From Tildeniella nuda ZEHNDER 1965/U140 (GTDB lineage: Bacteria > Cyanobacteriota > Cyanobacteriia > Leptolyngbyales > Leptolyngbyaceae): a stretch of 64,000 bases of DNA. The translations under genes and the position numbers were made by a program. The notes under the pieces are model-generated. The model worked only from the letters and a program-made list of their open reading frames with translations. It was not told the origin of the DNA and did no database searches. The stretch spans positions 1 to 64,000 of the forward strand of contig JAHHIG010000022.1 in NCBI GenBank assembly GCA_019358895.1. The letters are read 5' to 3'. Shown here piece by piece: positions 1 through 64,000 of the stretch (positions are counted from its first letter, which is position 1; the number at the start of each line of letters is the position of its first letter).

Positions 1-211
1 AGTGCTATTCTGGCTTTCAAACTATTCGATTCTCTAGGTTCGGACCGCCAAAGGTTCGTTCCGCTTGCGCTTCCCTGCTCCCTCGACCGCTTAGCCAATA
101 TAACGGGAAGCATGGGAAGGTGTCAAGGGGGTTGTTCGCTTTTTTTGGAAGAATGGCTGGAAGTGTCTCCTGGGTTGGATTTTACCTATCGAATCAGCTA
201 CGGTCAGTGCC

Positions 212-354
212 GATCGCCCACCCTCAAACGATCGCCCACCCTACAAACGATCGCCCCTTCAAACGATCGCCCACCCTCAAACGATCGCCCACCCTCAAAC
301 GATCGCCCACCCTCAAACGATCGCCCACCCTCAAACGATCGCTCTAGTCAAATA
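212..354. repeat. 18-bp tandem repeat rich in CGATCG
   Basis: About seven to eight tandem units of CGATCGCCCACCCTCAAA, with one 19-bp and one 16-bp variant near 230-264 and a degraded last unit. The unit contains the CGATCG core of the cyanobacterial HIP1 octamer. It lies downstream of the minus-strand gene at 392-826. Both ORFs that can be drawn through it (112-471 and 120-347, plus strand) are products of the repeat and are not believed. Confidence 0.9.
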
Positions 355-391
355 GTCCATCCAGACAATCACTCTGACATCGCCGACCCGT

Positions 392-826
392 TCAGCTCGG
401 CACCGCTTGGCTACCTCTGCCGTTGGCAGCTCCATTTGTTTCTGCTGAAGGAGCGATCGGAACTGTTTTAGCGGAGAAAGTAGCGGCGGATTGAGTTGAC
501 GAGCTTCTGTTTTTGCGAATGGAGCCGCCAGCTTTGCTGTATTGAGTGCTGGTTTTGCCGTAGCGAATTGCGATGCCGCTGAGCATATTGCCGGACATTT
601 CGGAGAGGGTGTTTTCGATCGCAGTCAGGTTCCGGCGGGACTCATCAATCCTGGAAACCAGAGTGTTATGGGCATCCATAGCAGCGCGAGTGGTATTGAT
701 CAGTTCGGAGTAAGCGGCGATGGTCAGTCCGTGTCCCAGATCGAGCGTCTCATCAATGGATTTGAGGTTTGCAAGACGGCGTTGAGCTTTGTCGAGGGCA
801 GCGGAGCCACGAGTTCTCAGAGTCAT
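392..826 (-). CDS. Conserved hypothetical protein, 144 aa
   Basis: Not assigned to a characterised family. The N-terminal two thirds look helical and charged (AALDKAQRRLANLKSI near residues 10-24, then alternating polar and hydrophobic residues to about residue 85), suggesting a helical bundle or coiled coil. The last 50 residues are low in complexity and rich in Ser, Ala, Thr and basic residues, which suggests a disordered tail. There is no signal peptide or membrane segment. The start is the only ATG near the 5' end, at 826. Small proteins of this appearance are common in filamentous cyanobacteria, but I cannot state a function. It stands alone: the 18-bp repeat lies downstream and an open gap precedes the CRISPR array. 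Confidence 0.6.
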   Translation of the reverse strand: MTLRTRGSAALDKAQRRLANLKSIDETLDLGHGLTIAAYSELINTTRAAMDAHNTLVSRIDESRRNLTAIENTLSEMSGNMLSGIAIRYGKTSTQYSKAGGSIRKNRSSSTQSAATFSAKTVPIAPSAETNGAANGRGSQAVPS

Positions 827-1445
827 GTATAGATACCCCTTATTTAGAAGGTTGGGTTGAAAACGTTGAATCTCTACGGTAGCTTCGAGATTATTTGTAT
901 GAAACCCGTGATTTTTCGGAGTTTTCCTTTTTTAAGGAAAGAAAGGAAGGTTTGTTTTCTGGTGCAAGATTGAGCGCATAAGGTGATTAAAACGTTCAGC
1001 TCTGATTGCTCGAATACCAAAGAGCAGGGGGCAGTGCTCTGGACGTTGAATTGTTGTTACTCCGGCATACATACGCCGTCTATCCCAACCCAGCAGTGGC
1101 AGCAGCCAAACACGGCATTAGCGTTGAGGGCGGGCGGATCGTGTTCTGGTTCGCGCCGATGGCACTCTAGAACCCACTCAAACCATCACCCGTGAAAAGT
1201 ACAACAGGTTGCTGACGGGGAATTGTTTGAAGGCTACGCCGAGCAACTGCCTGGAATGCCAAACATTAAACAAAGCGACCAAACGCTCTATCCAGGTCAG
1301 CCTTTTCCCAATCTTGCCCCGCCCAATGCAGTGAGAGGGTTGTGGTAACCGCCAGGGAGGTAAAAGAGAAGAAGGAAAAGAGAAGAAATTCAGAGTGCAA
1401 TTCTTCCTTCTGTCTTCTGTCTTCCCTCTTCTTTCTTAGCTCCTG
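827..1445. other. Gene-poor gap with possible decayed coding remnant
   Basis: No intact gene. Between about 1060 and 1350 the plus strand shows two coding-looking stretches in different frames: one reads AVYPNPAVAAAKHGISVEGG up to a TAG near 1170, the next reads QQVADGELFEGYAEQLPGMP up to a TAA near 1350. They may be pieces of one gene broken by frameshifts; the family is not recognised. From about 1355 to 1440 purine-rich AGAAG runs are followed by TCTTC runs, which could fold as an imperfect hairpin. This is the leader-distal flank of the CRISPR array. Confidence 0.3.
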
Positions 1446-3075
1446 GTTTCCAACTAATCCGATTTGGGTTAATCGGTAAAGTGAAGAAAAATTGATCCGT
1501 GATTCGGATTTGCGAAAGTTTCCAACTAATCCGATTTGGGTTAATCGGTAAAGAGAAGCGATCGCGCTTGCCACGGAAGACCGTTACAGCAGGTTTCCAA
1601 CTAATCCGATTTGGGTTAATCGGTAAAGCAACAGCCGCTGACGAAACAAGTGCAAAACGGATACGGGTTTCCAACTAATCCGATTTGGGTTAATCGGTAA
1701 AGGTTTACGTCAAAGCTACACTCACATTGCCTCAGGAAAAGGTTTCCAACTAATCCGATTTGGGTTAATCGGTAAAGGAAGCACTCACAGCCTACGCCCA
1801 AGGCGACATCAGCGGAGGTTTCCAACTAATCCGATTTGGGTTAATCGGTAAAGGCAAGCGAGGATTAATTTTTTCGTAACTGCTGTCGGACGTTTCCAAC
1901 TAATCCGATTTGGGTTAATCGGTAAAGGATCTGGCACAGCGGTAAAAGCCCCAATTTGTTTCATGCTGTTTCCAACTAATCCGATTTGGGTTAATCGGTA
2001 AAGGCGTCAGTTTAGTGCGTTGTTCTGGCACTTCCTTTTTGAATCGTTTCCAACTAATCCGATTTGGGTTAATCGGTAAAGTTCAGAAAGCGAAAGCGGC
2101 GATCGAGGCAGTACTTGAAAAGTTTCCAACTAATCCGATTTGGGTTAATCGGTAAAGTCGCTGAAGTGGAAGCTGCCATAATCTCTTTGAAAGAGAAGTT
2201 TCCAACTAATCCGATTTGGGTTAATCGGTAAAGAATGTAAAAATCAGTTTAAGCAATGTTTTATCTCAGAACGGAGTTTCCAACTAATCCGATTTGGGTT
2301 AATCGGTAAAGAAGCTCTCCGAAGCGCTGTATCGGACGATTCAAGACATCGTGTTTCCAACTAATCCGATTTGGGTTAATCGGTAAAGGATGTGTCTGCC
2401 GTCAAACAGTGGTTGAAAGAAAAGGGTTTCCAACTAATCCGATTTGGGTTAATCGGTAAAGTCGAAGCTCAAGGTTTCGTTGTTTTGTTTTTAGTTGTGT
2501 TTCCAACTAATCCGATTTGGGTTAATCGGTAAAGGCGCGAAATAATCAAGGAAGGATTATCACCTTTTGTGGTTTCCAACTAATCCGATTTGGGTTAATC
2601 GGTAAAGAGGAAACACCACTATCTATTGTGGTAACTCAATCTACTTCAAACGTTTCCAACTAATCCGATTTGGGTTAATCGGTAAAGATTCAGCTTCGGT
2701 GAGCAAGTGACGGCAACCACGTTGTGTTTCCAACTAATCCGATTTGGGTTAATCGGTAAAGGTGACGGGAGATCCCTACGTAAAATCGTTTACCGTCAGC
2801 GTCAACAGTGCGTTTCCAACTAATCCGATTTGGGTTAATCGGTAAAGTGCCTACCTCAAGCCCAAAGTGAAAGAGTACAGGTTTAACAGTTTCCAACTAA
2901 TCCGATTTGGGTTAATCGGTAAAGAGATCTGGGCTCAACCAATGCTGGAGCCAGTGGCACAAAGGTTTCCAACTAATCCGATTTGGGTTAATCGGTAAAG
3001 CAACGAACCAGCAGCAGTTTTTGCAAGGACTTGTCCCGTGTTTCCAACTAATCCGATTTGGGTTAATCGGTAAAG
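1446..3075 (-). CRISPR. CRISPR array, 22 repeats and 21 spacers
   Basis: The 36-bp repeat begins GTTTCCAACTAATCCG and ends GGTTAATCGGTAAAG on the plus strand, and all 22 copies appear identical. Spacers are 36-44 bp except one of 50 bp (2762-2811). Read on the minus strand the repeat starts CTTTACC, contains the stem CCGATT/AATCGG, and ends TTGGAAAC, the usual form of a type III or I-D crRNA 5' tag. I therefore assign transcription to the minus strand, leader side at 3076. cas2 is 250 bp upstream on the same strand and a Cmr effector operon follows, so this is a type III-B array. Repeat starts: 1446, 1518, 1593, 1667, 1742, 1818, 1892, 1968, 2046, 2122, 2198, 2276, 2353, 2426, 2499, 2572, 2652, 2726, 2812, 2889, 2965, 3040. 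Confidence 0.98.
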
Positions 3076-3324
3076 GCACCCTTCTGAAGCCCGCGCCTAG
3101 AAGCAGTTCCAGACGATAAAACTCCATAGGGGTAATTTGGCACAGTTCGCGCCTGCCTTTACGTTAGCACGTCACCGATTTTAGGGCTAGAAACGCCCTC
3201 CCTGTGTGGCATCCACAGAGGGCAACGAATCAATGCGGGTTGTGGCGATCTGCCGACCTGTGGAGCAATGCTGAGTTTCTGTTAGGGAAAAAGAGAAAAC
3301 ACAGAACACCAATAATATTTCCAT
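3076..3324 (-). promoter_or_regulatory. Probable CRISPR leader, between array and cas2
   Basis: This 249-bp gap joins the last (3040) repeat to the 3' end of cas2. By repeat orientation it should hold the leader and the promoter of the pre-crRNA. It includes an AT-rich stretch next to cas2 (about 3285-3324) and a strong hairpin (3195-3223, separate entry). The promoter itself cannot be located with confidence. Confidence 0.6.
3195..3223 (-). terminator. Hairpin in the leader region, possible cas2 terminator
   Basis: GCCCT (3195-3199) pairs with AGGGC (3219-3223), and CTGTG (3202-3206) pairs with CACAG (3214-3218), with a two-base bulge and a 7-base loop. There is no clear U-tract, so it may be a terminator for cas2 or a structural element of the leader. 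Confidence 0.4.
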
Positions 3325-3600
3325 TTAAATGATGTAGGCATTCGGCGGTGGTTCTGGAAGCGAACTACCGATCGTTAACACTCTCGAAACAGCCTCTTGA
3401 GAAAGCCAGTAAAAGCGAACATTATCTTCTGCTGGCTTCACCCGTTTTTTCACCGTTTGATGCAGTTTACGCATCTCCTCCAGGCTAATAAAACACTCGA
3501 AGACAGAATATTGCACTCGCCGACCATAGCCTTCCAGAAAATTTGCTAACTTTAGTCGTCGTTTGTCATCAGGAATATCGTAGACGATGAGTACCAGCAT
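3325..3600 (-). CDS. cas2: CRISPR-associated endonuclease Cas2
   Basis: Cas2 forms the spacer-integration complex with Cas1. The 91-residue length is normal. The N-terminal beta strand LVLIVYDIPDD carries the conserved Asp at residue 8, followed by KRRLKLANFLEGYGRRVQYS and VFEC, the family hallmark. It lies on the minus strand between the RT-Cas1 remnant (downstream on the plus coordinate) and the array, as expected of an rt-cas1-cas2-leader-array unit. The gene looks intact, but its partner Cas1 is broken in this window, so new spacers cannot be acquired from this locus unless another cas1 exists in the genome. Confidence 0.96.
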   Translation of the reverse strand: MLVLIVYDIPDDKRRLKLANFLEGYGRRVQYSVFECFISLEEMRKLHQTVKKRVKPAEDNVRFYWLSQEAVSRVLTIGSSLPEPPPNAYII

Positions 3601-3670
3601 GGGAGTGGGGAGTGGGGAGTGGGGAATGGGGAGTAGGGAGATGGGGAGATGGGGAGATGGGGAGGTGGGA
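3601..3670. repeat. Heptamer/octamer tandem repeat (GGGGAGT, ATGGGGAG)
   Basis: Purine-rich tandem units directly upstream of cas2 and before the four-helix-bundle gene. An upstream ATG at 3612 falls inside it and would give a glycine/tryptophan-rich artefact N-terminus, so it was not used as a start. Confidence 0.85.
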
Positions 3671-3719
3671 TGGGTATTCTATTGAGGAGAAAGAGATTGA
3701 GAGATCAGTGGAGAGGCGG

Positions 3720-4112
3720 ATGGAGAGAGGTTTTGTTAGGAGTCATCGGGATTTGGAGGTCTACGAGCTTGCGTTTGAGGCGGCGATGAGAATTTTTGAG
3801 CTATCGAAAAAATTTCCGGTTGAGGAACGGTATTCGCTTAGCGATCAGATGAGGCGCTCTTCCCGTTCAGTTTGTGCCAATCTGGGTGAGGCATGGCGTA
3901 AACGTCGCTATGAGGCAGCCTTTATAGCAAAACTGAGCGACTCTGAGGCAGAAGCCACTGAAACCCAAGTTTGGCTGGAATTCGCCGTCAAATGTGGCTA
4001 TTTGACTCCAGAAACTGGACAAGAACTTTTCCGCCGCTATGATCAAATTCTCGGCAAACTTGTCAACCTGATCAACAACTCCAACAAATGGTGCCTCTCC
4101 CCCAAAAAATAA
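3720..4112 (+). CDS. Four-helix-bundle protein (S23/IVP family)
   Basis: 130 residues from the ATG at 3720. The motifs FVRSHRDLEVYELAFE, FPVEERYSLSDQMRRSSRS, VCANLGEAW and the Glu/Lys-rich helices that follow are typical of the 23S rRNA intervening-sequence/four-helix-bundle family, which is structurally related to the Avd accessory protein of diversity-generating retroelements. The molecular role of stand-alone members is not established; nucleic-acid binding through a basic pentameric surface is proposed for relatives. The longer ORF from 3612 reads through a tandem repeat and is rejected. The gene sits on the opposite strand between cas2 and the cas1 remnant, flanked on both sides by repeat tracts, which suggests later insertion. 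Confidence 0.85.
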   Translation: MERGFVRSHRDLEVYELAFEAAMRIFELSKKFPVEERYSLSDQMRRSSRSVCANLGEAWRKRRYEAAFIAKLSDSEAEATETQVWLEFAVKCGYLTPETGQELFRRYDQILGKLVNLINNSNKWCLSPKK

Positions 4113-4114
4113 CT

Positions 4115-4201
4115 TACACCCCGTCTCTCTTAACCCCCTTATCTCCGGTACTCCCCACCTCCCTAGCTCCTTACACCCCATCCCCCTCTCTCCCCATCCC
4201 C
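4115..4201. repeat. Pyrimidine-rich degenerate repeat tract
   Basis: CCCC/CTCC-rich sequence between two convergent reading frames, of the same base composition class (opposite strand) as the tract at 3601-3670. No gene is seen in it. Confidence 0.6.
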
Positions 4202-4815
4202 TTAAATCACCCGCTCAAACGTTTCATAGGGGACATTACCCAACACCGCTTTGGTATAGCGCTGAATCTGGAGCTGAATTGCGCGACGATACGACACCTG
4301 CTCCTTCACATCGGGATGGGCGAGTTTCAGTGAGATGCGCTCTTCAAATTGCTTCAAAAACAAGCGTCTGGCAGGTTCAGCCAGATACACTCCCCCCGTT
4401 TCTGTGGGCCAAGTGAAATCGGTTGGGCGGAGCATCTTCTGGTTCACCAGCTTCATCACCAGGGTGTCTACAATGGGCGATCGAAACTCCTCCATCAAAT
4501 CAAACGCCAGATACGCTTTGGGTCGTTCTGCTCCATGCAGATTGCCCAAATAGGGATTGAGACCCTCCGCCAGCGACAAACTCAGTACTGCACAATGTCA
4601 GCATCGAGTACCCAGTCATAGCCGCGATCGCGCCATAACCCAACTTGCCGCACTGCCATCAGATGCGATCGACCGGGACGATAGGCAAAACTACACACCT
4701 CAAACTTGGGTTCCAACAGTGGATGCAGGACTTGCAGTAGCGCCTGTTGCACGATCTTCATTCTTCCAGTGCAGAATGAAATGAACCTGTCTTCCGAACT
4801 AAGTCCATCAACCAT
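4202..4815 (-). pseudogene. Reverse transcriptase-Cas1 fusion gene, internally deleted
   Basis: Two pieces read leftwards. The 5' piece (4815-4582) is the front of a group II-like reverse transcriptase: VDGLS, then GRMKIVQQALLQVL, SFAYRPGRS and the palm strand LDADIVQY, ending at a TGA. The 3' piece (about 4591-4202, another frame) is the C-terminal part of Cas1: LNPYLGNLHGAERP and LAFDLMEEFRSPIVD, keeping the catalytic His and Asp. Everything between is gone: the RT YADD motif, the rest of the RT, and the Cas1 N-terminal half with its catalytic Glu. A second smaller deletion is likely near 4770, where some 40-50 residues usually separate VDG from the IVQQAL motif. RT-Cas1 fusions acquire spacers from RNA or DNA in type III systems; this copy cannot work. 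Confidence 0.88.
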
Positions 4816-5581
4816 GACTTACTTTCATCTATTCTTTTGGCGACAAATACTGCCCTTCCTGATTGCCCAAACTCCTTCTCCCACAGTCAAACCCAGTCCC
4901 GCCCTTGATGTAACGTTACTGCAAGCACAATTAGAGTTTTTCAAGGATGCGAACTCCCGGTTGGCTGGCAGTTTTCAGTCGTTTACCACAACCGTTAATC
5001 TGGTGCTGGTGTTTCTCACCACTGTGCTTGGCATTTTGGGAGCGATCGCCTTTTTCCTCTACGGCAAAACGCTTAAAGAAGCCAAAGAAACAATCGAAAC
5101 CCAGGTGCGACAGGAAGTTGAACGGTCGATTTCCAGAACATTGAAGCGACGGGTGGATAATTTGGAGCGCGTGTTAACCCGAGAAGATATTGTGAGTCTG
5201 GTAGAAGTTGACTACCTCCTGCCAACGGCTCAAGAAATTCAACTGCCATTAGAATTTACTCTTCTGCGCGATCGCGGTTTTCTCATTCGTCCTCGCTTTG
5301 GGTTAAACAACTACCGCCCTCAAACCGATGTCACCGTTTTGGATCTGGTCAACTGCAATTCTTCCCCCGAAGACATCAAAAAGACCCTGACCCAGATCAA
5401 AGATCGGCTTTTCGATCGCTCTGTCCTCGTTATTTATGTGATCGGTCATTATCCAGAGGTCAACGAATTGGGGCAGAAAACCCGTTACTCCACCCCGGCT
5501 AACTTTACGCTCCGGCTGATTGGGACGGTTGTCGATGCAGCCTATGTCGCTCATACCTTACGCGATCGAACGGAAATCTAA
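4814..5581 (+). CDS. Membrane protein of unknown function, first gene of the Cmr operon
   Basis: 255 residues from the ATG at 4814; a longer ORF from 4706 reads through the RT remnant antisense and is not preferred. Residues 4-18 are hydrophobic (signal peptide or first TM), and 61-84 form a clear membrane helix (LVLVFLTTVLGILGAIAF). Residues 86-125 are charged and helical, probably a coiled coil. The C-terminal domain (about 140-255) shows an alternating pattern: strand VTVLDLVN (173-180), helix 184-200, strand SVLVIYVIG (203-211), then a further strand and helix, compatible with a small Rossmann-like fold. I do not recognise the family. It is 119 bp before cmr2 on the same strand, so it may be an ancillary effector or sensor of the type III complex; this is inference from position. 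Confidence 0.75.
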   Translation: MTYFHLFFWRQILPFLIAQTPSPTVKPSPALDVTLLQAQLEFFKDANSRLAGSFQSFTTTVNLVLVFLTTVLGILGAIAFFLYGKTLKEAKETIETQVRQEVERSISRTLKRRVDNLERVLTREDIVSLVEVDYLLPTAQEIQLPLEFTLLRDRGFLIRPRFGLNNYRPQTDVTVLDLVNCNSSPEDIKKTLTQIKDRLFDRSVLVIYVIGHYPEVNELGQKTRYSTPANFTLRLIGTVVDAAYVAHTLRDRTEI

Positions 5582-5700
5582 ATTTGAATAGAGTAAAGTC
5601 AAAGGCTTCCTCAGATTCAGTGTTATAACGGCGAACAACCCATTTGGGCTTGGCTCATCCAGGTAGTGGCATTACCATCCAAGTTCCAACTTCCGACTTG

Positions 5701-8645
<2,945 letters not shown>

Positions 8646-8684
8646 CTCTCCCATCTTCTACGAACTACAAAGTCTCAAAGAATC

Positions 8685-9572
8685 ATGTATCACAAAGCCT
8701 ACGGCATTATTGAAACTCTAGCTCCACTGCATGTGGGAGCCAGCGCTGGTGAGGAGACAGGCAACCTGAATCTCATCTTTCGCGATCAGTTCACCCAGAC
8801 TGGCATTATCCCCGGTAGCTCCATTCGAGGACGCTTTCGAGCCGATATGCGGGTTGTTGACAGCGCACTATCGAATGACTGTTACGGGCATGAAGCCATT
8901 TCAGGAAAAACAGACAGCACCACGGAAGCCTTGATTAAATTTGAATATGCTTCGTTGGTCTGGCTCCCAGTCTTTTGCCCTGGTCAGCCAGTCGTCTGGA
9001 TTACCTGCCCTCGACTACTGCGGCGCTATCGGCAGATTGCCCAAATACCCCCAGAAATTAGAATTCCTAATCCCTACAACGTTCAGTTGCAGAAACCGCG
9101 CAGAGTCCTCTTTTTCAACTTAGGTTTTCTGAAAAACTTAAAAGCTGTCACGGACTTGGCAGAGAATTGGGTGCCTAAAGGACTCAGTGCTCCACCCGAC
9201 AACCTGGTTGTCGTAGACGATAAAGACATTGGCATCATCCATGAAATGTCTCTCTACCGCCAAACGCGGGTAAAACTGGCTGATGACGAGAAAAAAGTGG
9301 ATGACAAAGCATTTTTTAATGTCGAAGCTCTGCCCGAAGGCAGCATTTTAGTGTTTCCAATTGCTGTGAAAGAAAAGCAGGCGAAGCATGAAGACTGGCT
9401 CACCGCCCTAGAGTTTACTGAGTGGCAGGCGATCACAGATGGACAGCAGCAAGCTGTACAGAAAAGTCTAGGAAAAGAACTGTATTTCGGTGGCTTGGAA
9501 TCGATCGGCTTTGGTCGGTGCAATGTGACCTTGGCAGGAAAATACTTTAGCGTCGGAGCAACAGACGAATGA
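8685..9572 (+). CDS. cmr4: Cmr4, Cas7-type backbone subunit
   Basis: 295 residues. APLHVGASAGEE (13-24) and TGIIPGSSIRGRFRAD (38-53) are the RAMP signatures of Cmr4, and LYFGGLESIGFGRCNV near the C-terminus is the glycine-rich loop. Cmr4 forms the helical filament along the crRNA and normally cuts target RNA at 6-nt intervals with an Asp in a G-x-x-D loop just before the IPGSS segment. Here the corresponding loop reads TGNLNLIFRD, with Asn29 where the Asp is expected; Asp34 lies nearby but aligns with the non-catalytic position of the IRD/QRE motif. The alignment is by eye. The gene overlaps cmr5 by 4 bp. Confidence 0.94.
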   Translation: MYHKAYGIIETLAPLHVGASAGEETGNLNLIFRDQFTQTGIIPGSSIRGRFRADMRVVDSALSNDCYGHEAISGKTDSTTEALIKFEYASLVWLPVFCPGQPVVWITCPRLLRRYRQIAQIPPEIRIPNPYNVQLQKPRRVLFFNLGFLKNLKAVTDLAENWVPKGLSAPPDNLVVVDDKDIGIIHEMSLYRQTRVKLADDEKKVDDKAFFNVEALPEGSILVFPIAVKEKQAKHEDWLTALEFTEWQAITDGQQQAVQKSLGKELYFGGLESIGFGRCNVTLAGKYFSVGATDE

Positions 9573-9931
9573 CCTGGCAATCCTATGAATTAGATCTACG
9601 TGCACGGAGACTGGTTAAAGATCAAGGTGAACAATCAATCAAAGAATCCTACAAGATGCGAGAAGCCGTTGCTTATGGACTAGAGCGGTTTTGGGGTGAA
9701 CACTTACGTCTCGAAGAGAAAGAACCAGAAAAGTCAGCTTACTGGAAAGCAACCTGGGACGGGTTGGTCGATATCCTCAGTGAGACTGAGATTCACTTGC
9801 CAAAGCATCAAAACGTTAATGCAATGGCGGATGAATTGTGGAAATTGAACCGCGATGATCAACAAGTTGCTCTAGCTGTGCTGACTCAATTTTGCAATTC
9901 TCTCGTTTGGTGGACCCAGCGTTACAAATAG
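9569..9931 (+). CDS. cmr5: Cmr5, small (Cas11) subunit
   Basis: 120 residues, all-helical composition, usual for Cmr5. Family-like features are ELDLRARRLVKD near the start, the central YKMREAVAYGLERF, and the C-terminal ALAVLTQFCNSLVWWTQRYK. Small subunits line the inner face of the Cmr complex and contact the target RNA. The ATG overlaps the end of cmr4 (ATGA-type, 4 bp), which supports this start and translational coupling. The next gene begins 49 bp downstream. Confidence 0.9.
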   Translation: MTWQSYELDLRARRLVKDQGEQSIKESYKMREAVAYGLERFWGEHLRLEEKEPEKSAYWKATWDGLVDILSETEIHLPKHQNVNAMADELWKLNRDDQQVALAVLTQFCNSLVWWTQRYK

Positions 9932-9980
9932 TCTTCGTAGCCCAGCTTGGTTCTGTGACAGCTAACCTTTGTAAAACAGT

Positions 9981-11642
9981 ATGAATAACAGTCAGCAATT
10001 CCCTAAGATCCCGAAAATGTATCAGGCACAGGTCGATAAGCGCTGTAGCTTGCAGTATGTTGCAGAATTAGAGGATTTAGATACCTGGGTACAAGAATGG
10101 ACTGATCCTAAGGACGATCAGCAGCCTTATCAGTTACCAGAATCCACGCTGGGGCAAGATAGTTTGACTTATCGCATGAAGATTAAGTTCTCAGGACGTG
10201 TGTTTAGTAACTGTGGGCGCGATAGCATACCACGACCTGTGTTAGGGAAGAATGGCATACCCTGTATCCCAGGTAGTAGCGTGAAAGGTCTGTTTCGTCG
10301 AGCCTGCAACGAGGAGCAAAAAATTTGGTATTGCGGGAATGGAGACCAACCTGGGAAATTACGCTTTCACGGAGCTTACCCGATCGGAGATTGGACAGGG
10401 AAGAAAAAAGTTCCTGTATTACAGGATGGGCAAAGGGTGTCTGCAACCCGTTACTGCATAGTTGATTTGGTACATCCTCAGCAAGAGCGACAGGTTGTAA
10501 CAAAAGACACAAGTAAAGAAACTACTACTGCGATCGCGCTGATTAGCTTCTACGAGCCAACATTCTTGTTTGAGTTTAGCAGTCGCTCTCAAATTAACTG
10601 GCAAGAAGTAGACACGTTGTTACGTCAAGCACTTAGACGAGGCTTAGGCGGTAAGACCAGTACAGGGTATGGTTTGAGTTCAGAGGCGGCATTAAAACCA
10701 AGCTATGCTCAACAGCAAGAGTTGTCCTATCAAAACGCTATTCATGTACGCTTCAAGGGATCTGGAGTCAGTTCCGTTTTGCTCAACAAAGAGCCAGAGT
10801 TTCGACCTAATCTCTTCAAAGCGACTCTAAGAGGTCATATTATGCGGTTGCTAGCAGGGTGCTGTGGGAATGAGAATAGTGTCAGAAGCACTGTTGACGA
10901 TCTTTTTGGAAGTACGAATGCTCCAGGAACTGTGCAGATTTTTTGGGAGTCTGGTAGAAAACCGACTTACAACACTCAAGGTCGAAATCCAACTTATTCA
11001 ACTCAAGGGACACTACACATTCAAGTATCGGAAACTGACCGCTATTTTGTTCAACAAGTTCTGCGCTTTGCTTACATCATGGGCGGCTTTGGTAAAGCTT
11101 GGCGTAGGGTATCACACGAAAAGTTTTATCCAACATATAGTCAGAATAAGTTTGAGATCGGCTGTCATTGGGAGTGTCTCGACTCCGGTTGGATCAACAT
11201 CAGCACCACAGCACAGTTAAAAGACTTTTTGCTCTGTTGTCAGTGTGAAATCTACCAGAGCTCGTCTAAAACGATTCCTCTCAACCAGTGGCGAGAGGCT
11301 TGGAATCCCAAATGTGTAGCGGTTTACAGCAGCAGTGAACCAGTCAAGCAGTCCAAAGTGGTGCAGCTTTTTCACGATGAAATTTTTAAGACAACACCCG
11401 CGATCGGCGGTAGAAATCCGCACAAAGAACATCCAAAAAAGTTTAATCCACCTCAAAACACAAGCTCAGTTTGGCATCGGATGTTGCCGATCGGAGACAA
11501 CCAGTATCTAGAAATTGTGACTGTGTTTCATGGCGATCGCGCCCCCTGGAAGCGAGAAGGAACAGATCAACTTAAGGCATTCACTGATGCCGTTAAAGCT
11601 AACGGACTCCAGCGTACTTGGGGCACTGAACCGTGGTTGTAG
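9981..11642 (+). CDS. Double-RAMP protein, Cmr6-like with Cmr1-like C-terminal half
   Basis: 553 residues, about twice a single RAMP. The N-terminal half (about 55-235) has IKFSGRVF, GIPCIPGSSVKGLFRRA and the glycine-rich loop GLGGKTSTGYG (about 221-231), as in Cmr6. The C-terminal half (about 250-420) starts a second fold: AIHVRFKGSG, FRPNLFKATLRGHIMRLLAG and YIMGGFGKAWRR, resembling Cmr1-type RAMPs. No separate cmr1 exists in the operon, so this single protein may cap the complex and bind the crRNA 3' end in both roles. The family assignment of the second half is inference from motif pattern. It is the last cmr gene in the operon. Confidence 0.85.
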   Translation: MNNSQQFPKIPKMYQAQVDKRCSLQYVAELEDLDTWVQEWTDPKDDQQPYQLPESTLGQDSLTYRMKIKFSGRVFSNCGRDSIPRPVLGKNGIPCIPGSSVKGLFRRACNEEQKIWYCGNGDQPGKLRFHGAYPIGDWTGKKKVPVLQDGQRVSATRYCIVDLVHPQQERQVVTKDTSKETTTAIALISFYEPTFLFEFSSRSQINWQEVDTLLRQALRRGLGGKTSTGYGLSSEAALKPSYAQQQELSYQNAIHVRFKGSGVSSVLLNKEPEFRPNLFKATLRGHIMRLLAGCCGNENSVRSTVDDLFGSTNAPGTVQIFWESGRKPTYNTQGRNPTYSTQGTLHIQVSETDRYFVQQVLRFAYIMGGFGKAWRRVSHEKFYPTYSQNKFEIGCHWECLDSGWINISTTAQLKDFLLCCQCEIYQSSSKTIPLNQWREAWNPKCVAVYSSSEPVKQSKVVQLFHDEIFKTTPAIGGRNPHKEHPKKFNPPQNTSSVWHRMLPIGDNQYLEIVTVFHGDRAPWKREGTDQLKAFTDAVKANGLQRTWGTEPWL

Positions 11643-11693
11643 AAATATCTTTTTGGGCAGCATCTCCGATACACCCCATTTCCCAATCACCCC

Positions 11694-11978
11694 ATGCGCC
11701 TTAACCAGTCTAAAATCGCTCAGATTTTCTTCAACCCTGAAACCCTGCTGCCCTTTCTCTTTGGCTCCGTTTTTCTCGCCGTTGTAGGCAACGCTGTTAC
11801 TCAAATCCTGTTTAAGATGTTCGGCGATTCTGCTCAATCTGCTTTGGGCATTGCCGTTGGAGCCGTTCTCATCTTTGTCGGATCAATTTTTCTCTTTGCT
11901 AGAGGGCTAGAACGGCACGTGAAGGTTGAACCCAATCCCAGAAGCCCCAAAAAGCATCGTGGGCTAATACCAATTTGA
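11694..11978 (+). CDS. Small two-TM membrane protein following the cmr genes
   Basis: 94 residues from the ATG at 11694. Two hydrophobic helices are visible: about 17-40 (LLPFLFGSVFLAVVGNAV) and about 48-68 (LGIAVGAVLIFVGSIFLFA), followed by a basic, proline-rich tail. The family is not recognised. It starts 51 bp after the double-RAMP gene on the same strand and is probably co-transcribed. Small membrane proteins accompany many type III CRISPR loci, so a role as a downstream effector is possible but unproven; it could also be an unrelated neighbour. Confidence 0.6.
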   Translation: MRLNQSKIAQIFFNPETLLPFLFGSVFLAVVGNAVTQILFKMFGDSAQSALGIAVGAVLIFVGSIFLFARGLERHVKVEPNPRSPKKHRGLIPI

Positions 11979-12095
11979 TTGGTGAATGCAACACATGCGA
12001 TCCCCCTGCCTCCGGCATCCCCTTTAATAAGGACGACTGAGGGGGATCGGTTCGGGGCAAGATCTGTCACGAGGTCTGTTTAACCTGGTATCGTT
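11979..12095. other. Short intergenic stretch
   Basis: No gene seen. A GGGGGATC...GATCCCCC inverted pair (about 12000-12050) could form a hairpin downstream of the CRISPR operon. Confidence 0.35.
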
Positions 12096-12374
12096 TACGC
12101 TTGCCCGTTCGATCAATGAATTCACTGATCCTGGATTAGCGATCGCTCATTCGATAAGTGAGGTCATCGATCCGGAAAATGCGATCGCCAATTCAATCAA
12201 TGCGATCATCGATCCAGGAATTGCAATGACCCATTCGATCAATGAAAGCACCAGTCCGATAATTGAAGTCTCTAATCTGACAATTGCGATCGCTCACTTA
12301 ACAACTGCGATCGCCGATCCGAAATGTGCGATCGCCATTTCAGTCAATGCGATCGCTGATCCAGAAATTGCTTC
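12096..12374 (+). repeat. 21-bp minisatellite with alternating half-units
   Basis: About 13 degenerate units of 21 bp. Odd and even units alternate between a GCGATCGC...TCAAT type and a GCGATC...GATCCRGAAATT type, giving a 42-bp higher-order period. Because 21 is a multiple of three, a frame stays open and reads as heptapeptides such as AIADPEI, but there is no ribosome binding site and the first ATG is internal (12226). I treat it as a repeat between the CRISPR operon and glyQ. Confidence 0.85.
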
Positions 12375-12459
12375 ATCTTTACCACTTTTCCTACCGCGTA
12401 CTCTGATTTAAGCAATAATGAACTGGTGTTGAAGCGACAGTACATATTCGAGGAAATCT

Positions 12460-13347
12460 GTGAACTTCCAGTCTGTCATTGCGGCTCTACATCAGTTTTG
12501 GAGCGATCGTGGTTGTTTGATCGTTCAACCGTACGATACTGAGAAGGGAGCAGGAACAAAAAGCCCGCATACATTTTTACGGGCGATCGGACCTGAGCCA
12601 TGGTCTGTTGCCTATGTGGAACCCTGTCGGAGACCAGGAGATGGTCGGTACGGGGAGAACCCGAATCGGGTGCAGCACTATTATCAGTATCAGGTGTTAA
12701 TTAAGCCATCACCGAATGATATTCAAGAGACTTACTTGAACTCTTTGAGAGCGCTGGGCATCCAACCAGAGGATCATGATATCCGCTTTGTAGAAGATAA
12801 CTGGGAGGATGCAGCGGTTGGCGCTTGGGGTGTGGGCTGGGAAGTATGGCTGGATGGCATGGAAGTGACGCAGTTTACATATTTTCAGCAGTGTGGAGGT
12901 CTTGATTGTCGCCCGGTGTCGATCGAGATTACGTACGGGCTGGAGCGGCTAACCATGTATCTCCAGGGCGTGAATTCGATTTTTGACATTCAGTGGAACG
13001 ACGCACTGACCTATGGCGATGTGCATTTGCAGGGAGAGATTGAAGGGTCTACGTACAACTTTGAAGCTTCAGACCCGGAGTTGCTGTTTACGTGCTTCAA
13101 GCTCTATGAGCAGGAAGCAAAGCGCCTGATGGAAACAGAGTTGGTTTTGCCTGCGTTTGACTATGTGTTGAAGTGTTCGCACACGTTTAATTTGCTGGAT
13201 GCGCGGGGTGTAATTTCGGTGACAGAACGGACGCGCTACATCGGTAGGATTCGGGACTTGGCGCGGCAGGTGGCACAGCTTTATTTGAAGCAGCGGGAAG
13301 CAATGGGGTTTCCGCTGTTGAACCAAGAAAATGCCAAGGCAGCTTAA
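12460..13347 (+). CDS. glyQ: Glycine-tRNA ligase alpha subunit
   Basis: 295 residues, the family's usual length. The enzyme charges tRNA-Gly as an alpha2beta2 heterotetramer; the beta subunit gene glyS is not in this window. Recognisable segments are [19 protein letters not shown] at the start, [28 protein letters not shown], and [16 protein letters not shown] with the class II motif 3 arginine. The start codon is GTG at 12460, supported by a GAGGAAA ribosome binding site about 8 bp upstream. Downstream is a dispersed repeat that can act as a terminator between glyQ and the convergent ycf35. Confidence 0.97.
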
Positions 13348-13389
13348 GTGTGGAAGCCTGCTTGACTGACAAAACTCTGAATGCTGGCG

Positions 13390-13497
13390 GCTAGAAGCCA
13401 CGTCTACAGAGACAAAACCCGCCTTCGCGGGTTCGATGATAGCGTCAGTAGTCAGCGAAGGTTGACTTTGCTTATATAGCAGCGGTTTCAACCGCCA
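13390..13497. repeat. Dispersed palindromic repeat, copy 1
   Basis: Contains AAAACCCGCC-TTCG-CGGGTT hairpin and the outer parts CTAGAAGCCACGTCTACAGA and GCGGTTTCAACCGCCA. Related copies lie at 48098-48225 and 59784-59900. It separates convergent glyQ and ycf35 and its GC-rich hairpin may terminate both. Confidence 0.75.
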
Positions 13498-13559
13498 CAG
13501 GTAAAAGATTTGTTAGTCAATCAGGTATGGAAGCGTTGTGAAGCCGAGTCGGATCTATG

Positions 13560-13967
13560 CTATATCCATCTGCCAACCACGACTCGAATGGTGCCATCTG
13601 CGAGCACCTCTTCTTCTTCTACCGTAAAACCTTGTGCGGGTGCTGTTGCCATGAGCGCGTGATAGCCATAGCGCTGCATTACCTGATTGAGCCACGGTTG
13701 AGCGTATTTGCGGCGATCGTACTCTGAAATAATCGCCTCAAACGTTCCATCCTGTTGGCGTTGGAAACCAATATCGTTGCTGGCACCGCCCACATACTTG
13801 CGCCGGATAATAATTTCTGCGGTCTGCGATCGCAGATCGCCCTGAAAGCCATAGAGAGGCTGAGCCGTTTCATGCACTTCTACTTGCTTGAAACCCACAT
13901 CCGCTAGCGCTTTTACTAGCGCCTCGGCATCTTTAATTTGAGTTTTGATGGCTGTGAAGTGGGACAT
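13560..13967 (-). CDS. ycf35: DUF1257 / Ycf35 family protein
   Basis: 135 residues. SHFTAIKTQIKDAEALVKAL at the N-terminus and GASNDIGFQRQQDGTFEAII match the DUF1257 family, encoded as ycf35 in red-algal plastids. The fold is small and alpha/beta; its biochemical role is unknown. It ends with VVVGRWI. The gene lies upstream-to-downstream next to ycf46 on the same strand (gap 137 bp holding a purine-rich repeat), a pairing common in cyanobacteria, where both are often near each other. The start is the ATG at 13967. Confidence 0.92.
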   Translation of the reverse strand: MSHFTAIKTQIKDAEALVKALADVGFKQVEVHETAQPLYGFQGDLRSQTAEIIIRRKYVGGASNDIGFQRQQDGTFEAIISEYDRRKYAQPWLNQVMQRYGYHALMATAPAQGFTVEEEEVLADGTIRVVVGRWI

Positions 13968-13974
13968 GGGGCAG

Positions 13975-14060
13975 AAGGGTAAGGGGTGAGGGAGGCAGGG
14001 GAAGCAAGGGGAGCAGAGGAGGCAAGCGAAACTGGAATTAGAAGAAGCAAAGGGAACGAG
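13975..14060. repeat. GGGAGGCA/GGAGGCAAG purine-rich repeat
   Basis: Degenerate tandem repeat between ycf46 and ycf35, same class as 17012-17265. It overlaps no credible gene. Confidence 0.6.
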
Positions 14061-14104
14061 GAGGGCAAGAGGGACTCAATCAATGTGCTCTTACCAATCA
14101 AAAC

Positions 14105-15766
14105 TCAAATCTCTTCCCCGGCTCCCTCAGCGCCCCCTGCCTCCCCGGCTCCCTTGATCGGTTCAATGCCTCGTCGAATCGTGAGTCGCTTTAATTCTTC
14201 GACGAGTTGCACGTCCTGTGAGGCAGTGCGCGCGCCTGCTTCGGCTGCCCACTGTTTGAGACGCTCGATCTGGTCACGGGCGATCGCGGCGAGGGGAACG
14301 GTTTCTTCGATCGATCGTACTATGTCTTCGGTGGTAAAGTCCTGCCGCTGTCCACTGCTGCCTCGACCAAATGCCTGATGCATGGCATCAATGATGACCT
14401 GCTCAATTTCGGCACCGCTAAAGTTTTTTGCCTGTCGCGCCAGCAACCCGCAGTCAAATTCGCGTAAACGGGTCGGACGCAAGCGTTGCAGATGCACTTT
14501 GAAGATGTCCTGGCGCTCTGGCTCGGTGGGCAAATTCAGAAAAAAGATTTCGTCGAAGCGACCTTTGCGGAGCAGTTCGGCAGGCAGAATCTGCACATTA
14601 TTGGCAGTGGCGACGATGAAGACAGGGCTGGACTTTTCCTGCATCCAGGTAATGAGGCTGCCAAAGACACGACGGCTGGTGCCCGAATCGCCGTCTGAGC
14701 CGCTGTTGATGTTACCAAAGGCTTTGTCGATTTCGTCAATCCACAGCACACAGGGCGCGATCGCTTCCGCAAGTTGGATCATCTGGCGCACCCGACTTTC
14801 GCTTTCGCCGACAATGCCGCCAAACAACCGTCCCGTATCCAGCCGGAGTAGAGGAAGTCGCCATTCGTGGGCGATCGTCTTTGCTGACAGCGATTTGCCT
14901 GTACCTTGAATGCCAACCAGCAAAACGCCCCTTGGATTGCGAATGCCGTAGCGTCGTGCTTCTTCGGTAAACACATCCTGCCGCATCTGCACCCAGCGCT
15001 TCAGGTTTTCTAGCCCACCGACGCTTTTGAGCGATTCTCGCACCGTGAAGAATTCGAGAATCCCGGTTTGCCGGATTGCCTGCTGCTTCGCCTCTAAAAC
15101 ACCTGCAATATCGGCTTCACTGACTTGCTGTCTGGCTGCCAGTGCTTTTGCCAAAACGCGTTGAATCCGTGTCTCACTTAAGCCCTGACACGCTTTGACC
15201 AATTGTTCGCGTGCCAGACCCGTAACGTTTAGCTTTTCTGGTACAACCAGTTGCGAAATCAGATGGTCGATCGCCTGAACATTGGGTAAGGGAAAATCGA
15301 TAACGGTGATGGCTTCAGCTAACTCCGTTGGCAGTTCAAGGGTGTGACTGAGCAACACGACTGTCTTACGAGTGCGCTTGAGGTCTTTTGCAAGGTTCTT
15401 CAGCTCTCGTACCACTGGAGCATTTTTATCGCTGCTGGCGTTCTTTAAGCTGGGATGGAGATCACACAAGACAAAGATGGCATCTCCATCTGCGGGTGCT
15501 TTGGCGATGCGATCGAGTGCTGCCATCACACTGCCTTTCGCTACGCCATTGTCATTCCAGCCGCGCACAAGATCCCACAGCAGCACACTCCGGTTTGGCT
15601 GCACTTTGGCGGCTACCTGGCGTAAAACCGCTTCAACGGGTTCTTCTTCGATCGCCACAATGTAGAGCAAGGGATACCGCGCCCGGATCATCAAATCGAG
15701 TTCCTCGATTAACTCGCGATGAGGGAGAAAGGGGACGCGGGCGGCTGTGTGAAAACGATCGGGCAT
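14105..15766 (-). CDS. ycf46: AAA+ ATPase, Ycf46 family
   Basis: 553 residues. The N-terminal half is a non-canonical module (LIEELDLMIRARYPLLYIV; degenerate Walker region). The C-terminal AAA+ core has Walker A GIQGTGKS (285-292), Walker B VLWIDEID (about 339-346) and a sensor-1 segment FIVATANN, so ATP hydrolysis is expected. Ycf46 proteins are conserved in cyanobacteria and red-algal plastids; a role linked to inorganic-carbon use or photosynthesis regulation has been suggested, but the substrate is unknown. The C-terminal tail (KGAGEAGGAEGAGEEI) comes from a purine-rich tandem repeat and is probably not conserved. Start ATG at 15766. Confidence 0.93.
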   Translation of the reverse strand: MPDRFHTAARVPFLPHRELIEELDLMIRARYPLLYIVAIEEEPVEAVLRQVAAKVQPNRSVLLWDLVRGWNDNGVAKGSVMAALDRIAKAPADGDAIFVLCDLHPSLKNASSDKNAPVVRELKNLAKDLKRTRKTVVLLSHTLELPTELAEAITVIDFPLPNVQAIDHLISQLVVPEKLNVTGLAREQLVKACQGLSETRIQRVLAKALAARQQVSEADIAGVLEAKQQAIRQTGILEFFTVRESLKSVGGLENLKRWVQMRQDVFTEEARRYGIRNPRGVLLVGIQGTGKSLSAKTIAHEWRLPLLRLDTGRLFGGIVGESESRVRQMIQLAEAIAPCVLWIDEIDKAFGNINSGSDGDSGTSRRVFGSLITWMQEKSSPVFIVATANNVQILPAELLRKGRFDEIFFLNLPTEPERQDIFKVHLQRLRPTRLREFDCGLLARQAKNFSGAEIEQVIIDAMHQAFGRGSSGQRQDFTTEDIVRSIEETVPLAAIARDQIERLKQWAAEAGARTASQDVQLVEELKRLTIRRGIEPIKGAGEAGGAEGAGEEI

Positions 15767-15862
15767 GGTTTGAAGCAGATAAGGGCGTGACGAACGATCG
15801 TCCTTTCTCTAGTTTGCAGCCTCAAAGCGCCAATCCCTTGTCACAATGAGAACTGTAGTCGT

Positions 15863-17011
15863 TTGTCATGCCCTGTGCTTACTGAAACGGTTGAAGGTAT
15901 TCTCGATCGCGCCCTGGATGGTCATGACCTATCGTGGGAAGACGGGGTGAGATTGCTGAAGGCGCGATCGCCAGACGCGATCGTCCATATTCGTCAGACA
16001 GCCGATCAGCTCCGACAGCAGCAGTCCGGTGATACCGTCACTTACATCATCAACCGCAACATCAATTTCACGAATATTTGCGAACAGCACTGTAGTTTCT
16101 GTGCGTTCCGGCGTGACGAAGGTGATGAAGGAGCCTACTGGCTGGAGCTAGAGCAACTGGTAGAGAAGGCAACCGATGCCGTCCAGCGTGGTGCAACCGA
16201 ACTCTGTATGCAAGGCGGCTTGAATCCGAAAGCAACGCTGAACGGTTCATCCCTATCCTATTATTTACGCATTGTTACGACTCTCAAGGACAAATTCCCG
16301 CAACTCCATCTGCATGCGTTTTCGCCTCAAGAAGTGCAGTTTATCGCCAGAGAAGACGATTTGAGCTATGCCGAAGTCATTGCGGCTCTGCGGGATGCCG
16401 GGGTCAACTCACTGCCAGGAACCGCAGCAGAAGTGCTGGACGACGATGTGCGGCGTGTGCTGTGTCCAGAGAAAATTAATACGGCAACCTGGTTAGAAAT
16501 TGTCGGACTGGCTCATCAGCAAGGGTTACACACCACGAGCACGATGCTATCTGGACACATCGAAACGCCAGAGCAACAGATGCGGCATTTGGAGTTGTTG
16601 CGATCGCTCCAGCAGTCGTCTCTCACCAAAGGCTATCCCGGCATCACAGAATTTATTTTGCTACCCTTCGTTGGACAGGAAGCACCCAAACCCTTGCGTC
16701 GTCGTGTAGGACGCGATCAACCTGTCCTTGCGGATGCGCTGCAATTAATGGCGGTTGCCCGCATTTTTCTGGGACGCTGGATTACAAACCACCAACCCAG
16801 TTGGGTCAAGCTAGGGCTGACTGGCGCAACCGAAGCACTGACCTGGGGCTGTAACGATATTGGCGGCACGCTGATGGAAGAACACATTACTAGCATGGCT
16901 GGCGCACAAGGTGGTACCTGCATGGAAGTCGAGACATTAGTAGGAGCGATCGCCTCGCTCGATCGCCCTTATCAGCAGCGGGATACGGTGTATGGAGTGG
17001 TTAGTTGTTAG
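15863..17011 (+). CDS. cofH: 7,8-didemethyl-8-hydroxy-5-deazariboflavin synthase subunit CofH
   Basis: 382 residues from the TTG at 15863; a GTG at 15875 (378 aa) is an equal candidate and there is no ATG nearby. It is a radical SAM enzyme with the cluster motif C73-x3-C77-x2-C80 (CEQHCSFC) and the CofH landmarks [38 protein letters not shown] and [13 protein letters not shown]. CofH joins 5-amino-6-D-ribitylaminouracil with tyrosine on the way to Fo, the deazaflavin antenna of some cyanobacterial photolyases; CofG completes the ring and is not in this window. The gene is monocistronic, divergent from ycf46. Confidence 0.95.
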
Positions 17012-17265
17012 AAGAGGAGGCAGGGAGGCAGAGGGGGCAAGGGAGCAAGGGGGCAAGGGGGCAAGGGGGCAAGGGGGCAAGGGAGCAAGGGAGGCAGAGG
17101 GGGCAAGGGAGGCAGAGGGGGCAAGGGAGGCAAAAGAAATACTTCCCCATCTTCCCCATCTTTCTCCGCTCCCCATCTTCCCCCGCTCCCCCTGCTCCCC
17201 CATCTTCCCCCGCTCCCCCTGCTCCCCCATCTTCCCCTGCTCCCCCTGCTTCCCCCACTCCTCTG
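17012..17265. repeat. Purine tract followed by matching pyrimidine tract
   Basis: GGGGGCAA/GGGAGCAA octamer units (about 17012-17130) are followed by CCCC-ATCTTCC and CCGCTCCCCCTG units (about 17145-17265). The two halves are partly complementary and could fold into a long imperfect hairpin. Open frames in all directions here are repeat artefacts. Confidence 0.85.
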
Positions 17266-17361
17266 CAACGTTCACTTAATCTTCCTCACCCGTTCCGCTC
17301 TAGGTTTGTTAAAGTGGCAGGGGCATTGCTCGTGCTGTCTAATTAGGAAAGCCCTCTCCCC

Positions 17362-19116
17362 ATGATCAAGAAAAAGAAGCCGTCCTTACTACTCCCGCTT
17401 GGTGCTGCTGTGCTGTTGGTTGGTGGGGGTGGTGCTGCCTATTGGGCATTGACTCAAGGGGGGATTGGTTCAGGAGATTTACCCGTTGGCGCAGAAGTCA
17501 TCCCACAGGATGCGCTGATGACGCTTTCGGTTTCGACTAACCCTGGTCAATGGCAGCAACTGCGCGAGTTCGGTACACCTCAAAGTCAGGCGGCATTTGA
17601 TAAAAATTTGGCGCAACTGCGCGATCGCCTCCTTACTGCCAACGGCTACGACTACGAGAAAGATATCCAGCCCTGGATTGGGAAAGAAGCGAGTATTGCC
17701 CTTTTAGCACCGACTGCTGCTCCAAACTCAGCACCTGCAACGCTGCCAAAGCCGATGGCAATTGTAGTCTTGCCCATTCAAAATCCACTACAGGCAAAGC
17801 AACTACTAGAAAAGCCCCGATCGCAAACGGCAGGTAAACTGGTCGATCGCACCTACAAAGGCTTCCAGATTAAGGAGACGCAGGGCAAACCCGAAAATTT
17901 TTCAGCCACCGTGTTTGATGGCAAACTCCTGGTGGTTACGACTGATCCAAAAGCGATGGATCGAGCGATCGATACTTATAAGGGTGAGCAAGGGCAAAGT
18001 GCGCTGAAAGCAACACCCGGTTACACCAAAGCGTTAGGTAAGATTCAAACGGCTCAATCGTTTGGGCGGCTGTATCTCAACTATCCAGCCGCTACTGCCT
18101 TTTCGTTAGCCAACTCAAGCAAGGCAGCAGCGCCGAATGCGGCTCAACTGTCACAAACGCAAGGAGTCGCTGCAAACTTAAGCCTGGAATCGGAGGGTGT
18201 GCGTTTAAAGGGCATTACCTGGTACAAGCCCGACAGCCAGAAGACGTATCAAGTTGAGAATCGAGCCAAAACAATGCCGGGTCGGCTATCGTCAGACACG
18301 CTGGTGATGGCATCAGGCGGTAATTTACAGCAGTTTTGGCAGAATTATAGCCAGGGCGCAACGGCAATCAACCTTGCCTTGCCGCCAGTCTCACCCGATT
18401 GGTTGCAAAACGCGCTCAAGTCAACCATCAACATGGATTTAGACAAAGACTTTCTCGCGTGGATGAACGGTGAATTCTCGTTGGCGATGGTGGGGGTACC
18501 AGAGGGAAGTCCAACTGGTTTGCCGTTCAATCTCCTGTTGATGGTGCAGTCGAGCGATCGCCGTGCCACTGAGGCAACCCTGAAGCAACTAGACCAGACG
18601 ATGGCAGAAAAGTATAAATTCAAGGTGGAAGCGTCGAAAGTAGGTGACCAACCGATCACCAACTGGTCATTGCCCGCGATCGGGTTTTCGGTAACGCATG
18701 GGTGGCTCAGCGACAACGTAACGTTTATCGCGCTTGGCTCACCGAACGTTCCTGTAGTCAACGCCATTGTGCCCAAGCCTTCTGCCTCTCTAGCCGACAG
18801 CCCAGTCTTCAAAGCCAGCGTACCGTCTGACCCTAACCCTAATAATGGCAATTTCTTCGCCAACTTAGATCTCTATAAGGCAAAGAAACTACCGCTGCCG
18901 CAACTGCCGTTGGGTAATCAGAACGCGATCGATGCCATTCGCTCGATCGGTGTGACCGCTGCAATTAGTGACGATCGCAGTACGCGCTACGATGTCTCTC
19001 TGATTCTGCAAAAGGCAGGCAAACCCGCACCGCTGCCCAGCCCAACTATCCCGTCGAGCACTGCACCATCCGGCAATAACCCAGCGCTAGAGATTCCTAC
19101 AGTTCCTTCTCCTTGA
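17362..19116 (+). CDS. DUF3352 family protein, secreted or membrane anchored
   Basis: 584 residues. After a basic start (IKKKKPS) residues 10-30 form a hydrophobic anchor (LLLPLGAAVLLVGGGGAAYW). The following domain begins PVGAEVIPQDALMTLSVSTN, the typical opening of cyanobacterial DUF3352 proteins, and continues as a large alpha/beta protein with repeated GQWQQL and KGFQIKE-type motifs. The end (from about 545) is Pro/Ser-rich and likely disordered. The function is unknown; a periplasmic or thylakoid-lumen location is inferred. It stands alone, with a tandem-repeat gap on both sides. Confidence 0.85.
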   Translation: MIKKKKPSLLLPLGAAVLLVGGGGAAYWALTQGGIGSGDLPVGAEVIPQDALMTLSVSTNPGQWQQLREFGTPQSQAAFDKNLAQLRDRLLTANGYDYEKDIQPWIGKEASIALLAPTAAPNSAPATLPKPMAIVVLPIQNPLQAKQLLEKPRSQTAGKLVDRTYKGFQIKETQGKPENFSATVFDGKLLVVTTDPKAMDRAIDTYKGEQGQSALKATPGYTKALGKIQTAQSFGRLYLNYPAATAFSLANSSKAAAPNAAQLSQTQGVAANLSLESEGVRLKGITWYKPDSQKTYQVENRAKTMPGRLSSDTLVMASGGNLQQFWQNYSQGATAINLALPPVSPDWLQNALKSTINMDLDKDFLAWMNGEFSLAMVGVPEGSPTGLPFNLLLMVQSSDRRATEATLKQLDQTMAEKYKFKVEASKVGDQPITNWSLPAIGFSVTHGWLSDNVTFIALGSPNVPVVNAIVPKPSASLADSPVFKASVPSDPNPNNGNFFANLDLYKAKKLPLPQLPLGNQNAIDAIRSIGVTAAISDDRSTRYDVSLILQKAGKPAPLPSPTIPSSTAPSGNNPALEIPTVPSP

Positions 19117-19159
19117 GGGGTAGGAGGCAGAGGGCAGGCTTCGACGTGAGCGCTCAGCC

Positions 19160-19300
19160 GAACGTAGGCAAAAGGCAGAAGGCAGAAGGCAGAAGGCAAT
19201 CTGTTGTGCGAACTGCTCATAGCTGACCGCTGACCGCTGACCGCTGACTGCTCATAGCTGACCGCTGACCGCTGACCGCTAACCGCTGACCGCTAAAAAG
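19160..19300. repeat. Heptamer tandem repeats GGCAGAA and GCTGACC
   Basis: GGCAGAA units (about 19168-19200) followed by GCTGACC units with an interruption (about 19215-19297). This fills most of the gap between the DUF3352 gene and ccsA. Confidence 0.9.
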
Positions 19301-19401
19301 CTCAACATCCAACTAAAATTCATAACTTAATACTCATAACTATTCTCAAGAATCGTAGGATAGGTATAGGGCATTGGCTCAAAGTCTGGAGAAACTACGG
19401 C

Positions 19402-20436
19402 ATGGATTTGGTCAGACTACAGAACATTTTCGATAACACGTCCTTCGCTATCCTGTTTGCGACTGTCCTGGTCTATTGGATAGGGGCAGCATTTCCTCGT
19501 GTACCATATCTGTCCACGTTGGGCACAACTGGGATGGCGATCGCCAACCTTTGCATTGCAGCGCTGCTAGGAGCACGATGGTTGGAAGCTGGTTACTTTC
19601 CTCTCAGCAACCTCTACGAGTCACTATTTTTTCTGACGTGGGGCATTACGACGATCCATCTCGTCGCAGAAAACATGAGCGGTAGCCGCCTTGTGGGTGT
19701 AGTGACGGCTCCGGTTGCTATGGGCATCACTGCCTTCGCCGCGCTCACCCTCCCAACGGATATGCAAGCTTCTGCACCCCTAGTGCCTGCGCTGAAGTCT
19801 AACTGGCTGATGATGCACGTGAGCGTGATGATGCTTAGCTATGCCACGCTGATGGTGGGTTCGCTGCTGGCGATCGCGTTTCTCGTCGTGACATACGGTC
19901 AAAATATCGAGCTGCACGGCAGTTCAGTCGGTACGGGTGCGTATCGCGATCGTACCTACCAACTCCGTCGCGATGGCGAATTAGTCTTGCCTGCCACTAA
20001 CTTTGCGCCAACTAACCTGGCGACAACAAAAGCTGAGTTAAACGGCTCTGCAACGGCAGTGCTTAGCGCTCCCTCCACAACGGCAACGGCTACAGCACCC
20101 CTCTCGCCCCAACGTTTGAGCCTTGCCGATACGCTCGACAATATCAGCTATCGCATCATTGGGCTGGGCTTTCCGCTGCTGACGATCGGCATTATTGCTG
20201 GCGGCGTGTGGGCAAACGAGGCTTGGGGGTCTTACTGGAGCTGGGATCCTAAAGAAACCTGGGCACTCATTACCTGGTTAGTCTTCGCGGCGTACCTGCA
20301 CTCTCGCATCACAAAAGGCTGGCAAGGTCGTCGCCCAGCCCTTTTAGCCGCCGCCGGATTCGTGGTCGTCTGGGTTTGCTATCTGGGTGTGAATTTGCTG
20401 GGTAAGGGACTCCATAGCTATGGTTGGTTTCTTTGA
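19402..20436 (+). CDS. ccsA: Cytochrome c biogenesis protein CcsA (heme handling)
   Basis: 344 residues, integral membrane protein with about eight TM helices. The heme-binding WWD-type motif [13 protein letters not shown] lies at about 275-287 and a conserved His-rich helix [15 protein letters not shown] at about 135-150. CcsA (Ycf5) with Ccs1 delivers heme across the thylakoid membrane for c-type cytochromes in system II maturation. A 50-residue hydrophilic insert (about 185-240, Ala/Thr/Ser-rich, [10 protein letters not shown]) separates two TM groups; such a variable loop occurs in cyanobacterial homologues. Start is the ATG at 19402. No ccs1 partner is adjacent. Confidence 0.95.
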
Positions 20437-20579
20437 ACGAGGGAGTAGGGAGTAGGGAATGGTGAGTAAGGGAAGCAGGGGGAAGAGCCACTTAAAACTT
20501 TCTTGCCTCTCTCATCCCACGCCTCACACGTCTTATTCCCTCCTCACCCTCCCTATAATGATTTGACGCACAACAGTAG

Positions 20580-20951
20580 ATGATGGATAACCAATTTGAA
20601 CCGCTGAATAATGACGAGGTGCTGTTTATCAATGTGGGTCGAGTGTTGATGGTGAATCCTACCTTCAAAGTCGGCGAGTTTATTGATGCACTTGCCCAGG
20701 CGATTAGCGATCGCGAAAGCGACTGGTCTGACGATAATGAAGGCTGGTTTGGTGAAGGGCTACCCTGTGAAGCGCTCCGTTTTGGTACCGCAGGCTGGCA
20801 GCGTGGACGTGTGCGCCTTCGGCTAGAGTTTTCACCAGAAGTCGGCAAACCTAAAATGCTGGATGTGCCCCGCGATAAACCGCGTCGTTCTGAGAAACCT
20901 AGCCCCAAAGTTGACGATATCTACGGTGACGAAGTAGACGACGACTATTAA
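20580..20951 (+). CDS. KGK-domain-like protein
   Basis: 123 residues. The pattern NDEVLFINVGRVLMVNPTFK and GWQRGRVRLRLEFSPE matches the cyanobacterial KGK domain, whose name comes from a Lys-Gly-Lys motif; here the motif is Arg-Gly-Arg, a conservative change. The last 30 residues are charged and end in a run of Asp (GDEVDDDY), probably disordered. The family is of unknown function. The ATG at 20580 or the next codon (20583) may be the start. It is a single gene between ccsA and a dispersed palindromic repeat. Confidence 0.78.
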   Translation: MMDNQFEPLNNDEVLFINVGRVLMVNPTFKVGEFIDALAQAISDRESDWSDDNEGWFGEGLPCEALRFGTAGWQRGRVRLRLEFSPEVGKPKMLDVPRDKPRRSEKPSPKVDDIYGDEVDDDY

Positions 20952-20964
20952 ACAGGGTTTAGGC

Positions 20965-21028
20965 AGAAACCGGGTTTCTTATCTAGATACTGTTCGATCT
21001 TTTATGTCTTCTCAGAAACCCGGTTTCT
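20965..21028. repeat. Paired AGAAACC palindromes, copy 1
   Basis: AGAAACCGGGTTTCT (20965-20979) and AGAAACCCGGTTTCT (21014-21028), each a palindrome around its centre base, 34 bp apart. The same layout recurs at 37717-37780 and 41885-41952. Confidence 0.9.
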
Positions 21029-21055
21029 CTCAAACCACTCTAGTGCAACGCCCTC

Positions 21056-22075
21056 ATGCAGAGCACACCGAAACGTCTCTGGACATCACTGCACGCTCAT
21101 CTACATCGGTTGCTTAAAGGACGGCAGCTCTTAAAACGTGGGCAGACAGTGCTGGTTGCGGTTTCGGGTGGACAAGATTCATTATGTCTGGTGAAGCTGC
21201 TGCTAGACCTTCAGCCAAAGTGGGGCTGGCGACTGGCGATCGCCCACTGCAACCATCGCTGGCGGACGGATGCTGACGCAAACGCCGAATACATTCAGCA
21301 CCTGGCGCACGGCTGGCACGTACCCTATTACGTTCAAACCGCTGAAGTCGTCGCCACCAGCGAGGCAGCCGCGAGAGAATGGCGCTATCAAGCATTAGTA
21401 GCGATCGCCCAACAGCATCAGTACACTTGCGTTGTCACGGGGCACACCGCGAGCGATCGTGCAGAAACGCTCCTCTACAACCTGATACGCGGCAGCGGTG
21501 CCGATGGCTTGCAGGCACTCACCTGGAAGCGATTTCTCACGCCTGAGATCCAGTTAGTACGCCCACTTCTCAGTCTCACTCGCGCTGAGACGAGACAGTT
21601 CTGTCAGGAAACACAGCTCCCCATCTGGGAGGACGCAACTAACCATGACCTGACGTATGCCCGCAACCGCATTCGTCGGGAGCTGTTGCCATACCTGCAA
21701 ACGCACTTCAATCCACAAACGGAACAGGCGCTTTCTCAAACCGCAGAACTGCTCCAAGCAGATGTCGCGTACCTGGAAGCGCAAGCAACTGTTTTACTTC
21801 AGCAGGCACAGCATCCCGATCGTCCAGGGTTAAACCGCTTGCTTCTGCAACACGCTGCCCTCGCACTGCAACGACGTACCGTGCGCCAATTTCTTCAGCA
21901 AACTTTGCCCTGCGCTCCTAACTTTGACCAGATTGAAAAGCTGGTCAACCTGATCACAGCGCCTAATCGTACTCAGACCGATCCCTTTCCGGGTGGCGCG
22001 ATCGCCCATGTCGAAGACCACTGGATCTGGCTCAATGCCGATGGACAGGGCGATCAAAGCAACCGAAAGCTTTGA
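21056..22075 (+). CDS. tilS: tRNA(Ile)-lysidine synthetase
   Basis: 339 residues. The PP-loop motif SGGQDS is at 37-42, followed by LAIAHCNHRWR and TGHTASDRAETLLYNLIRGSG, all hallmarks of TilS. The enzyme modifies C34 of the AUA-reading tRNA-Ile with lysine using ATP, an essential step of decoding. The length fits the shorter cyanobacterial form with a reduced C-terminal domain. The start is ATG at 21056 (a second option in frame would shorten the N-terminus before the PP loop). It converges with the glycosylase gene at 22085-22828, with only 9 bp between the stops. Confidence 0.96.
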   Translation: MQSTPKRLWTSLHAHLHRLLKGRQLLKRGQTVLVAVSGGQDSLCLVKLLLDLQPKWGWRLAIAHCNHRWRTDADANAEYIQHLAHGWHVPYYVQTAEVVATSEAAAREWRYQALVAIAQQHQYTCVVTGHTASDRAETLLYNLIRGSGADGLQALTWKRFLTPEIQLVRPLLSLTRAETRQFCQETQLPIWEDATNHDLTYARNRIRRELLPYLQTHFNPQTEQALSQTAELLQADVAYLEAQATVLLQQAQHPDRPGLNRLLLQHAALALQRRTVRQFLQQTLPCAPNFDQIEKLVNLITAPNRTQTDPFPGGAIAHVEDHWIWLNADGQGDQSNRKL

Positions 22076-22084
22076 TGCTTTCAA

Positions 22085-22828
22085 CTACAGCTTTGACACC
22101 GCTGGGCACTGCGCCAAATACCAGCGCCAGGGGCGATCGGCACCTTGAGTTAAGCCAATGCGAGTGGTTTGCACCAGGGCGATCGCGCCTTGATCCAACT
22201 CTTCCTGAAACGTGGGGCTACGATGTTCGAGCCACAGCGGTTGACCAGGCTGCAACGGTTGAGCATTGAGGCTCAGGTCAATTTTTAAGGCGCGACAGAG
22301 TTTACCAGGACCAGCCGCCACACGGTGAGGCTTCAATGTTTTGGGGCGAATGTCGCTTTGAGCGGTTTCGTGATCAAGCCACGGTGGCATCGTTTCTAGT
22401 TGCAGGGCGCGAATCAAGACAGCGCTGGGCACACCATCCAAATCAGTCACAATGTTCAAGCAATGGTACATGCCGTAGATGAGGTAAACGTAAGTCATGC
22501 CCGCGGGACCAAACATGACCGAGTTGCGATCGGTGCGGCGACGATAGGCATGACAGGCAGGATCACCGGGTGTATATGCCTCTGCTTCGACGATCAATCC
22601 GCGCCAAAGGGTAGGCTCCTGTGCTGTCTCACTCACTTGGCGCACAAGCTGACAGCCAATCAAATCAGGGGCAACGGCTGTGGATGGACGGGCAAGCCAG
22701 GATGGATCAATGACCAAATTTGTTGCAAAAAGCTGTGAATTGCTCGAATCGTGAAGAGACTGTTTTACAATTCCTAGAGGTTGGACTCCAGATTCTAGAG
22801 GAGACGCTTTAGCTTTTCGAGTATTCAT
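22085..22828 (-). CDS. DNA-3-methyladenine glycosylase (AAG/MPG family)
   Basis: 247 residues. Core motifs are DLIGCQLVRQV, GLIVEAEAYTPGDPACHAYR with the catalytic Glu, RNSVMFGPAGMTYVYLIYGM and the C-terminal AAGPGKLCRAL. The family removes alkylated purines and hypoxanthine from DNA in base excision repair. About 40 N-terminal residues before LARPSTAVAPDLIG look unlike the family; the true start may be further in, for example at an internal codon, but the ATG at 22828 is the first available. It converges on tilS. Confidence 0.93.
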   Translation of the reverse strand: MNTRKAKASPLESGVQPLGIVKQSLHDSSNSQLFATNLVIDPSWLARPSTAVAPDLIGCQLVRQVSETAQEPTLWRGLIVEAEAYTPGDPACHAYRRRTDRNSVMFGPAGMTYVYLIYGMYHCLNIVTDLDGVPSAVLIRALQLETMPPWLDHETAQSDIRPKTLKPHRVAAGPGKLCRALKIDLSLNAQPLQPGQPLWLEHRSPTFQEELDQGAIALVQTTRIGLTQGADRPWRWYLAQCPAVSKL

Positions 22829-22922
22829 TAGCTTGAATCTTCTTGAGTTTCTGGTTCAATGTCAGTATCTAAGGTTCAGCGATCGCGCGATTCCCATCTT
22901 TAAGTTAAGAGAACATAAAAAT

Positions 22923-23045
22923 ATGGATGTCAAACTGGTTCTAGTCGTTCTCACCGCCGTGTTTACAGTGGCATGTCTATTCTTTGGCACAAAGAACGGC
23001 TTCTACGATTCTGATGACTACCACGGCAACGGTTCAGCGCACTGA
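22923..23045 (+). CDS. Small single-TM protein, 40 aa (possible NdhP)
   Basis: ATG at 22923, 40 codons. One hydrophobic helix (LVLVVLTAVFTVACLFFG, residues 5-22) is followed by a polar tail GTKNGFYDSDDYHGNGSAH. This shape, with a short conserved-looking hydrophilic tail, is that of the tiny membrane subunits of cyanobacterial thylakoid complexes; NdhP of NDH-1 is my best guess from memory and is not secure. The longer frame from 22833 is unlikely. It is divergent from the glycosylase gene, 94 bp away. Confidence 0.6.
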   Translation: MDVKLVLVVLTAVFTVACLFFGTKNGFYDSDDYHGNGSAH

Positions 23046-23334
23046 GCATAAGCGGGCTGCGGTTAGCGGTAGCTCGTAGTCCTTCCCCAGCGCTTCACTG
23101 GAAGAGTACGTTCCAGTCTTAATTCTAGGGCTACGCACACAGAGCGTTTGCTTCCGCTACATCTATCGCAGGGTCAAAGTGCCTGGGCGCTAACAGCAGC
23201 AACATGGAGAGGCGTGAGTACAAGCTTCTGCTTGCAAGCCTGGTTGAAATCAGCCGCTTGTAGGGGTAGTGCCTTTTAAGTAGTAATAACGGCTCGCAAA
23301 CAGCAGACTGAACGTGTTGTGAGCAGCAAACTAG
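23046..23334. other. Noncoding gap before the MBL-fold gene
   Basis: No gene or clear RNA found. It contains short complementary parts (TTCCAGTCTT, CTTCACTGGAAG) that could fold, and AGCGTTTGCTTCCGC; nothing assignable. Confidence 0.4.
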
Positions 23335-25083
23335 GTGATTGCGAGTACAGAAAGTGACCCAATCGTGAGTGAACTGGAATGTCTGGCATATGGCACAGAA
23401 GCGGATGAGGGCATCTGTTTGTTGCTCACACTCGGAACGTATCGCGTTTTGCTGGACTGTGGGCTAACTGATCTTTCGGCGTTCGCTCAAGCAAAGACTC
23501 CGCCTGCCGATCTAGTCTTGTGCAGTCACGCCCACGCAGACCATGCTAGAGGGTTGCTGCCGCTGCATCAGGCTTTTCCTCAGTTGCCCATCTACGCGAG
23601 TGAAGTCACTACACAGCTACTGCCGCTGAATTGGTCTGCGGCTGACTACACATCTGAGGTTATCCCCGGCTCTGAGGTTGACCAGAGTATGAGTGATGGC
23701 TCTGCGCTCACTCCGTTTCCGCTTTTCTGCCACGCCTTGCCCTGGCGTACCCCGATCGAGTTTTTTGATGGTCTCAGCGTCGAACTGTATCCAGCCGGAC
23801 ATCTGCCGGGAGCGGCTGCCTTTTTACTGACTTACACGCCCGCTGCCGAGGACGATCGCCCCGCGCGTCCTTACACCGTCTTTTACACAGGCGACTTTTT
23901 CTTATCCAATGCACGTCTGGTTGAAGGCATGCCGTTGGAAGAGTTACGCGGCATTGCGCCGGATGTGCTCATTCTTGAGGGCAGCTACGGCACAGCGCGG
24001 CATCCGCATCGCCGTCAACAAGAAAACCAACTGGCAGAACGGATCGATCGGGCGATCGGCAGCCGACAGTCCATTCTCCTACCGACTTCAACCTTAGGGT
24101 TAGGGCAAGAGCTGTTGATGCTGTTGCGGAGTCATCATAATTTTACAGGGCGTGACCTCGATATCTGGGTTGATGGCTCTGTCGCCGCAGGCTGTGATGC
24201 TTACCTGGAGATCATGCCCCACCTGCCAACGTCGGTGCAAAATTTTGCCCGTCACCAGTCGCTCTTTTGGGATGAGCGCGTTCGTCCTCGTGTGCGCCAT
24301 CTCACTCCAGACCAACGCATTAATCTCCAGCAGCGCCCTGCGATCGTTCTTACCGATAAAACGGCAGACCTGAGCCAGTACTATGCTGCTAATCCGGATG
24401 GATGGCTGATTTTAGAGCCGCAGGAGCCGCATTATAGGCGGGGAGTAGGGCGTTCCCACCCCTCACCCCTCTCTCCTTACTCCTCTCCCTCAATCGAAAC
24501 CTACCTTTTGGCACAGCATTGCGATGGTCCTGGTACGACCCAATTGATCCACAATTTGCGTCCACAGCATGTCGTGTTCATGCATGGGTCGCCCGCCTAC
24601 CTCGCCGATCTAGCGGGGTTAGAAGAACTGCACAACCGCTATCACATCCATACCCCTGCGATCGGCACGTTAGTCGAACTACCGATCGGGGAGACGTTTT
24701 TGCACGTAGCGGCTCCTGATACAAGCTACGAAGGTGAACTGACCGAACTGAATACGCTGGTCAACATCACACTACCAGAGGCAATTACGGCTGACCCACG
24801 CTGGCAGCAACTAGCCGATACCGGGTTGATTGAGGCTCGTTGGCAAGGAAACGAACTGGTGCTACGTGGTTTGCCGCAGCGGGAACTCTTGCGCCCCAGC
24901 GATCGCCTGCTCGACTGGATGGACGGGAACTCGCCCCTGCGGAACTGCTGTGGCAATTGCCGTCACTATCGCGGACAGCGCTGCTGGAATCAGCGATCGC
25001 CCCTGTTTGAATTCAAAGTCACTCCAGACGGGTTTTGTCCCGTTTTTGAACCGACTCAAACGCCAGAGGAAGAAGATCCATAG
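23335..25083 (+). CDS. Metallo-beta-lactamase/beta-CASP-like hydrolase
   Basis: 582 residues from a GTG at 23335. The metal motif SHAHADH is at 64-70 and a second histidine follows at GHLPGAAAF; DFFLSNARL and the MHGSPAYL segment fit the beta-CASP arrangement seen in RNA-processing nucleases. The C-terminus carries a four-cysteine motif (CCGNCRHYRGQRCW and later DGFCPVF), which may bind zinc or a cluster. The substrate is unknown; RNA hydrolysis is the family expectation. Residues about 368-388 (RGVGRSHPSPLSPYSSP) come from an inserted tandem-repeat tract in frame, so the length exceeds the usual one. Stands alone. Confidence 0.82.
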   Translation: MIASTESDPIVSELECLAYGTEADEGICLLLTLGTYRVLLDCGLTDLSAFAQAKTPPADLVLCSHAHADHARGLLPLHQAFPQLPIYASEVTTQLLPLNWSAADYTSEVIPGSEVDQSMSDGSALTPFPLFCHALPWRTPIEFFDGLSVELYPAGHLPGAAAFLLTYTPAAEDDRPARPYTVFYTGDFFLSNARLVEGMPLEELRGIAPDVLILEGSYGTARHPHRRQQENQLAERIDRAIGSRQSILLPTSTLGLGQELLMLLRSHHNFTGRDLDIWVDGSVAAGCDAYLEIMPHLPTSVQNFARHQSLFWDERVRPRVRHLTPDQRINLQQRPAIVLTDKTADLSQYYAANPDGWLILEPQEPHYRRGVGRSHPSPLSPYSSPSIETYLLAQHCDGPGTTQLIHNLRPQHVVFMHGSPAYLADLAGLEELHNRYHIHTPAIGTLVELPIGETFLHVAAPDTSYEGELTELNTLVNITLPEAITADPRWQQLADTGLIEARWQGNELVLRGLPQRELLRPSDRLLDWMDGNSPLRNCCGNCRHYRGQRCWNQRSPLFEFKVTPDGFCPVFEPTQTPEEEDP

Positions 25084-25109
25084 GGATTGTGAGAAGTATT
25101 GTCATGCTC

Positions 25110-25192
<83 letters not shown>

Positions 25193-25290
25193 CGAGGCTT
25201 GCCTGTGTAGCCACAGTTTAGTGAAATGGTATAACGCCGATCGCGCATAGCCTAAACTATTAGGAAATGTTGAGGAGTTGAACATTACCG

Positions 25291-26634
25291 ATGAACCCAC
25301 TCGCTTCAGTGAATCATCTCAAGCCTGCTAAAGCCGTGAGTCTAGCGATCGCGACGCTGGCGATCGGCTTTCTTGCTGCATCCTGCCAGGAAGCCGCAGC
25401 CCCCCCTTCTGCCACATCTAGCGCCTCCCCTTCCAGTACACCAGCCGCCAGTGATGCCAAAAGTCTCAAGATCGGCACACTCCTTCCTGCCACTGGTGAC
25501 TTAGCGTCTGTTGGGCAACCAATGCTGGCAGCAGTCCCACTACTGGTCGAAACGGTCAACCAGTGTGGCGGCGTTAATGGTGCTCCAGTCGCGCTGTTAC
25601 CCAATACCGATGATCAAACCGATCCAACGGCAGGTGCTGACGGTATGACTAAGTTAGCCGAGGTCGATAAAGTCGCAGGCGTTGTCGGCTCATTTGGCAG
25701 TAGTGTTTCGGCGGCAGCAATTCCGATCGCCATTCGCAATAAAGTGATGCTGGTGTCTCCAGGCAGCACCAGCCCTGTGTTTACGGAACGTGGCAAAAAG
25801 GGAGAATTTCAGGGCTATTGGGCACGCACAGCCCCACCCGATACCTACCAGGCGCGGGCATTGGCAAAGTTAGCGTATGAAAAAGGGATTCGACGCGCTG
25901 CTACCGTCGTCATCAACAACGATTACGGCAGAGGCTTTGAGAAGGAATTTGTGCAGGCATTTAAGAAACTCGGCGGCACCATCACTAACGAAGCAAAGCC
26001 CGCCCGCTATGATCCTAAAGCCACTACGTTTGAAACCGAGGCACAAGCAGCCTTTAGCGGCAAGCCTCAGGGTGTTGCGGCTGTCGCGTATGCAGAAACG
26101 GGCGCTTTGTTGCTGAAAACTGCCTATCAGCAAGGGTTGAGCAAAGGTGTCCAGATCTTGCTCACCGATGGCTCCAAATCAGATCAATTTGCGTCTCAGG
26201 TTGGTAAGACCAGCGACGGTAAATTCATTTTACAGGGTGCCCTTGGTACGATTCCCGGTGCAGACGGCAAGGCATTGGATGCGCTTACAAAAGCGTGGCA
26301 AGAGAAGTTTAAGCAGTCACCTGCTGCCTATGCCCCTCAAGCGTGGGATGCTGCTGCCTTACTGGTGCTTGCTGCCCAGTCGGCTAAAGCAAACACGGGC
26401 GACGCAATCAAAAGCAAAATTCTAGAGGTGGCGAACGGTCCTGGTAAAGAGGTTAGTGATGTCTGCGAAGGCTTGAAGCTTCTGAGCCAGGGCGAGACGA
26501 TTAACTACCAGGGAGCCAGCGGCAATGTCGACATTGACACGAGCGGCGATGTCTCTGGTGTTTATGATGTGTGGGAGGTGGAACCCGATGGCAAGCTCAA
26601 GACGGTGAGTAAGGTCAGTCCGACGATCAATTGA
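25291..26634 (+). CDS. ABC transporter substrate-binding lipoprotein, amino-acid (LivK/NatB-like) type
   Basis: 447 residues. The signal peptide ends in the lipobox LAAS-C32, so the mature protein is a lipid-anchored periplasmic protein. A Ser/Ala/Pro-rich linker (33-52) leads into a type I periplasmic binding fold: LKIGTLLPATGDLASVGQPM, VAGVVGSFGSSVSAAAIPIA and VVINNDYGRGFEKEF, as in branched-chain or neutral amino-acid binding proteins. The permease and ATPase genes are not nearby. The ligand cannot be read from the sequence. A hairpin after the stop (26656-26699) may be its terminator. Confidence 0.9.
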   Translation: MNPLASVNHLKPAKAVSLAIATLAIGFLAASCQEAAAPPSATSSASPSSTPAASDAKSLKIGTLLPATGDLASVGQPMLAAVPLLVETVNQCGGVNGAPVALLPNTDDQTDPTAGADGMTKLAEVDKVAGVVGSFGSSVSAAAIPIAIRNKVMLVSPGSTSPVFTERGKKGEFQGYWARTAPPDTYQARALAKLAYEKGIRRAATVVINNDYGRGFEKEFVQAFKKLGGTITNEAKPARYDPKATTFETEAQAAFSGKPQGVAAVAYAETGALLLKTAYQQGLSKGVQILLTDGSKSDQFASQVGKTSDGKFILQGALGTIPGADGKALDALTKAWQEKFKQSPAAYAPQAWDAAALLVLAAQSAKANTGDAIKSKILEVANGPGKEVSDVCEGLKLLSQGETINYQGASGNVDIDTSGDVSGVYDVWEVEPDGKLKTVSKVSPTIN

Positions 26635-26655
26635 GCCTCTTGAAGTGAGTCGTCA

Positions 26656-26699
26656 AACGGCAGTAGTGAGTAGAGATCTGCTTACAAGCTACTGCCGTT
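26656..26699 (+). terminator. 11-bp stem hairpin downstream of the binding-protein gene
   Basis: AACGGCAGTAG (26656-26666) is perfectly complementary to CTACTGCCGTT (26689-26699). The loop is 22 bases and there is no clear T-run after it, so it is a hairpin of possible terminator or transcript-end function. Confidence 0.5.
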
Positions 26700-26850
26700 C
26701 AATATGATCTAGAGCCATTGGCTGTGATGCACTGTCTAACGTGTCTATCGGTGATGGCTCCAGCCGATCGCCAAAGTCAAAGATGATTGAGTAGCGCATT
26801 GAAGTGATGGTCGATCGAGCTAAACGTTAATCTCAACGCTGAACGTCAAC

Positions 26851-27900
26851 ATGGGCATCCAGGCAATTTTGTGTGGCTATTATGGTCAGGGCAATGGAGG
26901 CGATGAGGCGCTGTTAGCATCGCTGCTGCAAATGTTGCCAGAGTCAGTGACACCACTCGTCCTGTCAGGAAACCCAGAGCAGACGCGCGATCGCTACCAC
27001 GTAGACGCGATCGATCGGAAAAACCCTCTAGCCGTCCTGCAAGCTCTGCGCCAGTCTCAGGTGTTTATTTGGGGTGGTGGTAGTTTAATTCAAGATGTGA
27101 CAAGTGCAGTGAGTCCTATTTACTACGCGGGCTTGATGGCACTGGCGCAGACAATGGGGCTGAAGACGATCGCCTGGGCACAGGGAGTGGGTCCACTGCA
27201 ACGATCGTCCACAAAATGGATGGCAAAACAAACGTTTGCAGGCTGTGATGCCGTTAGTGTGCGCGATCGTGGCTCGGCTGCTATTCTCACCGACTGGGGC
27301 ATTCCGTTTACCCTGGCTCCTGATCCCGTTTGGGCTTTAGAATCAACGCCCGTAGACGGTTTGTGGGATTTGCCCGCGCCCCGTGTAGCGGTCAACTTAC
27401 GATCGCACCCGCAACTCACTCCAGACCGCTTGGCGACGTTGACTCAAGCGCTCATCACTTTTCAGAAAGCAACCCAAACCTGTCTCCTGCTGGTGCCGTT
27501 TCAAGCAGTGCAGGATCTGGCGATCGCCGAAGCCATTCAACCGCAACTTCCGGGTGTCAGTCACATTCTGCACTTAGACGATCCGCAGCAACTGAAAGGC
27601 GTGTTTCGTGGTGTGGAAATGGCGATCGCCATGCGCTTTCATGGGTTGATCATGGCAGCCGCTGAAGGTTGTCGCTGCTTTGCGCTCAGCTACGATCCTA
27701 AAGTCAGTTATCTGATGCAAGAACTGGACATACCCGGATGGTCACTGGCAGACATTCCCGACGACCCCAATGTGATCAGTCAAACCTGGCTGGAACTCTA
27801 CGCCAATGGTGAAGCCCTCTCTACAGATCAGATGCAGTTTTTGCTCGATCGGGCGTTGATCCATCGTGAGGTGTTGTGGAAGGCGATCGGCAAAGGCTGA
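26851..27900 (+). CDS. csaB: Polysaccharide pyruvyl transferase CsaB
   Basis: 349 residues. ILCGYYGQGNGGDEALLASLL near the start, VFIWGGGSLIQDVTS, AQGVGPL, and MRFHGLIMAAAEG are the hallmarks of CsaB-type pyruvyl transferases. The enzyme adds pyruvyl ketals to a cell-wall polysaccharide, the ligand for SLH domains of S-layer and outer-envelope proteins. Located in the cytoplasm. Start is the ATG at 26851. The next gene on the same strand is pyrB after about 300 bp, so they are likely separate units. Confidence 0.93.
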   Translation: MGIQAILCGYYGQGNGGDEALLASLLQMLPESVTPLVLSGNPEQTRDRYHVDAIDRKNPLAVLQALRQSQVFIWGGGSLIQDVTSAVSPIYYAGLMALAQTMGLKTIAWAQGVGPLQRSSTKWMAKQTFAGCDAVSVRDRGSAAILTDWGIPFTLAPDPVWALESTPVDGLWDLPAPRVAVNLRSHPQLTPDRLATLTQALITFQKATQTCLLLVPFQAVQDLAIAEAIQPQLPGVSHILHLDDPQQLKGVFRGVEMAIAMRFHGLIMAAAEGCRCFALSYDPKVSYLMQELDIPGWSLADIPDDPNVISQTWLELYANGEALSTDQMQFLLDRALIHREVLWKAIGKG

Positions 27901-28207
27901 AGGCACAGGCAAAAAGCAGCGTAACAAGCGGTTGACCAAGCCATTCAATCCTTGTGGCATTGATTGCAAACATTCTACACCTGAGAAGCATACAGGCTCT
28001 TGAGGAAAAATCTGACGATCGGTGCTTTTAAGAATACCCGTGCCACGAACTTTAACCTGATGGCAGCCAGCCAGTGAGAAGTCTAAAGGATGTAACTTAG
28101 TGTGGGTGCCTTTGCACTCAAGCGCCATGCGTGTACCACAATTGCGGATGCAGGGCTTCAACATCCTCCCCTTAGCGGCACCGCCGTTACTCCCCACTTC
28201 TCACCCC
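27901..28207. other. Gap between csaB and pyrB
   Basis: No gene is called. A cysteine-containing minus-strand frame (up to 28197) runs through it and back into csaB; without a family match it is not accepted. A short pyrimidine-rich stretch precedes the pyrB ATG. Confidence 0.4.
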
Positions 28208-29269
28208 ATGAGCGTTACCTGGAATCGCCATCACATTCTGTCGTTAGCAGACTTTACCCCTGACGAATACGACACCGTACTGCAAACTGCCAATAGCTTT
28301 CGGGAGGTGCTATCACGACGCACCAAAAAAGTGCCGACGCTGCAAGGACAGGTGGTTGCCAACTTGTTTTTTGAATCGTCTACCCGTACACGCAGCAGCT
28401 TTGAGTTAGCCGCCAAGCGTCTTTCTGCCGATACCCTTAACTTTGCGCCTGGTACTTCGTCGTTGACCAAAGGCGAAACGATTCTCGACACGGCTAAAAC
28501 CTACCTGGCAATGGGTACCGATCTCATGGTGATTCGTCACCGCGAAGCCGGGGTGCCACAGGCGATCGCCAATGAGATGGATCGCCTTGGCGTGAAAGTG
28601 GGTGTGCTCAATGCGGGTGACGGTCAGCACGAACACCCATCGCAAGCGCTGCTGGATCTCTTCACAATCACTACGCTCCTCGACCCGGATCATCCTCATC
28701 TCGCGCTGCTGAAAGACAAGAAGATTGCGATCGTCGGCGATATTCTCCATTCCCGCGTGGCACGCTCTAACCTTTGGAGCCTCACTGCCAGCGGTGCCGA
28801 AGTGCATCTGGCGGGACCGCCAACGTTGGTGCCACAGCTATTTGCAGACTATGTGACGGAAGATAAGTCTAAGGGATTAAGGCTAAAGGCTAAAAGTGAG
28901 CAACTCGATTCATCCGTTATCCGTTATCCTTCATCCTTGCAGCGAAAGCTGTTCCTCCACTGGTCACTCGAACCCGCTCTCCGCGATGCTGATTTTGTGA
29001 TGACGTTGCGGCTACAGAAAGAGCGGATGACCAACCATTTGCTGCCGAGTTTGCGGGAGTACCATCAGCAGTTTGGCATCACGCGCGATCGTCTCAAGCT
29101 CTGCAAACCCGATGTCAAAGTACTGCATCCCGGTCCCGTCAATCGCGGGGTCGAAATTAGCTCAGACTTGATGGATGATCCCCAGTTCAGTCTCATTTCG
29201 CAGCAGGTTACTAGTGGTGTAGCGGTACGCATGGCACTGCTATATCTCATGGGCAGCAGTAAACTTTAA
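28208..29269 (+). CDS. pyrB: Aspartate carbamoyltransferase catalytic subunit, with repeat-derived insert
   Basis: 353 residues from the ATG at 28208. The carbamoyl-phosphate motif SSTRTR is at 57-62; [18 protein letters not shown] and [14 protein letters not shown] are further signatures. The enzyme makes N-carbamoyl-aspartate in pyrimidine synthesis. Residues about 218-247 (DNA about 28860-28950) read [14 protein letters not shown] and SSVIRYPSS and come from an AAGGCTA/CCGTTAT-type tandem repeat inserted in frame in the region between LFADY and [10 protein letters not shown]. This makes the protein about 25 residues longer than expected. The longer frame from 28100 is not supported. It converges with the hepT remnant, overlapping by 4 bp. 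Confidence 0.95.
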
Positions 29270-29646
29270 GACAGCCTCGTTTCTGAGGCAACCTGGTTCA
29301 TTGGTGAATTGTCTTTAGCGGCTACTAATGGTTCGACATAGCCAAGCAATTGAGGTAAATTTTCGTTGATGACGGTTCAAACTTCATCGAGGTCAACTTC
29401 ATCATAGTCATGGGTAAGAACATCACGTATTCCTGCAATCTGCTTCCAGGGAATGGCTGGATGTTGTTCTCTGAAATCTAACGACAGTCTTTTGGTTGCT
29501 TCACCAATAATCGTGATACGACGCACAATAGCATCTTGCTTTTCAATATTTGCTGCTAAAGCGTCTGGGTTGACTCCTTCAACATACTGGAAGATCAGTT
29601 TGATTGCTTCTATGATGTCAACCAGAGCTTCTTGATCACGCAACAT
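29266..29646 (-). pseudogene. HepT-like ribonuclease toxin (DUF86) with premature stop
   Basis: The frame from the ATG at 29646 gives 89 residues and then TGA (29379-29377). Reading on in the same frame continues TVINENLPQLLGYVEPLV to a TAA at 29268-29266, 126 residues in all, close to normal DUF86 length. The stop sits where TGG (Trp) is expected after LDEV, so a single TGG to TGA change is the simplest explanation. The HEPN active-site motif R-x4-H-x-Y is intact at R74-H79-Y81 (RDVLTHDY), so a truncated product could still be folded and active, or the gene may be dead. Its partner mntA overlaps its start by 11 bp. Confidence 0.85.
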
Positions 29647-29974
29647 AGATAAGTTCTGCTGAATTCAGAATGTTGTTGCGTCGAATCCAGTTTCGGCTTT
29701 GCTCGATCGCTCTTCTGCTAACCAAATCAACCTGACGATGCAGGAGTGTTTGCAGTTCCTCTTGCATCACCATTTTTTCAAACAATCCTCGTTTTGATGT
29801 CGGTTGATAAGTAACTAACACGTCTACGTCGCTATTGGGGCAAAAGTCATCGCGGAGGATAGAACCAAAGAGCGCCAATTCGGCAACGTGCCACCGCTGA
29901 CAAAAGGCAACCAATTGCGTATGGGATATACCCAGGCGATCGTAGAGCTTAGAACGGGAAGCTGGTAGGTTCAT
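29636..29974 (-). CDS. MntA-type nucleotidyltransferase antitoxin
   Basis: 112 residues. The minimal nucleotidyltransferase motif is G37-S38 followed by D49 and D51 (FGSILRDDFCPNSDVDVLV). In MntA/HepT systems this enzyme AMPylates the tyrosine of the HEPN R-x4-H-x-Y motif and so silences the toxin. The ATG is at 29974 and the 3' end overlaps hepT by 11 bp, the usual gene order. The pair lies in an accessory zone with other decayed genes. Confidence 0.88.
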   Translation of the reverse strand: MNLPASRSKLYDRLGISHTQLVAFCQRWHVAELALFGSILRDDFCPNSDVDVLVTYQPTSKRGLFEKMVMQEELQTLLHRQVDLVSRRAIEQSRNWIRRNNILNSAELIYVA

Positions 29975-30122
29975 GATGCAGGTTGAGGGCGGCGATCAAT
30001 CTCCAAGTTAATGATAAGCCACAGACTTGAGCTTTAACTCAATCGTCTCTATCGTTGGCATCTTTGCCCATGCGGTATTTGATGGTGTCGCGTTCTTCGC
30101 ATCGCTTCCAGGTTCCTCATTG

Positions 30123-30950
30123 TCATTTAGCCGCCGCTTCACGTTCGCCAAATCGACCTTTAAGGACATAGCTCAGAAGACCACCATATTCTCTGGCAAT
30201 AATGTTCAGGCGCTCTCGGTAGCCCAAGTCAGAGGGCACCGCATTCGGGTGAGCAATGACCTCAAACCCTAAACTTTGGAAGGTGAGGCGCGATCGCAGC
30301 ATATGGGGCGAGTCTGTGACTAAAATGATGTGCTTGACGCTCTGAGGCAGCAATAAATCGGCTGTGAACTGGGCGTTTTCTTCAGTCGTCAGGGAACAAT
30401 TTTCGCCGCTGATTGCATCGCTAGGAATACCCTTTTTTAGCAATTGGTACACAAGCCACTTCGCATCACCACGTCCACTCACAAAAATGCGTGGGGCGCG
30501 TTTTGCCTGCCAGAGTGCAAATGTTGCGTCAAGGCGATCGCTCATAAAGCGCCAGCCTCGACCCAGAACCACGATCGCGTCTGCCTGAGCACCCGAATCA
30601 GCCGGGATCTGGCTTGTCAGCGTCTGTGTTGCCAGAGCAAGCCCTGGTGGAGATGTAATCAAGAGGCAGGCTAAGGTCAGCGTAATCACGACTTGGGTAC
30701 GCCGTCGATTCCAGCGGCACTGTCGGCACCATTGCTGGAGGCGCTGTCGCTGGGAGGGTTGACGCAGCATCCACACCAGCCAAACCACAGCCAAAACGAG
30801 CAGCGCCAGCAGTGTGAGGCGTACTGGTAGGGAAAGCGGCTGAGTCAGGCGCTTGGAAATTACCTGAGTGAACATCACCCAACGGCTCCGTAACCGGGGG
30901 CACGCATTAGAATCGAGCATTTGACTGCTGAGAGCAAGTATCGGCATCAC
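30123..30950 (-). CDS. YdcF/ElyC-family (DUF218) membrane protein, second tandem copy
   Basis: 275 residues. Two hydrophobic segments (about 42-62 and 86-106) anchor the N-terminus; the DUF218 core follows: ADAIVVLGRGWRF, RIFVSGRGDAKWLV, TTEENAQFTADLL and ILVTDSPHMLRSRLTF. Family members act in envelope polysaccharide or undecaprenyl-linked processes, but the reaction is not established. The first ATG (30950) overlaps the end of the upstream paralogue by 4 bp, so the two are translationally coupled. It is clearly similar to the neighbour at 30947-31756, a tandem duplication that has diverged mainly in the membrane part. Confidence 0.88.
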   Translation of the reverse strand: MMPILALSSQMLDSNACPRLRSRWVMFTQVISKRLTQPLSLPVRLTLLALLVLAVVWLVWMLRQPSQRQRLQQWCRQCRWNRRRTQVVITLTLACLLITSPPGLALATQTLTSQIPADSGAQADAIVVLGRGWRFMSDRLDATFALWQAKRAPRIFVSGRGDAKWLVYQLLKKGIPSDAISGENCSLTTEENAQFTADLLLPQSVKHIILVTDSPHMLRSRLTFQSLGFEVIAHPNAVPSDLGYRERLNIIAREYGGLLSYVLKGRFGEREAAAK

Positions 30951-31756
30951 ATTGCAGGAGCAGCCGATCGATCAGACAATGTATCTAGAGGGACGATCGC
31001 GGTTGGGTTCAGATCGGCTTCTGACGGTTCACGGGGTAAAAAGCGTCCCCGCAGACCATAGCCAACGATGCCTAAATATTCTCGGAAAACCAGATAGGCT
31101 TTTTTCCTGGTATCTAAACGATTGGGCAGTGGGTTGGTGTGAGGTGTCACGTCAAACCCAAGGCTGCGAAAGGTCAGGAGCGATCGCAGCATATGCGGCG
31201 GGTCAGTCACTAGCAAAATGCGGTGTACATTCTTTGGCTGTAACAGGGCGGCAGTAAAGCGAGCGTTTTCTTCGGTTGTGCGCGAGCAGGGTTCGCCATC
31301 GATCGCGCCAGCAGGAATGCCCTTTTGTGCAAGCATGTCCGCAATCTCCTGGGCATCACCCGAACCACTGGCAAAGATCAGCGGTGCGCGTCGCGCGTCC
31401 CAAAGCTGAGCGGAAACGTCTACTCGCTCTGGTCTAAGCTCACCGCCTCGCCCCAAGACAACGATCGCGTCTGCCGTTGTACCCGCATCGGATGGCAGAA
31501 AAGCGACCAGGATGCGATTGCCGATTTTAAGCATCGGTGGCGAAAGCGTCAGCAAGTAAGCGCACAATAGCGTTGCGCCTAGTCCACTAATGCGCCGTCG
31601 CCACCGCAAGCGACGAAACAACAAAGGCAACAACGTGAGGCATATCAAGGGTGGGAGCACCAGTGCTGGCGTTGTGAGCCAGTCAAAAACCTGCCAGGAG
31701 AACGCTGTCCACGAGTTTATGAGCGGTTTTTGTATGCACAGTGATGGGTCTAGCAT
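30947..31756 (-). CDS. YdcF/ElyC-family (DUF218) membrane protein, first tandem copy
   Basis: 269 residues. The N-terminus has two hydrophobic stretches (about 30-50 and 57-77); the core shows ADAIVVLGRGGEL, LIFASGSGDAQEIAD, TTEENARFTAALL and ILLVTDPPHMLRSLLTF, parallel to the downstream paralogue. A polar C-terminal extension (EPSEADLNPTAIVPLD) is unique to this copy. The gene is divergent from moaE, and a perfect 18-bp palindrome lies in the shared upstream region (31912-31929). Confidence 0.88.
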   Translation of the reverse strand: MLDPSLCIQKPLINSWTAFSWQVFDWLTTPALVLPPLICLTLLPLLFRRLRWRRRISGLGATLLCAYLLTLSPPMLKIGNRILVAFLPSDAGTTADAIVVLGRGGELRPERVDVSAQLWDARRAPLIFASGSGDAQEIADMLAQKGIPAGAIDGEPCSRTTEENARFTAALLQPKNVHRILLVTDPPHMLRSLLTFRSLGFDVTPHTNPLPNRLDTRKKAYLVFREYLGIVGYGLRGRFLPREPSEADLNPTAIVPLDTLSDRSAAPAM

Positions 31757-31911
31757 TGCTGTTACCTGATCAATTTCAGTTTGTACTCAACGATGGTCGT
31801 CAGTGCTTGCACCCAAAGGCGCTTTAAATCAAAGCGCCACATACTCAAAAAAAGGGAGCGAAAATTGCGAGGCACCCAATGCGATCGTTCTTACCTTAAC
31901 CTCTTCAAGTT

Positions 31912-31929
31912 TTAACAAACGTTTGTTAA
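31912..31929. promoter_or_regulatory. Perfect 18-bp palindrome between ydcF-like and moaE
   Basis: TTAACAAAC (31912-31920) followed directly by its reverse complement GTTTGTTAA (31921-31929). Its size and symmetry are those of operators for TetR-type dimers. It lies 156 bp upstream of the ydcF-like start and 132 bp upstream of moaE. No repressor gene is adjacent. Confidence 0.6.
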
Positions 31930-32060
31930 GGGAACATCCTACCCTTCACAGACAGCGCTCTGGCTCATTTACAGCTACACTTAGGACTATTAAAGTCTCG
32001 TTCCTTTGACGCTGATATGTCGCTGAGGCAACAGTTTTAAGCAGCTATCGACACCGCTTT

Positions 32061-32552
32061 ATGCAAACTAAACCGTCTCACATTCTTTCTGACTCCAAGC
32101 ACAGCGGCGACAGCTTAGCCATTACCTTTGCACCGCTGCTGCTATCAGAGGCGTATGCGCTGGCAGACGATCGTGCCAATGGCGCGATCGTCGTGATGAG
32201 TGGTACAGTACGCCATCAAACCGACGGCAAACCCGTAGTCGCGCTGGAATATCAGGCGTATGAGCCAATGGCGCTGCAAATCTTTCGCCAAATTGCAAAC
32301 GACATTCATACCCGTTGGCTGGATGCCAATCGCGTTGTGATCCATCACCGTACAGGACGATTAGAGCTGGGTGAGATTAGTGTGCTGGTCGCAGTTGGTT
32401 GTCCGCATCGGGCAGAAGCATTTGAGGCGTGTCAGTATGCGATCGACACTCTCAAACACAACGCACCGATCTGGAAAAAAGAGCACTGGGCAGATGGTTC
32501 CAGCAGTTGGGTCAGTATTGGCGCTTGTGAACAGTCTGGAGAAGATTGCTGA
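32061..32552 (+). CDS. moaE: Molybdopterin synthase catalytic subunit MoaE
   Basis: 163 residues. GAIVVMSGTVRHQTDGKPV, ALEYQAYEPMALQ, VVIHHRTGRLELGEISVLVA and the C-terminal KKEHWADGSSSWV are MoaE signatures, including the active-site Lys region. With MoaD it converts cyclic pyranopterin monophosphate into molybdopterin. About 20 N-terminal residues are extra compared with typical MoaE; the ATG at 32061 is the first in frame. MoaD and other moa genes are not in the window. Confidence 0.95.
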   Translation: MQTKPSHILSDSKHSGDSLAITFAPLLLSEAYALADDRANGAIVVMSGTVRHQTDGKPVVALEYQAYEPMALQIFRQIANDIHTRWLDANRVVIHHRTGRLELGEISVLVAVGCPHRAEAFEACQYAIDTLKHNAPIWKKEHWADGSSSWVSIGACEQSGEDC

Positions 32553-32772
32553 GGCTCCAACGCACATCAATGTGAGGCAATCTTACCTTGCTCATTCACT
32601 CAGAGCAGGTGAACGAAGACAGTATGCCCAAACAGGGTTTTGATGTGGGGTAGGCTAACTCGCCCACTTTGCTGGTGCTTAAGCCAACGCCATTCAGTCA
32701 TTCGTTAGGGTTCAATCTGCTGTTCCTTGGCGTAATTGTTTATGCTTTGTACCAGCTACTGACTTTGTAAGA

Positions 32773-33114
32773 GTGCAGCCAATGTTAATTCCGAATGCAG
32801 AAAATGCAGTCGTTGATATTCGCAAACTGCGTGACTATTGCCTAAATCTAGAACACGACGACGGAAAGCACAAAGCTCGGCTTTTTTCATCAATTCTTGG
32901 GATGACGGCTGACAATGCTGAGGCATTGCGCCACATTTTGCTTGAACTCATTCAAACTCACGAAGCTCAGTTAGGGAGGCGGGATGCGTTCGGGCAACGT
33001 TACACGCTAGATTGCACGATTGAATGGCAAAATAGAAGTGCAACCCTTCGGAGTAGCTGGATTATTGAGCATGATTCGGAGGTTCCGAGATTAACAACCT
33101 GCTATCCTCTGTAG
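32773..33114 (+). CDS. DUF6883 family protein
   Basis: 113 residues. VVDIRKLRDYCLNLEHDDGK, HKARLFSSILGMTADNAEAL and the C-terminal SEVPRLTTCYPL match the DUF6883 family as I know it. No catalytic function is known; relatives occur beside small DUF4926 genes and sometimes near toxin-type loci. The downstream DUF4926 gene starts only 9 bp after the stop, so they form a two-gene unit. The start at 32773 is an ATG 5 codons upstream of another possible Met. Confidence 0.75.
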   Translation: MQPMLIPNAENAVVDIRKLRDYCLNLEHDDGKHKARLFSSILGMTADNAEALRHILLELIQTHEAQLGRRDAFGQRYTLDCTIEWQNRSATLRSSWIIEHDSEVPRLTTCYPL

Positions 33115-33123
33115 TGCCTGGAG

Positions 33124-33381
33124 GTGATAAGAGTGGCAAAGAATACAGTCAAATTGCTAGATGTTGTCGCCTTAACTGTTGACCTTCCTGAATACAACCT
33201 GTGGCGTGGACAAGTTGGGACAGTGGTTGAACTGTTGGCTAACGGTGCAGCGTTTGAGGTTGAATTTAGCGATCGTGACGGACGCACTTATGAATCTGTT
33301 GGGTTGCGTCCAGAGCAAATCATGGTGCTGCATTTCGAGCCAGCATCACCTGATATGAAGCCTGAAATGGTCACAGCGTAA
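33124..33381 (+). CDS. DUF4926 family protein
   Basis: 85 residues from a GTG at 33124 (a GTG three codons later is an alternative). KLLDVVALTVDLPEYNLWRG, QVGTVVELLANGAAFEVEF and GLRPEQIMVL are typical of DUF4926, a small beta-rich SH3-like fold. Paired with DUF6883 upstream. A toxin-antitoxin or immunity role has been guessed for such pairs but nothing in the sequence proves it. Confidence 0.75.
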   Translation: MIRVAKNTVKLLDVVALTVDLPEYNLWRGQVGTVVELLANGAAFEVEFSDRDGRTYESVGLRPEQIMVLHFEPASPDMKPEMVTA

Positions 33382-33436
33382 GCGGCACAACAACGCCCAT
33401 GCACCCGACCGCCAAAAGTTGATCGGTTGAGATCGA

Positions 33437-33613
33437 GTTGAAGAAGCCTTTTCTCTATCCGATCAAGTGGTGGTGATGACGCACGGTCGCGTGGATCAGA
33501 TTGCCACACCAGACGAACTCTTTAACAAACCGGGTTCTCAGTTTGTTGCCAAGTTTATGGAGCGATCGCCCTTGCACTATCCAACCACTCCCTGTCTAGT
33601 TCGCCGCCGCTAA
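33437..33613 (+). pseudogene. C-terminal fragment of an ABC transporter ATPase (sulfate/CysA-like)
   Basis: 58 codons ending at a TAA. VEEAFSLSDQVVVMTHGRVD and PDELFNKPGSQFVAKFMER match the end of the nucleotide-binding domain of importer ATPases of the sulfate/molybdate class (switch region and following helix). The Walker A, Q-loop and signature motifs are all missing. The tail (SPLHYPTTPCLVRRR) is unrelated. It is a remnant only. Confidence 0.82.
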
Positions 33614-34138
33614 CAGACGACGCTAGGCGGCTTGGCGATCGGCTTATTAGCTCTAGCAGTTCCCCAAACCCTCTTTTTTGGCGAGAAAGAAATTCAAACG
33701 ATCGTCGAAACAGGCGCAAACTTAGGGCTGACCATGCTGCTGATCATTGGCTTTACTAAAATGCTGGCGATTAGCGTCACTCTACATTCTGGCTTTCGGG
33801 GTGGCTTCATCTTTCCGTTGTTTTACCTCGGTACAACGTTTGGCTACGCGATCGCACTTAGTGTCCCTGGCATTCATCCCACGATCGCAATGGTGTGTAT
33901 GATGGCAGCCGTGAATGTCGCAATTACCAAAACGCCCATCAGCAGTACGGTGATTCTGAGCGTTTTGTCTGATACGGCAATGGTGCCAGTCATTTTGATT
34001 GCCAGCTTCACGAGCTTTTTGCTCACAACCCAGGTTTCGCTGATTGGCACACAGCGATCGCGCACCATCTTTCCCAACGAACCACGTTATCAAGCGGTGC
34101 CACAGGCGATCGTAGTAGAAGTGCCTGTAGAGGCGTAA
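33614..34138 (+). pseudogene. C-terminal part of a ClC-type chloride channel/antiporter
   Basis: Reads in the same frame straight on from the stop of the ABC fragment. GGLAIGLLALAVPQTLFFGE, LHSGFRGGFIFPLFYLGTTF and the following helices match the second half of ClC proteins (the GGxFxP selectivity segment). The N-terminal half is absent: about 170 residues remain of roughly 400. A TTG at 33632 could start a short product, but as a channel it would be incomplete. Its junction to the ABC piece suggests a deletion that brought two genes together. Confidence 0.82.
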
Positions 34139-34155
34139 AGGGTTGTTAAGCAATG

Positions 34156-34362
<207 letters not shown>

Positions 34363-34373
34363 AACCACTCCCT

Positions 34374-35498
34374 CTAACCCATCCCAGGAATAAAGCTGCT
34401 GCTGAGTCGTTTGAGCGCCTTGTTCGCAACGTCAGCGTAGCGTAACTCACCGCACAAAATCTGCCCAATCCGCTCGGTGGCAGAAGGTCGTTTAATCCCC
34501 ACTTTGTAGCCAATATTGGGGATGCGGTAAAACACACCTGCTAACCGTTGTGCCCAAACCATGTCGGCTCCCCACTCGTTGTTGATGAGGTCGGTATAGC
34601 TTTGCAGTGCTTTGGCGTTGCCGCTTAGTGCTTCGTCGATCGCCCCTGCCGCTTTAACTCCAGTAAAAATTGCCGGACGAATGCCTTCAGCCGTGAAGGG
34701 ATCGACGACACACGCAGCCTCCCCTGCCAGCAGTGCATTTTGCGTATGCAGCGTTTGATTCCCGTCCCACAAGCAGAGCGAGTGAGCGGTGAGTTGCCCC
34801 GCGTCCACATCCAGACCGGACTTTTGAGCGTACTCGGTCAGTTGGCTGTTCAGGTCGGTGGGATCGTTCCCCCGGAAGGTGGCAATACCGAGTGAATAGC
34901 CGTCAGTTTTGGGAAAGCGCCAGATGTAGCCGTTTTTGACCATACCAAATTCAAAGTAAGCCTTCTCTGAGTCAACTTGCGCTGGCACTTCCAGCACAGC
35001 CCCAGAACGCCGTTTGGGTTCTTTAAAGCCAAGCCATTTCGATGTGGGTCCTTTAGCACCATCAGCAGCAATAAGATAGCGTCCAGTCACAACACCCTTC
35101 GCAGTATTGACCTGCCAATGGTCACGCTTAAACTCAATGCCAGTCGCTTCCGTCTCATCTCGCAATTCAGCGCCCTGTGACTGCGCTTGCTGCACGAGAA
35201 AGTGATCAAACACGTCACGCCGAACCATCCACATGGGTTCAGCCGTTTTCAGCTTGGCATCGACGGGATCACCGAGCTTCCAGGTGTAGCAGATGTTCTC
35301 CAGCTTGCGATCGATTACAGGTGCAAAGTCAAAGTCAAACCACTGCGCGATCGCGGGAGACACACCACCACTACAGGGCTTATAGCGAGGCAATGCCTGC
35401 TTTTCTAGTAGTAAGACCGATCGTCCACGCTTTGCCAGATGGTAGGCGGCACTAGCGCCAGCAGGACCAGCTCCCACAATTATGCAGTCAAACATCAT
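34374..35498 (-). CDS. Geranylgeranyl reductase family flavoprotein
   Basis: 374 residues. The FAD-binding motif is GAGPAGAS (9-16), followed by LLLEKQALPRYKPCSGGV, the family's PYxxCGGG-like loop, and AGEAACVVDPFTAEGIRPA, the conserved FAD-phosphate segment. Members reduce the isoprenoid chain of chlorophyll or tocopherol precursors or of other prenyl lipids; this one is not the standard ChlP by eye (shorter, with a different C-terminus), so the substrate is left open. Start ATG at 35498 (second Met next codon). Confidence 0.9.
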   Translation of the reverse strand: MMFDCIIVGAGPAGASAAYHLAKRGRSVLLLEKQALPRYKPCSGGVSPAIAQWFDFDFAPVIDRKLENICYTWKLGDPVDAKLKTAEPMWMVRRDVFDHFLVQQAQSQGAELRDETEATGIEFKRDHWQVNTAKGVVTGRYLIAADGAKGPTSKWLGFKEPKRRSGAVLEVPAQVDSEKAYFEFGMVKNGYIWRFPKTDGYSLGIATFRGNDPTDLNSQLTEYAQKSGLDVDAGQLTAHSLCLWDGNQTLHTQNALLAGEAACVVDPFTAEGIRPAIFTGVKAAGAIDEALSGNAKALQSYTDLINNEWGADMVWAQRLAGVFYRIPNIGYKVGIKRPSATERIGQILCGELRYADVANKALKRLSSSFIPGMG

Positions 35499-35851
35499 GC
35501 CATTTTCCTCATCAAGACTTCAGGTACTCACGCCAGCGTTTTAGCTGTTTCAGCGTGACACAACTTGAGATGAATGTCCCGTTCTACGTATTCGCCTCAA
35601 TTATGCGATTCAACAGTTATACGGAGTGCAAAGCTCCGATAAGAATCTTAGGATGGAAGCATAAATCTTTCATGAAGCATTCCGCATCCACTTACCAGCT
35701 TTTAGCGGTTAGCGCTTAGCGCTTAGTTTTCAGCCGATTCTCATAACCTTGCAAAAGAATCAACTGAACGCGAGTGATCAGACGTGCACAAGTGAACCAT
35801 CAACGGCTGAATGCTCATGTCCGCTGCAACCAATTTGGTGAGGCTAAACTT

Positions 35852-36043
35852 ATGTTTTGGGAACTTTGTATTCGGTATCCAAACGGACAAGAACGCGCCT
35901 TGCGTTCTTACAGAAACCGTGAAGTCGCCCTTAAGCGCATTGATGCCATTTATTTGGACGGCTATCCAATGCACGTTGCCTATATTGTGCGTCCCGCGCA
36001 GGAGGTAGCGTTTAGCGGTCAGCTCTCAGCTTTCAGCGTTTAA
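35852..36043 (+). CDS. Small conserved hypothetical protein, 63 aa
   Basis: Start at the ATG 35852; the longer frame from 35774 is unconvincing. The body FWELCIRYPNGQERALRSYR to HVAYIVRPAQEV looks like a small alpha/beta protein found in cyanobacteria; function unknown. The last 11 residues (AFSGQLSAFSV) are translated from a GGTCAGC/TCTCAGC repeat tract, so the natural stop was probably earlier and the repeat has extended the gene. Confidence 0.55.
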   Translation: MFWELCIRYPNGQERALRSYRNREVALKRIDAIYLDGYPMHVAYIVRPAQEVAFSGQLSAFSV

Positions 36044-36339
36044 CGTAGATTTGGGTTCAGGAATGGTGGTTAGCCGTCAGTGGTTAAGCCTGTGTTGGTA
36101 AAGCAATGGCAAAGCCGATCGCTCATCCCTGACGTTCACAGTACTTACGTAGAAAAGAGTCTACAACCCTCGCAAAAAGGCAGCAAGGGGAACTATAGGT
36201 TTCAAGCTTCAAGTGCATCAGTTCGATTTCAGTAACATCATGCACAGCACCTCTTCTACAACCTTGCTAACAGCAACAGCCCCAACTTTGTTGCTGACCG
36301 CTGATAGCTGACCGCTGATAGCTGACCGCTGATAGCTAA
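36044..36339. other. Noncoding gap before frr
   Basis: Nothing gene-like. It holds GCTGATA/GCTGACC repeats at 36296-36335. Confidence 0.5.
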
Positions 36340-36888
36340 CTAAACAGTCATGATGTCTTTTTCTTTATCAGCAAGCACTTCCTCGATTTTGGTGACGTAT
36401 TTGTCGGTGAGCTTTTGCACCTTATCTTGCAGGTCACGTGCTTCATCCTCAGCAAGATCACTGTTTTTCTCTTGCTTGCGAATGGAGTCAACTGCGTCGC
36501 GTCGAATGTTGCGAACAGAGACTTTGCCTTCTTCGGCATACTTTGCCGCTATTTTGACGAACTCTTTGCGCCGATCGCTGGTCAACGGTGGAATGTTTAA
36601 GCGAATGATGGAGCCATCATTATTGGGCGTGAGTCCCACATCAGACAGCGAAATCGCTCGTTCAATCAAGCTCAGGCTACCGCGATCGAACGGTTGCACT
36701 GTAATGGTGGATGAATCAGGGGTGTTGATGTTGGCGAGTGTTTTTAATGGCGTTGGCGCACCGTAGTACTCCACCTGTACGCGATCGAGAATCGACGCAT
36801 TTGCTCGCCCTGTGCGAATGGTATTAAACGACCGTTGAGTCGCTTCTACCGCTTTCTGCATGTGCTCTTCAATGTCAGCTAACTTCAC
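36340..36888 (-). CDS. frr: Ribosome recycling factor
   Basis: 182 residues from a GTG at 36888, which gives [19 protein letters not shown], the usual RRF start; the ATG at 36912 would add eight foreign residues and overlap pyrH further. [20 protein letters not shown] and [20 protein letters not shown] are family motifs. RRF splits post-termination ribosomes with EF-G. The start overlaps the pyrH stop by 14 bp, and a GGAGG lies about 10 bp upstream within pyrH, so translation is coupled. Confidence 0.96.
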
Positions 36889-37603
36889 AAGAACCTCCGA
36901 CAAGCGTACCAATTTGTTCTCCCGCCACGGCTCGACACACGTTTCCTTTGACGGAAAGGTCGAACACGATGATGGGTATATTGTTGTCCTTACATAAGGA
37001 TATCGCAGTACTGTCCATCACCCGTAGATCGTGGGTAAGAATATGTCCATAGGTAAGGGTCTTGTAACGACGTGCATCAGGGTTAAGGCGCGGGTCAGAA
37101 TCATACACGCCATCCACTTTGGTTGCTTTGAATAGCACATCGGCACTAATTTCTGCTGCTCGGAGCGCTGCGGTTGTGTCGGTTGTGAAGAACGGATTGC
37201 CCGAACCCGCACCAAAAATCACCACTCGTCCTTTTTCAAGGTGACGAATGGCGCGTCGTCGGATGTAGGGTTCAGCAACCTCCTGCATGGAAATCGCCGT
37301 TTGGACACGAGTGGGTACGCCAATCTGCTCCAACGCGTCTTGCAGCGTCATAGCATTCATGACAGTGGCAATCATGCCGATGTAGTCAGCCGTAGCACGA
37401 TCCATGCCAGCAGCAGCGCCTTTGACTCCACGAAAAATGTTGCCCCCGCCGACGACGATCGCGACTTGTACGCCGCTGGCATTAACCTGTGAGACCTCTT
37501 GAGCAATGTCTTGTACAATGTTCGGATCGATTCCGTAGGAAAGCTCACCCATGAGGGCTTCACCGCTCAACTTCAGCACAACCCGCTGATACGTGACTCC
37601 CAT
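36875..37603 (-). CDS. pyrH: UMP kinase
   Basis: 242 residues. [46 protein letters not shown] and [13 protein letters not shown] are typical of bacterial UMP kinase, a hexameric amino-acid-kinase-fold enzyme that makes UDP. The pyrH-frr order is very common in bacteria. Start ATG at 37603. Confidence 0.97.
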
Positions 37604-37716
37604 GTAGTGCTATTTCTCTAACTTCAGGTTACTTTCAACCATAAAGATACTCCTTAGTGGAGATATTCGTCCACTTCGATCGGTGCTCAGGAAAGTAAAC
37701 CAAATGAGAGTGATCC

Positions 37717-37780
37717 AGAAACCGGGTTTCTTCACAAGCGGCGGCTGAAACATCCGGGTAACATTTAAAACCCGGTTTCT
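37717..37780. repeat. Paired AGAAACC palindromes, copy 2
   Basis: AGAAACCGGGTTTCT at 37717-37731 and a slightly changed second arm (AAAACCCGGTTTCT) at 37767-37780, 35 bp apart. Lies between pyrH and the ABC transporter gene. Confidence 0.88.
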
Positions 37781-37894
37781 CTTCACCTGCGTGGAAGACC
37801 AAATTGAATTGTGATCGTGGTAGATGCCTATAAGGGCAGTTTGCCGTTAAGTTACCAACCGAGCTGATTAGCTGCTCTAATACACCCGTCCCGA

Positions 37895-39598
37895 TTAAGG
37901 TATTGTGGTCGCTTGGAGGTGCCACGTCTGATCAGGTGAAAGCTCTAAGAGCGATTGATGATAAGCGGTGAGGGTTGAGCGATGACCCACACTGAGAAAA
38001 GTGGTGCCGATCGCCTCCAAATGCTGATATAACCGCGCTTCGTTGGCAGTATCCAGAGCGCTAGTCGCTTCGTCGAGAATGGCGTACGTTGGCTTTTGTA
38101 GCAATAGTCGGGCAAAGGTCAACCGCTGCTGTTCACCCAACGACAGCACATCTGCCCAGTCGCGTTGAGCATCAAAGCCGCCAAAACGTTCATCCAGATC
38201 GGCTAAGTTCACTTGTGCCAAGATTTGCTTCAGGTGTTCATCTTCAACATCAATTTGAGTGTTGGGATAGAGAATTTGATCGCGCAGTGTGCCCAGCACC
38301 ATGTAGGGACGTTGCGGTAAGAAGAGGATTTGGTCAGCCTCAGGGCGAACGATCGTGCCGCTGCCAGAAGCCCAAAGCCCTGCGATCGCCCGTAGCAAAG
38401 AACTTTTCCCGCAACCGCTGGCACCCATGACCAAAAGCCCCTGTCCAGTCGGCACTTCGATCGATAAATCTGTGACTAACGTGCGCTGATAGGCTGGGGT
38501 TTGCAAGGTGAGGTGCTCTAAGGCGAGGCGATCGGCGGTTACCGTTTGAATGATTGGCTTTTGAGTTGCATCAGTCTCCTCTGCGGGTGCTGACTGTTCA
38601 AGAAACTCAGCAAAGGTATACAAACGGTTGATGCCAGCCCCAAACGTCGTCAGTGCCTGGAAGCGAGCAACCACAACATTTAAAGAGAAAAAGACGCGGA
38701 TGAACGCGCCCTGTGCCTCACTCACTTTGCCAACCTCCAACTCTCCTGCAAAAATTGCGGGAGCGACGACCAGGGCAGGCAGAATGAACGGAATAAACTC
38801 ATAGGCATTCGTGAGTACATTGAGATTCAGTTCCCACAGCAGCAGCCGTTTGACATTATCAAAGACTTCGAGAAAGCGATGCTTGATCTGCGTTGCTTCT
38901 TGTTCTTCACCGTGATAGAACGCGATCGCCTCAGCGTTTTCCCGAATTCGCACCAGGCTAAACCGCAAGTCGGCTTCTTTTTTGAGTTGTTCAAAGTTGA
39001 GTCGCACCAGCGGTTTGCCAAAGACGACGGTGGTGACGAGCGTACCGACGATCGCGTACAGCACCAGAAAAAACACGAGGGGACGAGAAATGCCCCAAAG
39101 CACACCGCTAAAAGCAATCACTGCCAGCACTGACTCCACCAACACCAGTAAAAAGGACAGCGATTCCTGAGTGAAGCTACGAATGTCTTCTGCGATGCGC
39201 TGATCAGGATTGTCAATTTCGCCGTTTGAGGTACTGAGGTTGTAGTAAGCCCGATCGCCAAAATAGTTGTCTAGAAAGCGATTGGTAAGCCAGCGTCGCC
39301 ATTGCAAGCTGAGGCGATCGCGCAGATAGCGGTAGCCCGCCAGCAAGGGCGCGTACAGCACGAGTACACCAATGAAAATCACCACTGTTTCCCAAAAGCG
39401 CGCTTCGTCTTTCGCAGAAAGGGCTGAGATCAAGACACCGCGCTTGGTGTTGAGCACGACACTCAGCCCAGTGTATGCCAGCAGGAAGAGCACTACACCC
39501 AGTAATAGCCCTCTTGCCTGCCATTTTTCCTCACTAAACCAGTAGGTTTTGGCGATCGCCCAAAACTGCCGGAAGACTTGTAAATTTAATCGATCCAT
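37895..39598 (-). CDS. ABC transporter, fused membrane and ATPase domains (YddA/SbmA-related type)
   Basis: 567 residues. The N-terminal membrane domain (about 25-300) has several TM helices and the segments DNPDQRIAEDIRSFTQ and ENAEAIAFYHGE, typical of the YddA/PMP-type exporter group. The ATPase domain has Walker A GASGCGKSS (about 392-400), a signature LSLGEQQRL (about 484-492, variant of LSGGQ), Walker B AILDEATSALD and the H-loop GHRST. The substrate is unknown; relatives move vitamin B12-type compounds or long-chain lipids. Start ATG at 39598. It is divergent from pdxJ. Confidence 0.92.
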   Translation of the reverse strand: MDRLNLQVFRQFWAIAKTYWFSEEKWQARGLLLGVVLFLLAYTGLSVVLNTKRGVLISALSAKDEARFWETVVIFIGVLVLYAPLLAGYRYLRDRLSLQWRRWLTNRFLDNYFGDRAYYNLSTSNGEIDNPDQRIAEDIRSFTQESLSFLLVLVESVLAVIAFSGVLWGISRPLVFFLVLYAIVGTLVTTVVFGKPLVRLNFEQLKKEADLRFSLVRIRENAEAIAFYHGEEQEATQIKHRFLEVFDNVKRLLLWELNLNVLTNAYEFIPFILPALVVAPAIFAGELEVGKVSEAQGAFIRVFFSLNVVVARFQALTTFGAGINRLYTFAEFLEQSAPAEETDATQKPIIQTVTADRLALEHLTLQTPAYQRTLVTDLSIEVPTGQGLLVMGASGCGKSSLLRAIAGLWASGSGTIVRPEADQILFLPQRPYMVLGTLRDQILYPNTQIDVEDEHLKQILAQVNLADLDERFGGFDAQRDWADVLSLGEQQRLTFARLLLQKPTYAILDEATSALDTANEARLYQHLEAIGTTFLSVGHRSTLTAYHQSLLELSPDQTWHLQATTIP

Positions 39599-39774
39599 CC
39601 GCTTGTGTTCCTTAGAATCCTCTCAGGGCTGTTAGTTAAGCTTAATGAGGATGGCGAAACTTTGTGCGATCGCCCGACAAGCTGCGCGATCGCGCCAAAT
39701 TCTCCACTCCTTGCCCAATACGCCAGCCCTGGCGGTAAAATGAAGCCTGTGCAAAAGCTTTGGGAGCAATCAGC

Positions 39775-40494
39775 TTGCCGACACTTGGCGTTAACATCGA
39801 TCACACTGCAACGGTACGGCAGGCACGGCGCACGGTAGAGCCTGATCCTGTCGCAGCGGCTGTTTTAGCAGAACTGGCGGGTGCTGATGGCATTACGGTG
39901 CATTTGCGCGAAGATCGCCGTCATATTCAAGATCGGGATGTGCGCTTGTTGCGAGAGACGGTGCGAACGCATCTGAATTTGGAGATGGCAGCGACCGATG
40001 AAATGGTGGCGATCGCCCTCGACATCAAACCTGATTACGTGACCCTCGTACCCGAAAAGCGCGAGGAAGTGACGACTGAAGGCGGGCTAGATGTAGCAGG
40101 ACAGGCAGACCGCATGGCGCAAATCGTCACGACGTTGCAAGAGGCTGAGATACCTGTGAGTCTTTTTATTGACGCTGACCCCAAGCAGATTGAGGCTTCA
40201 GCAGCGATGCACGCTCAGTTTATTGAACTGCATACAGGGCAATATGCTGAAGCCAAAACGGAGGCACATCGAGCAAAAGAGCTGAAAATTCTGGCAGATG
40301 GGTGCGACCGGGCGATTGCCGCTGGGCTACGCGTGAATGCGGGACACGGACTCACGTACTGGAATGTGTACCCAATCGCCTGTTTACCTGGAATGGAAGA
40401 ACTCAACATCGGTCACACCATTATCAGCCGCGCCATACTCGTCGGTTTAGAACGCGCCGTCCGCGAAATGAAACAGGCGATTCGAGGAGAGTGA
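39775..40494 (+). CDS. pdxJ: Pyridoxine 5'-phosphate synthase
   Basis: 239 residues from a TTG at 39775 with a GGGAG ribosome binding site 8 bp upstream, giving [20 protein letters not shown], the normal PdxJ start. A TTG at 39760 is possible but lacks a good site. [35 protein letters not shown] and [15 protein letters not shown] are family motifs. The TIM-barrel enzyme condenses 1-deoxyxylulose 5-phosphate with 3-amino-1-hydroxyacetone phosphate in vitamin B6 synthesis. Confidence 0.96.
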
Positions 40495-40624
40495 AGGCAG
40501 AAGGCAGAAGGCTAAAGGCTAAAAAATCTGAGTTGCTTCCCCTGCTCCGTTGCTTCCTCTGCTCTCCCTTCTCCCTCTCATTCCAGTTTTCCTCATTCAA
40601 AACTCAAAACTCAAAATTACTCCT

Positions 40625-40960
40625 ATGACCATGCAAACTTACTATTACGTCCTTGCTAGCCAACGCTTTCTGACGGAAGAAGAGCCGATCGATGAAGTGC
40701 TCAAAGAGCGCACGCGGAATTACCATGAGCAAGAAAAAGAGATTGACTTCTGGTTAGTGAATCAGCCTGCCTTTTTGGACTCGCCTGAACTGGCAGCGGT
40801 CAAGGCGCAGTGTCCTCAACCTGCAAGTGCTATTATTTCAACCAATCCTCAGTTCATTACCTGGTTAAAGTTGCGGTTGGAGTTTGTGATTACAGGCGCT
40901 TTTCAGGCTCCTTCGTACACCATTCCGCAGCCGTTAGCGTCCTTAGCATCGATTTCTTAG
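40625..40960 (+). CDS. ycf54: Ycf54, Mg-protoporphyrin ester cyclase accessory protein
   Basis: 111 residues from the ATG at 40625; the frame from 40550 adds a hydrophobic artefact. TYYYVLASQRFLTEEEPIDE, LKERTRNYHEQEKEIDFWLV, CPQPASAIISTNPQFITWLK and LRLEFVITG are the Ycf54 signatures. Ycf54 binds and stabilises the AcsF cyclase that forms the fifth ring of chlorophyll. acsF is not in this window. Separate unit; pdxJ ends 130 bp upstream with a repeat tract in between. Confidence 0.95.
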   Translation: MTMQTYYYVLASQRFLTEEEPIDEVLKERTRNYHEQEKEIDFWLVNQPAFLDSPELAAVKAQCPQPASAIISTNPQFITWLKLRLEFVITGAFQAPSYTIPQPLASLASIS

Positions 40961-41042
40961 GCTTCGTTTGGCGCGAAGGGTGCTAAATTGGCTTGCCAGC
41001 AGTCGGAGGGCATCACCAGTTCAAACCCTCTTCATAAAGCTC

Positions 41043-41876
41043 ATGTTTCAGATTGCCCGACAGTTCCCAAGTTTGTTGAGTCCAGTATTGCTTGCTGGCA
41101 TGATGACAGTTTCAGCCAGCGTGACTGCCCAAATTCCACCCGCGCCACCGCTCTTGGAAGCGCCCTCAGCACAGGCAACCTATGCTGATTGTCAACCGCC
41201 TAGCCCTGGTGAGTATCTATTGCTGGTAGTGAGTAAAACGGCTGAAAGCCAGGAGCAGGTGCGTCGTACCGTGCCGCCAAATACAACGGTGACAGTTTGT
41301 AATTATCTCAGTGACGTAGTGACGCGGGTGGGTGGTTTTACGACTGCTGACACCGCGAATGCCTGGGCAAAGTATATGCAAGAGTCGATCGGGCTATCAG
41401 CGGTTGTCGCGCGACCATCAGAAGTGGCTGCCCAACCGTCTCCAACACCTACACAAGCGTCTCCTGCTCCAGCGTCTCCTACTCCAGCGGCTCCTACTCC
41501 AACGGCTCCTACTCCAGCGGCTCCGATCGCTCCAAGGTCTTCCACTCAGACCTCGCCCGCTCCAACCTCACCTGCTCAGACTGCGCGAGGCTACAATCCT
41601 CAAGTCTTAGGGAGCGGTTATGCCGTTTTGGTCGATTACTTTAGTAAGCCAGAACTGGCAACTCAAGTGCAGCAGTTGGTTGGTAAAGAGATTGGGCTGG
41701 CTGCCTATCGCCAGCGTCCTTATTTATTAGCTGTACATACCAGTGATCAAAACCTGGCAAATTCAACCTTGCAAGCGTTAACCGATCGTGGCTTTTGGGC
41801 AATGGTTGTCGATAGCCGTCGGGTGACGCTGCTGCGACAGGCGGTTGATGTAGCGCAACCAACGGTCAAAAAGTAG
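41043..41876 (+). CDS. Secreted protein with duplicated SPOR-like domains
   Basis: 277 residues from the ATG at 41043. Residues 1-30 form a signal peptide ending near VTAQIPPAP. Two similar domains (about 40-120 and 190-270; compare EYLLLVVSKTAESQEQVR with YAVLVDYFSKPELATQVQ) have the alpha/beta look of SPOR-type repeats, joined by a Pro/Ala/Thr-rich linker of PTPAAPTPT units (about 130-180). Proteins of this kind are common in cyanobacteria and are probably periplasmic. The exact function is unknown. A longer frame from 40968 lies upstream of the signal peptide and is not preferred. Confidence 0.8.
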   Translation: MFQIARQFPSLLSPVLLAGMMTVSASVTAQIPPAPPLLEAPSAQATYADCQPPSPGEYLLLVVSKTAESQEQVRRTVPPNTTVTVCNYLSDVVTRVGGFTTADTANAWAKYMQESIGLSAVVARPSEVAAQPSPTPTQASPAPASPTPAAPTPTAPTPAAPIAPRSSTQTSPAPTSPAQTARGYNPQVLGSGYAVLVDYFSKPELATQVQQLVGKEIGLAAYRQRPYLLAVHTSDQNLANSTLQALTDRGFWAMVVDSRRVTLLRQAVDVAQPTVKK

Positions 41877-41884
41877 GCTGACTC

Positions 41885-41952
41885 AGAAACCGGGTTTCTC
41901 GACAAGAATAACCTGTGTGAGCATCCAGATCGCATTCAGAAACCCGGTTTCT
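41885..41952. repeat. Paired AGAAACC palindromes, copy 3
   Basis: AGAAACCGGGTTTCT (41885-41899) and AGAAACCCGGTTTCT (41938-41952), 38 bp apart. The second arm ends 2 bp before the stop of the neighbouring minus-strand gene. Confidence 0.9.
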
Positions 41953-41953
41953 T

Positions 41954-42280
41954 TTAGCTAGCTGCTCGTGGCTCAGGTTGGTAAGTCTCTGCTGCACACA
42001 TCCGTTCGATCGCCTGGTCAGCCGTGATCAGCCGTTTGAGGACAACCTGACCGATCGCTTGCGTTGCAGCACTCACTTGAGTAGACTCCGTAGGTTTCAC
42101 CTCAACCATTAGCACGGCATCTTCAACACGATACAGCCACAATTTTTCACCCTGCTCCCAGACACAAAGCTCAATCTGGCTAATCTGTGGCTTGCGTCTC
42201 CAGGCGCTTTCGTTCCATAACCCGCCGAGTTCCCAGACTCTGCCAATTGTCCAGCCATCCGACAGAAAAAAGTACTTCAC
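41954..42280 (-). CDS. Conserved hypothetical protein, 108 aa
   Basis: 108 residues, family not recognised. The N-terminus YFFLSDGWTIGRVWELGGLW and the hydrophobic LWLYRVEDAVLMVEVKPTE suggest a small beta-sheet protein. There is no signal peptide or TM helix. Codon use and HIP1 content resemble neighbours. The ATG at 42280 is the only start candidate. Convergent with the SPOR-like gene. Confidence 0.6.
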   Translation of the reverse strand: MKYFFLSDGWTIGRVWELGGLWNESAWRRKPQISQIELCVWEQGEKLWLYRVEDAVLMVEVKPTESTQVSAATQAIGQVVLKRLITADQAIERMCAAETYQPEPRAAS

Positions 42281-42663
42281 AACGGTATCCAGAATTGCTG
42301 CAACGTTTCACTGACCAAGCTATGAAACAAGGCTACTGAACAAACTAGCTATCTTAGCCGCTGCTAGACGTAACACACGTCACAATCAGCAAAACCAGCC
42401 ATCAATTACATTACTGCAAGTACAGCGCTGCGATCGCGCTACCAGGAGTCACCCTTAATTGCCTGCTTTGCGATCATCCGCTTTGCGATCATCCAGTGCT
42501 GTAGATGGACGCGATCGCTTACACTCAGTCTCAGTCAAACTGATACGTTACTCTCGTTACCCTCCGACCAATTGGTTCTCCAGTGCAATCTACGCATCAA
42601 AATGGAAATAACCCGCATTAGTCGGCACAGCATCGCCTAAACATCACCACTTTATTACAGCAC
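42281..42663. other. Noncoding gap with HIP1-like direct repeats
   Basis: Contains GCTTTGCGATCATCC twice in direct repeat near 42468-42495, and several GCGATCGC copies. Probable promoter region of apt; no element can be fixed. Confidence 0.5.
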
Positions 42664-43179
42664 ATGGATATTCAGGCTCTCATTCGCGAAATTCCAGACT
42701 TCCCCAAACCAGGGATTCTCTTCAAAGACATCACTACCCTTTTGCGCGATGCTGACGGTTTGCGTTTTACAGTGGATGCCTTGGCGGAAAAGTGTGAGGC
42801 ATTTGCACCCGACTTCATCATCGGTATGGAGTCGCGCGGCTTCATCTTCGGGGCACCGCTGGCATATAAGTTAGGAGCGGGCTTTATTCCCGTCCGTAAA
42901 CCTGGTAAGCTGCCTGCTGCCGTCCACTCCATTGAGTATGAGCTGGAGTACGGCATGGATCGACTGGAGGTGCATCAGGATGCGCTGCATCCACCTGATT
43001 GCCGGATCTTGATTGTGGATGATTTGATTGCGACGGGTGGTACGGCTGAGGCGACTGCTAAACTAGTGCAACAATCGGGCTGTCAGGTAGTGGGCTTTGC
43101 CTTCGTCATTGAGCTAAAAAACCTGCACGGACGCAAGCGCTTACCGGAAGCACCGATCGTCACGCTCGTTCAGTACTAG
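42664..43179 (+). CDS. apt: Adenine phosphoribosyltransferase
   Basis: 171 residues, the standard length. [20 protein letters not shown] at the start, [20 protein letters not shown], and the PRPP-binding loop [18 protein letters not shown] identify the enzyme, which converts adenine and PRPP to AMP in purine salvage. Start ATG at 42664. Monocistronic, followed by a TCAGCGG/GAAAGCT repeat gap before the permease gene. Confidence 0.97.
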
Positions 43180-43353
43180 GATGATTCTCAGTTACTGTGG
43201 TCAGCAGTCAGCGGTCAGCCTTCTTTAGAACTGTATCGTGCTTCTGAGAGGCTTAGCTAGAGTACTCGAAGCTGAAAGCTGAAAGCTGAGCGCTGAAAGC
43301 TAACACAAACTAACTTCCGCAGATCAAATAGCATTGCTACATCAGCTTAAACC

Positions 43354-44403
43354 ATGACTACATCCGATCGGGGCAGGCTCAATTCAGGTGTTGACACGCT
43401 GGCGACGTTCTTTACCAGCGACACGTTTATCTACATCGTTAAGCGAGTGCTGCAAGCGCTGTTGACTCTGCTCCTTGCGTCTGCCTTGAGCTTTATTGTG
43501 ATCCAGCTTGCGCCTGGTGATTATCTCGACACACTGAAACAGAATCCTAAGATTTCGCCAGAACGGATCGAGCAGTTGCGGCAACAGTTTGGGCTGAATA
43601 AATCCTGGTTTGAGCAGTACTTTCTGTGGCTCTGGCAAATTGTGAGTAAGGGCAACTTTGGCACGAGCTTTGTTTATCAGCGATCGGTCGCATCCCTGCT
43701 GTGGGAAAGAGTGCCAGCCACACTCCTGTTAGCCATTTCGTCGTTAGTGGTGACGTGGGCGATCGCCATTCCGCTCGGCATTGTGGGTGCGGTGAATCAG
43801 AATCGCTGGAGCGATCGGCTGCTGCAAGTCATTAGCTACGCTGGGCAGGGCTTTCCTAGTTTCATCACGGCGCTGTTGCTGCTGATTTTGGCGCAGAATA
43901 CGTCGCCGATTTTTCCAGTCGGCGATATGACCAGCATCGATCACGATGAGTTCACACCGCTCGGCAAGATCATTGATGTTGCGTGGCACATGATTCTGCC
44001 GACGATCGCGCTGAGCATTACCAGTTTTGCGGGACTCCAGCGCATTACTCGTGGCGAACTGCTGGATGTGCTGCGGCAGGACTATATCCAGACCGCCCGC
44101 GCCAAAGGTCTGCCCGAAAACAAAGTAATCTACGTTCACGCCCTGCGAAATGCGATCAACCCGTTGATTACGCTGCTGGGCTTTGAATTTGCCAGCTTGC
44201 TCAGCGGTGCCTTCATTGCCGAATTCTTCTTCAACTGGCCCGGTTTGGGTCGTCTGATCCTTCAGGCAGTGCAGGCGCAGGATCTCTATCTGGTAATGGC
44301 AAGCCTGATGATGGGTGCCGTGATGCTCATTGCGGGTAACCTGCTGGCAGATCTACTCCTCAAAACCGTCGATCCTCGCATCAAGCTGGAAGAAGCGAAC
44401 TAG
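43354..44403 (+). CDS. ABC transporter permease, oligopeptide/dipeptide (OppB/DppB) type
   Basis: 349 residues, six TM helices. IVKRVLQALLTLLLASALSF is the first helix; the region after it (QLAPGDYLDTLKQNPKISPE, QFGLNKSWFEQYF) is the periplasmic loop of OppB-like permeases, and the EAA loop is visible as TARAKGLPENKVIYVHALRN. It ends GNLLADLLLKTVDPRIK. The partner permease, ATPase and binding protein are not in this window. About 25 N-terminal residues are extra. Nickel, peptide or oligosaccharide import are all possible. Confidence 0.93.
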   Translation: MTTSDRGRLNSGVDTLATFFTSDTFIYIVKRVLQALLTLLLASALSFIVIQLAPGDYLDTLKQNPKISPERIEQLRQQFGLNKSWFEQYFLWLWQIVSKGNFGTSFVYQRSVASLLWERVPATLLLAISSLVVTWAIAIPLGIVGAVNQNRWSDRLLQVISYAGQGFPSFITALLLLILAQNTSPIFPVGDMTSIDHDEFTPLGKIIDVAWHMILPTIALSITSFAGLQRITRGELLDVLRQDYIQTARAKGLPENKVIYVHALRNAINPLITLLGFEFASLLSGAFIAEFFFNWPGLGRLILQAVQAQDLYLVMASLMMGAVMLIAGNLLADLLLKTVDPRIKLEEAN

Positions 44404-44527
44404 ATTACAACTCTGCAAAAGCGGTTAAAGTCCGCCCCCTAGCCCTCTTTCTTGAATGCCCGATAGGGCTATAGTCTGGGGGAAGCGAAGGCTCAGTTCC
44501 CCCCTGTTGCAGTAAGACTGATACCGT
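44404..44527. other. Short noncoding stretch next to an IS1 relic
   Basis: No gene. A CCCCC/GGGGG hairpin (about 44436-44505) precedes the transposase remnant. Confidence 0.35.
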
Positions 44528-44945
44528 TTCACTAAACTGTGGCTCCAGCAATACGTCAATGCCAACTACGAGCAGGTGCCCCGCCCAGTCATGGTGAGCG
44601 CCAAAACAAGGGGCGCTTGACCCTGGAATGCGCCGAAACCTGGTCGTTTGTCGGCAACAAAGGCAACAAACAGTGGCGCTGGTTGACGCTGAACCGTCGT
44701 ACACGTGAGATTGTGGGCGTGCAGCTTGGTGACCGGAGCCAGGAGGGTGCTCAAGCCCTTTGGTCGTCTTTGCCAGCGGTCTGCCGTCAGTGTGCGCTTT
44801 GTTACACCGACTTTTGGCAGGCAGACCGGGCGGTCTTCCCACGCCAACGGCACCGCTCTGTCAGCCAAGAACGTGGGCATATGTGCTCATTTTGATAAGT
44901 TTTCGTTCTTTCACGACATTACGCCGGATCAGCTCTACCTTGCCT
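44528..44945 (+). pseudogene. IS1-family transposase remnant 1
   Basis: Frame 1 reads TKLWLQQYVNANYEQVPRPV, then a frameshift near 44610 leads to GRLTLECAETWSFVGNKGNK, QWRWLTLNRRTREIVGVQLG and LCYTDFWQADRAVFP, unmistakably the DDE domain of IS1 transposases. The first catalytic Asp of the normal CDEMWSFVG motif is Ala here (CAETW), and the frame ends in stops after GHMCSF. Upstream InsA and the terminal inverted repeats were not seen. It is a dead copy. Confidence 0.88.
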
Positions 44946-44980
44946 GAATACAGGAAAGGACAGATGCAACGCCGAGACTC

Positions 44981-45742
44981 ATGTGGAACAGCGATCGCGT
45001 TTACTCAACTGCCGCTTGGTGCAAACGGTTGTTTAGTTTTGCTTTAGTACTTTCATTCAGTACGGGATGTTCGCGGTTGCTCCAATCGCAGCCTTTGCAG
45101 GACATCAAGCTAAACTTTACAGTAGAAAATCAGTTGCCTGGAGTCTATGCGATCGCAGGGAACACCAATCTGCCTGAGCGAAGCCAGGTTACAGTTGCCG
45201 CCATTCGGTATTTGTATCCAGCACAGCCAGCCTCTAAGAACTTCAACCCCAACCCAACCTACGCGGTGCTTGCGTATCAACCTACAGAGGTAAAAGATGG
45301 CAAGTGGCAGACCCATCTGAACCTGTGGGAGACTGCGCCAGATGGACGTTTCCAGGAAAACTGGCAGCTTGATCAGGTACAGCTAGGGCTTGCTCTCAAG
45401 CCAGCGGATACCGTTGTTTTTCTGGCAATGCTGACTCCTATAAATGGTAGCGATCAACTACAACAGCTCGAAAATCAGTTAGCGAAACGGCGCATTCAGT
45501 TGTCTCGAAGGCTGATTCATGGCACTGCCGATGGTCAACAATACGTGCAGGTGAGTCAAGCACTGTCGATCGCTCTGCCAACTGCCAGTACCGCACCTCT
45601 GTCAATGCGCCCGGAAGCGATGAATGGTGGTTGGGGAAACCGCTTCTTGATACCGTCTGAGCGACAAAATCCCATTCAATTGGAGCTGCCGAAAGAGCGA
45701 CGCACCAATGCGCCTGCAACATCTGAGGAATTTCTTCGGTAG
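44981..45742 (+). CDS. Putative lipoprotein, 253 aa
   Basis: Basic N-terminus, hydrophobic stretch, and lipobox SFSTGC near residue 30 (LVLSFSTGCSRLL), predicting a lipid-anchored envelope protein. The body is beta-rich (KLNFTVENQLPGVYAIAGNT) and contains a coiled-coil-like LENQLAKRRIQLSRRL. The family is not recognised; function unknown. Start ATG at 44981, 35 bp after the transposase remnant. Confidence 0.65.
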   Translation: MWNSDRVYSTAAWCKRLFSFALVLSFSTGCSRLLQSQPLQDIKLNFTVENQLPGVYAIAGNTNLPERSQVTVAAIRYLYPAQPASKNFNPNPTYAVLAYQPTEVKDGKWQTHLNLWETAPDGRFQENWQLDQVQLGLALKPADTVVFLAMLTPINGSDQLQQLENQLAKRRIQLSRRLIHGTADGQQYVQVSQALSIALPTASTAPLSMRPEAMNGGWGNRFLIPSERQNPIQLELPKERRTNAPATSEEFLR

Positions 45743-46024
45743 CCAACGCTGCGATCGTTGGTTCTGGTAGTTCAGACTGGCTCTCTGATGTGCTGAGTGC
45801 TTCTGCTTAATACCGATATTGAAAGGCTGATATAGCGATCCTATTTGAACAATGAGCATGACGCTGGTATGAACGATCAGCAAGCAGCCGCCAGAAAAAA
45901 GCTAATCGCTGACCGCTGACCGCTAACCGCTGACTGCTCAATGATTTAGTCTTGCTCACAAATGATTTAGCACTGCTGTACCTAACTTTGGAACAATCGT
46001 TGCGCTTCTAGAAAAGTTGTACAG
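45743..46024. other. Noncoding gap with short GCTGACC repeats
   Basis: No gene. GCTGACC/GCTAACC repeat units at about 45907-45940. Confidence 0.5.
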
Positions 46025-47098
46025 TCAGGTGTCGATCAACCCGATTTCGTCGAGAACAGCATCGGTCAAATCAGCGGCTTGCAGGTTTGTGTCAGTCAAG
46101 GTTGCGCCACTCAGAGTTGTTTCGGTCAAGTTTGCGCCCCACAAATTTGTGCTGGTAAGGTTTGCGCCAGTGAGGTTTGCCTGCATCAGGTTTGCGCCCC
46201 AAAGGTCGGCTGACGTGAGATTCGCCTCTGTTAAGTCAGCTCCGGTGAGGTCTGCGCCAGAAAGCGTTACGCCACGCAAATCGGCGTGTTTTAGCGAAAC
46301 ATGAGGCGCGATGAGGTAAGCACCGTACTGTTCGGGATTGTAGTCGGCGGGGAACTGCGTGCGGCTGTCGTAAACGGCTCCTTGCAGGTTGGCAGCGGTC
46401 AGTGTAGCAGTGCGGAGGTCTGCACCAAACAGGTTGGCTTTCCACAAGTTTGCGCCTGTGAGGTCTGCATGGGCTAAAACGGTGCTGCTCAAATTGGCAT
46501 ATTGCAAGCTGGCATAGGTCAGCTTGGCATGAGTCAGGTTAGCGCCGCCGAGATTGGCTTTCAGCAGGTCGGCTTCGTGCAGGGCGGCGTTCTGCAAGGC
46601 GGCTGTGCTCAGGTTGGCATGGCTGAGGCTGACACCAAAAAGGGTGGCGTACTGCAAGTTGGCATGGCGCAAGTCTGCCTCGCTCAGATCGGCACCGCTG
46701 AGATCGGTTTGTGCCAGGATTGCTTTTTGTAGAAGGCTTTGAGGCGCGATAAGGTAGGCGCTGGCGATCGCCGGATCAAAGTTGACAGGAAAGCGGGTCG
46801 TCCGATCGTACAGAGCGCCTTGTAGATTAGCACCGTCTAGAGTTGCATCGCTCAAGTCGGTCGATCGCAGGTCTGCGGCGGTGAGGATTGTGGCGGTGAG
46901 GTTGGTGCGAGTCAAACTGGCAGCGTTAAAGCGTGTGCCTGCCAGGTTTGCCTGACTGAGATCTGCATCGCTCAAATCGGCTTCCCAAAAATCGGCGGCT
47001 GGCAAGTCTACCTGTTTGAGGTTTGCCCAGCTTAGATCGATGCCGCTAAAATTGCGTTCACCGATCGCATAGTTTGCTAACAGTTCTTGAGTATTCAT
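46025..47098 (-). CDS. Pentapeptide-repeat protein
   Basis: 357 residues. After about 12 residues the protein is built from A(D/N)LxxA pentapeptides (for example ADLSDADLSQANL, ANLSSTVLAHADLTGANL) arranged as two repeat blocks separated by a repeated linker (YDRTTRFPVNFDPAIASAYL and YDSRTQFPADYNPEQYGAYL). It should form a right-handed quadrilateral beta helix. The linker itself is duplicated, indicating an ancient duplication of half the protein. No TM or kinase domain. The role of such proteins in cyanobacteria is mostly unknown. Start ATG at 47098. Confidence 0.93.
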   Translation of the reverse strand: MNTQELLANYAIGERNFSGIDLSWANLKQVDLPAADFWEADLSDADLSQANLAGTRFNAASLTRTNLTATILTAADLRSTDLSDATLDGANLQGALYDRTTRFPVNFDPAIASAYLIAPQSLLQKAILAQTDLSGADLSEADLRHANLQYATLFGVSLSHANLSTAALQNAALHEADLLKANLGGANLTHAKLTYASLQYANLSSTVLAHADLTGANLWKANLFGADLRTATLTAANLQGAVYDSRTQFPADYNPEQYGAYLIAPHVSLKHADLRGVTLSGADLTGADLTEANLTSADLWGANLMQANLTGANLTSTNLWGANLTETTLSGATLTDTNLQAADLTDAVLDEIGLIDT

Positions 47099-47130
47099 AG
47101 GTGCTTAAGTTGTCTGTGCGGTTAGCAGAA

Positions 47131-47302
<172 letters not shown>

Positions 47303-47367
47303 GGGGAGCGGCGAAGCGGTACGAAGTGCGACTCAGAACTTTTTCCATTTCTAATCCCGCAGACTAC

Positions 47368-47946
47368 TCAACCAGGAAGCGCTCTATGCCCTGATTCAGG
47401 CAACGCGGGTTGAGCTGGCAGCAATTGGTCGAGATGCAGCAGAAAAAAGGGCGGTTGGTCTGGCGCTGGAACGATTAAGCATTTGACGCAGCGCAGCCCT
47501 TCTGCCAAATAGGCATCAGAAAGCGGTACAAAAGCAGACGCTGGCACACGGCGCAGCATGGGTTGAGCGTCGAGCGGAAAGCCGATCGCTTCCCCAGTTG
47601 ACGTTTCTACAAGCAAGAGAAAGCGCTGTGGCTGTGGCAGGCGTGATTCAGGCTGTAGCGCTGCACGATCGGGCGGCACAGAATCAGGTAGCAGTGGCTG
47701 ACTGGCGGTACCAAAGATGCGCTGCTGAAGATTGAGTACGGGGATTTCGCGATCGTGATAAAGCGTCATGCCGATCGCTGCACCTGCCCCCGCACCATAC
47801 ACAGTGCCTAATGGAATTACTTTCTGAACCGCTTGAATGGGTAGTGCAAACCACTCTTGCTGCAAGCGAAACACGATGAGCTGATGAGAAAATTCTGCTT
47901 TGCGCGATCGAAGGCGTTGGGAGCGAGGGGAGAGTTGGAGGGACAT
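47368..47946 (-). CDS. CheW-like adaptor protein
   Basis: 192 residues. HQLIVFRLQQEWFALPIQAV and LYHDREIPVLNLQQRIFG are CheW-domain segments, and FLLLVETSTGEAIGFPLDA is the second half of the fold. The middle (about 85-110) is an extended variable loop. CheW couples receptors to CheA; this is the second CheW domain of the pix region, after pixI. It lies downstream of pixL on the same strand, but about 800 bp of repeats separate them, so co-transcription is uncertain. Confidence 0.88.
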   Translation of the reverse strand: MSLQLSPRSQRLRSRKAEFSHQLIVFRLQQEWFALPIQAVQKVIPLGTVYGAGAGAAIGMTLYHDREIPVLNLQQRIFGTASQPLLPDSVPPDRAALQPESRLPQPQRFLLLVETSTGEAIGFPLDAQPMLRRVPASAFVPLSDAYLAEGLRCVKCLIVPAPDQPPFFLLHLDQLLPAQPALPESGHRALPG

Positions 47947-47954
47947 GAGGTGGG

Positions 47955-48045
47955 AGGGGGAGTGGGGAGTGGGGAGTGGGGAGTGGGGAGTGGGGAGTAG
48001 GGAGTAGGGAGTGGGGAGTAGGGAGTGGGGAGTAGGGAATGGAGC
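47955..48045. repeat. GGGGAGT heptamer repeats
   Basis: About ten GGGGAGT/GGGAGTA units upstream of the cheW-like gene. Confidence 0.93.
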
Positions 48046-48097
48046 TTAAAGTTTTAATTTTGGCGCTCTGAGAGGACGTTTTAAAAGTCCAGATGCT

Positions 48098-48225
48098 TGT
48101 AGCCTTGGCGACTGAAGTCGCGGCTACAGAGGCAAAACCTGCCGTTGCAGGTGATAAAACCCTTACTCTGCGGTCGTCCGCGCAGGCGGACTTTGTTGAC
48201 GTAGTCGCGGTTTTAACCGCCAGAC
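48098..48225. repeat. Dispersed palindromic repeat, copy 2
   Basis: Best conserved copy: TAGCCTTGGCGACTGAAGTC, GCGGCTACAGAGGCAAAACC, then TGCCGTTGCAGG and GTCGCGGTTTTAACCGCC. Shares its blocks with 13390-13497 and, in reverse orientation, 59784-59900. Confidence 0.8.
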
Positions 48226-48239
48226 ACTTTTCAAACAAC

Positions 48240-48590
48240 CTCTGATGTGAGAGGTTCGTGATTCATGCTCGGAGGTTCAGCGGTCATGTTCGGAGGTTCG
48301 TCAGCCATGCTCGGAGGTTCAGCGGTGATGTTCGGAGGTTCGTCAGCCATGCTCGGAGGTTCGTCAGCCATGTTCGGAGGTTCGCGGTTGATGCTCGGAG
48401 GTTCGTCGTTGATGTTCGGAGAATCGTCAGCCATGTTCGGAGGTTCAGCGGTGATGTTCAGAGGTTCGCGGTTGATACTCAGAGCATCGTCAGCCATGCT
48501 CGGAGGTTCATCGTTGATGTTCAGAGATTCGTCAGCCATGCTCAGAGCATCGTCAGCCATGCTTGGAGATTCGTCAGCCATGCTTAGAAG
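48240..48590. repeat. 21-bp minisatellite (ATGCTCGGAGGTTCGTCAGCC type)
   Basis: About 16 degenerate 21-bp units; the core is GGAGGTTCG, and units vary at GTCAGCC, GCGGTTG and CGTTGAT. Open frames on both strands (for example heptapeptides ADEPPSM on the minus strand, 48231-48704) follow from the period being a multiple of three. Neither has a family match, so no gene is called. Confidence 0.92.
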
Positions 48591-48674
48591 AAGGCTAAAG
48601 TCACCTAAAGTCACCGATTGATCGTCTGAGCTTGCAACCACACACTTCCTTCTAACTCCTCTGAAGCCATCGGT

Positions 48675-48775
48675 CTCCTTCTCCCTGACTCCCCACCTCC
48701 CCACCTCCCCACCTCCTCACCCCTCACCCCTCACCCCTCACCCTTCACCCCTCACCCCCTCACCCCTGCCTCAAT
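48675..48775. repeat. CCCACCT and CACCCCT heptamer repeats
   Basis: Pyrimidine-rich CCCCACCT units (about 48685-48720) followed by ACCCCTC units (about 48718-48768) at the 3' end of pixL; the last pixL codons read through the edge. Confidence 0.9.
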
Positions 48776-51700
48776 CACACGCCCCAGCGTTTGCAAGAGT
48801 TCGTGCTCGTTGTAGGGCTTGGAGAAGTAGGCAGTTGCGCCCAGGCTCATGGCAAGTTGACGATGTTTGTCACCGCTACGGGAGGTCAGCATGGTAATCG
48901 GCAGATGCTCCAGGGCAGGACTGGCTTTGACCTTGGTGAGAAAGCCGTAGCCGTCAAGACGAGGCATTTCGATGTCGCAAATGACTGCCTGGACGGACAG
49001 CCCTGCCTGAAGCTTTTCGATCGCGTCTTGACCGTCTTTTGCCTGTTCGACGCGGTAGCCTGCTTTTTCGAGCGTTAATGCCAGAAAGCGGCGCACGTTG
49101 ATGGAATCATCGATGACCAGGATTTTGGTGATGGGGGCAGAGGGGAGAGATAGGGCAGGGGTACGATCGATCGCAGCGACTGGGGCAGGCACCTGACTGG
49201 GTGCTGTATGGAAACCGGAGCGTTCGCAGCTTGTAATCCAGTGCAGCAGTTCGGGTACGTTCACCAGGGGCACCACGCGACCATCGCCTGTAATCGTGCA
49301 GTTGGCAAAGCCAGAGGGCAATGACAGCGTGCCTTCAATGCGACGAATGGCAACTTCTTGTTCTCCCCAGCAGCGATCGACCTGCAACCCAAACAACTGT
49401 GTACCCTGACTGACGATTAAAACCGTCGCTTCGTTGATGCTGGGCGGCGCTTCCAGGGCGTAGGGTTGGCGCAGGCAGTTGAAGACGAGCCAGCGAGCCA
49501 GTCGAATGAGCTGTATGAGAGTGCCATCCCAGTTAAGGACTTCGCCGCCAGCAGTGGCAATTACCTGTTCTGATTGCAGGAGCACAAGTTCGCCAACGAC
49601 ATCAGCGGGGAGCGCCAGCAGCATCCCATTACTTTCGACGAGCAGGACGCGCACAACGGAGAGCGTGAAGGGCAGTGACAGGGTGAAGGTCGTGCCAACC
49701 CCTGCTTCGGTGGCGACGGTGATTTCACCCCGCACTTGCTTGAGGTTGTCGCGCACGACATCCATGCCAACGCCGCGACCAGAGAGGGCAGTCACCCGAT
49801 CGCTCGTGCTAAAGCCGGGTTCAAAAATGAGGGACAGCAGCTCTTGATCACTGGCAGCGGCTAGAAGCGTCGGATCTAAGCCCATTTGCTCAGCTCTAGC
49901 GCGCACTTTATCAATGGGGATGCCTGCACCATCATCTCGGATGGTGATGAGTGTCCGATTGCCCCGATGGCTGGCTTGAATTTCGATCGTGCCGTCGGCT
50001 GGCTTATTGCGAGCAAGGCGCAATTCAGGGGCTTCAATGCCGTGGTCAAAGGCGTTCCGCAGCAGGTGCATCAGCGGGTCGTTCAGTGCTTCGAGGATGT
50101 TGCGATCGATGAGCGTGCTGCCACCGCTGAGTTGAAGTTTGACGTTCTTGCCGTACTGCAACGAGAGGTCACGAATGGCGCGGGGAAAGCGATCGACCAC
50201 ATCGGATAGGGGACGCATCCGCACCTGAGTCAGACCCGTTTGCAGTTGCTTCGCCGTTTTGTTGAGTTCACGGATGGTTTGCTCGGTGTCATCCAGGTTT
50301 AGCTCAATGTCAGTAGACACTTCCTGGATTTGGACAATGGATTCCGTCATTTCTTGAGACAGCAAGTGATGTTTCCCGTAGCGATCCATTTCCAGACTGT
50401 CAAAGCGGGTATCTGAGTGGGGAGTGGGGGGTGGGGAGTAGGGAGTAGAGGGTGAAAGATGCGCGCTCTGCGTTGCTTCTGGTAGGGCAGGACGCAAGGC
50501 GAGTAGCTTGAAGTCTCCGACGGTGCGCGGTGTTGCCTGATCGTAGAACGATCGCAGTCGAGCATTGGATTGCTCCAGGGTGCGAATACGCCGATTAAGA
50601 GTACGGGTGAGGCTACGCAGCCGATGGATGTAAATGTCCAGACCGTTGCGCTCGATCGCCAGTTCGCCTAACAAATCGTTGAGTTGATTGAGCTGCTTGA
50701 TGGGTACTCGCACAGTGGCATTGGTATCTTCCTCTTCTGCCTCAGCGTCTGCATTAGCATCCAGCACTCGGAAGTCAGTCGCGCGCGAGGCATCGCCTGT
50801 GGGCTGGTGTCGTACTAGCGGTTGCAGCGGTTCGGGTGGCTGCTCTGAGGGTTGGCTAGACGGCTCTTCGTCAGGCGCTGCCTGGGTCGCCTGCAACTCG
50901 ATCGGGAAAAAGTCAACGCTGTCGGGTGCTGTATGCCAGGTATCAAAAACTTCGATCGGCAAGTCGTCACTGTCTGGCTCATCGTGCCAGGTATCAGCGG
51001 CGGTCAGGTGGTCAGCATTGTCAGGCAGAATGGCAAGTGCGGCAAGGTCGAGTGCTTCAAGGTCGATCGTGGTGGGCAGGCGATCGCACTCATCCGCTAA
51101 CACAACTGCCTGTGACTGCCGCCAAGCTTGCAGCGCCGCATGAGCGATTACTTCTGTGCGATCGGGCGCGGTGTCCAGGGCATACGTGACTGATTCGCAC
51201 AGGCTAATGAGGGCAGTCAACTGAAGCATTTCGCCGAGTCCACCTAACTCTTGCGCCAGAATGGTCAGCTCTTCGCGCAGGCAAGGCTGATCAGGGTTTG
51301 ACAACACGGCTTCCAGGCGCTGCAAACAGCCTTCGACTTCGGTTTCAAACAGCAGGGCAATCACTGCCTGTCCGTCGCTGTCGGGCGAGAGAACGGAAGC
51401 CGCATCTTCTGGCTGGGGTTCGCCAAGCTGCTCGTACAGTTGGTCAAAAATTGGGGCTGCCTGCGCGGTTAGCCAGTCAGCCTCGACGGGACGATGCTGG
51501 CGATCGCACGACACCACATGACGCAAGCAGTCGATCGCAGACAGCAGTAACCGCTCCAGATCTAAATCAATTTCGATTGATTTCTGAATTTTCAGGACTT
51601 TGAACGAATCTTCCAGACGGTGCGCTAGGTCGCTCAGCGCCATAAAGCCCATCATGCCTGCGCCACCCTTGATCGAGTGAGCCGCCCGCAGCGCTGCGTT

Positions 51701-51820
51701 GATTTGCTGAATATCAACACGGCTGCTTGACAAGCCCAGCACCGATGTTTCCAGGAGGTCGAGATAGTCCTGTGCCTCGTCTAGAAACTGCCGTCGGATT
51801 TCCAGTTCTTTATCCTGCAT
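48752..51820 (-). CDS. pixL: PixL, CheA-type hybrid histidine kinase
   Basis: 1022 residues from the ATG at 51820; the frame further upstream passes through repeats and is rejected. Domain order: Hpt (1-110; phospho-acceptor His48 in AAHSIKGGAG), long linker, CheA dimerisation and HATPase (about 530-720; HLLRNAFDHGIE near 587 and DDGAGIP), CheW (about 725-870), receiver (about 895-1020; Asp949 in CDIEMPRLDG). It phosphorylates PixG and PixH in the twitching-motility phototaxis pathway. A repeat-derived segment (TPYSPPPTPHS, about residues 448-458) lies in the linker. It follows pixJ on the same strand after 286 bp of repeats. Confidence 0.95.
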   Translation of the reverse strand: MQDKELEIRRQFLDEAQDYLDLLETSVLGLSSSRVDIQQINAALRAAHSIKGGAGMMGFMALSDLAHRLEDSFKVLKIQKSIEIDLDLERLLLSAIDCLRHVVSCDRQHRPVEADWLTAQAAPIFDQLYEQLGEPQPEDAASVLSPDSDGQAVIALLFETEVEGCLQRLEAVLSNPDQPCLREELTILAQELGGLGEMLQLTALISLCESVTYALDTAPDRTEVIAHAALQAWRQSQAVVLADECDRLPTTIDLEALDLAALAILPDNADHLTAADTWHDEPDSDDLPIEVFDTWHTAPDSVDFFPIELQATQAAPDEEPSSQPSEQPPEPLQPLVRHQPTGDASRATDFRVLDANADAEAEEEDTNATVRVPIKQLNQLNDLLGELAIERNGLDIYIHRLRSLTRTLNRRIRTLEQSNARLRSFYDQATPRTVGDFKLLALRPALPEATQSAHLSPSTPYSPPPTPHSDTRFDSLEMDRYGKHHLLSQEMTESIVQIQEVSTDIELNLDDTEQTIRELNKTAKQLQTGLTQVRMRPLSDVVDRFPRAIRDLSLQYGKNVKLQLSGGSTLIDRNILEALNDPLMHLLRNAFDHGIEAPELRLARNKPADGTIEIQASHRGNRTLITIRDDGAGIPIDKVRARAEQMGLDPTLLAAASDQELLSLIFEPGFSTSDRVTALSGRGVGMDVVRDNLKQVRGEITVATEAGVGTTFTLSLPFTLSVVRVLLVESNGMLLALPADVVGELVLLQSEQVIATAGGEVLNWDGTLIQLIRLARWLVFNCLRQPYALEAPPSINEATVLIVSQGTQLFGLQVDRCWGEQEVAIRRIEGTLSLPSGFANCTITGDGRVVPLVNVPELLHWITSCERSGFHTAPSQVPAPVAAIDRTPALSLPSAPITKILVIDDSINVRRFLALTLEKAGYRVEQAKDGQDAIEKLQAGLSVQAVICDIEMPRLDGYGFLTKVKASPALEHLPITMLTSRSGDKHRQLAMSLGATAYFSKPYNEHELLQTLGRVIEAGVRG

Positions 51821-51824
51821 GGGG

Positions 51825-52105
51825 AAGGGGGAGGGGTGAGGAGTAAGGGGGGTGGGGTGTGGGGTGTGGGGTGTGGGGAGTAGGGTGTGGGGAGTGGGGA
51901 GTGGGGAGTAGGAAGTAATACCAAATCCCAAAGTCGGCACTACAGATCGACTCGACATCACCCTCAATCCCTCTCCCTGGGGAGAGGGACTTTCCTTAAA
52001 CACCCTTCTCCCTAGGGAGAAGGGATGGGGATGAGGGTCAAGGATCTGTAGCCTTTGCAAACTGAATAACCTCACCTCTCACCTCTCACCTCTCACCTCA
52101 CCTCC
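51825..52105. repeat. Repeat-filled gap between pixJ and pixL
   Basis: GGGTGTG/GGGGAGT heptamers (about 51830-51912), a CTCCCTGGGGAGAGGG palindrome with a second CTCCCTAGGGAGAAGGG (about 51970-52030), and CTCACCT heptamers (about 52070-52105). The paired palindromes may form a REP-like element. It splits the pix operon with no gene inside. Confidence 0.88.
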
Positions 52106-52106
52106 T

Positions 52107-55100
52107 TCACCCAACTTTGAAGGTGCCGACGGATGCCTGTAGCTCTTGAGCGACTTCAACGGTCTGACGAAGTGAGTCTGAAACCTGCCGAGATGAATCG
52201 GAGGTGCGTTCAGACACTTGCACCACGTCTCGCATGAGGGTGGCGATCGCCTCTGAGGTCTGCGTTTGCGAAACGGTGGCGTTGAAGATCGACTGCACCA
52301 ACCGATCGATCTGACGGGAGACCTCCAGCAGTTGCACCAGACTTTGTTTCGCATCACCGACGAGCCGCGTTCCTTCGACCACCTGGGTTGTGCCCAGCGA
52401 CATGGCTTCGACGACTTCGCTGGTTTCCCGCTGGATGGTGCTGACAATCTGCTCAATTTCTTGAGTGGCAACCGCCGATCGAGCCGCCAATTCACCGACT
52501 TCCTCAGCCACCACTGCAAAGCCTTGACCTTGTTCGCCAGCCCGTGCTGCCTCGATACCAGCGTTAATTGCCAGCAGGTTGGTTTGCAGTGCGATCTGGT
52601 TAATCAGCGACACCACTTTGGAGATCTGCTGCGACGATTCACCCAGGCGTTTGACCTTTTTGGCAGTTTCGCCGATCGTGTCTCGGAGCGCCAGAATGTT
52701 TTGCACGGTCAAATCCATTGCGTCTTCGCCTGCTTCGGCGGTGGTGGCAGCCGATCGGGTCACATCGGCTGCCTGTCGAGCACTGGTTGCCACTGTTTGA
52801 ATCGAGCTTGCCATCTGCTCGACAGAATCTAGCGTACGCGTGGTTTCCGTCGCTTGTTTGGACGCGTCTGCGGCAAGCTGCTGCATGGCGTGTTCGTTTT
52901 GACCGAGCGAGGCGTTCACCTCCAGGGCAGAGACTTTGACCTGCGTCACAATCTGCCGCAGACTTTCTACGATCGAGTTAAAGAAGTCGGCAACCGTACC
53001 GATTTCGCCTGCCGTAACCTCAGCGCGTACCGTAAGATCGCCGCTGGCGGCTCCTTCGATGTCACCTAGCAGTTGTAGAAGCTGTAGCTGCAATGTTTCT
53101 GTCTGTTGCCGCCGCTCCTCAGACAGCGACTCGGTAATGGCTTGGGCGCGTTCTTTCTCTTCAAATAAACGTGCTTGCTCTAACGCAAAACCAAGCTGGG
53201 TAGAGGCTTGCTTGAAGAAGCTGGCTTCGATCGTCTTCCACTCACGCGGGGCGGAGCATTGATGCACACACAGTAAGCCCATAAGTCGGCTACCTTCCAA
53301 AATGGGTGCTGTGATGCTGGCTCTAATTTCAAAGTTCTTGAGAATCTCACGATGGCAGGCAGACAAGCCTTCCGCCTCGACATCGTTCATTGTCCGCACA
53401 CGACCATCGCGGTATTGGTCAATCAGACCTTCACGGAAGGGGTCGTTGACCACAGCACCCAAGATGGACTCGTAGCCCTTCACGATCGACTCGGCGCACA
53501 CTGTTCCGGTATGGTCGGGGTTAAATTCGTACACAACGACTCGATCAGCATTCAAAGCTACGCGCGTTTCGTGGGCAGCGGCAACGAGAATTTCGTCTCG
53601 TTTGATGCTTTGCCGAATCTTGAGCGTTACCTCAGTGAGCAAGCGATCGAATTTGGCTTCTTCTTCGCGTTGTTGCAACAGCGTCGCTTGCTCCAGTGCA
53701 AAGCTCAACTGGACAGCGACTTGCTGGAAGAAGCTGATTTCATCGTCTTGCCATTGACGCGGTGCCGAGCATTGATGGGCAATCAACAGCCCAAGGAGTG
53801 CGTCTTCGACCAGAATGGGCACCACCAGGTTTGCTTTGACCTGGAAGGGTTCAAGCTGTCCAAGGTAACAGTCAGTCAGCCCAGCCTCGTGGATATTAGC
53901 CGTTGCCTGAACGCGCCCTCGACGGTACTGCTCAACATAGGTTTGGGCAAAGCAAGGGTCAGCAATCTGGGCACCTAGCGCGATCGGAAACCCTGATGCC
54001 ACGGATTCAGCCGTGACTGTACCCTTCCAGTGTTCATCAAAGAGGTAGACGATCGTGCGATCGACTCCCAGTGCGTCACGGGTGCCTTTAAGCGTTGCTT
54101 TGTAAATCTGCTGTGGATCGAGCGTCTCACGCATCCGTGAGGTAATTTCGTTGAGCAAGCGATCGAATTTGGCGGCGGTTTCACTCTTCTGCAACAGCGT
54201 CGCCTGCTCTAGCGCAAAGCTTAGCTGAATGGCAACTTGCTGCAGGAAATTGATTTCGCTTTCTTGCCACTGACGTGGTGCCGAGCATTGATGGGCAATC
54301 AGCAGACCAAGGAGCGTGTCTTCGACCAGAATGGGCACCACCAGGTTTGCCTTGACCTGGAAGGGTTCAAGCTGTCCGAGGTAACAGTCGGTTAGCCCAG
54401 CCTCGTGAATGTTGGCAGTTGCCTGCACACGCCCTTTGCGATACTTGTCGATATAGCTTTGAGCAAAGCAAGGATCGGCGATCTGAGCACCTAGCGCGAT
54501 CGGAAACCCGGGTGCCACGGATTCAGCCGTGACTGTGCCCTTCCAGTGTTCATCAAAGAGGTAGACGATCGTGCGATCGACTCCCAGTGCGTCACGTGCG
54601 CCCTTGAGTGTGGCTTGATAAATCTGCTGTGGATCGAGCGTCTCGCGCATCCGCGAGGTAATTTCGTTGAGCTGGCGGGCTTGTTTCGCAGCAAGTTCTT
54701 GCCGCTTGAGCAAGTCTGCTTGATCCAGGGCGTAGCTAATCTGGGTCGAAAGCTGCACAAAAAAGTCTAGATCGGATAATTGCCATTCACGGGGATGAGA
54801 ACATTGATGGGCACAAATTAACCCCATCAGTTCACCGTTCACTTTGATGGGGGCAACCACATTCGCTTTCACCTGAAGACGCTCTAAGACTTCGCAGTGA
54901 CAGTGACTGAGATTACCTTTAGAAACGTCAGCGATAGACCAGACACGCCCATTCTTGTAGCGCTCGATCGCCCCTTCCACTAACGGATCGTGAATCGTCT
55001 GCCCCAATGCCCGAATCCAGCCAGCACCGACCGATTCGGCAGTAATCACACCGCTCTCATAGCCCTCGTTAAAGCGGTAGATCAAGACGCGATCGACTTT

Positions 55101-56645
55101 CAGAAACTCTCGAATTTCGTCTACACCCGTTTGCACAATGTCGTCAAAGTGAAGCGTCTGGCGGATTTTCACTACCACGTTACTGAGTAGCTCCGACTGT
55201 TGTGCCTGCAAGTCTCGCTGCCGTGCTTCGGTTGCCAGTGCCTTTTCCGAGCTGACAATGCTGTCTGCCATCGCGTTGAACGCAATCGTCAGTTGACCCA
55301 CTTCGTCCAGTGAAGATACCTGAGCGCGCCGGGTGCGATCGCCATCGGCAAATGCCTGGGTTGTTTCCTCCAGCGTCTCTAAAGGCTTTAGGACTAACCG
55401 CCGGAAGGCAGCCGTCCAAAGGGAAACCACCAACAGCGTCAGAGCCAGTACCAGCGCTTCTTGCTGTAAGCTGCTGCCAAGCAACGCATTCAGCCTGTCT
55501 TCTGGTGTCCCTCTAACCAGAATCGCTGTGGGTTTGTCGCTATAGCTGGCTACAGCTCCATCCGGCGTTTCGACGATTTGATTGGGTATTGCCTTCGCCG
55601 CCACGGTGTAGCTGTGACCACCAATGTCGAGTCGCTGCGTTACGGCTTTTCCCTTTGCTGCTGCCGCTTCGTCTAGTAGCGCGGTGGTTGGTAGGGCAAG
55701 GTTATCTTTGGTATTAGCAGTGCCATCAGTTTTGGTTTTGTTTAAGGCAGTTGCCAGCACAAACTCACCGCTAGGCGGGCGCTCATATATGGCGCTGTAA
55801 CCGCCGCCAAAGGCTTTGAGTGTTTCGTTAACGATCGGCAGCTTGGCGTTGACAACGTCCCCAAACACTAGCGCCCCAACCACTGCTTTAGTATCAGGAT
55901 CTTTGATCGGTGTCACTACGTATCGGATCAGACTGTCTTGCTTGCTAAAGCCATTCGGTAACGGTGGCGCTTCTTTCGCCAGCTCAGACCACGACACAAT
56001 GGCACTGGACTTGATTTGAGCAGGTGCTTTGAGTACCTTGCTGACCAAGCCGTTAGGATCAAAGGTTTCGCCCTGGCGATCGACATTTGCATTCACCACA
56101 ATCCGCAAATCTCGATCAACCAGCGTCGCGTACTCCATCTTGCGGGCTTTCACCTCGTTTCGCAAAATCTGTCGTACCTGTGCATTCACGTCTGCATTAA
56201 GCCTGTTGCCCTGCGATTGGGCGCGTACAGCACTAATCAACGCTGTGTTGTCCGCTTGTCCCCGCGAACCATATCCCATCTGATCAAGCTTGGTGTTGTA
56301 GTTTGCCTCGGTAACGGCAACTTCTGATTTTGCTTGTTCCAGAAGTTGTGTCCGCAAACTGCCTGTCAGCGTAAGGGTAGACCAAACGCCTAAACCCAAA
56401 ATGGGCACCAGTTCACAAACAATGAGGGCAAGCGCCTGCTTACGACCGATCGACAAATTGCAGAATAACTGAATCAAAAACGGACGACGTTTTACCAGTG
56501 GTGGTGTTGGTAGAAAATCATCGGTTGATTCTAATGAGCGTTCAGAGGGAGCTGGCAGTGTTTCCCAGCGATCGCCGAGTTGAGCCGCGTCACGCGAAGA
56601 GGTGCGATTGTTAAGAGCTTCGGCTGCATCAGTACGATTAACCAT
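52107..56645 (-). CDS. pixJ: PixJ-type phototaxis receptor with four cyanobacteriochrome GAF domains
   Basis: 1512 residues. TM1 at about 72-93, a periplasmic sensor domain, TM2 at about 395-415, then HAMP, four GAF domains and a methyl-accepting signalling domain (hairpin [20 protein letters not shown]). Each GAF has the bilin-attachment Cys: C582 (CH), C754 (CY), C926 (CY) and C1097 (CH). GAF2 and GAF3 also have the DXCF motif (D724-F727 and D896-F899, DPCF), the second Cys used by blue/green-type cyanobacteriochromes. GAF2 and GAF3 are nearly identical over about 170 residues, with exact 172-residue spacing, a recent duplication. The receptor controls pilus-driven phototaxis through PixI and PixL. 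Confidence 0.95.
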
Positions 56646-56713
56646 AACGGTATCTCAGGGTAATAGTGCAAGAAGGTTTAGCAAAACGGGTTGACCAAAA
56701 CAGTTCAAAAAAT

Positions 56714-57217
56714 TTACGGTACTGACGAATTGTGTAGAACAGGCGACTGTAAAAGGCTCAGCGCGTCCAACACAAACCAGATTTCTTGCTCTTGCAAAAC
56801 GCACCCACGGAGATACGTCAGCAAACTTGATGCCACATGGCTAGGCGGTGGTTGAATTTGATCCGGTGTCATCCACACCATGCCCTCAACCTGTTGCACC
56901 ACGACTCCCAGGGAAATCGTTCCTGGACGAACGATGACCAGGGTGTGCTGCTGTGTGTTTAAGTCCAGCGATGGTGTCCCTAGCAGTCGCGTCAGGTCAA
57001 CCACCCATAGCACTCGGCTCCGGCGATTCATGAGTCCAATGATGCAAGCAGGCATATTTGGCATCGGTGTGAGACGATTTGCCGATAGCACTAACACTTC
57101 TTGTACCTGCTTCATTGGCAGTACAACAGGCGTTTGTGGATCAAGCAAAAACTTGAGATACGCCTCACCCAACGAATGTAGACGGCTAGTAGGTAGTGTT
57201 AGCGCTGATTGCGTCAT
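56714..57217 (-). CDS. pixI: PixI, CheW-like adaptor
   Basis: 167 residues. YLKFLLDPQTPVVLPMKQVQ is the CheW start and LMNRRSRVLWVVDLTRLLG the middle of the fold. The gene is 4 bp downstream of pixH and 68 bp upstream of pixJ, in the order of the phototaxis cluster. It links the PixJ receptor to the PixL kinase. Start ATG at 57217. Confidence 0.92.
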   Translation of the reverse strand: MTQSALTLPTSRLHSLGEAYLKFLLDPQTPVVLPMKQVQEVLVLSANRLTPMPNMPACIIGLMNRRSRVLWVVDLTRLLGTPSLDLNTQQHTLVIVRPGTISLGVVVQQVEGMVWMTPDQIQPPPSHVASSLLTYLRGCVLQEQEIWFVLDALSLLQSPVLHNSSVP

Positions 57218-57221
57218 TGGT

Positions 57222-57599
57222 TTAACCCACGATGGCTTTAACGGCGCGAACTAATTGCTCGCGGGTGAAGGGCTTCGTCAGGTAGGCATCGGCTCCCTGC
57301 TTCATCCCCCACAGACGATCGATTTCCTGATTCTTAGAAGTGCAAATAATAATGGGCACTTTTTCAGTAACTGGATGCTTTTTTAAGCTGCGACAGAGTT
57401 CAAACCCACTCATTCCTGGCATCACAACATCTGTAATGATGACATCTGGTTTTTGCTCGATCGCTTTGCTTAAAGCCTCTTGGGCACTCACGGCATTGAT
57501 CACGGTATACCCACTTTCGCGCAGGTAATGACTCATTAATTCCCGCTCAGACGGCGTATCCTCAACCACCAAAATCGTGATCATCAGCGTTAAGCTCAT
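57222..57599 (-). CDS. pixH: PixH, CheY-like response regulator
   Basis: 125 residues, single receiver domain. ITILVVEDTPSERELMSHYL holds the acidic pair, Asp57 is the phosphorylation site (ITDVVMPGMSG), and Lys in the conserved LTKPF closes the pocket. A start at the sixth codon (Met at 57584) is also possible. PixH is thought to modulate the direction of motility together with PixG. Followed after 4 bp by pixI. Confidence 0.93.
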   Translation of the reverse strand: MSLTLMITILVVEDTPSERELMSHYLRESGYTVINAVSAQEALSKAIEQKPDVIITDVVMPGMSGFELCRSLKKHPVTEKVPIIICTSKNQEIDRLWGMKQGADAYLTKPFTREQLVRAVKAIVG

Positions 57600-57809
57600 A
57601 CAGTTCCTCTTTATAGAATGCGGATGGGAAGTTATTGGTTTTTAGTTGTTGGTTGTTAGTTTTTAGTGGACGAGAATCAGGAGCCAAGAGTTGATAGGCT
57701 AAAGGCTAAAAAACATATGGCTGCCTAACTCAACACTTGAAGCTCCGAGCTTAGAACTCAACACTCAAAACTCTTTTCTTCTCCCTCGCTAACAACTAAT
57801 AACCAACAA

Positions 57810-58877
57810 CTAACAACTCAAGTGCTTGAACACAATCTTCAACAAATCTGATTGCGTAAACGGTTTAGTCAAGTAACCAGAAGCACCAACAAGTTTTGCT
57901 TTAGCGCGATCGATAAAGCCAGTGTTTCCTGTCACCATGATGATAGGCGTGTTTCTAAAGGTAGGATGTCGCCGCAGCAATGAGCACAACTCGTACCCAT
58001 CGAGGTTTGGCATTTCCACATCCAACAAGACCAAATCAGGCTTGCTACGTACCACCTGCATTAAGGCTCGTACTGGGTCATTGACCATGACAATGGCAAA
58101 GCTTGTGTCGTCTAAAAAGCTATTAATCGCCTGCAAAACAGTCGGACTATCGTCAACACAAACGATCGTATAGGTTGCTTTAAGAGACACATTTTCTGGA
58201 GGTCTATCTTTCTTGTTAGCGGCTGCGACAGCAGCACTAGAATCTCCAGGTGACAAATTGATTACTGTAGACGCTTGAGTGCCTCTCTTTTGGGCTACAA
58301 AATCAGGACGATTGCTTGGTGATGGCACTAACGGTTTGGCAACTCGTTGCTGTCGCAAACGCTCTTGACAAAATTCGACTAGCGGACGTAAATCAAGTCG
58401 ATAAAAGCTCGGAAATTCGTCGAATTTTTCTTTTTCAATCAACTCATAGCTACCCTCTTGCACTAAAAGGAAAGACTCTATCACTTCTTTTGCCAGCTCT
58501 TCAATTAACCCAGCCGCTTGAGCAGATGTAAGGTGTTGTTGCTCAACCAACCAGCAGAGTGCCCGATAATCAGAGCTAATTTTCGATCGCATCTCTGGCG
58601 CACTTTCAAAGAGCAGGCGCACTTGCACCCTTACTGGACTCACCAGGTTTATGACTTGACGACTAAGCTGGCGCAAATGACGATCCAGACGCTCAAAGCG
58701 ATCGATGGAAGAAGACGCATAAATCAGTTCGCCCTGGTCAAGATAAATCGACCAAACACCCGCATTACTAGAGACATGCAAACATCCACTGATCTGACGG
58801 CTTTTTGCCTGTGCTAGTAGACTTAACGGGTGAAGTTTTTGAGAGGGCTTGTGGTCAACCATAGAGATGGTATTCAT
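57810..58877 (-). CDS. pixG: PixG, PatA-type response regulator
   Basis: 355 residues. The N-terminal PATAN/DUF4388 domain (about 15-175) shows LSLLAQAKSRQISGCLHV and IYLDQGELIYASS; a Ser/Pro/Ala-rich linker follows, and the C-terminal receiver has Asp286 (LLDVEMPNLDG) and LTKPF. PatA-type regulators act on the type IV pilus motor, probably through PilB. It is the first gene of the pix operon. The gap to pixH (210 bp) contains short repeats. The ATG at 58877 or Met6 may be the start. Confidence 0.93.
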   Translation of the reverse strand: MNTISMVDHKPSQKLHPLSLLAQAKSRQISGCLHVSSNAGVWSIYLDQGELIYASSSIDRFERLDRHLRQLSRQVINLVSPVRVQVRLLFESAPEMRSKISSDYRALCWLVEQQHLTSAQAAGLIEELAKEVIESFLLVQEGSYELIEKEKFDEFPSFYRLDLRPLVEFCQERLRQQRVAKPLVPSPSNRPDFVAQKRGTQASTVINLSPGDSSAAVAAANKKDRPPENVSLKATYTIVCVDDSPTVLQAINSFLDDTSFAIVMVNDPVRALMQVVRSKPDLVLLDVEMPNLDGYELCSLLRRHPTFRNTPIIMVTGNTGFIDRAKAKLVGASGYLTKPFTQSDLLKIVFKHLSC

Positions 58878-59783
58878 GATGGTCAGCTCTGATTCATTTA
58901 GGGAGAGTAGCTAAAAGAGTAAATCGTGCCAGAACGCGTTCGCTGTATCTCGCAGGTGATGGTAATTGTTAGCTGATACGGGAGAAATAGAGAGTTAATG
59001 TCATTTTTAGACAGAGTACTCTATGTATAAAACAACTACAGGTCTGAATGCTTTCTTCGACGCTGAAAATGCACTAAAGGCTTCAGTTAGCTTAGGCACT
59101 AAACGATTAACTGCAGGCAAGATTTTGACTTGTGAGCGTTTCACCAAGCAGCGATCGTGCAGCCTCTTTCGTTCAGACTGATATAGATTCGATAAATTTG
59201 AAATCTTTCTATTCACTAAATTGACTATATTTTTGAGCACCAATGGGTCGCTCAAAAATACACATCATCTAAAGTTGAAAGTAAGTAGGTAGCCACAATT
59301 AATTGTGAGGAAGAGGTTTGGGGGCGTTGCCCCAAGGCAGCTTTCGGCTTGAGCGCTCAAGCCGAAGGGGGTTCCACCCCCTCCATCCCCAAAATCATCT
59401 TTAGCTTTAATTACGCCCAGTAACTTATCGTTTTGCAAGCCGTGTTTCAAGAGGAATAGTCTGGGAGGTAAATGCAGTCGAAATGGATTGAAGTGGTAGA
59501 GCAGCAACCTCTTGTAACTGGTGATACTTGAAACTATTAATGCTTGCTTAAACTAGTTTTAAGATCGACAGTTTCCTAGTTAACACCGAGCATATACGAA
59601 AAAACAGGATAAGCATATAAAGTAGCGATGAAGAAGCATGTGAATCTATAAAGCTTAAATAATTTTAAGTAATACTTTAAAACTAAGAAGTAGGTATTCA
59701 AAAATATATCCTGTAAGCATAATTATTTTAGCTGTAGATTTTTTCAGTCAAGTAAATAAGCCCTTCTAAGAGGTTGTTGAACA
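58878..59783. other. AT-rich gap upstream of the pix operon
   Basis: Contains no accepted gene. It should carry the pixG promoter. From about 59000 to 59760 the base composition is AT-richer than elsewhere, with runs of TAAAA-type sequence near 59640-59750. Two minus-strand frames (59007-59255 and 59265-59507) have no family resemblance; the second crosses a strong palindrome. Confidence 0.45.
59320..59395. repeat. Palindromic element with 24-bp perfect inverted repeat
   Basis: The centre TTGAGCGCTCAA extends to a perfect 24-bp palindrome (59343-59366). It is flanked on the left by GGGGCGTTGCCCC and on the right by GGGGGTTCCACCCCC, so three hairpins sit next to each other. Similar elements are common in cyanobacteria and look like REP-type repeats. 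Confidence 0.8.
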
Positions 59784-59900
59784 GTCTGGCGCTAAAACCG
59801 CAGTCTTGTGAAGAAAGTTTGCTGCTACAGACTACGGAGCAACAGGGGTTTTGCAACCTGCGTTGGCAGGTGTTTTTCGTGTAGCCGCGACTTCAGTGTC
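59784..59900. repeat. Dispersed palindromic repeat, copy 3 (reversed)
   Basis: Carries GGCGCTAAAACCGCAGTC at the left end and GTGTAGCCGCGACTTCAGTG at the right end with GGTTTTGCAACCTGCGTTGG inside, i.e. the copy 2 blocks in opposite orientation. Confidence 0.75.
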
Positions 59901-59975
59901 TAAAGTAAGGAATATCTAAACTTGGTAGTCCTAAAGATGTAAGGATGAATCAGATCACGTTACCTCATGTGTTTG

Positions 59976-60412
59976 ATGTCGATTGCTCTGACACCCTGTC
60001 CTACTGGTCAATCAACGCACACGGTCAAAAAGGGCAAAAGCTACAACGGCAAACCAAACTTTAAGTGCCGCGAGTGTGGCAGACAGTTGGTCCAAACCCC
60101 TAGCCCAAACGCCTTGAGGTGGCGACGAAAACCTTGAGCGACCAGCTTGGATTGGAGCCGATCCCTTGAGCTGGCATCGCAAGATGAGTGGGTGTTTCAG
60201 AGCCTTGGCTGCCAAGCGATGTGCATGACACGGCGGACGTGCCTCAACCGATCGCGGTGGCGGTTCAAAAAAAGGGCATTTGACGATTCAGTGTGACCAG
60301 AGGTGGTACTGGGTCGGCAACCAGGGGAACAAGCCGTGGATTGGGCTTGCTTTCGCTGTGCCAACACGAGCAATGGTTGGGGTGCCTGTTAGGACTACCG
60401 TTTTATACTTTA
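59976..60412 (+). pseudogene. IS1-family transposase remnant 2
   Basis: The first part is an InsA-like zinc ribbon: CPTGQSTHTVKKGKSYNGKP and FKCRECGRQLVQTP. After stops and frame changes the DDE start follows as LTIQCDQRWYWVGNQGNKPW, where DEMWSFVG is expected: the first Asp is kept, but several core residues are changed, and the sequence ends at a TAG-like stop soon after. Everything beyond about the first third of the catalytic domain is missing. A dead copy, more complete at the 5' end than remnant 1. Confidence 0.85.
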
Positions 60413-60449
60413 TTTGTTCCGCCTACTTAGTGATCATCGCCATAGCCTG

Positions 60450-61058
60450 CTATGACGACGGCTGAAAAATGGTCTTCCAGGCTTTGACAGTATCTTTGCC
60501 GATTTCGGTATCTTTCGTTCTGCCGTCGTTCCACACCAGCCGAATCATAACTTTTCCGGGTGGTGCATTGGCAAGCGCTGCGGCTAAATCTGGTGCAACC
60601 GGACCGCTGGTGTAGGTGTAAAGTTTGCCCGCGATCGCAAGACTGATCGAGTCTGGCACACTTTCAGTAAGGTAGTAACGATAGACCGGGTCGATACCAG
60701 ACGACAGCCCTAAGCCGAGACCAAAGCCTCTTCTGTAGTGTCCAAAGCCAAAGCCCCCAAAGCCAGAGTGCCCAAAGCCCGCATCGTAACCAATCAGCCT
60801 CGACCCGATGCGGTTGTAGGTGACACCAATGCCGCTCTTTGACCAACTGCTAACGAAAACAAAGCCAGAATTATAGTTGCGATCGTAGACGATTCTGCCG
60901 TCAAACGGATTTTCGACGACTTTTGACCAAGCCACATTGTCATGGGCTTCGACCGCCGCTGGTGCTACTGCCAAAGCTGGGTAAGCAGTGCTAACGGTGA
61001 AGCTTAGTCCCAATCCCAGTAATTGCCACTTCACGCGGATACCTCCGTGCCATCTCAC
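60450..61058 (-). CDS. Secreted hypothetical protein, Gly-rich
   Basis: 202 residues. A GTG at 61034 would start VKWQLLGLGLSFTVSTAYPA, a typical signal peptide cleaved after ALA near residue 30 of the long form; the ATG at 61058 adds eight residues. Between about 95 and 120 there is a Gly/Phe/His-rich stretch (GHSGFGGFGFGHYRRGFGLG). The rest is beta-like. The family is not recognised. Probably periplasmic or extracellular. Confidence 0.6.
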   Translation of the reverse strand: MRWHGGIRVKWQLLGLGLSFTVSTAYPALAVAPAAVEAHDNVAWSKVVENPFDGRIVYDRNYNSGFVFVSSWSKSGIGVTYNRIGSRLIGYDAGFGHSGFGGFGFGHYRRGFGLGLGLSSGIDPVYRYYLTESVPDSISLAIAGKLYTYTSGPVAPDLAAALANAPPGKVMIRLVWNDGRTKDTEIGKDTVKAWKTIFQPSS

Positions 61059-61432
61059 TAATGTTGATTTGCTTTGGTAGATGTAGAGCCGTTCAGAGCC
61101 TTGCGAAGGCGTTGCGATCGCCTACCTCTACTTATTGTGAAAGATTTGTTCCACTCTCGGCAACACCAAAAGGGTTGAAACGTGGGGGATGAGGCTGTAA
61201 AGTTTCTACCTTCTGCCTCTTCGCGGAAGTGAGGGGTAAGGGGTGAGGGGTGAGAAGAGAGAGGTGAGGAGTATTAGCTTCTGCCTCCTGCCTTCTGCCT
61301 TCTGCCTTCTGCCTCCTGCCTTCTGCCTTCTACAAGCTCTAGAGTTGTTTTGTTCGTTGCGGTTCTGGTAGCATTTGAACCATGTAAGACAGCCATGTAC
61401 CACCTTAAACATCACATCACGGGGAAGACGCT
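61059..61432. repeat. Gap before ypfJ, with GGCAGAA-type heptamers
   Basis: No gene. CTTCTGC/CTTCTGCCT units at about 61270-61332 (complement of GGCAGAA). A GGGGTGA/GTGAGGG run at about 61228-61252. Confidence 0.7.
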
Positions 61433-62290
61433 ATGAAATGGAGCGACATGCGCCGCAGTAACAATGTGGAAGACAGTCGAGGCGGGTCTGGTGGCGTTCC
61501 TGGAGGTGTTGGCGGTGCCAGCATTGGTGGTGTGGTCATTGCGGTCATTGCAGGTCTGATTTTTGGGGTTAACCCTTTAGAAATCTTGAGTTTGATGCAA
61601 GGTGGTGATGTTGCCCCCGCACCTCAACGACAGGGACAGCCAATACAGGATCGAGACTCAGACTTTGTTAAAGCCGTGTTGGGCGACACTGAAGATACCT
61701 GGAACCGCATTTTCAAGCAACAGTTAAATGCAACGTACCAAGCGCCAAAGTTAGTGCTCTTTAGCAGTAGGGTTGATTCAGCCTGCGGGTTTGCGAAGGC
61801 AGCAGCGGGTCCATTTTACTGTCCGGCTGACGACAAAGTGTATCTGGATATGGCGTTCTTTAAGCAAGTTCAGGCGACGGCTGGAGCGGATGCTGATTTT
61901 GCGCGTGCGTATGCGATCGCCCATGAAGTCGGTCATCATGTGCAGAACCAGCTTGGCATCTCAACCAAAGTCAGACAACTGCAATCGCGCTCAGATAAGG
62001 CAACGGTCAACAATCTGTCCGTTCGCCTTGAGCTTCAGGCTGATTGTTTTGCTGGTATTTGGGGGCACTACACCGCTGAGCGCAACTTAATCAACGGGCA
62101 AGATGTGAAGGGTGCGATGAATACGGCTGCTCAGATTGGTGACGACTATTTGCAAAAACAGTCTAGCGGCTATGTTGTACCAGAAGCCTTTACGCATGGG
62201 TCGTCTGAACAGCGGGTCTCGTGGTTCGATCGTGGTCTAAAATCAGGTAGCCTCAAACAGTGTGATACGTTTAGCACTAGCAAATCATGA
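61433..62290 (+). CDS. ypfJ: YpfJ-type neutral zinc metallopeptidase
   Basis: 285 residues. The zincin motif HEVGHH is at 164-169 and a downstream Glu in LQADCFAGIW completes the metal site. The N-terminus (SDMRRSNNVEDSRGGSG) and the single TM helix (about 33-50, IGGVVIAVIAGLIFGV) match the YpfJ family, anchored in the inner membrane with the peptidase domain outside. The natural substrate is not known. Start ATG at 61433. Length fits the family. Confidence 0.93.
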   Translation: MKWSDMRRSNNVEDSRGGSGGVPGGVGGASIGGVVIAVIAGLIFGVNPLEILSLMQGGDVAPAPQRQGQPIQDRDSDFVKAVLGDTEDTWNRIFKQQLNATYQAPKLVLFSSRVDSACGFAKAAAGPFYCPADDKVYLDMAFFKQVQATAGADADFARAYAIAHEVGHHVQNQLGISTKVRQLQSRSDKATVNNLSVRLELQADCFAGIWGHYTAERNLINGQDVKGAMNTAAQIGDDYLQKQSSGYVVPEAFTHGSSEQRVSWFDRGLKSGSLKQCDTFSTSKS

Positions 62291-62346
62291 CATTTGGCGG
62301 TTTGTAGAATCGTTGACGGTGGTTGATCGTTCAGCGCTTTCGCTGT

Positions 62347-64000
62347 TCAATTCACGATCGCTGAAGTTGGATCAGTGGTTTCTCGATCGCTACCACCCTG
62401 CAAAGCATTACTAGCAGAGGAAAACTGCACCTTAAAGGTTGTCGCCTCCTTGGCGCTTTCCAACTCAATGTTTGCCCCAAGACAGTCTACCAACTTCTTC
62501 ACTAACGCCAGCCCTAACCCTGTACCGCCGCGTTTCCAGGGGTCGTGATGGGGAATACGATAAAACTTATCGAAGACGCGTGCTTGTTCGCGTTCAGGAA
62601 TTTCAACGCCTGTATTCGTCACGCTAATTTGCAAACCGTTTACCGTCTTTTGAGTCGCTACGACGATCGACTCCCCAGCCGGAGTGTATTTGCAAGCATT
62701 ATTGAGCAGTTCAGTCAGAATGCGCTCCAGATAGGATTGTTCTGTCGTTAACGCTGGCAAGTCAGGAGTGATATTGAGCTGCAACCGTTGCTGTTGGCTT
62801 GCGGCGCGATCACTGAACGGCTCTGCAATGACTGGAATCCACGTTGCTAGCGCAATGGTCGTCAGCGTCAGTGACTCCGCTTCAGCATCCAGACGGGTCA
62901 AGTCAAGCAAGTTAGTAATCAAATCAATTTCTCGCTGGCATTCGTCGTGCAAAATTTGCAGGTAGCGATCGACGGCTGCGGCTTTGGGTTGAGTCTGAGT
63001 TTGCCACTCTTGATGCTGAGTTTGAAGTGGCTCTGGCGCTTGATCATCCTGTTGGAGCATTGTGTTTAAGCCAGGCTCAGCCCTCTTGAGACTAATTTCT
63101 AGCATGTGAATCGCCATCTTGATGTTCGCCATCGGAGTACGAAGTTCGTGAGAAACCGTACTGAGAAAATCGTCCTTCAGTTGATTGAGCTGTTCTAGCT
63201 CGCTGACCTGAGCTTGCAGAGCTTGACAAAGACGTGACTGCCGGAGGGCGATCGCGCACTGATTTGCCACCTGCTGCACCAGGCGAATATCCTGTTCTGT
63301 AAACACGTACTCGCTAGGGCTAATGAGCCACAAATCACCGAGTACTCCCTGGTCGTCCACAATGGGACAGGCAAGCATGGCAACACGCCCCCGTTGAGGA
63401 TTTGGCAGCAGAGAGCAGAACTGAAAGTATTGTCCCTGTAAGAGTTGGCTGTAACCCTCTTCAAAGTTATCCATCTGCAAAACGCGACCCTGGATCGGAG
63501 TGAGAGAGGCTGCATATTCGTACAGAACTTTGGCAGAATGCTGCTCCAGGTTGTAGAGCGCCGCGTTACAGCTTCTCACGCCAACCGCGATCGCAAGCTC
63601 CTGCACGGCTGCTTGCAAAATTTGGGTTTCGTCCAGGCTGTCACGGACGCGATCGGTAATGCGCTTCAAAGTCGCTTCAAAATCAAACGCCAGTTGCAGT
63701 TGAGCTGTGCGCGTCTGCACTTGCGCCTCTAAGTCAAGACTGTATTGCTGAAGCTGTTGTTGGAGCGTCCGAATGGTCAGTTGATGCTCAACCCGCGCCA
63801 ACACCTCTTCTGCCTGAAACGGCTTTGTGATGTAGTCTACACCGCCCACTTGGAACGCTTTTACCTTATCAAAGACGCTATCGAGAGCACTCAGAAAGAT
63901 GACTGGAATCTCACGCACTTGCGGTAGTGCTTTTAACTGCTGACAGAGTTCGTATCCATCCATTTCCGCCATGCGAATATCAAGCAAGATGAGGTCAGGT
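62347..64000 (-). CDS. Hybrid sensor histidine kinase, 5' end outside the window
   Basis: At least 551 residues are visible; the frame is open to the window edge, so the N-terminus (rest of a receiver domain and possibly more) is missing. Order: receiver (phospho-Asp in LLDIRMAEMDG at the edge, ITKPF), coiled coil (TLQQQLQQYSLDLEAQV), GAF domain (about 130-270 of the visible part), HisKA with H in STVSHELRTPMANIK, and HATPase with N-box ELLNNACKYT and G-boxes (GTGLGLALVKK). A Gln-rich linker between HisKA halves (QTQHQEWQTQTQ) is unusual. The signal and the target regulator are unknown. Confidence 0.93.
   Translation of the reverse strand, partial: PDLILLDIRMAEMDGYELCQQLKALPQVREIPVIFLSALDSVFDKVKAFQVGGVDYITKPFQAEEVLARVEHQLTIRTLQQQLQQYSLDLEAQVQTRTAQLQLAFDFEATLKRITDRVRDSLDETQILQAAVQELAIAVGVRSCNAALYNLEQHSAKVLYEYAASLTPIQGRVLQMDNFEEGYSQLLQGQYFQFCSLLPNPQRGRVAMLACPIVDDQGVLGDLWLISPSEYVFTEQDIRLVQQVANQCAIALRQSRLCQALQAQVSELEQLNQLKDDFLSTVSHELRTPMANIKMAIHMLEISLKRAEPGLNTMLQQDDQAPEPLQTQHQEWQTQTQPKAAAVDRYLQILHDECQREIDLITNLLDLTRLDAEAESLTLTTIALATWIPVIAEPFSDRAASQQQRLQLNITPDLPALTTEQSYLERILTELLNNACKYTPAGESIVVATQKTVNGLQISVTNTGVEIPEREQARVFDKFYRIPHHDPWKRGGTGLGLALVKKLVDCLGANIELESAKEATTFKVQFSSASNALQGGSDRETTDPTSAIVN

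Follow-up and report, generated by a model that had tools for sequence, protein, structure and literature searches.

A cyanobacterial III-Bv CRISPR locus that may act as an RNA-guided alarm through a membrane effector

The III-Bv subtype of CRISPR systems was reportedly described for CRISPR3 of Synechocystis by Behler et al. in 2018, and in that organism the maturation of III-Bv crRNA is ascribed to RNase E. In the type III-B systems studied, according to PMC9368842, cutting of the bound RNA turns the complex off, and in Saccharolobus an RNase-dead Cmr4-alpha was toxic, the matching mutation of Cmr4-beta being readily made. VmeCmr behaved in the same way with and without its catalytic residue D26 (PMC8682760), so the off-switch is not vital everywhere. 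As for effectors, Cam2 is a predicted type III membrane effector, described beside a CHAT-SAVED gene, whose activator is predicted to be cA3 (Hoikkala et al. 2024, PMC11229360). Both III-Bv and Cam2 are already described.

The locus analysed here lies in a window of 64,000 nucleotides, which is the whole stretch of DNA under study, and is a cyanobacterial III-Bv CRISPR system. Its features are as follows.

1446..3075, minus strand: CRISPR array with 22 identical 36-nt repeats
3325..3600, minus strand: cas2 (Pfam PF09827, 4.2e-24)
4205..4579, minus strand: RT-Cas1 remnant, C-terminal 125 aa of Cas1 (by sister-frame identity)
4585..4788, minus strand: RT-Cas1 remnant, short reverse transcriptase piece (68 aa)
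4781..5581, plus strand: Mem_02 / Cam2-like membrane protein (PADLOC Mem_02, 2.5e-49; C3a55, 3e-42)
5701..7479, plus strand: cmr2/cas10b, HD-less, with GGDD (PADLOC PDLC02051, 8.8e-195; ATG at 5701 or 5710)
7464..8645, plus strand: cmr3 (PF09700, 3.2e-15)
8685..9572, plus strand: cmr4 lacking the catalytic Asp (reads GNLN; codon of Asn29 at 8769-8771)
9569..9931, plus strand: cmr5 (PADLOC PDLC01476, 2.7e-52)
9981..11642, plus strand: cmr6 (Cmr1-6 type, 553 aa; PADLOC PDLC01212, 3.6e-133)
11694..11978, plus strand: truncated CARF8-TM effector (PDLC01943 positions 1-92 of 229, 1.7e-31)

The open reading frames for Cmr2-6 (5701-11642) stand where the original prediction had placed them, with cmr3, cmr4, cmr5 and cmr6 together in a single operon with cmr2, and the transmembrane protein 5' of cmr2 and the short two-TM frame 3' of the last cmr gene that it announced are both present. 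The 22-repeat array, cas2, the broken RT-Cas1 and the nature of the closing frame, a CARF8-TM without its CARF, had gone unnoticed.

Cmr2 had been described as carrying GGDD and lacking an HD domain, and both statements hold. The GGDD motif is found at residue 366 of the frame that starts at TTG, which is residue 347 from the ATG at 5701, the palm starts almost at the N-terminus, and a Pfam scan of 10 proteins returned no HD family in any of them, whether in Cmr2 or split off elsewhere. Membership in an HD-less cyanobacterial Cas10b family is beyond chance (PDLC02051, 8.8e-195), and a profile search detected a single Cas10 in this genome. Of 388 genomes, 84 carry this family, at 92 places in all, places having been kept at about 340 bits and above and a few of them being partial. 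Once frames shorter than 450 aa or scoring below 650 bits had been dropped, GGDD was retained in all 41 III-Bv Cas10s read, and in all 41 the palm begins no more than 60 residues from the N-terminus, so that there is no space for an HD domain.

Residue 29 of Cmr4 is Asn, as had been pointed out, at the position where the Asp that cuts target RNA is expected. A profile alignment sets Asn29 against the Asp numbered 26 in the solved Pyrococcus Cmr4 4wnz. Relative to canonical Cmr4 the loop is shorter by one residue, and the catalytic column corresponds to Asn29 by one alignment and to Leu28 or a gap by others; no alignment, whether with solved Cmr4/Csm3 proteins or with further ones, places an Asp on it. 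Residues 26-30 read GNLNL, with Asn29 invariant, in 37 of 37 III-Bv Cmr4s (frames below 200 aa, such as the split or cut Cmr4 of L100 and L119, are outside these counts), and the catalytic Asp is absent from 58 III-B Cmr4s of the lineage, that is, these 37 and 21 accompanied by a long Cas10. A group-wide loss was not found stated in the type III literature searched, although Behler 2018 may report it.

It could be argued that the complex is still a nuclease, in which Cmr4 cuts by means of E24 or D34 and defends directly, the membrane protein being secondary. All 37 III-Bv Cmr4s keep both residues, and a Microcystis III-B complex reduced T4 in E. coli without Csx1, and more so with it (PMC11855584). 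However, that experiment leaves the route of inhibition in E. coli without Csx1 unspecified, its authors considering that cleavage by Cmr4 needs more study, and a single Asp change ends cleavage in VmeCmr, where D26A abolished it, and in other type III systems studied (PMC8682760). Given also that no Asp is found on or beside the aligned column in any of the 37 GNLNL sequences, we regard a cutting complex as unlikely.

A Cmr1-6 fusion is reported for Microcystis. In the window, the best PADLOC match of the 553-aa Cmr6 was one Cmr6 family (PDLC01212), and no operon protein matched a separate Cmr1 in Pfam or PADLOC. Comparison of the C-terminal half of Cmr6, which may be Cmr1-like, with one Cmr1 was weak (local E 0.016, 2.8% probability), that of the N-terminal half with one Cmr6 gave 17% probability, and the PDB profile search for Cmr1 within Cmr6 rendered weak matches.

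The signalling-only reading put forward for this locus is supported in so far as it concerns a sensor of RNA whose cyclase motif is intact and in which no nuclease can be recognised. Its use of both membrane proteins as effectors is not supported, since the frame that closes the operon encodes a CARF8-TM fragment, cut short and lacking a sensor. This fragment comprises the N-terminal 94 residues of such an effector, with two TM helices 53-59% identical to those of five intact family members, and it stops at the first CARF strand, ending in KHRGLIPI where the aligned intact copies continue as KHRGLILLVS. No CARF was seen downstream in three reading frames, and the CARF8-TM model matched in the genome at positions 1-93 only. 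Because the CARF domain is absent, the fragment cannot sense a signal as CARF8-TM effectors do, and the gene, as judged from its sequence, is probably dead as an effector.

Both membrane families recur near type III loci, as the original prediction required. Full-length CARF8-TM was found within 9 kb of a Cas10 palm in 8 of 10 cases. Of the 57 places with Mem_02, 30 lie no more than 15 kb from such a palm, and these belong to 27 of 47 genomes (extra fragments of counted genes and the 13 weakest rows were left out); among the other Mem_02 places, 21 fall on contigs where no Cas10 was matched, and at three the distance exceeds 30 kb. GGDD was present in the Cas10 of 18 of 18 Mem_02 loci checked. 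The window Mem_02 has a TM segment by hydropathy (67-96), then a long helix and a REC-like C-terminal domain. Its full-length AlphaFold model, built on five sequences, is poor (pLDDT 44.6), and the receiver-like fold of the domain is taken from the model of the L152 homologue, 42% identical over the C-terminal domain, which was the best of five domain models (pLDDT 79.9, the other four being 43-50) and had receiver domains as its top structural matches (Z up to 10.9). Searching PDB and Pfam with the Mem_02 sequence gave no credible relative, a scan of viral contigs found none, and a viral structure search returned nothing useful. Mem_02 was also considered as a divergent CARF; profile comparison with CARF8-TM (0.3% probability) lent this no support.

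Receivers carry their phosphorylated Asp where the third strand ends, and Asp188, at that position, is invariant in 17 of 17 Mem_02 proteins. It can also be the case that the complex does signal, but to an effector from a different family that is not linked to the locus, Mem_02 being otherwise employed, for instance as a phosphorylated receiver; some Mem_02 genes are indeed distant from Cas10, and the CARF searches of the genome covered one family besides CARF8-TM. Nevertheless, the acid that receivers have on the first strand varies (Asp in 12 of 17) and Asn stands after the last strand in place of the usual receiver Lys, both positions being judged by eye, no histidine kinase occurs among the 10 proteins scanned, and Mem_02 recurs beside GGDD Cas10s, so that such an arrangement appears improbable. 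The locus and genome searches found no intact candidate effector other than Mem_02. CARF-HEPN proteins usually respond to cA4 or cA6. Locus L108 carries Mem_02 together with a CARF-HEPN gene, a pairing that sits uneasily with the cA3 predicted for Cam2.

The repeat of the array, in the crRNA sense inferred from its GGAAAC end, is CTTTACCGATTAACCCAAATCGGATTAGTTGGAAAC on the minus strand, and repeats that differ from it by at most 6 mismatches adjoin the III-Bv loci L117, L119, L120, L123 and L131. The Microcystis III-B repeat resembles repeats at III-Bv loci. Spacers had no match in phages, the array matched three plasmid records, in one of which the match adjoins cas2 of a III-B locus, and Rfam yielded no match at gathering scores. 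The reported lack of Csx1/Csm6 and of cas6 holds beyond the window for the whole 6.08-Mb assembly (completeness 96%), as judged by three families, with a best E of 0.82 for PDLC01031 and no match to PF10040 or PF01881. Regarding adaptation, the Cas1 remnant is 64-80% identical to Cas1 C-termini among the eight best sister frames, corresponding for example to aa 578-702 of 702 in L123, and the reverse transcriptase piece matches aa 76-143 of RT-Cas1 in L123 at 76% identity; the remnant at 4205-4579 is the only Cas1 match in the genome, which has no whole Cas1. The RT-Cas1 reduced to two pieces, the truncated CARF8-TM and the absence of this Cas10 from six other drawn genomes of the genus could indicate a decaying locus that has lost adaptation and one effector and persists as a relic without defence, but this is doubtful, as Cmr2-6 and Mem_02 are all open and retain their family motifs and all 22 repeats are identical.

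The comparison with relatives drew on several sets of loci: L092-L111 are some, not all, of the top scorers of the genome-wide Cas10 search, L163-L182 are long-frame weak Cas10 matches, and of L112-L131, 14 of 20 were picked for a nearby Mem_02 or CARF8-TM and four more came from genomes with Mem_02 elsewhere, so that the frequency of these genes in the 41 loci is inflated. With this bias, five of the 41 III-Bv loci (L112-L116) have Mem_02 as their sole recognised effector candidate, with a stop in two of the five; among the 7 III-Bv loci that carry Mem_02, stops interrupt it in 2. A CARF-HEPN gene occurs in one of the 19 loci of the membrane branch (L117:9306-10619); L114, with a broken Cmr2, was left out of the tree. 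The HD-less, Asp-less state, and the signalling reading with it, is shared by the III-Bv loci sampled and not peculiar to this locus. We lean towards a large, naturally RNase-dead cyanobacterial Cmr lineage in which III-Bv would be HD-less, cyclase-only and without the off-switch of target cleavage, one branch having mainly CARF-HEPN RNases and the other mainly exchangeable CARF8-TM or Mem_02/Cam2 proteins.

Taken together, the established gene content, motifs and their conservation, truncations, recurrence near type III loci and the fold modelled for the domain of a Mem_02 homologue favour, with a probability of roughly 0.55, a III-Bv Cmr complex acting as an RNA-guided alarm through a Mem_02/Cam2-like membrane effector, most likely the one encoded just upstream of cmr2. 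A crRNA from the adjoining array would lead Cmr2-6 to invader RNA, upon which the HD-less GGDD Cas10 would produce cyclic oligoadenylate. As Cmr4 is without its Asp, the bound RNA would be left uncut; the complex is expected to cleave neither DNA nor RNA, and would lack the cleavage of its target that normally turns it off. The receiver-like domain of Mem_02 would bind the signal, the membrane helices would change, and the resulting leakage or depolarisation of the membrane would lead to growth arrest. We infer signal production, ligand, membrane damage and absence of RNA cleavage alike.

A lineage apparently without the cut makes the question of how the alarm is shut off testable, and simple Cmr complexes of which a single activity is expected would be useful to find the ligand of Cam2-like proteins, whose activator is only predicted. 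Like Synechocystis CRISPR3, the locus is a cyanobacterial III-B operon for which no Cas6 was found, and a 44% identical Cas10, in several frames, is present on a Synechocystis B12 plasmid, the family of the CRISPR3 Cas10 itself being presumed. It differs in having Mem_02 beside cmr2, where CRISPR3 has a csx3 homologue upstream, and in its broken RT-Cas1; the absence of the Cmr4 Asp is shown here for the group. Mem_02 shares with Cam2 an N-terminal TM, a C-terminal REC-like domain and the vicinity of cyclase-bearing type III loci, and one homologue, in Nostoc, is next to a CHAT-SAVED gene; the two families may be the same, the likeness being one of architecture and context. The closing fragment has the two N-terminal TM helices of CARF8-TM / Cam1-type effectors (PDLC01943; PMC10808066) but not their CARF domain. 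In comparison with canonical type III-B (Cmr) systems, the locus is devoid of the Cmr4 catalytic Asp, of the Cas10 HD domain and of a separate Cmr1 match. VmeCmr is likewise a III-B system with an HD-less Cas10 that works via a second messenger, but it keeps D26 of Cmr4, cleaves RNA slowly and has NucC as its effector.

The segment 1446-11978 of the window constitutes a single CRISPR locus, which is composed of the following elements:

CRISPR array with 22 repeats
cas2 gene
RT-Cas1 gene, broken
Mem_02 membrane gene
cmr2-6 genes
short frame with two transmembrane helices

All the features listed in the original prediction were found in the window, with the exception of a Cmr6/Cmr1 fusion, which the tests did not demonstrate; a fusion of this sort is described in Microcystis in one paper. 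The source assembly contains one Cas10 palm, and assembly-wide searches rendered neither Csx1/Csm6 nor, using two families, Cas6; its single Cas1 match is the C-terminal piece. A gene of the 23S-rRNA-intervening-sequence/Avd-like four-helix-bundle type lies at 3612-4112, between cas2 and the RT-Cas1 remnant, and pieces of a relative adjoin RT-Cas1 in another locus (L139). The window Cas10 matches PADLOC PDLC02051 (8.8e-195), an HD-less family that we consider to correspond to the III-Bv type reported from Synechocystis. At a threshold of E 0.001, matches to this family, many of them weak, occur in 162 of the 388 cyanobacterial genomes; for the III-Bv Cas10 set, only places scoring at least ~340 bits were kept (92 places, 84 genomes).

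The observation worth following is the loss of both the Cmr4 Asp and HD across the group, of which we found no statement in the literature searched, a body that excludes the paper naming III-Bv. GGDD is present in 41/41 III-Bv Cas10s, including that of the window, with 0-60 residues preceding the palm, and GNLNL occupies residues 26-30 in all 37 III-Bv Cmr4s. A profile built from 18 of these puts Asn29 opposite the Asp in solved Cmr4 structures (D26 in 4wnz; also the Asp in 9arw). Since this loop has one residue fewer than that of canonical Cmr4, other alignments place Leu28 or a gap on this column, and an Asp is absent from it in every alignment made of III-Bv Cmr4s. In VmeCmr, cleavage is abolished by a change of D26, according to PMC8682760. 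Two points count against a signalling-only reading: the invariant acids E24 and D34 near the III-Bv Cmr4 site, and the inhibition of T4 in E. coli by a Microcystis III-B complex without Csx1, reported in PMC11855584. Since the cluster 3 repeat in that paper is identical to the array adjoining a III-Bv Cas10 (L022), and the cluster 4 repeat is similar to those at L106, L108, L109 and L128, these Microcystis systems probably belong to the III-Bv kind. Cyanobacteria have another III-B group, in which Cas10 is long (n=21: L163-L174, L177-L182, L147, L148 and L150); GGDD is kept in 20 of its Cas10s and an LHDP motif near the N-terminus in 15. Since the Cmr4 Asp is missing in 21/21 of this group, its loss extends beyond III-Bv, where HD is missing in addition; the Asp is present in L175, L176 and Thermomicrobium L157.

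The III-Bv Cas10 tree is divided into two halves, both fully supported (100/100). CARF-HEPN genes occur in 19/21 loci of one half versus 1/19 of the other, and in 19/21 versus 0/5 among the 26 loci not picked for a nearby effector, a contrast whose p-values take no account of relatedness. CARF8-TM or Mem_02 is found in 2/21 rows of the CARF-HEPN-rich half versus 15/20 of the other, in a sample that is skewed to membrane effectors, includes several loci stopping at contig edges and counts L117 as two rows. In L117, two III-Bv Cas10 operon starts, ca. 8 kb from each other, flank a CARF-HEPN gene. Three III-Bv loci without CARF-HEPN carry small genes of the PADLOC candidate families PDC-S17 and PDC-S03 (L116:6366-7010, L099:10369-10899 and L129:16831-17577).

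In sister loci of the III-Bv type, among them L119-L124 and L131, cas2, RT-Cas1 and CARF8-TM share a strand, opposite to that of cmr2-6. In the window, Mem_02 occupies the place of CARF8-TM, and 68 aa of RT and 125 aa of Cas1 are left from a protein of ~700 aa. In the Cas10 tree, the window clusters with L117, L120 and L131 (support 99/97), all three with CARF8-TM. The simplest reading would be that an effector swap damaged RT-Cas1. The closing protein (94 residues) aligns with the first 92 positions of the CARF8-TM model (229 residues), with 53-59% identity to five intact copies, and reads KHRGLIPI-stop at the first CARF strand versus KHRGLILLVS in the others. No CARF reading was seen after the stop in the three downstream frames, and we judge this fragment to be probably dead. 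Of the eleven top-scoring CARF8-TM matches across 388 genomes, no other is cut off in this way; one of these, full-length, also has a stop. Directly past the truncation lies a palindromic GATCCCCC...GGGGGATC element (12000-12048; one 84% copy at G000:C13:8817), possibly a scar left behind when the CARF domain was lost. CGATC-rich repeats of ~42 nt (12103-12371) separate the truncated gene from the next one, glyQ by its look.

The opening membrane protein matches PADLOC Mem_02 (2.5e-49) and C3a55 (3e-42). Mem_02 was found in 47/388 genomes, at 57 places: 30 have a Cas10 palm at 15 kb or less, 21 are on contigs that lack one and three lie more than 30 kb away. GGDD is present in the Cas10 of 18/18 loci checked, which comprise III-Bv, III-B with long Cas10 and further type III loci. 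Asp188, Tyr219 and Asn241 are invariant in 17/17 Mem_02 proteins. For a homologue (L152), one of five models of the globular domain reached pLDDT 79.9 and pTM 0.80; most of the structures that this model matches are response-regulator receivers (Z scores of 10.9 for 3kcn, 9.9 for AmiR 1qo0 and 9.1 for CpaE 4n0p; best Foldseek E, 4e-3). Beside III-Bv, TGA stops interrupt Mem_02 at G211:C1 (L113) and G258:C151 (L114), the latter with cmr2 also broken. On long contigs, three Mem_02 genes distant from all Cas10 matches (G299:C1:6304825, G173:C2:392815 and G162:C1:562003) could be stand-alone effectors or have other partners.

Beyond the gene content, motifs, conservation, truncations, recurrence and modelled fold that the data show, we infer that target RNA would set off the synthesis of cyclic oligoadenylate by Cas10, that the complex would cut neither RNA nor DNA, and that Mem_02 would turn the signal into membrane disturbance. 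Such a disturbance would resemble that by Cam1 (PMC10808066) and Cap1 (PMC12642688), which answer cA4 according to both papers. The activator of Cam2 is predicted as cA3 in PMC11229360, against which, as to the ligand of Mem_02, stands a locus (L108) with both Mem_02 and a CARF-HEPN gene. The architecture of Mem_02 is that of Cam2 as described there, and a CHAT-SAVED gene, the same neighbour as reported for Cam2, adjoins a Mem_02 homologue on a Nostoc plasmid.

Follow-up and report, generated by a model that had tools for sequence, protein, structure and literature searches.

A PixJ phototaxis receptor of the Stenomitos clade with four bilin-type GAF domains and a probably old, homogenised DXCF pair

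Gene content and domain organisation of the pix cluster

The window, a stretch of 64,000 nucleotides from Tildeniella nuda ZEHNDER 1965/U140 (contig JAHHIG010000022.1), carries on its reverse strand a pix gene cluster that includes pixJ (Table 1). A Pfam search of the PixJ product recovered four GAF stretches (6e-79), a HAMP domain and an MCPsignal domain, far above chance, and thus the combination of cyanobacteriochrome (CBCR) GAF domains, HAMP and MCP that characterises PixJ proteins. The gene is preceded by pixI, pixH and pixG and followed by pixL and a second CheW-like gene, an arrangement conserved in relatives; for the second CheW-like gene, comparison of gene neighbourhoods revealed an identical order in G001, G005, G006 and G031. 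No specific PixJ model of NCBIfam matched above its cut-off. The PixJ identity proposed in the initial annotation is supported by the domain set and by the pixGHIJL operon, and a ferredoxin-dependent bilin reductase (PF05996) is present in the genome. Judged from its sequence, the gene encodes a cyanobacterial phototaxis receptor of the ordinary PixJ type, with four bilin-type GAF domains, and its host belongs to the Stenomitos clade.

Table 1. Features of the pix cluster in the window, in the order of transcription.
Feature	Position	Strand	Description
pixG	57810..58877	-	DUF4388/PATAN + receiver; Pfam; order kept in relatives
pixH	57222..57599	-	CheY-type response regulator; Pfam; order kept in relatives
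pixI	56714..57217	-	CheW; Pfam; order kept in relatives
pixJ	52107..56645	-	Membrane MCP-type cyanobacteriochrome, 1512 aa, HAMP-GAF1-GAF2-GAF3-GAF4-MCP
HAMP domain of PixJ, residues 414-463	55257..55406	-	Pfam PF00672
GAF1, residues 485-644	54714..55193	-	Canonical Cys582 in CHC motif; second Cys absent (one-residue deletion)
GAF2, residues 657-816	54198..54677	-	DXCF type: DPCF 724-727 with Cys726; canonical Cys754
GAF3, residues 829-988	53682..54161	-	DXCF type: DPCF 896-899 with Cys898; canonical Cys926
GAF4, residues 1001-1159	53169..53645	-	Canonical Cys1097; second Cys absent
MCP signalling domain of PixJ, residues 1294-1477	52215..52766	-	Pfam PF00015
pixL	48752..52075	-	CheA: Hpt, HATPase, CheW, receiver; Pfam; order kept in relatives
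Second CheW-like gene, end of pix cluster	47368..47946	-	Pfam E 8e-8

The intergenic regions of the cluster contain clusters of heptanucleotide repeats (AGCGGTC, GGGAGTG, CTCACCT and similar) at positions 47132-47301, 47952-48042, 48683-48767, 51826-51909 and 52071-52099. At the GTG given as its start, pixL probably runs into one such cluster (TPHTLLPTPHTP), and the real start is likely located downstream. Between the second CheW-like gene and pixL, a 21/63-bp tandem repeat array with about 16 copies of 21 bp (48231-48704, reverse strand) falls within an ORF reading MADEPPSMADEPPN; several frames are open there, and the array may be coding. A pentapeptide-repeat protein is encoded downstream of the cluster (46025-47098, reverse strand).

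Motifs of the four GAF domains

The canonical bilin-binding Cys, claimed in the initial annotation for each GAF domain, was found at all four expected residues (Table 1), in every case within a C-[HY]-x3-L-x4-[VI]-[KR]-A motif, so that the four domains are bilin-competent by motif. The second Cys, within a DPCF motif, is likewise present in GAF2 and GAF3, which thus combine the canonical Cys with the Asp-Xaa-Cys-Phe signature of the DXCF type. Precisely this residue is deleted in GAF1 (DPL/CHC) and GAF4 (DPF/CH), and the same gap occurs in all sampled domains of GAF1 type (36/36) and GAF4 type (30/30). The CH motif ascribed to GAF1 and GAF4 separates them from GAF2 and GAF3 in this protein but does not distinguish the families generally, given the Cys522-His523 pair of TePixJ.

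The best PDB match of GAF2 was TePixJ (3vv4, E 1.6e-47), with conservation of D492, C494, C522, Q526, L527 and N535; all of these except L527 are among the residues named for the TePixJ photocycle (PMC6955287). His523 of TePixJ is replaced by Tyr in both GAF2 and GAF3, giving a Cys-Tyr pair. All 45 sampled DXCF domains, GAF2 and GAF3 included, form one clade (SH-aLRT 98), whereas GAF1 groups with the GAF domains located ahead of the DXCF domain in PixJ proteins across the class, nearly all of which conserve the CHC motif. Among the domains sampled, 45/45 of the DXCF type and 35/36 of the GAF1 type retain D492, and the same numbers retain the canonical Cys. For GAF1 and GAF4, the best PDB match was the CBCR GAF domain of a dual sensor histidine kinase (6oap; 8e-34 and 1e-37, respectively), which differs from them in its output domain and in the one-residue deletion that they carry at the second-Cys site. 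The CBCR fold of the GAF domains is already secure at the sequence level.

The proposal that the receptor combines two blue/green-type sensors with two of another type holds insofar as GAF2 and GAF3 are DXCF domains closest to the blue/green TePixJ, and GAF1 and GAF4 lack the second Cys. Both of the latter possess the Asp, the canonical Cys and the following His expected of a bilin-binding GAF domain. Neither contains the WXDXXL motif that defines red/green (XRG) CBCRs (PMC11284453): GAF1 reads IHDPL and GAF4 VNDPF, with no Trp two positions before the Asp. The "other type" would therefore be a class that the motif does not fix.

We consider it probable that each of the four serial GAF domains attaches a bilin through its canonical Cys. 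That only the DXCF domains are photoactive, with GAF1 and GAF4 serving as structural relays, appears rather unlikely. Such an arrangement would agree with Synechocystis PixJ1, of whose GAF domains only the second binds bilin (PMC5812497), with the Ser that GAF4 bears where the other GAF domains have Asn535, and with the loss of the canonical Cys in some GAF4-type domains elsewhere; however, the conservation of Cys and Asp in GAF1-type domains across the class, and the retention of Asp, Cys and His in GAF4, argue against it.

The DXCF pair in sister species

The closest relatives compared belong to the genus group of the window (Stenomitos clade): Stenomitos frigidus ULC18 (G001), Leptolyngbya sp. 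ES-bin-22 (G004), Lyngbya sp. HA4199-MV5 (G005) and Stenomitos rutilans HA7619-LM2 (G006). Most relatives are represented by draft or MAG assemblies. Counts of GAF domains in the orthologues revealed a GAF1-DXCF-DXCF arrangement at the same phase and with a spacing of 172 residues in all four sister PixJs, which also share the operon and the positional linkers of the window gene. The contigs of G003 break within the DXCF region and are compatible with a repeat, and no PixJ match above threshold was obtained in G002. Most PixJs sampled across the class contain GAF1-DXCF only.

GAF2 and GAF3 are 90.6% identical over 160 aa and 87.1% identical at the nucleotide level, so that the near identity initially described applies to the proteins and less so to the DNA. 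About 62 differences are dispersed over 480 nt, 45.5 of them synonymous, with the frame kept, and the comparison yielded a dS of 0.56 and a dN/dS of 0.08; the high protein similarity is attributable to purifying selection together with homogenisation. Within species, dS between GAF2 and GAF3 ranges from 0.21 to 0.97, versus 0.75-2.3 for the single-copy GAF1 between species; the corresponding GAF1 values for the window gene against the sister species are 1.16-2.2. The exact offset of 172 residues between GAF2 and GAF3 is real, but GAF1-GAF2 and GAF3-GAF4 are likewise separated by 172, and among relatives 35 of 66 adjacent GAF pairs are spaced by 172 residues and 16 by 171. Since a spacing of 171-172 is the rule for these arrays, the offset is uninformative about the age of the duplication, and a recent event argued from it was rejected.

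Probable homogenisation of the DXCF cores

In most comparisons, GAF2 and GAF3 of one species are closer to each other than to their positional counterparts (87.1% nt in the window gene versus at most 82.9%). In the tree of the cores, GAF2 and GAF3 of the window gene group together (97/97), and a group of all GAF2 domains of the genus is rejected (p-AU 3e-28). Conversely, in the tree of the linker and 5' segment, the GAF2 domains of the genus group together (94/95), and the pairing of GAF2 with GAF3 of the window gene is rejected (p-AU 1e-4). Consistent with the latter topology, the GAF1-GAF2 and GAF2-GAF3 linkers of the window gene share 83-86% nt identity with their counterparts in G001 and G004 (86% with both for the GAF2-GAF3 linker) versus 57% with each other. 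Cores that follow species and linkers that follow position point to an older duplication with intragenic homogenisation.

Paralogues closer than positional orthologues and mosaic boundaries, the hallmarks of concerted evolution, are clearest in G005 and G006, where the linker and the 3' half follow position and nt 60-300 follow species. In G006, a tract of 204 nt without a single difference (core nt 58-261) lies between differing flanks, and no tract as long arose in 2000 permutations. The signal is weaker in the window gene: the longest run in its gene-conversion test gave an uncorrected p of 0.03, and, away from the linkers, its signal of orthology towards G005/G006 does not exceed noise. 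DXCF domains parted by another GAF domain (G018/G027) and GAF4-type tandems (G060/G062/G063 and G233), used as controls, cluster by position, indicating that tandem GAF domains are not generally subject to homogenisation.

These patterns would be most simply accounted for by a single duplication that preceded the radiation of the genus, with intragenic gene conversion thereafter, unequal crossing-over being not fully separable from conversion. On the whole, we regard a four-GAF bilin PixJ whose older DXCF pair has been homogenised within each species as the probable explanation, and a fairly strong one. Conceivably, although we would place the chance slightly below even, intragenic conversion has continued for as long as the genus has existed and has kept the adjacent DXCF pair alike. 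The pair would then always have remained a matched short-wavelength pair, while the separated DXCF domains and GAF4-type tandems of the control genomes diverged by position. In a partial search of the literature, we found no report on cyanobacteriochromes that describes concerted evolution, gene conversion or the duplication of domains.

Among the alternatives for the origin of the pair, recurrent birth and death, in which DXCF units are gained and lost by unequal recombination and the pairs of sister species are partly independent, is improbable. DXCF pairs are also carried by G014, G010 and, apparently independently, G150 (L079, another family), whose congener G133 has a single DXCF domain; unequal recombination thus appears to contribute at least elsewhere. 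Moreover, the GAF3-GAF4 linker of the window gene is similar (78-79% nt) to the linker between GAF2 and GAF3 in G005/G006, as might result from a swap or deletion of units. Within the genus, the conserved phase and linker positions speak against this process, as does the positional orthology that G005/G006 retain at both ends of the unit.

A recent, lineage-specific duplication in this genome, as the initial annotation had it, would explain the protein identity of the two domains and their sister relationship in the core trees; it is very unlikely given the same pair in four sister species, the shared positional linkers, the rejection of the pairing in the linker segment and the dS value. Near-identical tandem units are an assembly hazard. 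That GAF2/GAF3 is an assembly duplication has only this general hazard in its favour, and was rejected with near certainty, as the dispersed, mostly synonymous differences leave the frame intact and independent assemblies contain the same arrangement. The two copies are therefore, by their sequences, neither an assembly duplicate nor very recent.

Distribution of GAF4

GAF4 distinguishes the window PixJ from its sisters, as no counterpart was found in the PixJs of G001, G004, G005 or G006. It belongs to a third clade, which is also represented in the PixJs of G030, G031, G022 and G289, and in G010; its nearest relative is the second GAF domain of the G030 PixJ (63%), from another genus. The GC and GC3 contents of GAF4 (0.53 and 0.585) are like those of the rest of pixJ, and composition is thus uninformative about a foreign origin of the domain. 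The similarity of the window GAF3-GAF4 linker to the one between GAF2 and GAF3 in G005/G006 hints at an ancestrally longer GAF array, later shortened in the sisters; a gain of GAF4 in the window lineage is possible.

Members of the GAF4 clade form tandem arrays in G060, G062, G063 and G233. These MCP proteins (L130-L135) carry three or four GAF4-type domains, which cluster mostly by position, even across families, as would an old array without homogenisation.

Proposed function and comparison with known receptors

In the four-GAF receptor that we favour, GAF2 and GAF3, as TePixJ-type DXCF domains, would form a second, photolabile thioether at Cys726 and Cys898, and would photoconvert between one state that absorbs blue light and another of longer wavelength; their exact colour is uncertain owing to Cys-Tyr in place of Cys-His. 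Lacking the second Cys, GAF1 and GAF4 would absorb at longer wavelength and, if bilin-binding, add a corresponding input. Through the isometric helical linkers, photoswitching may be relayed to the MCP domain, and this domain would signal via PixI/PixL (CheW/CheA) to PixG/PixH, in an integration of bilin photoswitching into MCP and PixL analogous to PixJ1/PtxD (PMC5812497). Two equal DXCF sensors could cooperate as a pair or give more weight to light of short wavelength. The pair probably originated in a PixJ of the common GAF1-DXCF type, at a time prior to the radiation of the genus, and partial homogenisation within each species since then would make the copies look younger than they are.

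PixJ has been described with one to five GAF domains (PMC13383048), and the window PixJ belongs among the many-GAF PixJ/PtxD receptors already known. It resembles TePixJ of Thermosynechococcus and Synechocystis PixJ1 (TaxD1) as an MCP receptor encoded in a pix/tax1 cluster with a GAF domain followed by a DXCF GAF domain, GAF2 and GAF3 matching the TePixJ GAF domain including both Cys, Asp492, Gln526 and Asn535. Unlike these receptors, it has two DXCF domains instead of one, the additional GAF4, and Tyr in place of His523 in GAF2 and GAF3 alike. In Nostoc punctiforme, PtxD (NpF2164) has seven GAF domains, two of them with the second Cys linkage (PMC5812497). As in PtxD and multi-GAF PixJs, several CBCR GAF types precede one MCP domain serially, and two dual-Cys domains are present as in PtxD; in a comparison by number and type of domains, the window PixJ differs in having four GAF domains, its dual-Cys domains being adjacent, near-identical and apparently homogenised.

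Because spacing is an architectural constant and identity is renewable by conversion, caution is due in dating domain duplications in modular photoreceptors from protein identity or equal spacing. If the matched pair were maintained by selection, the sister species would offer a natural series (three versus four GAF domains, Cys-Tyr versus Cys-His pairs) for probing why a phototaxis receptor has two equal short-wavelength sensors. As a separate observation, among the DXCF domains of L049-L058 and L129-L139, Cys-Tyr occurs in 15 of 22 domains from two-DXCF proteins versus 1 of 23 from one-DXCF proteins, a difference much of which is explained by kinship.
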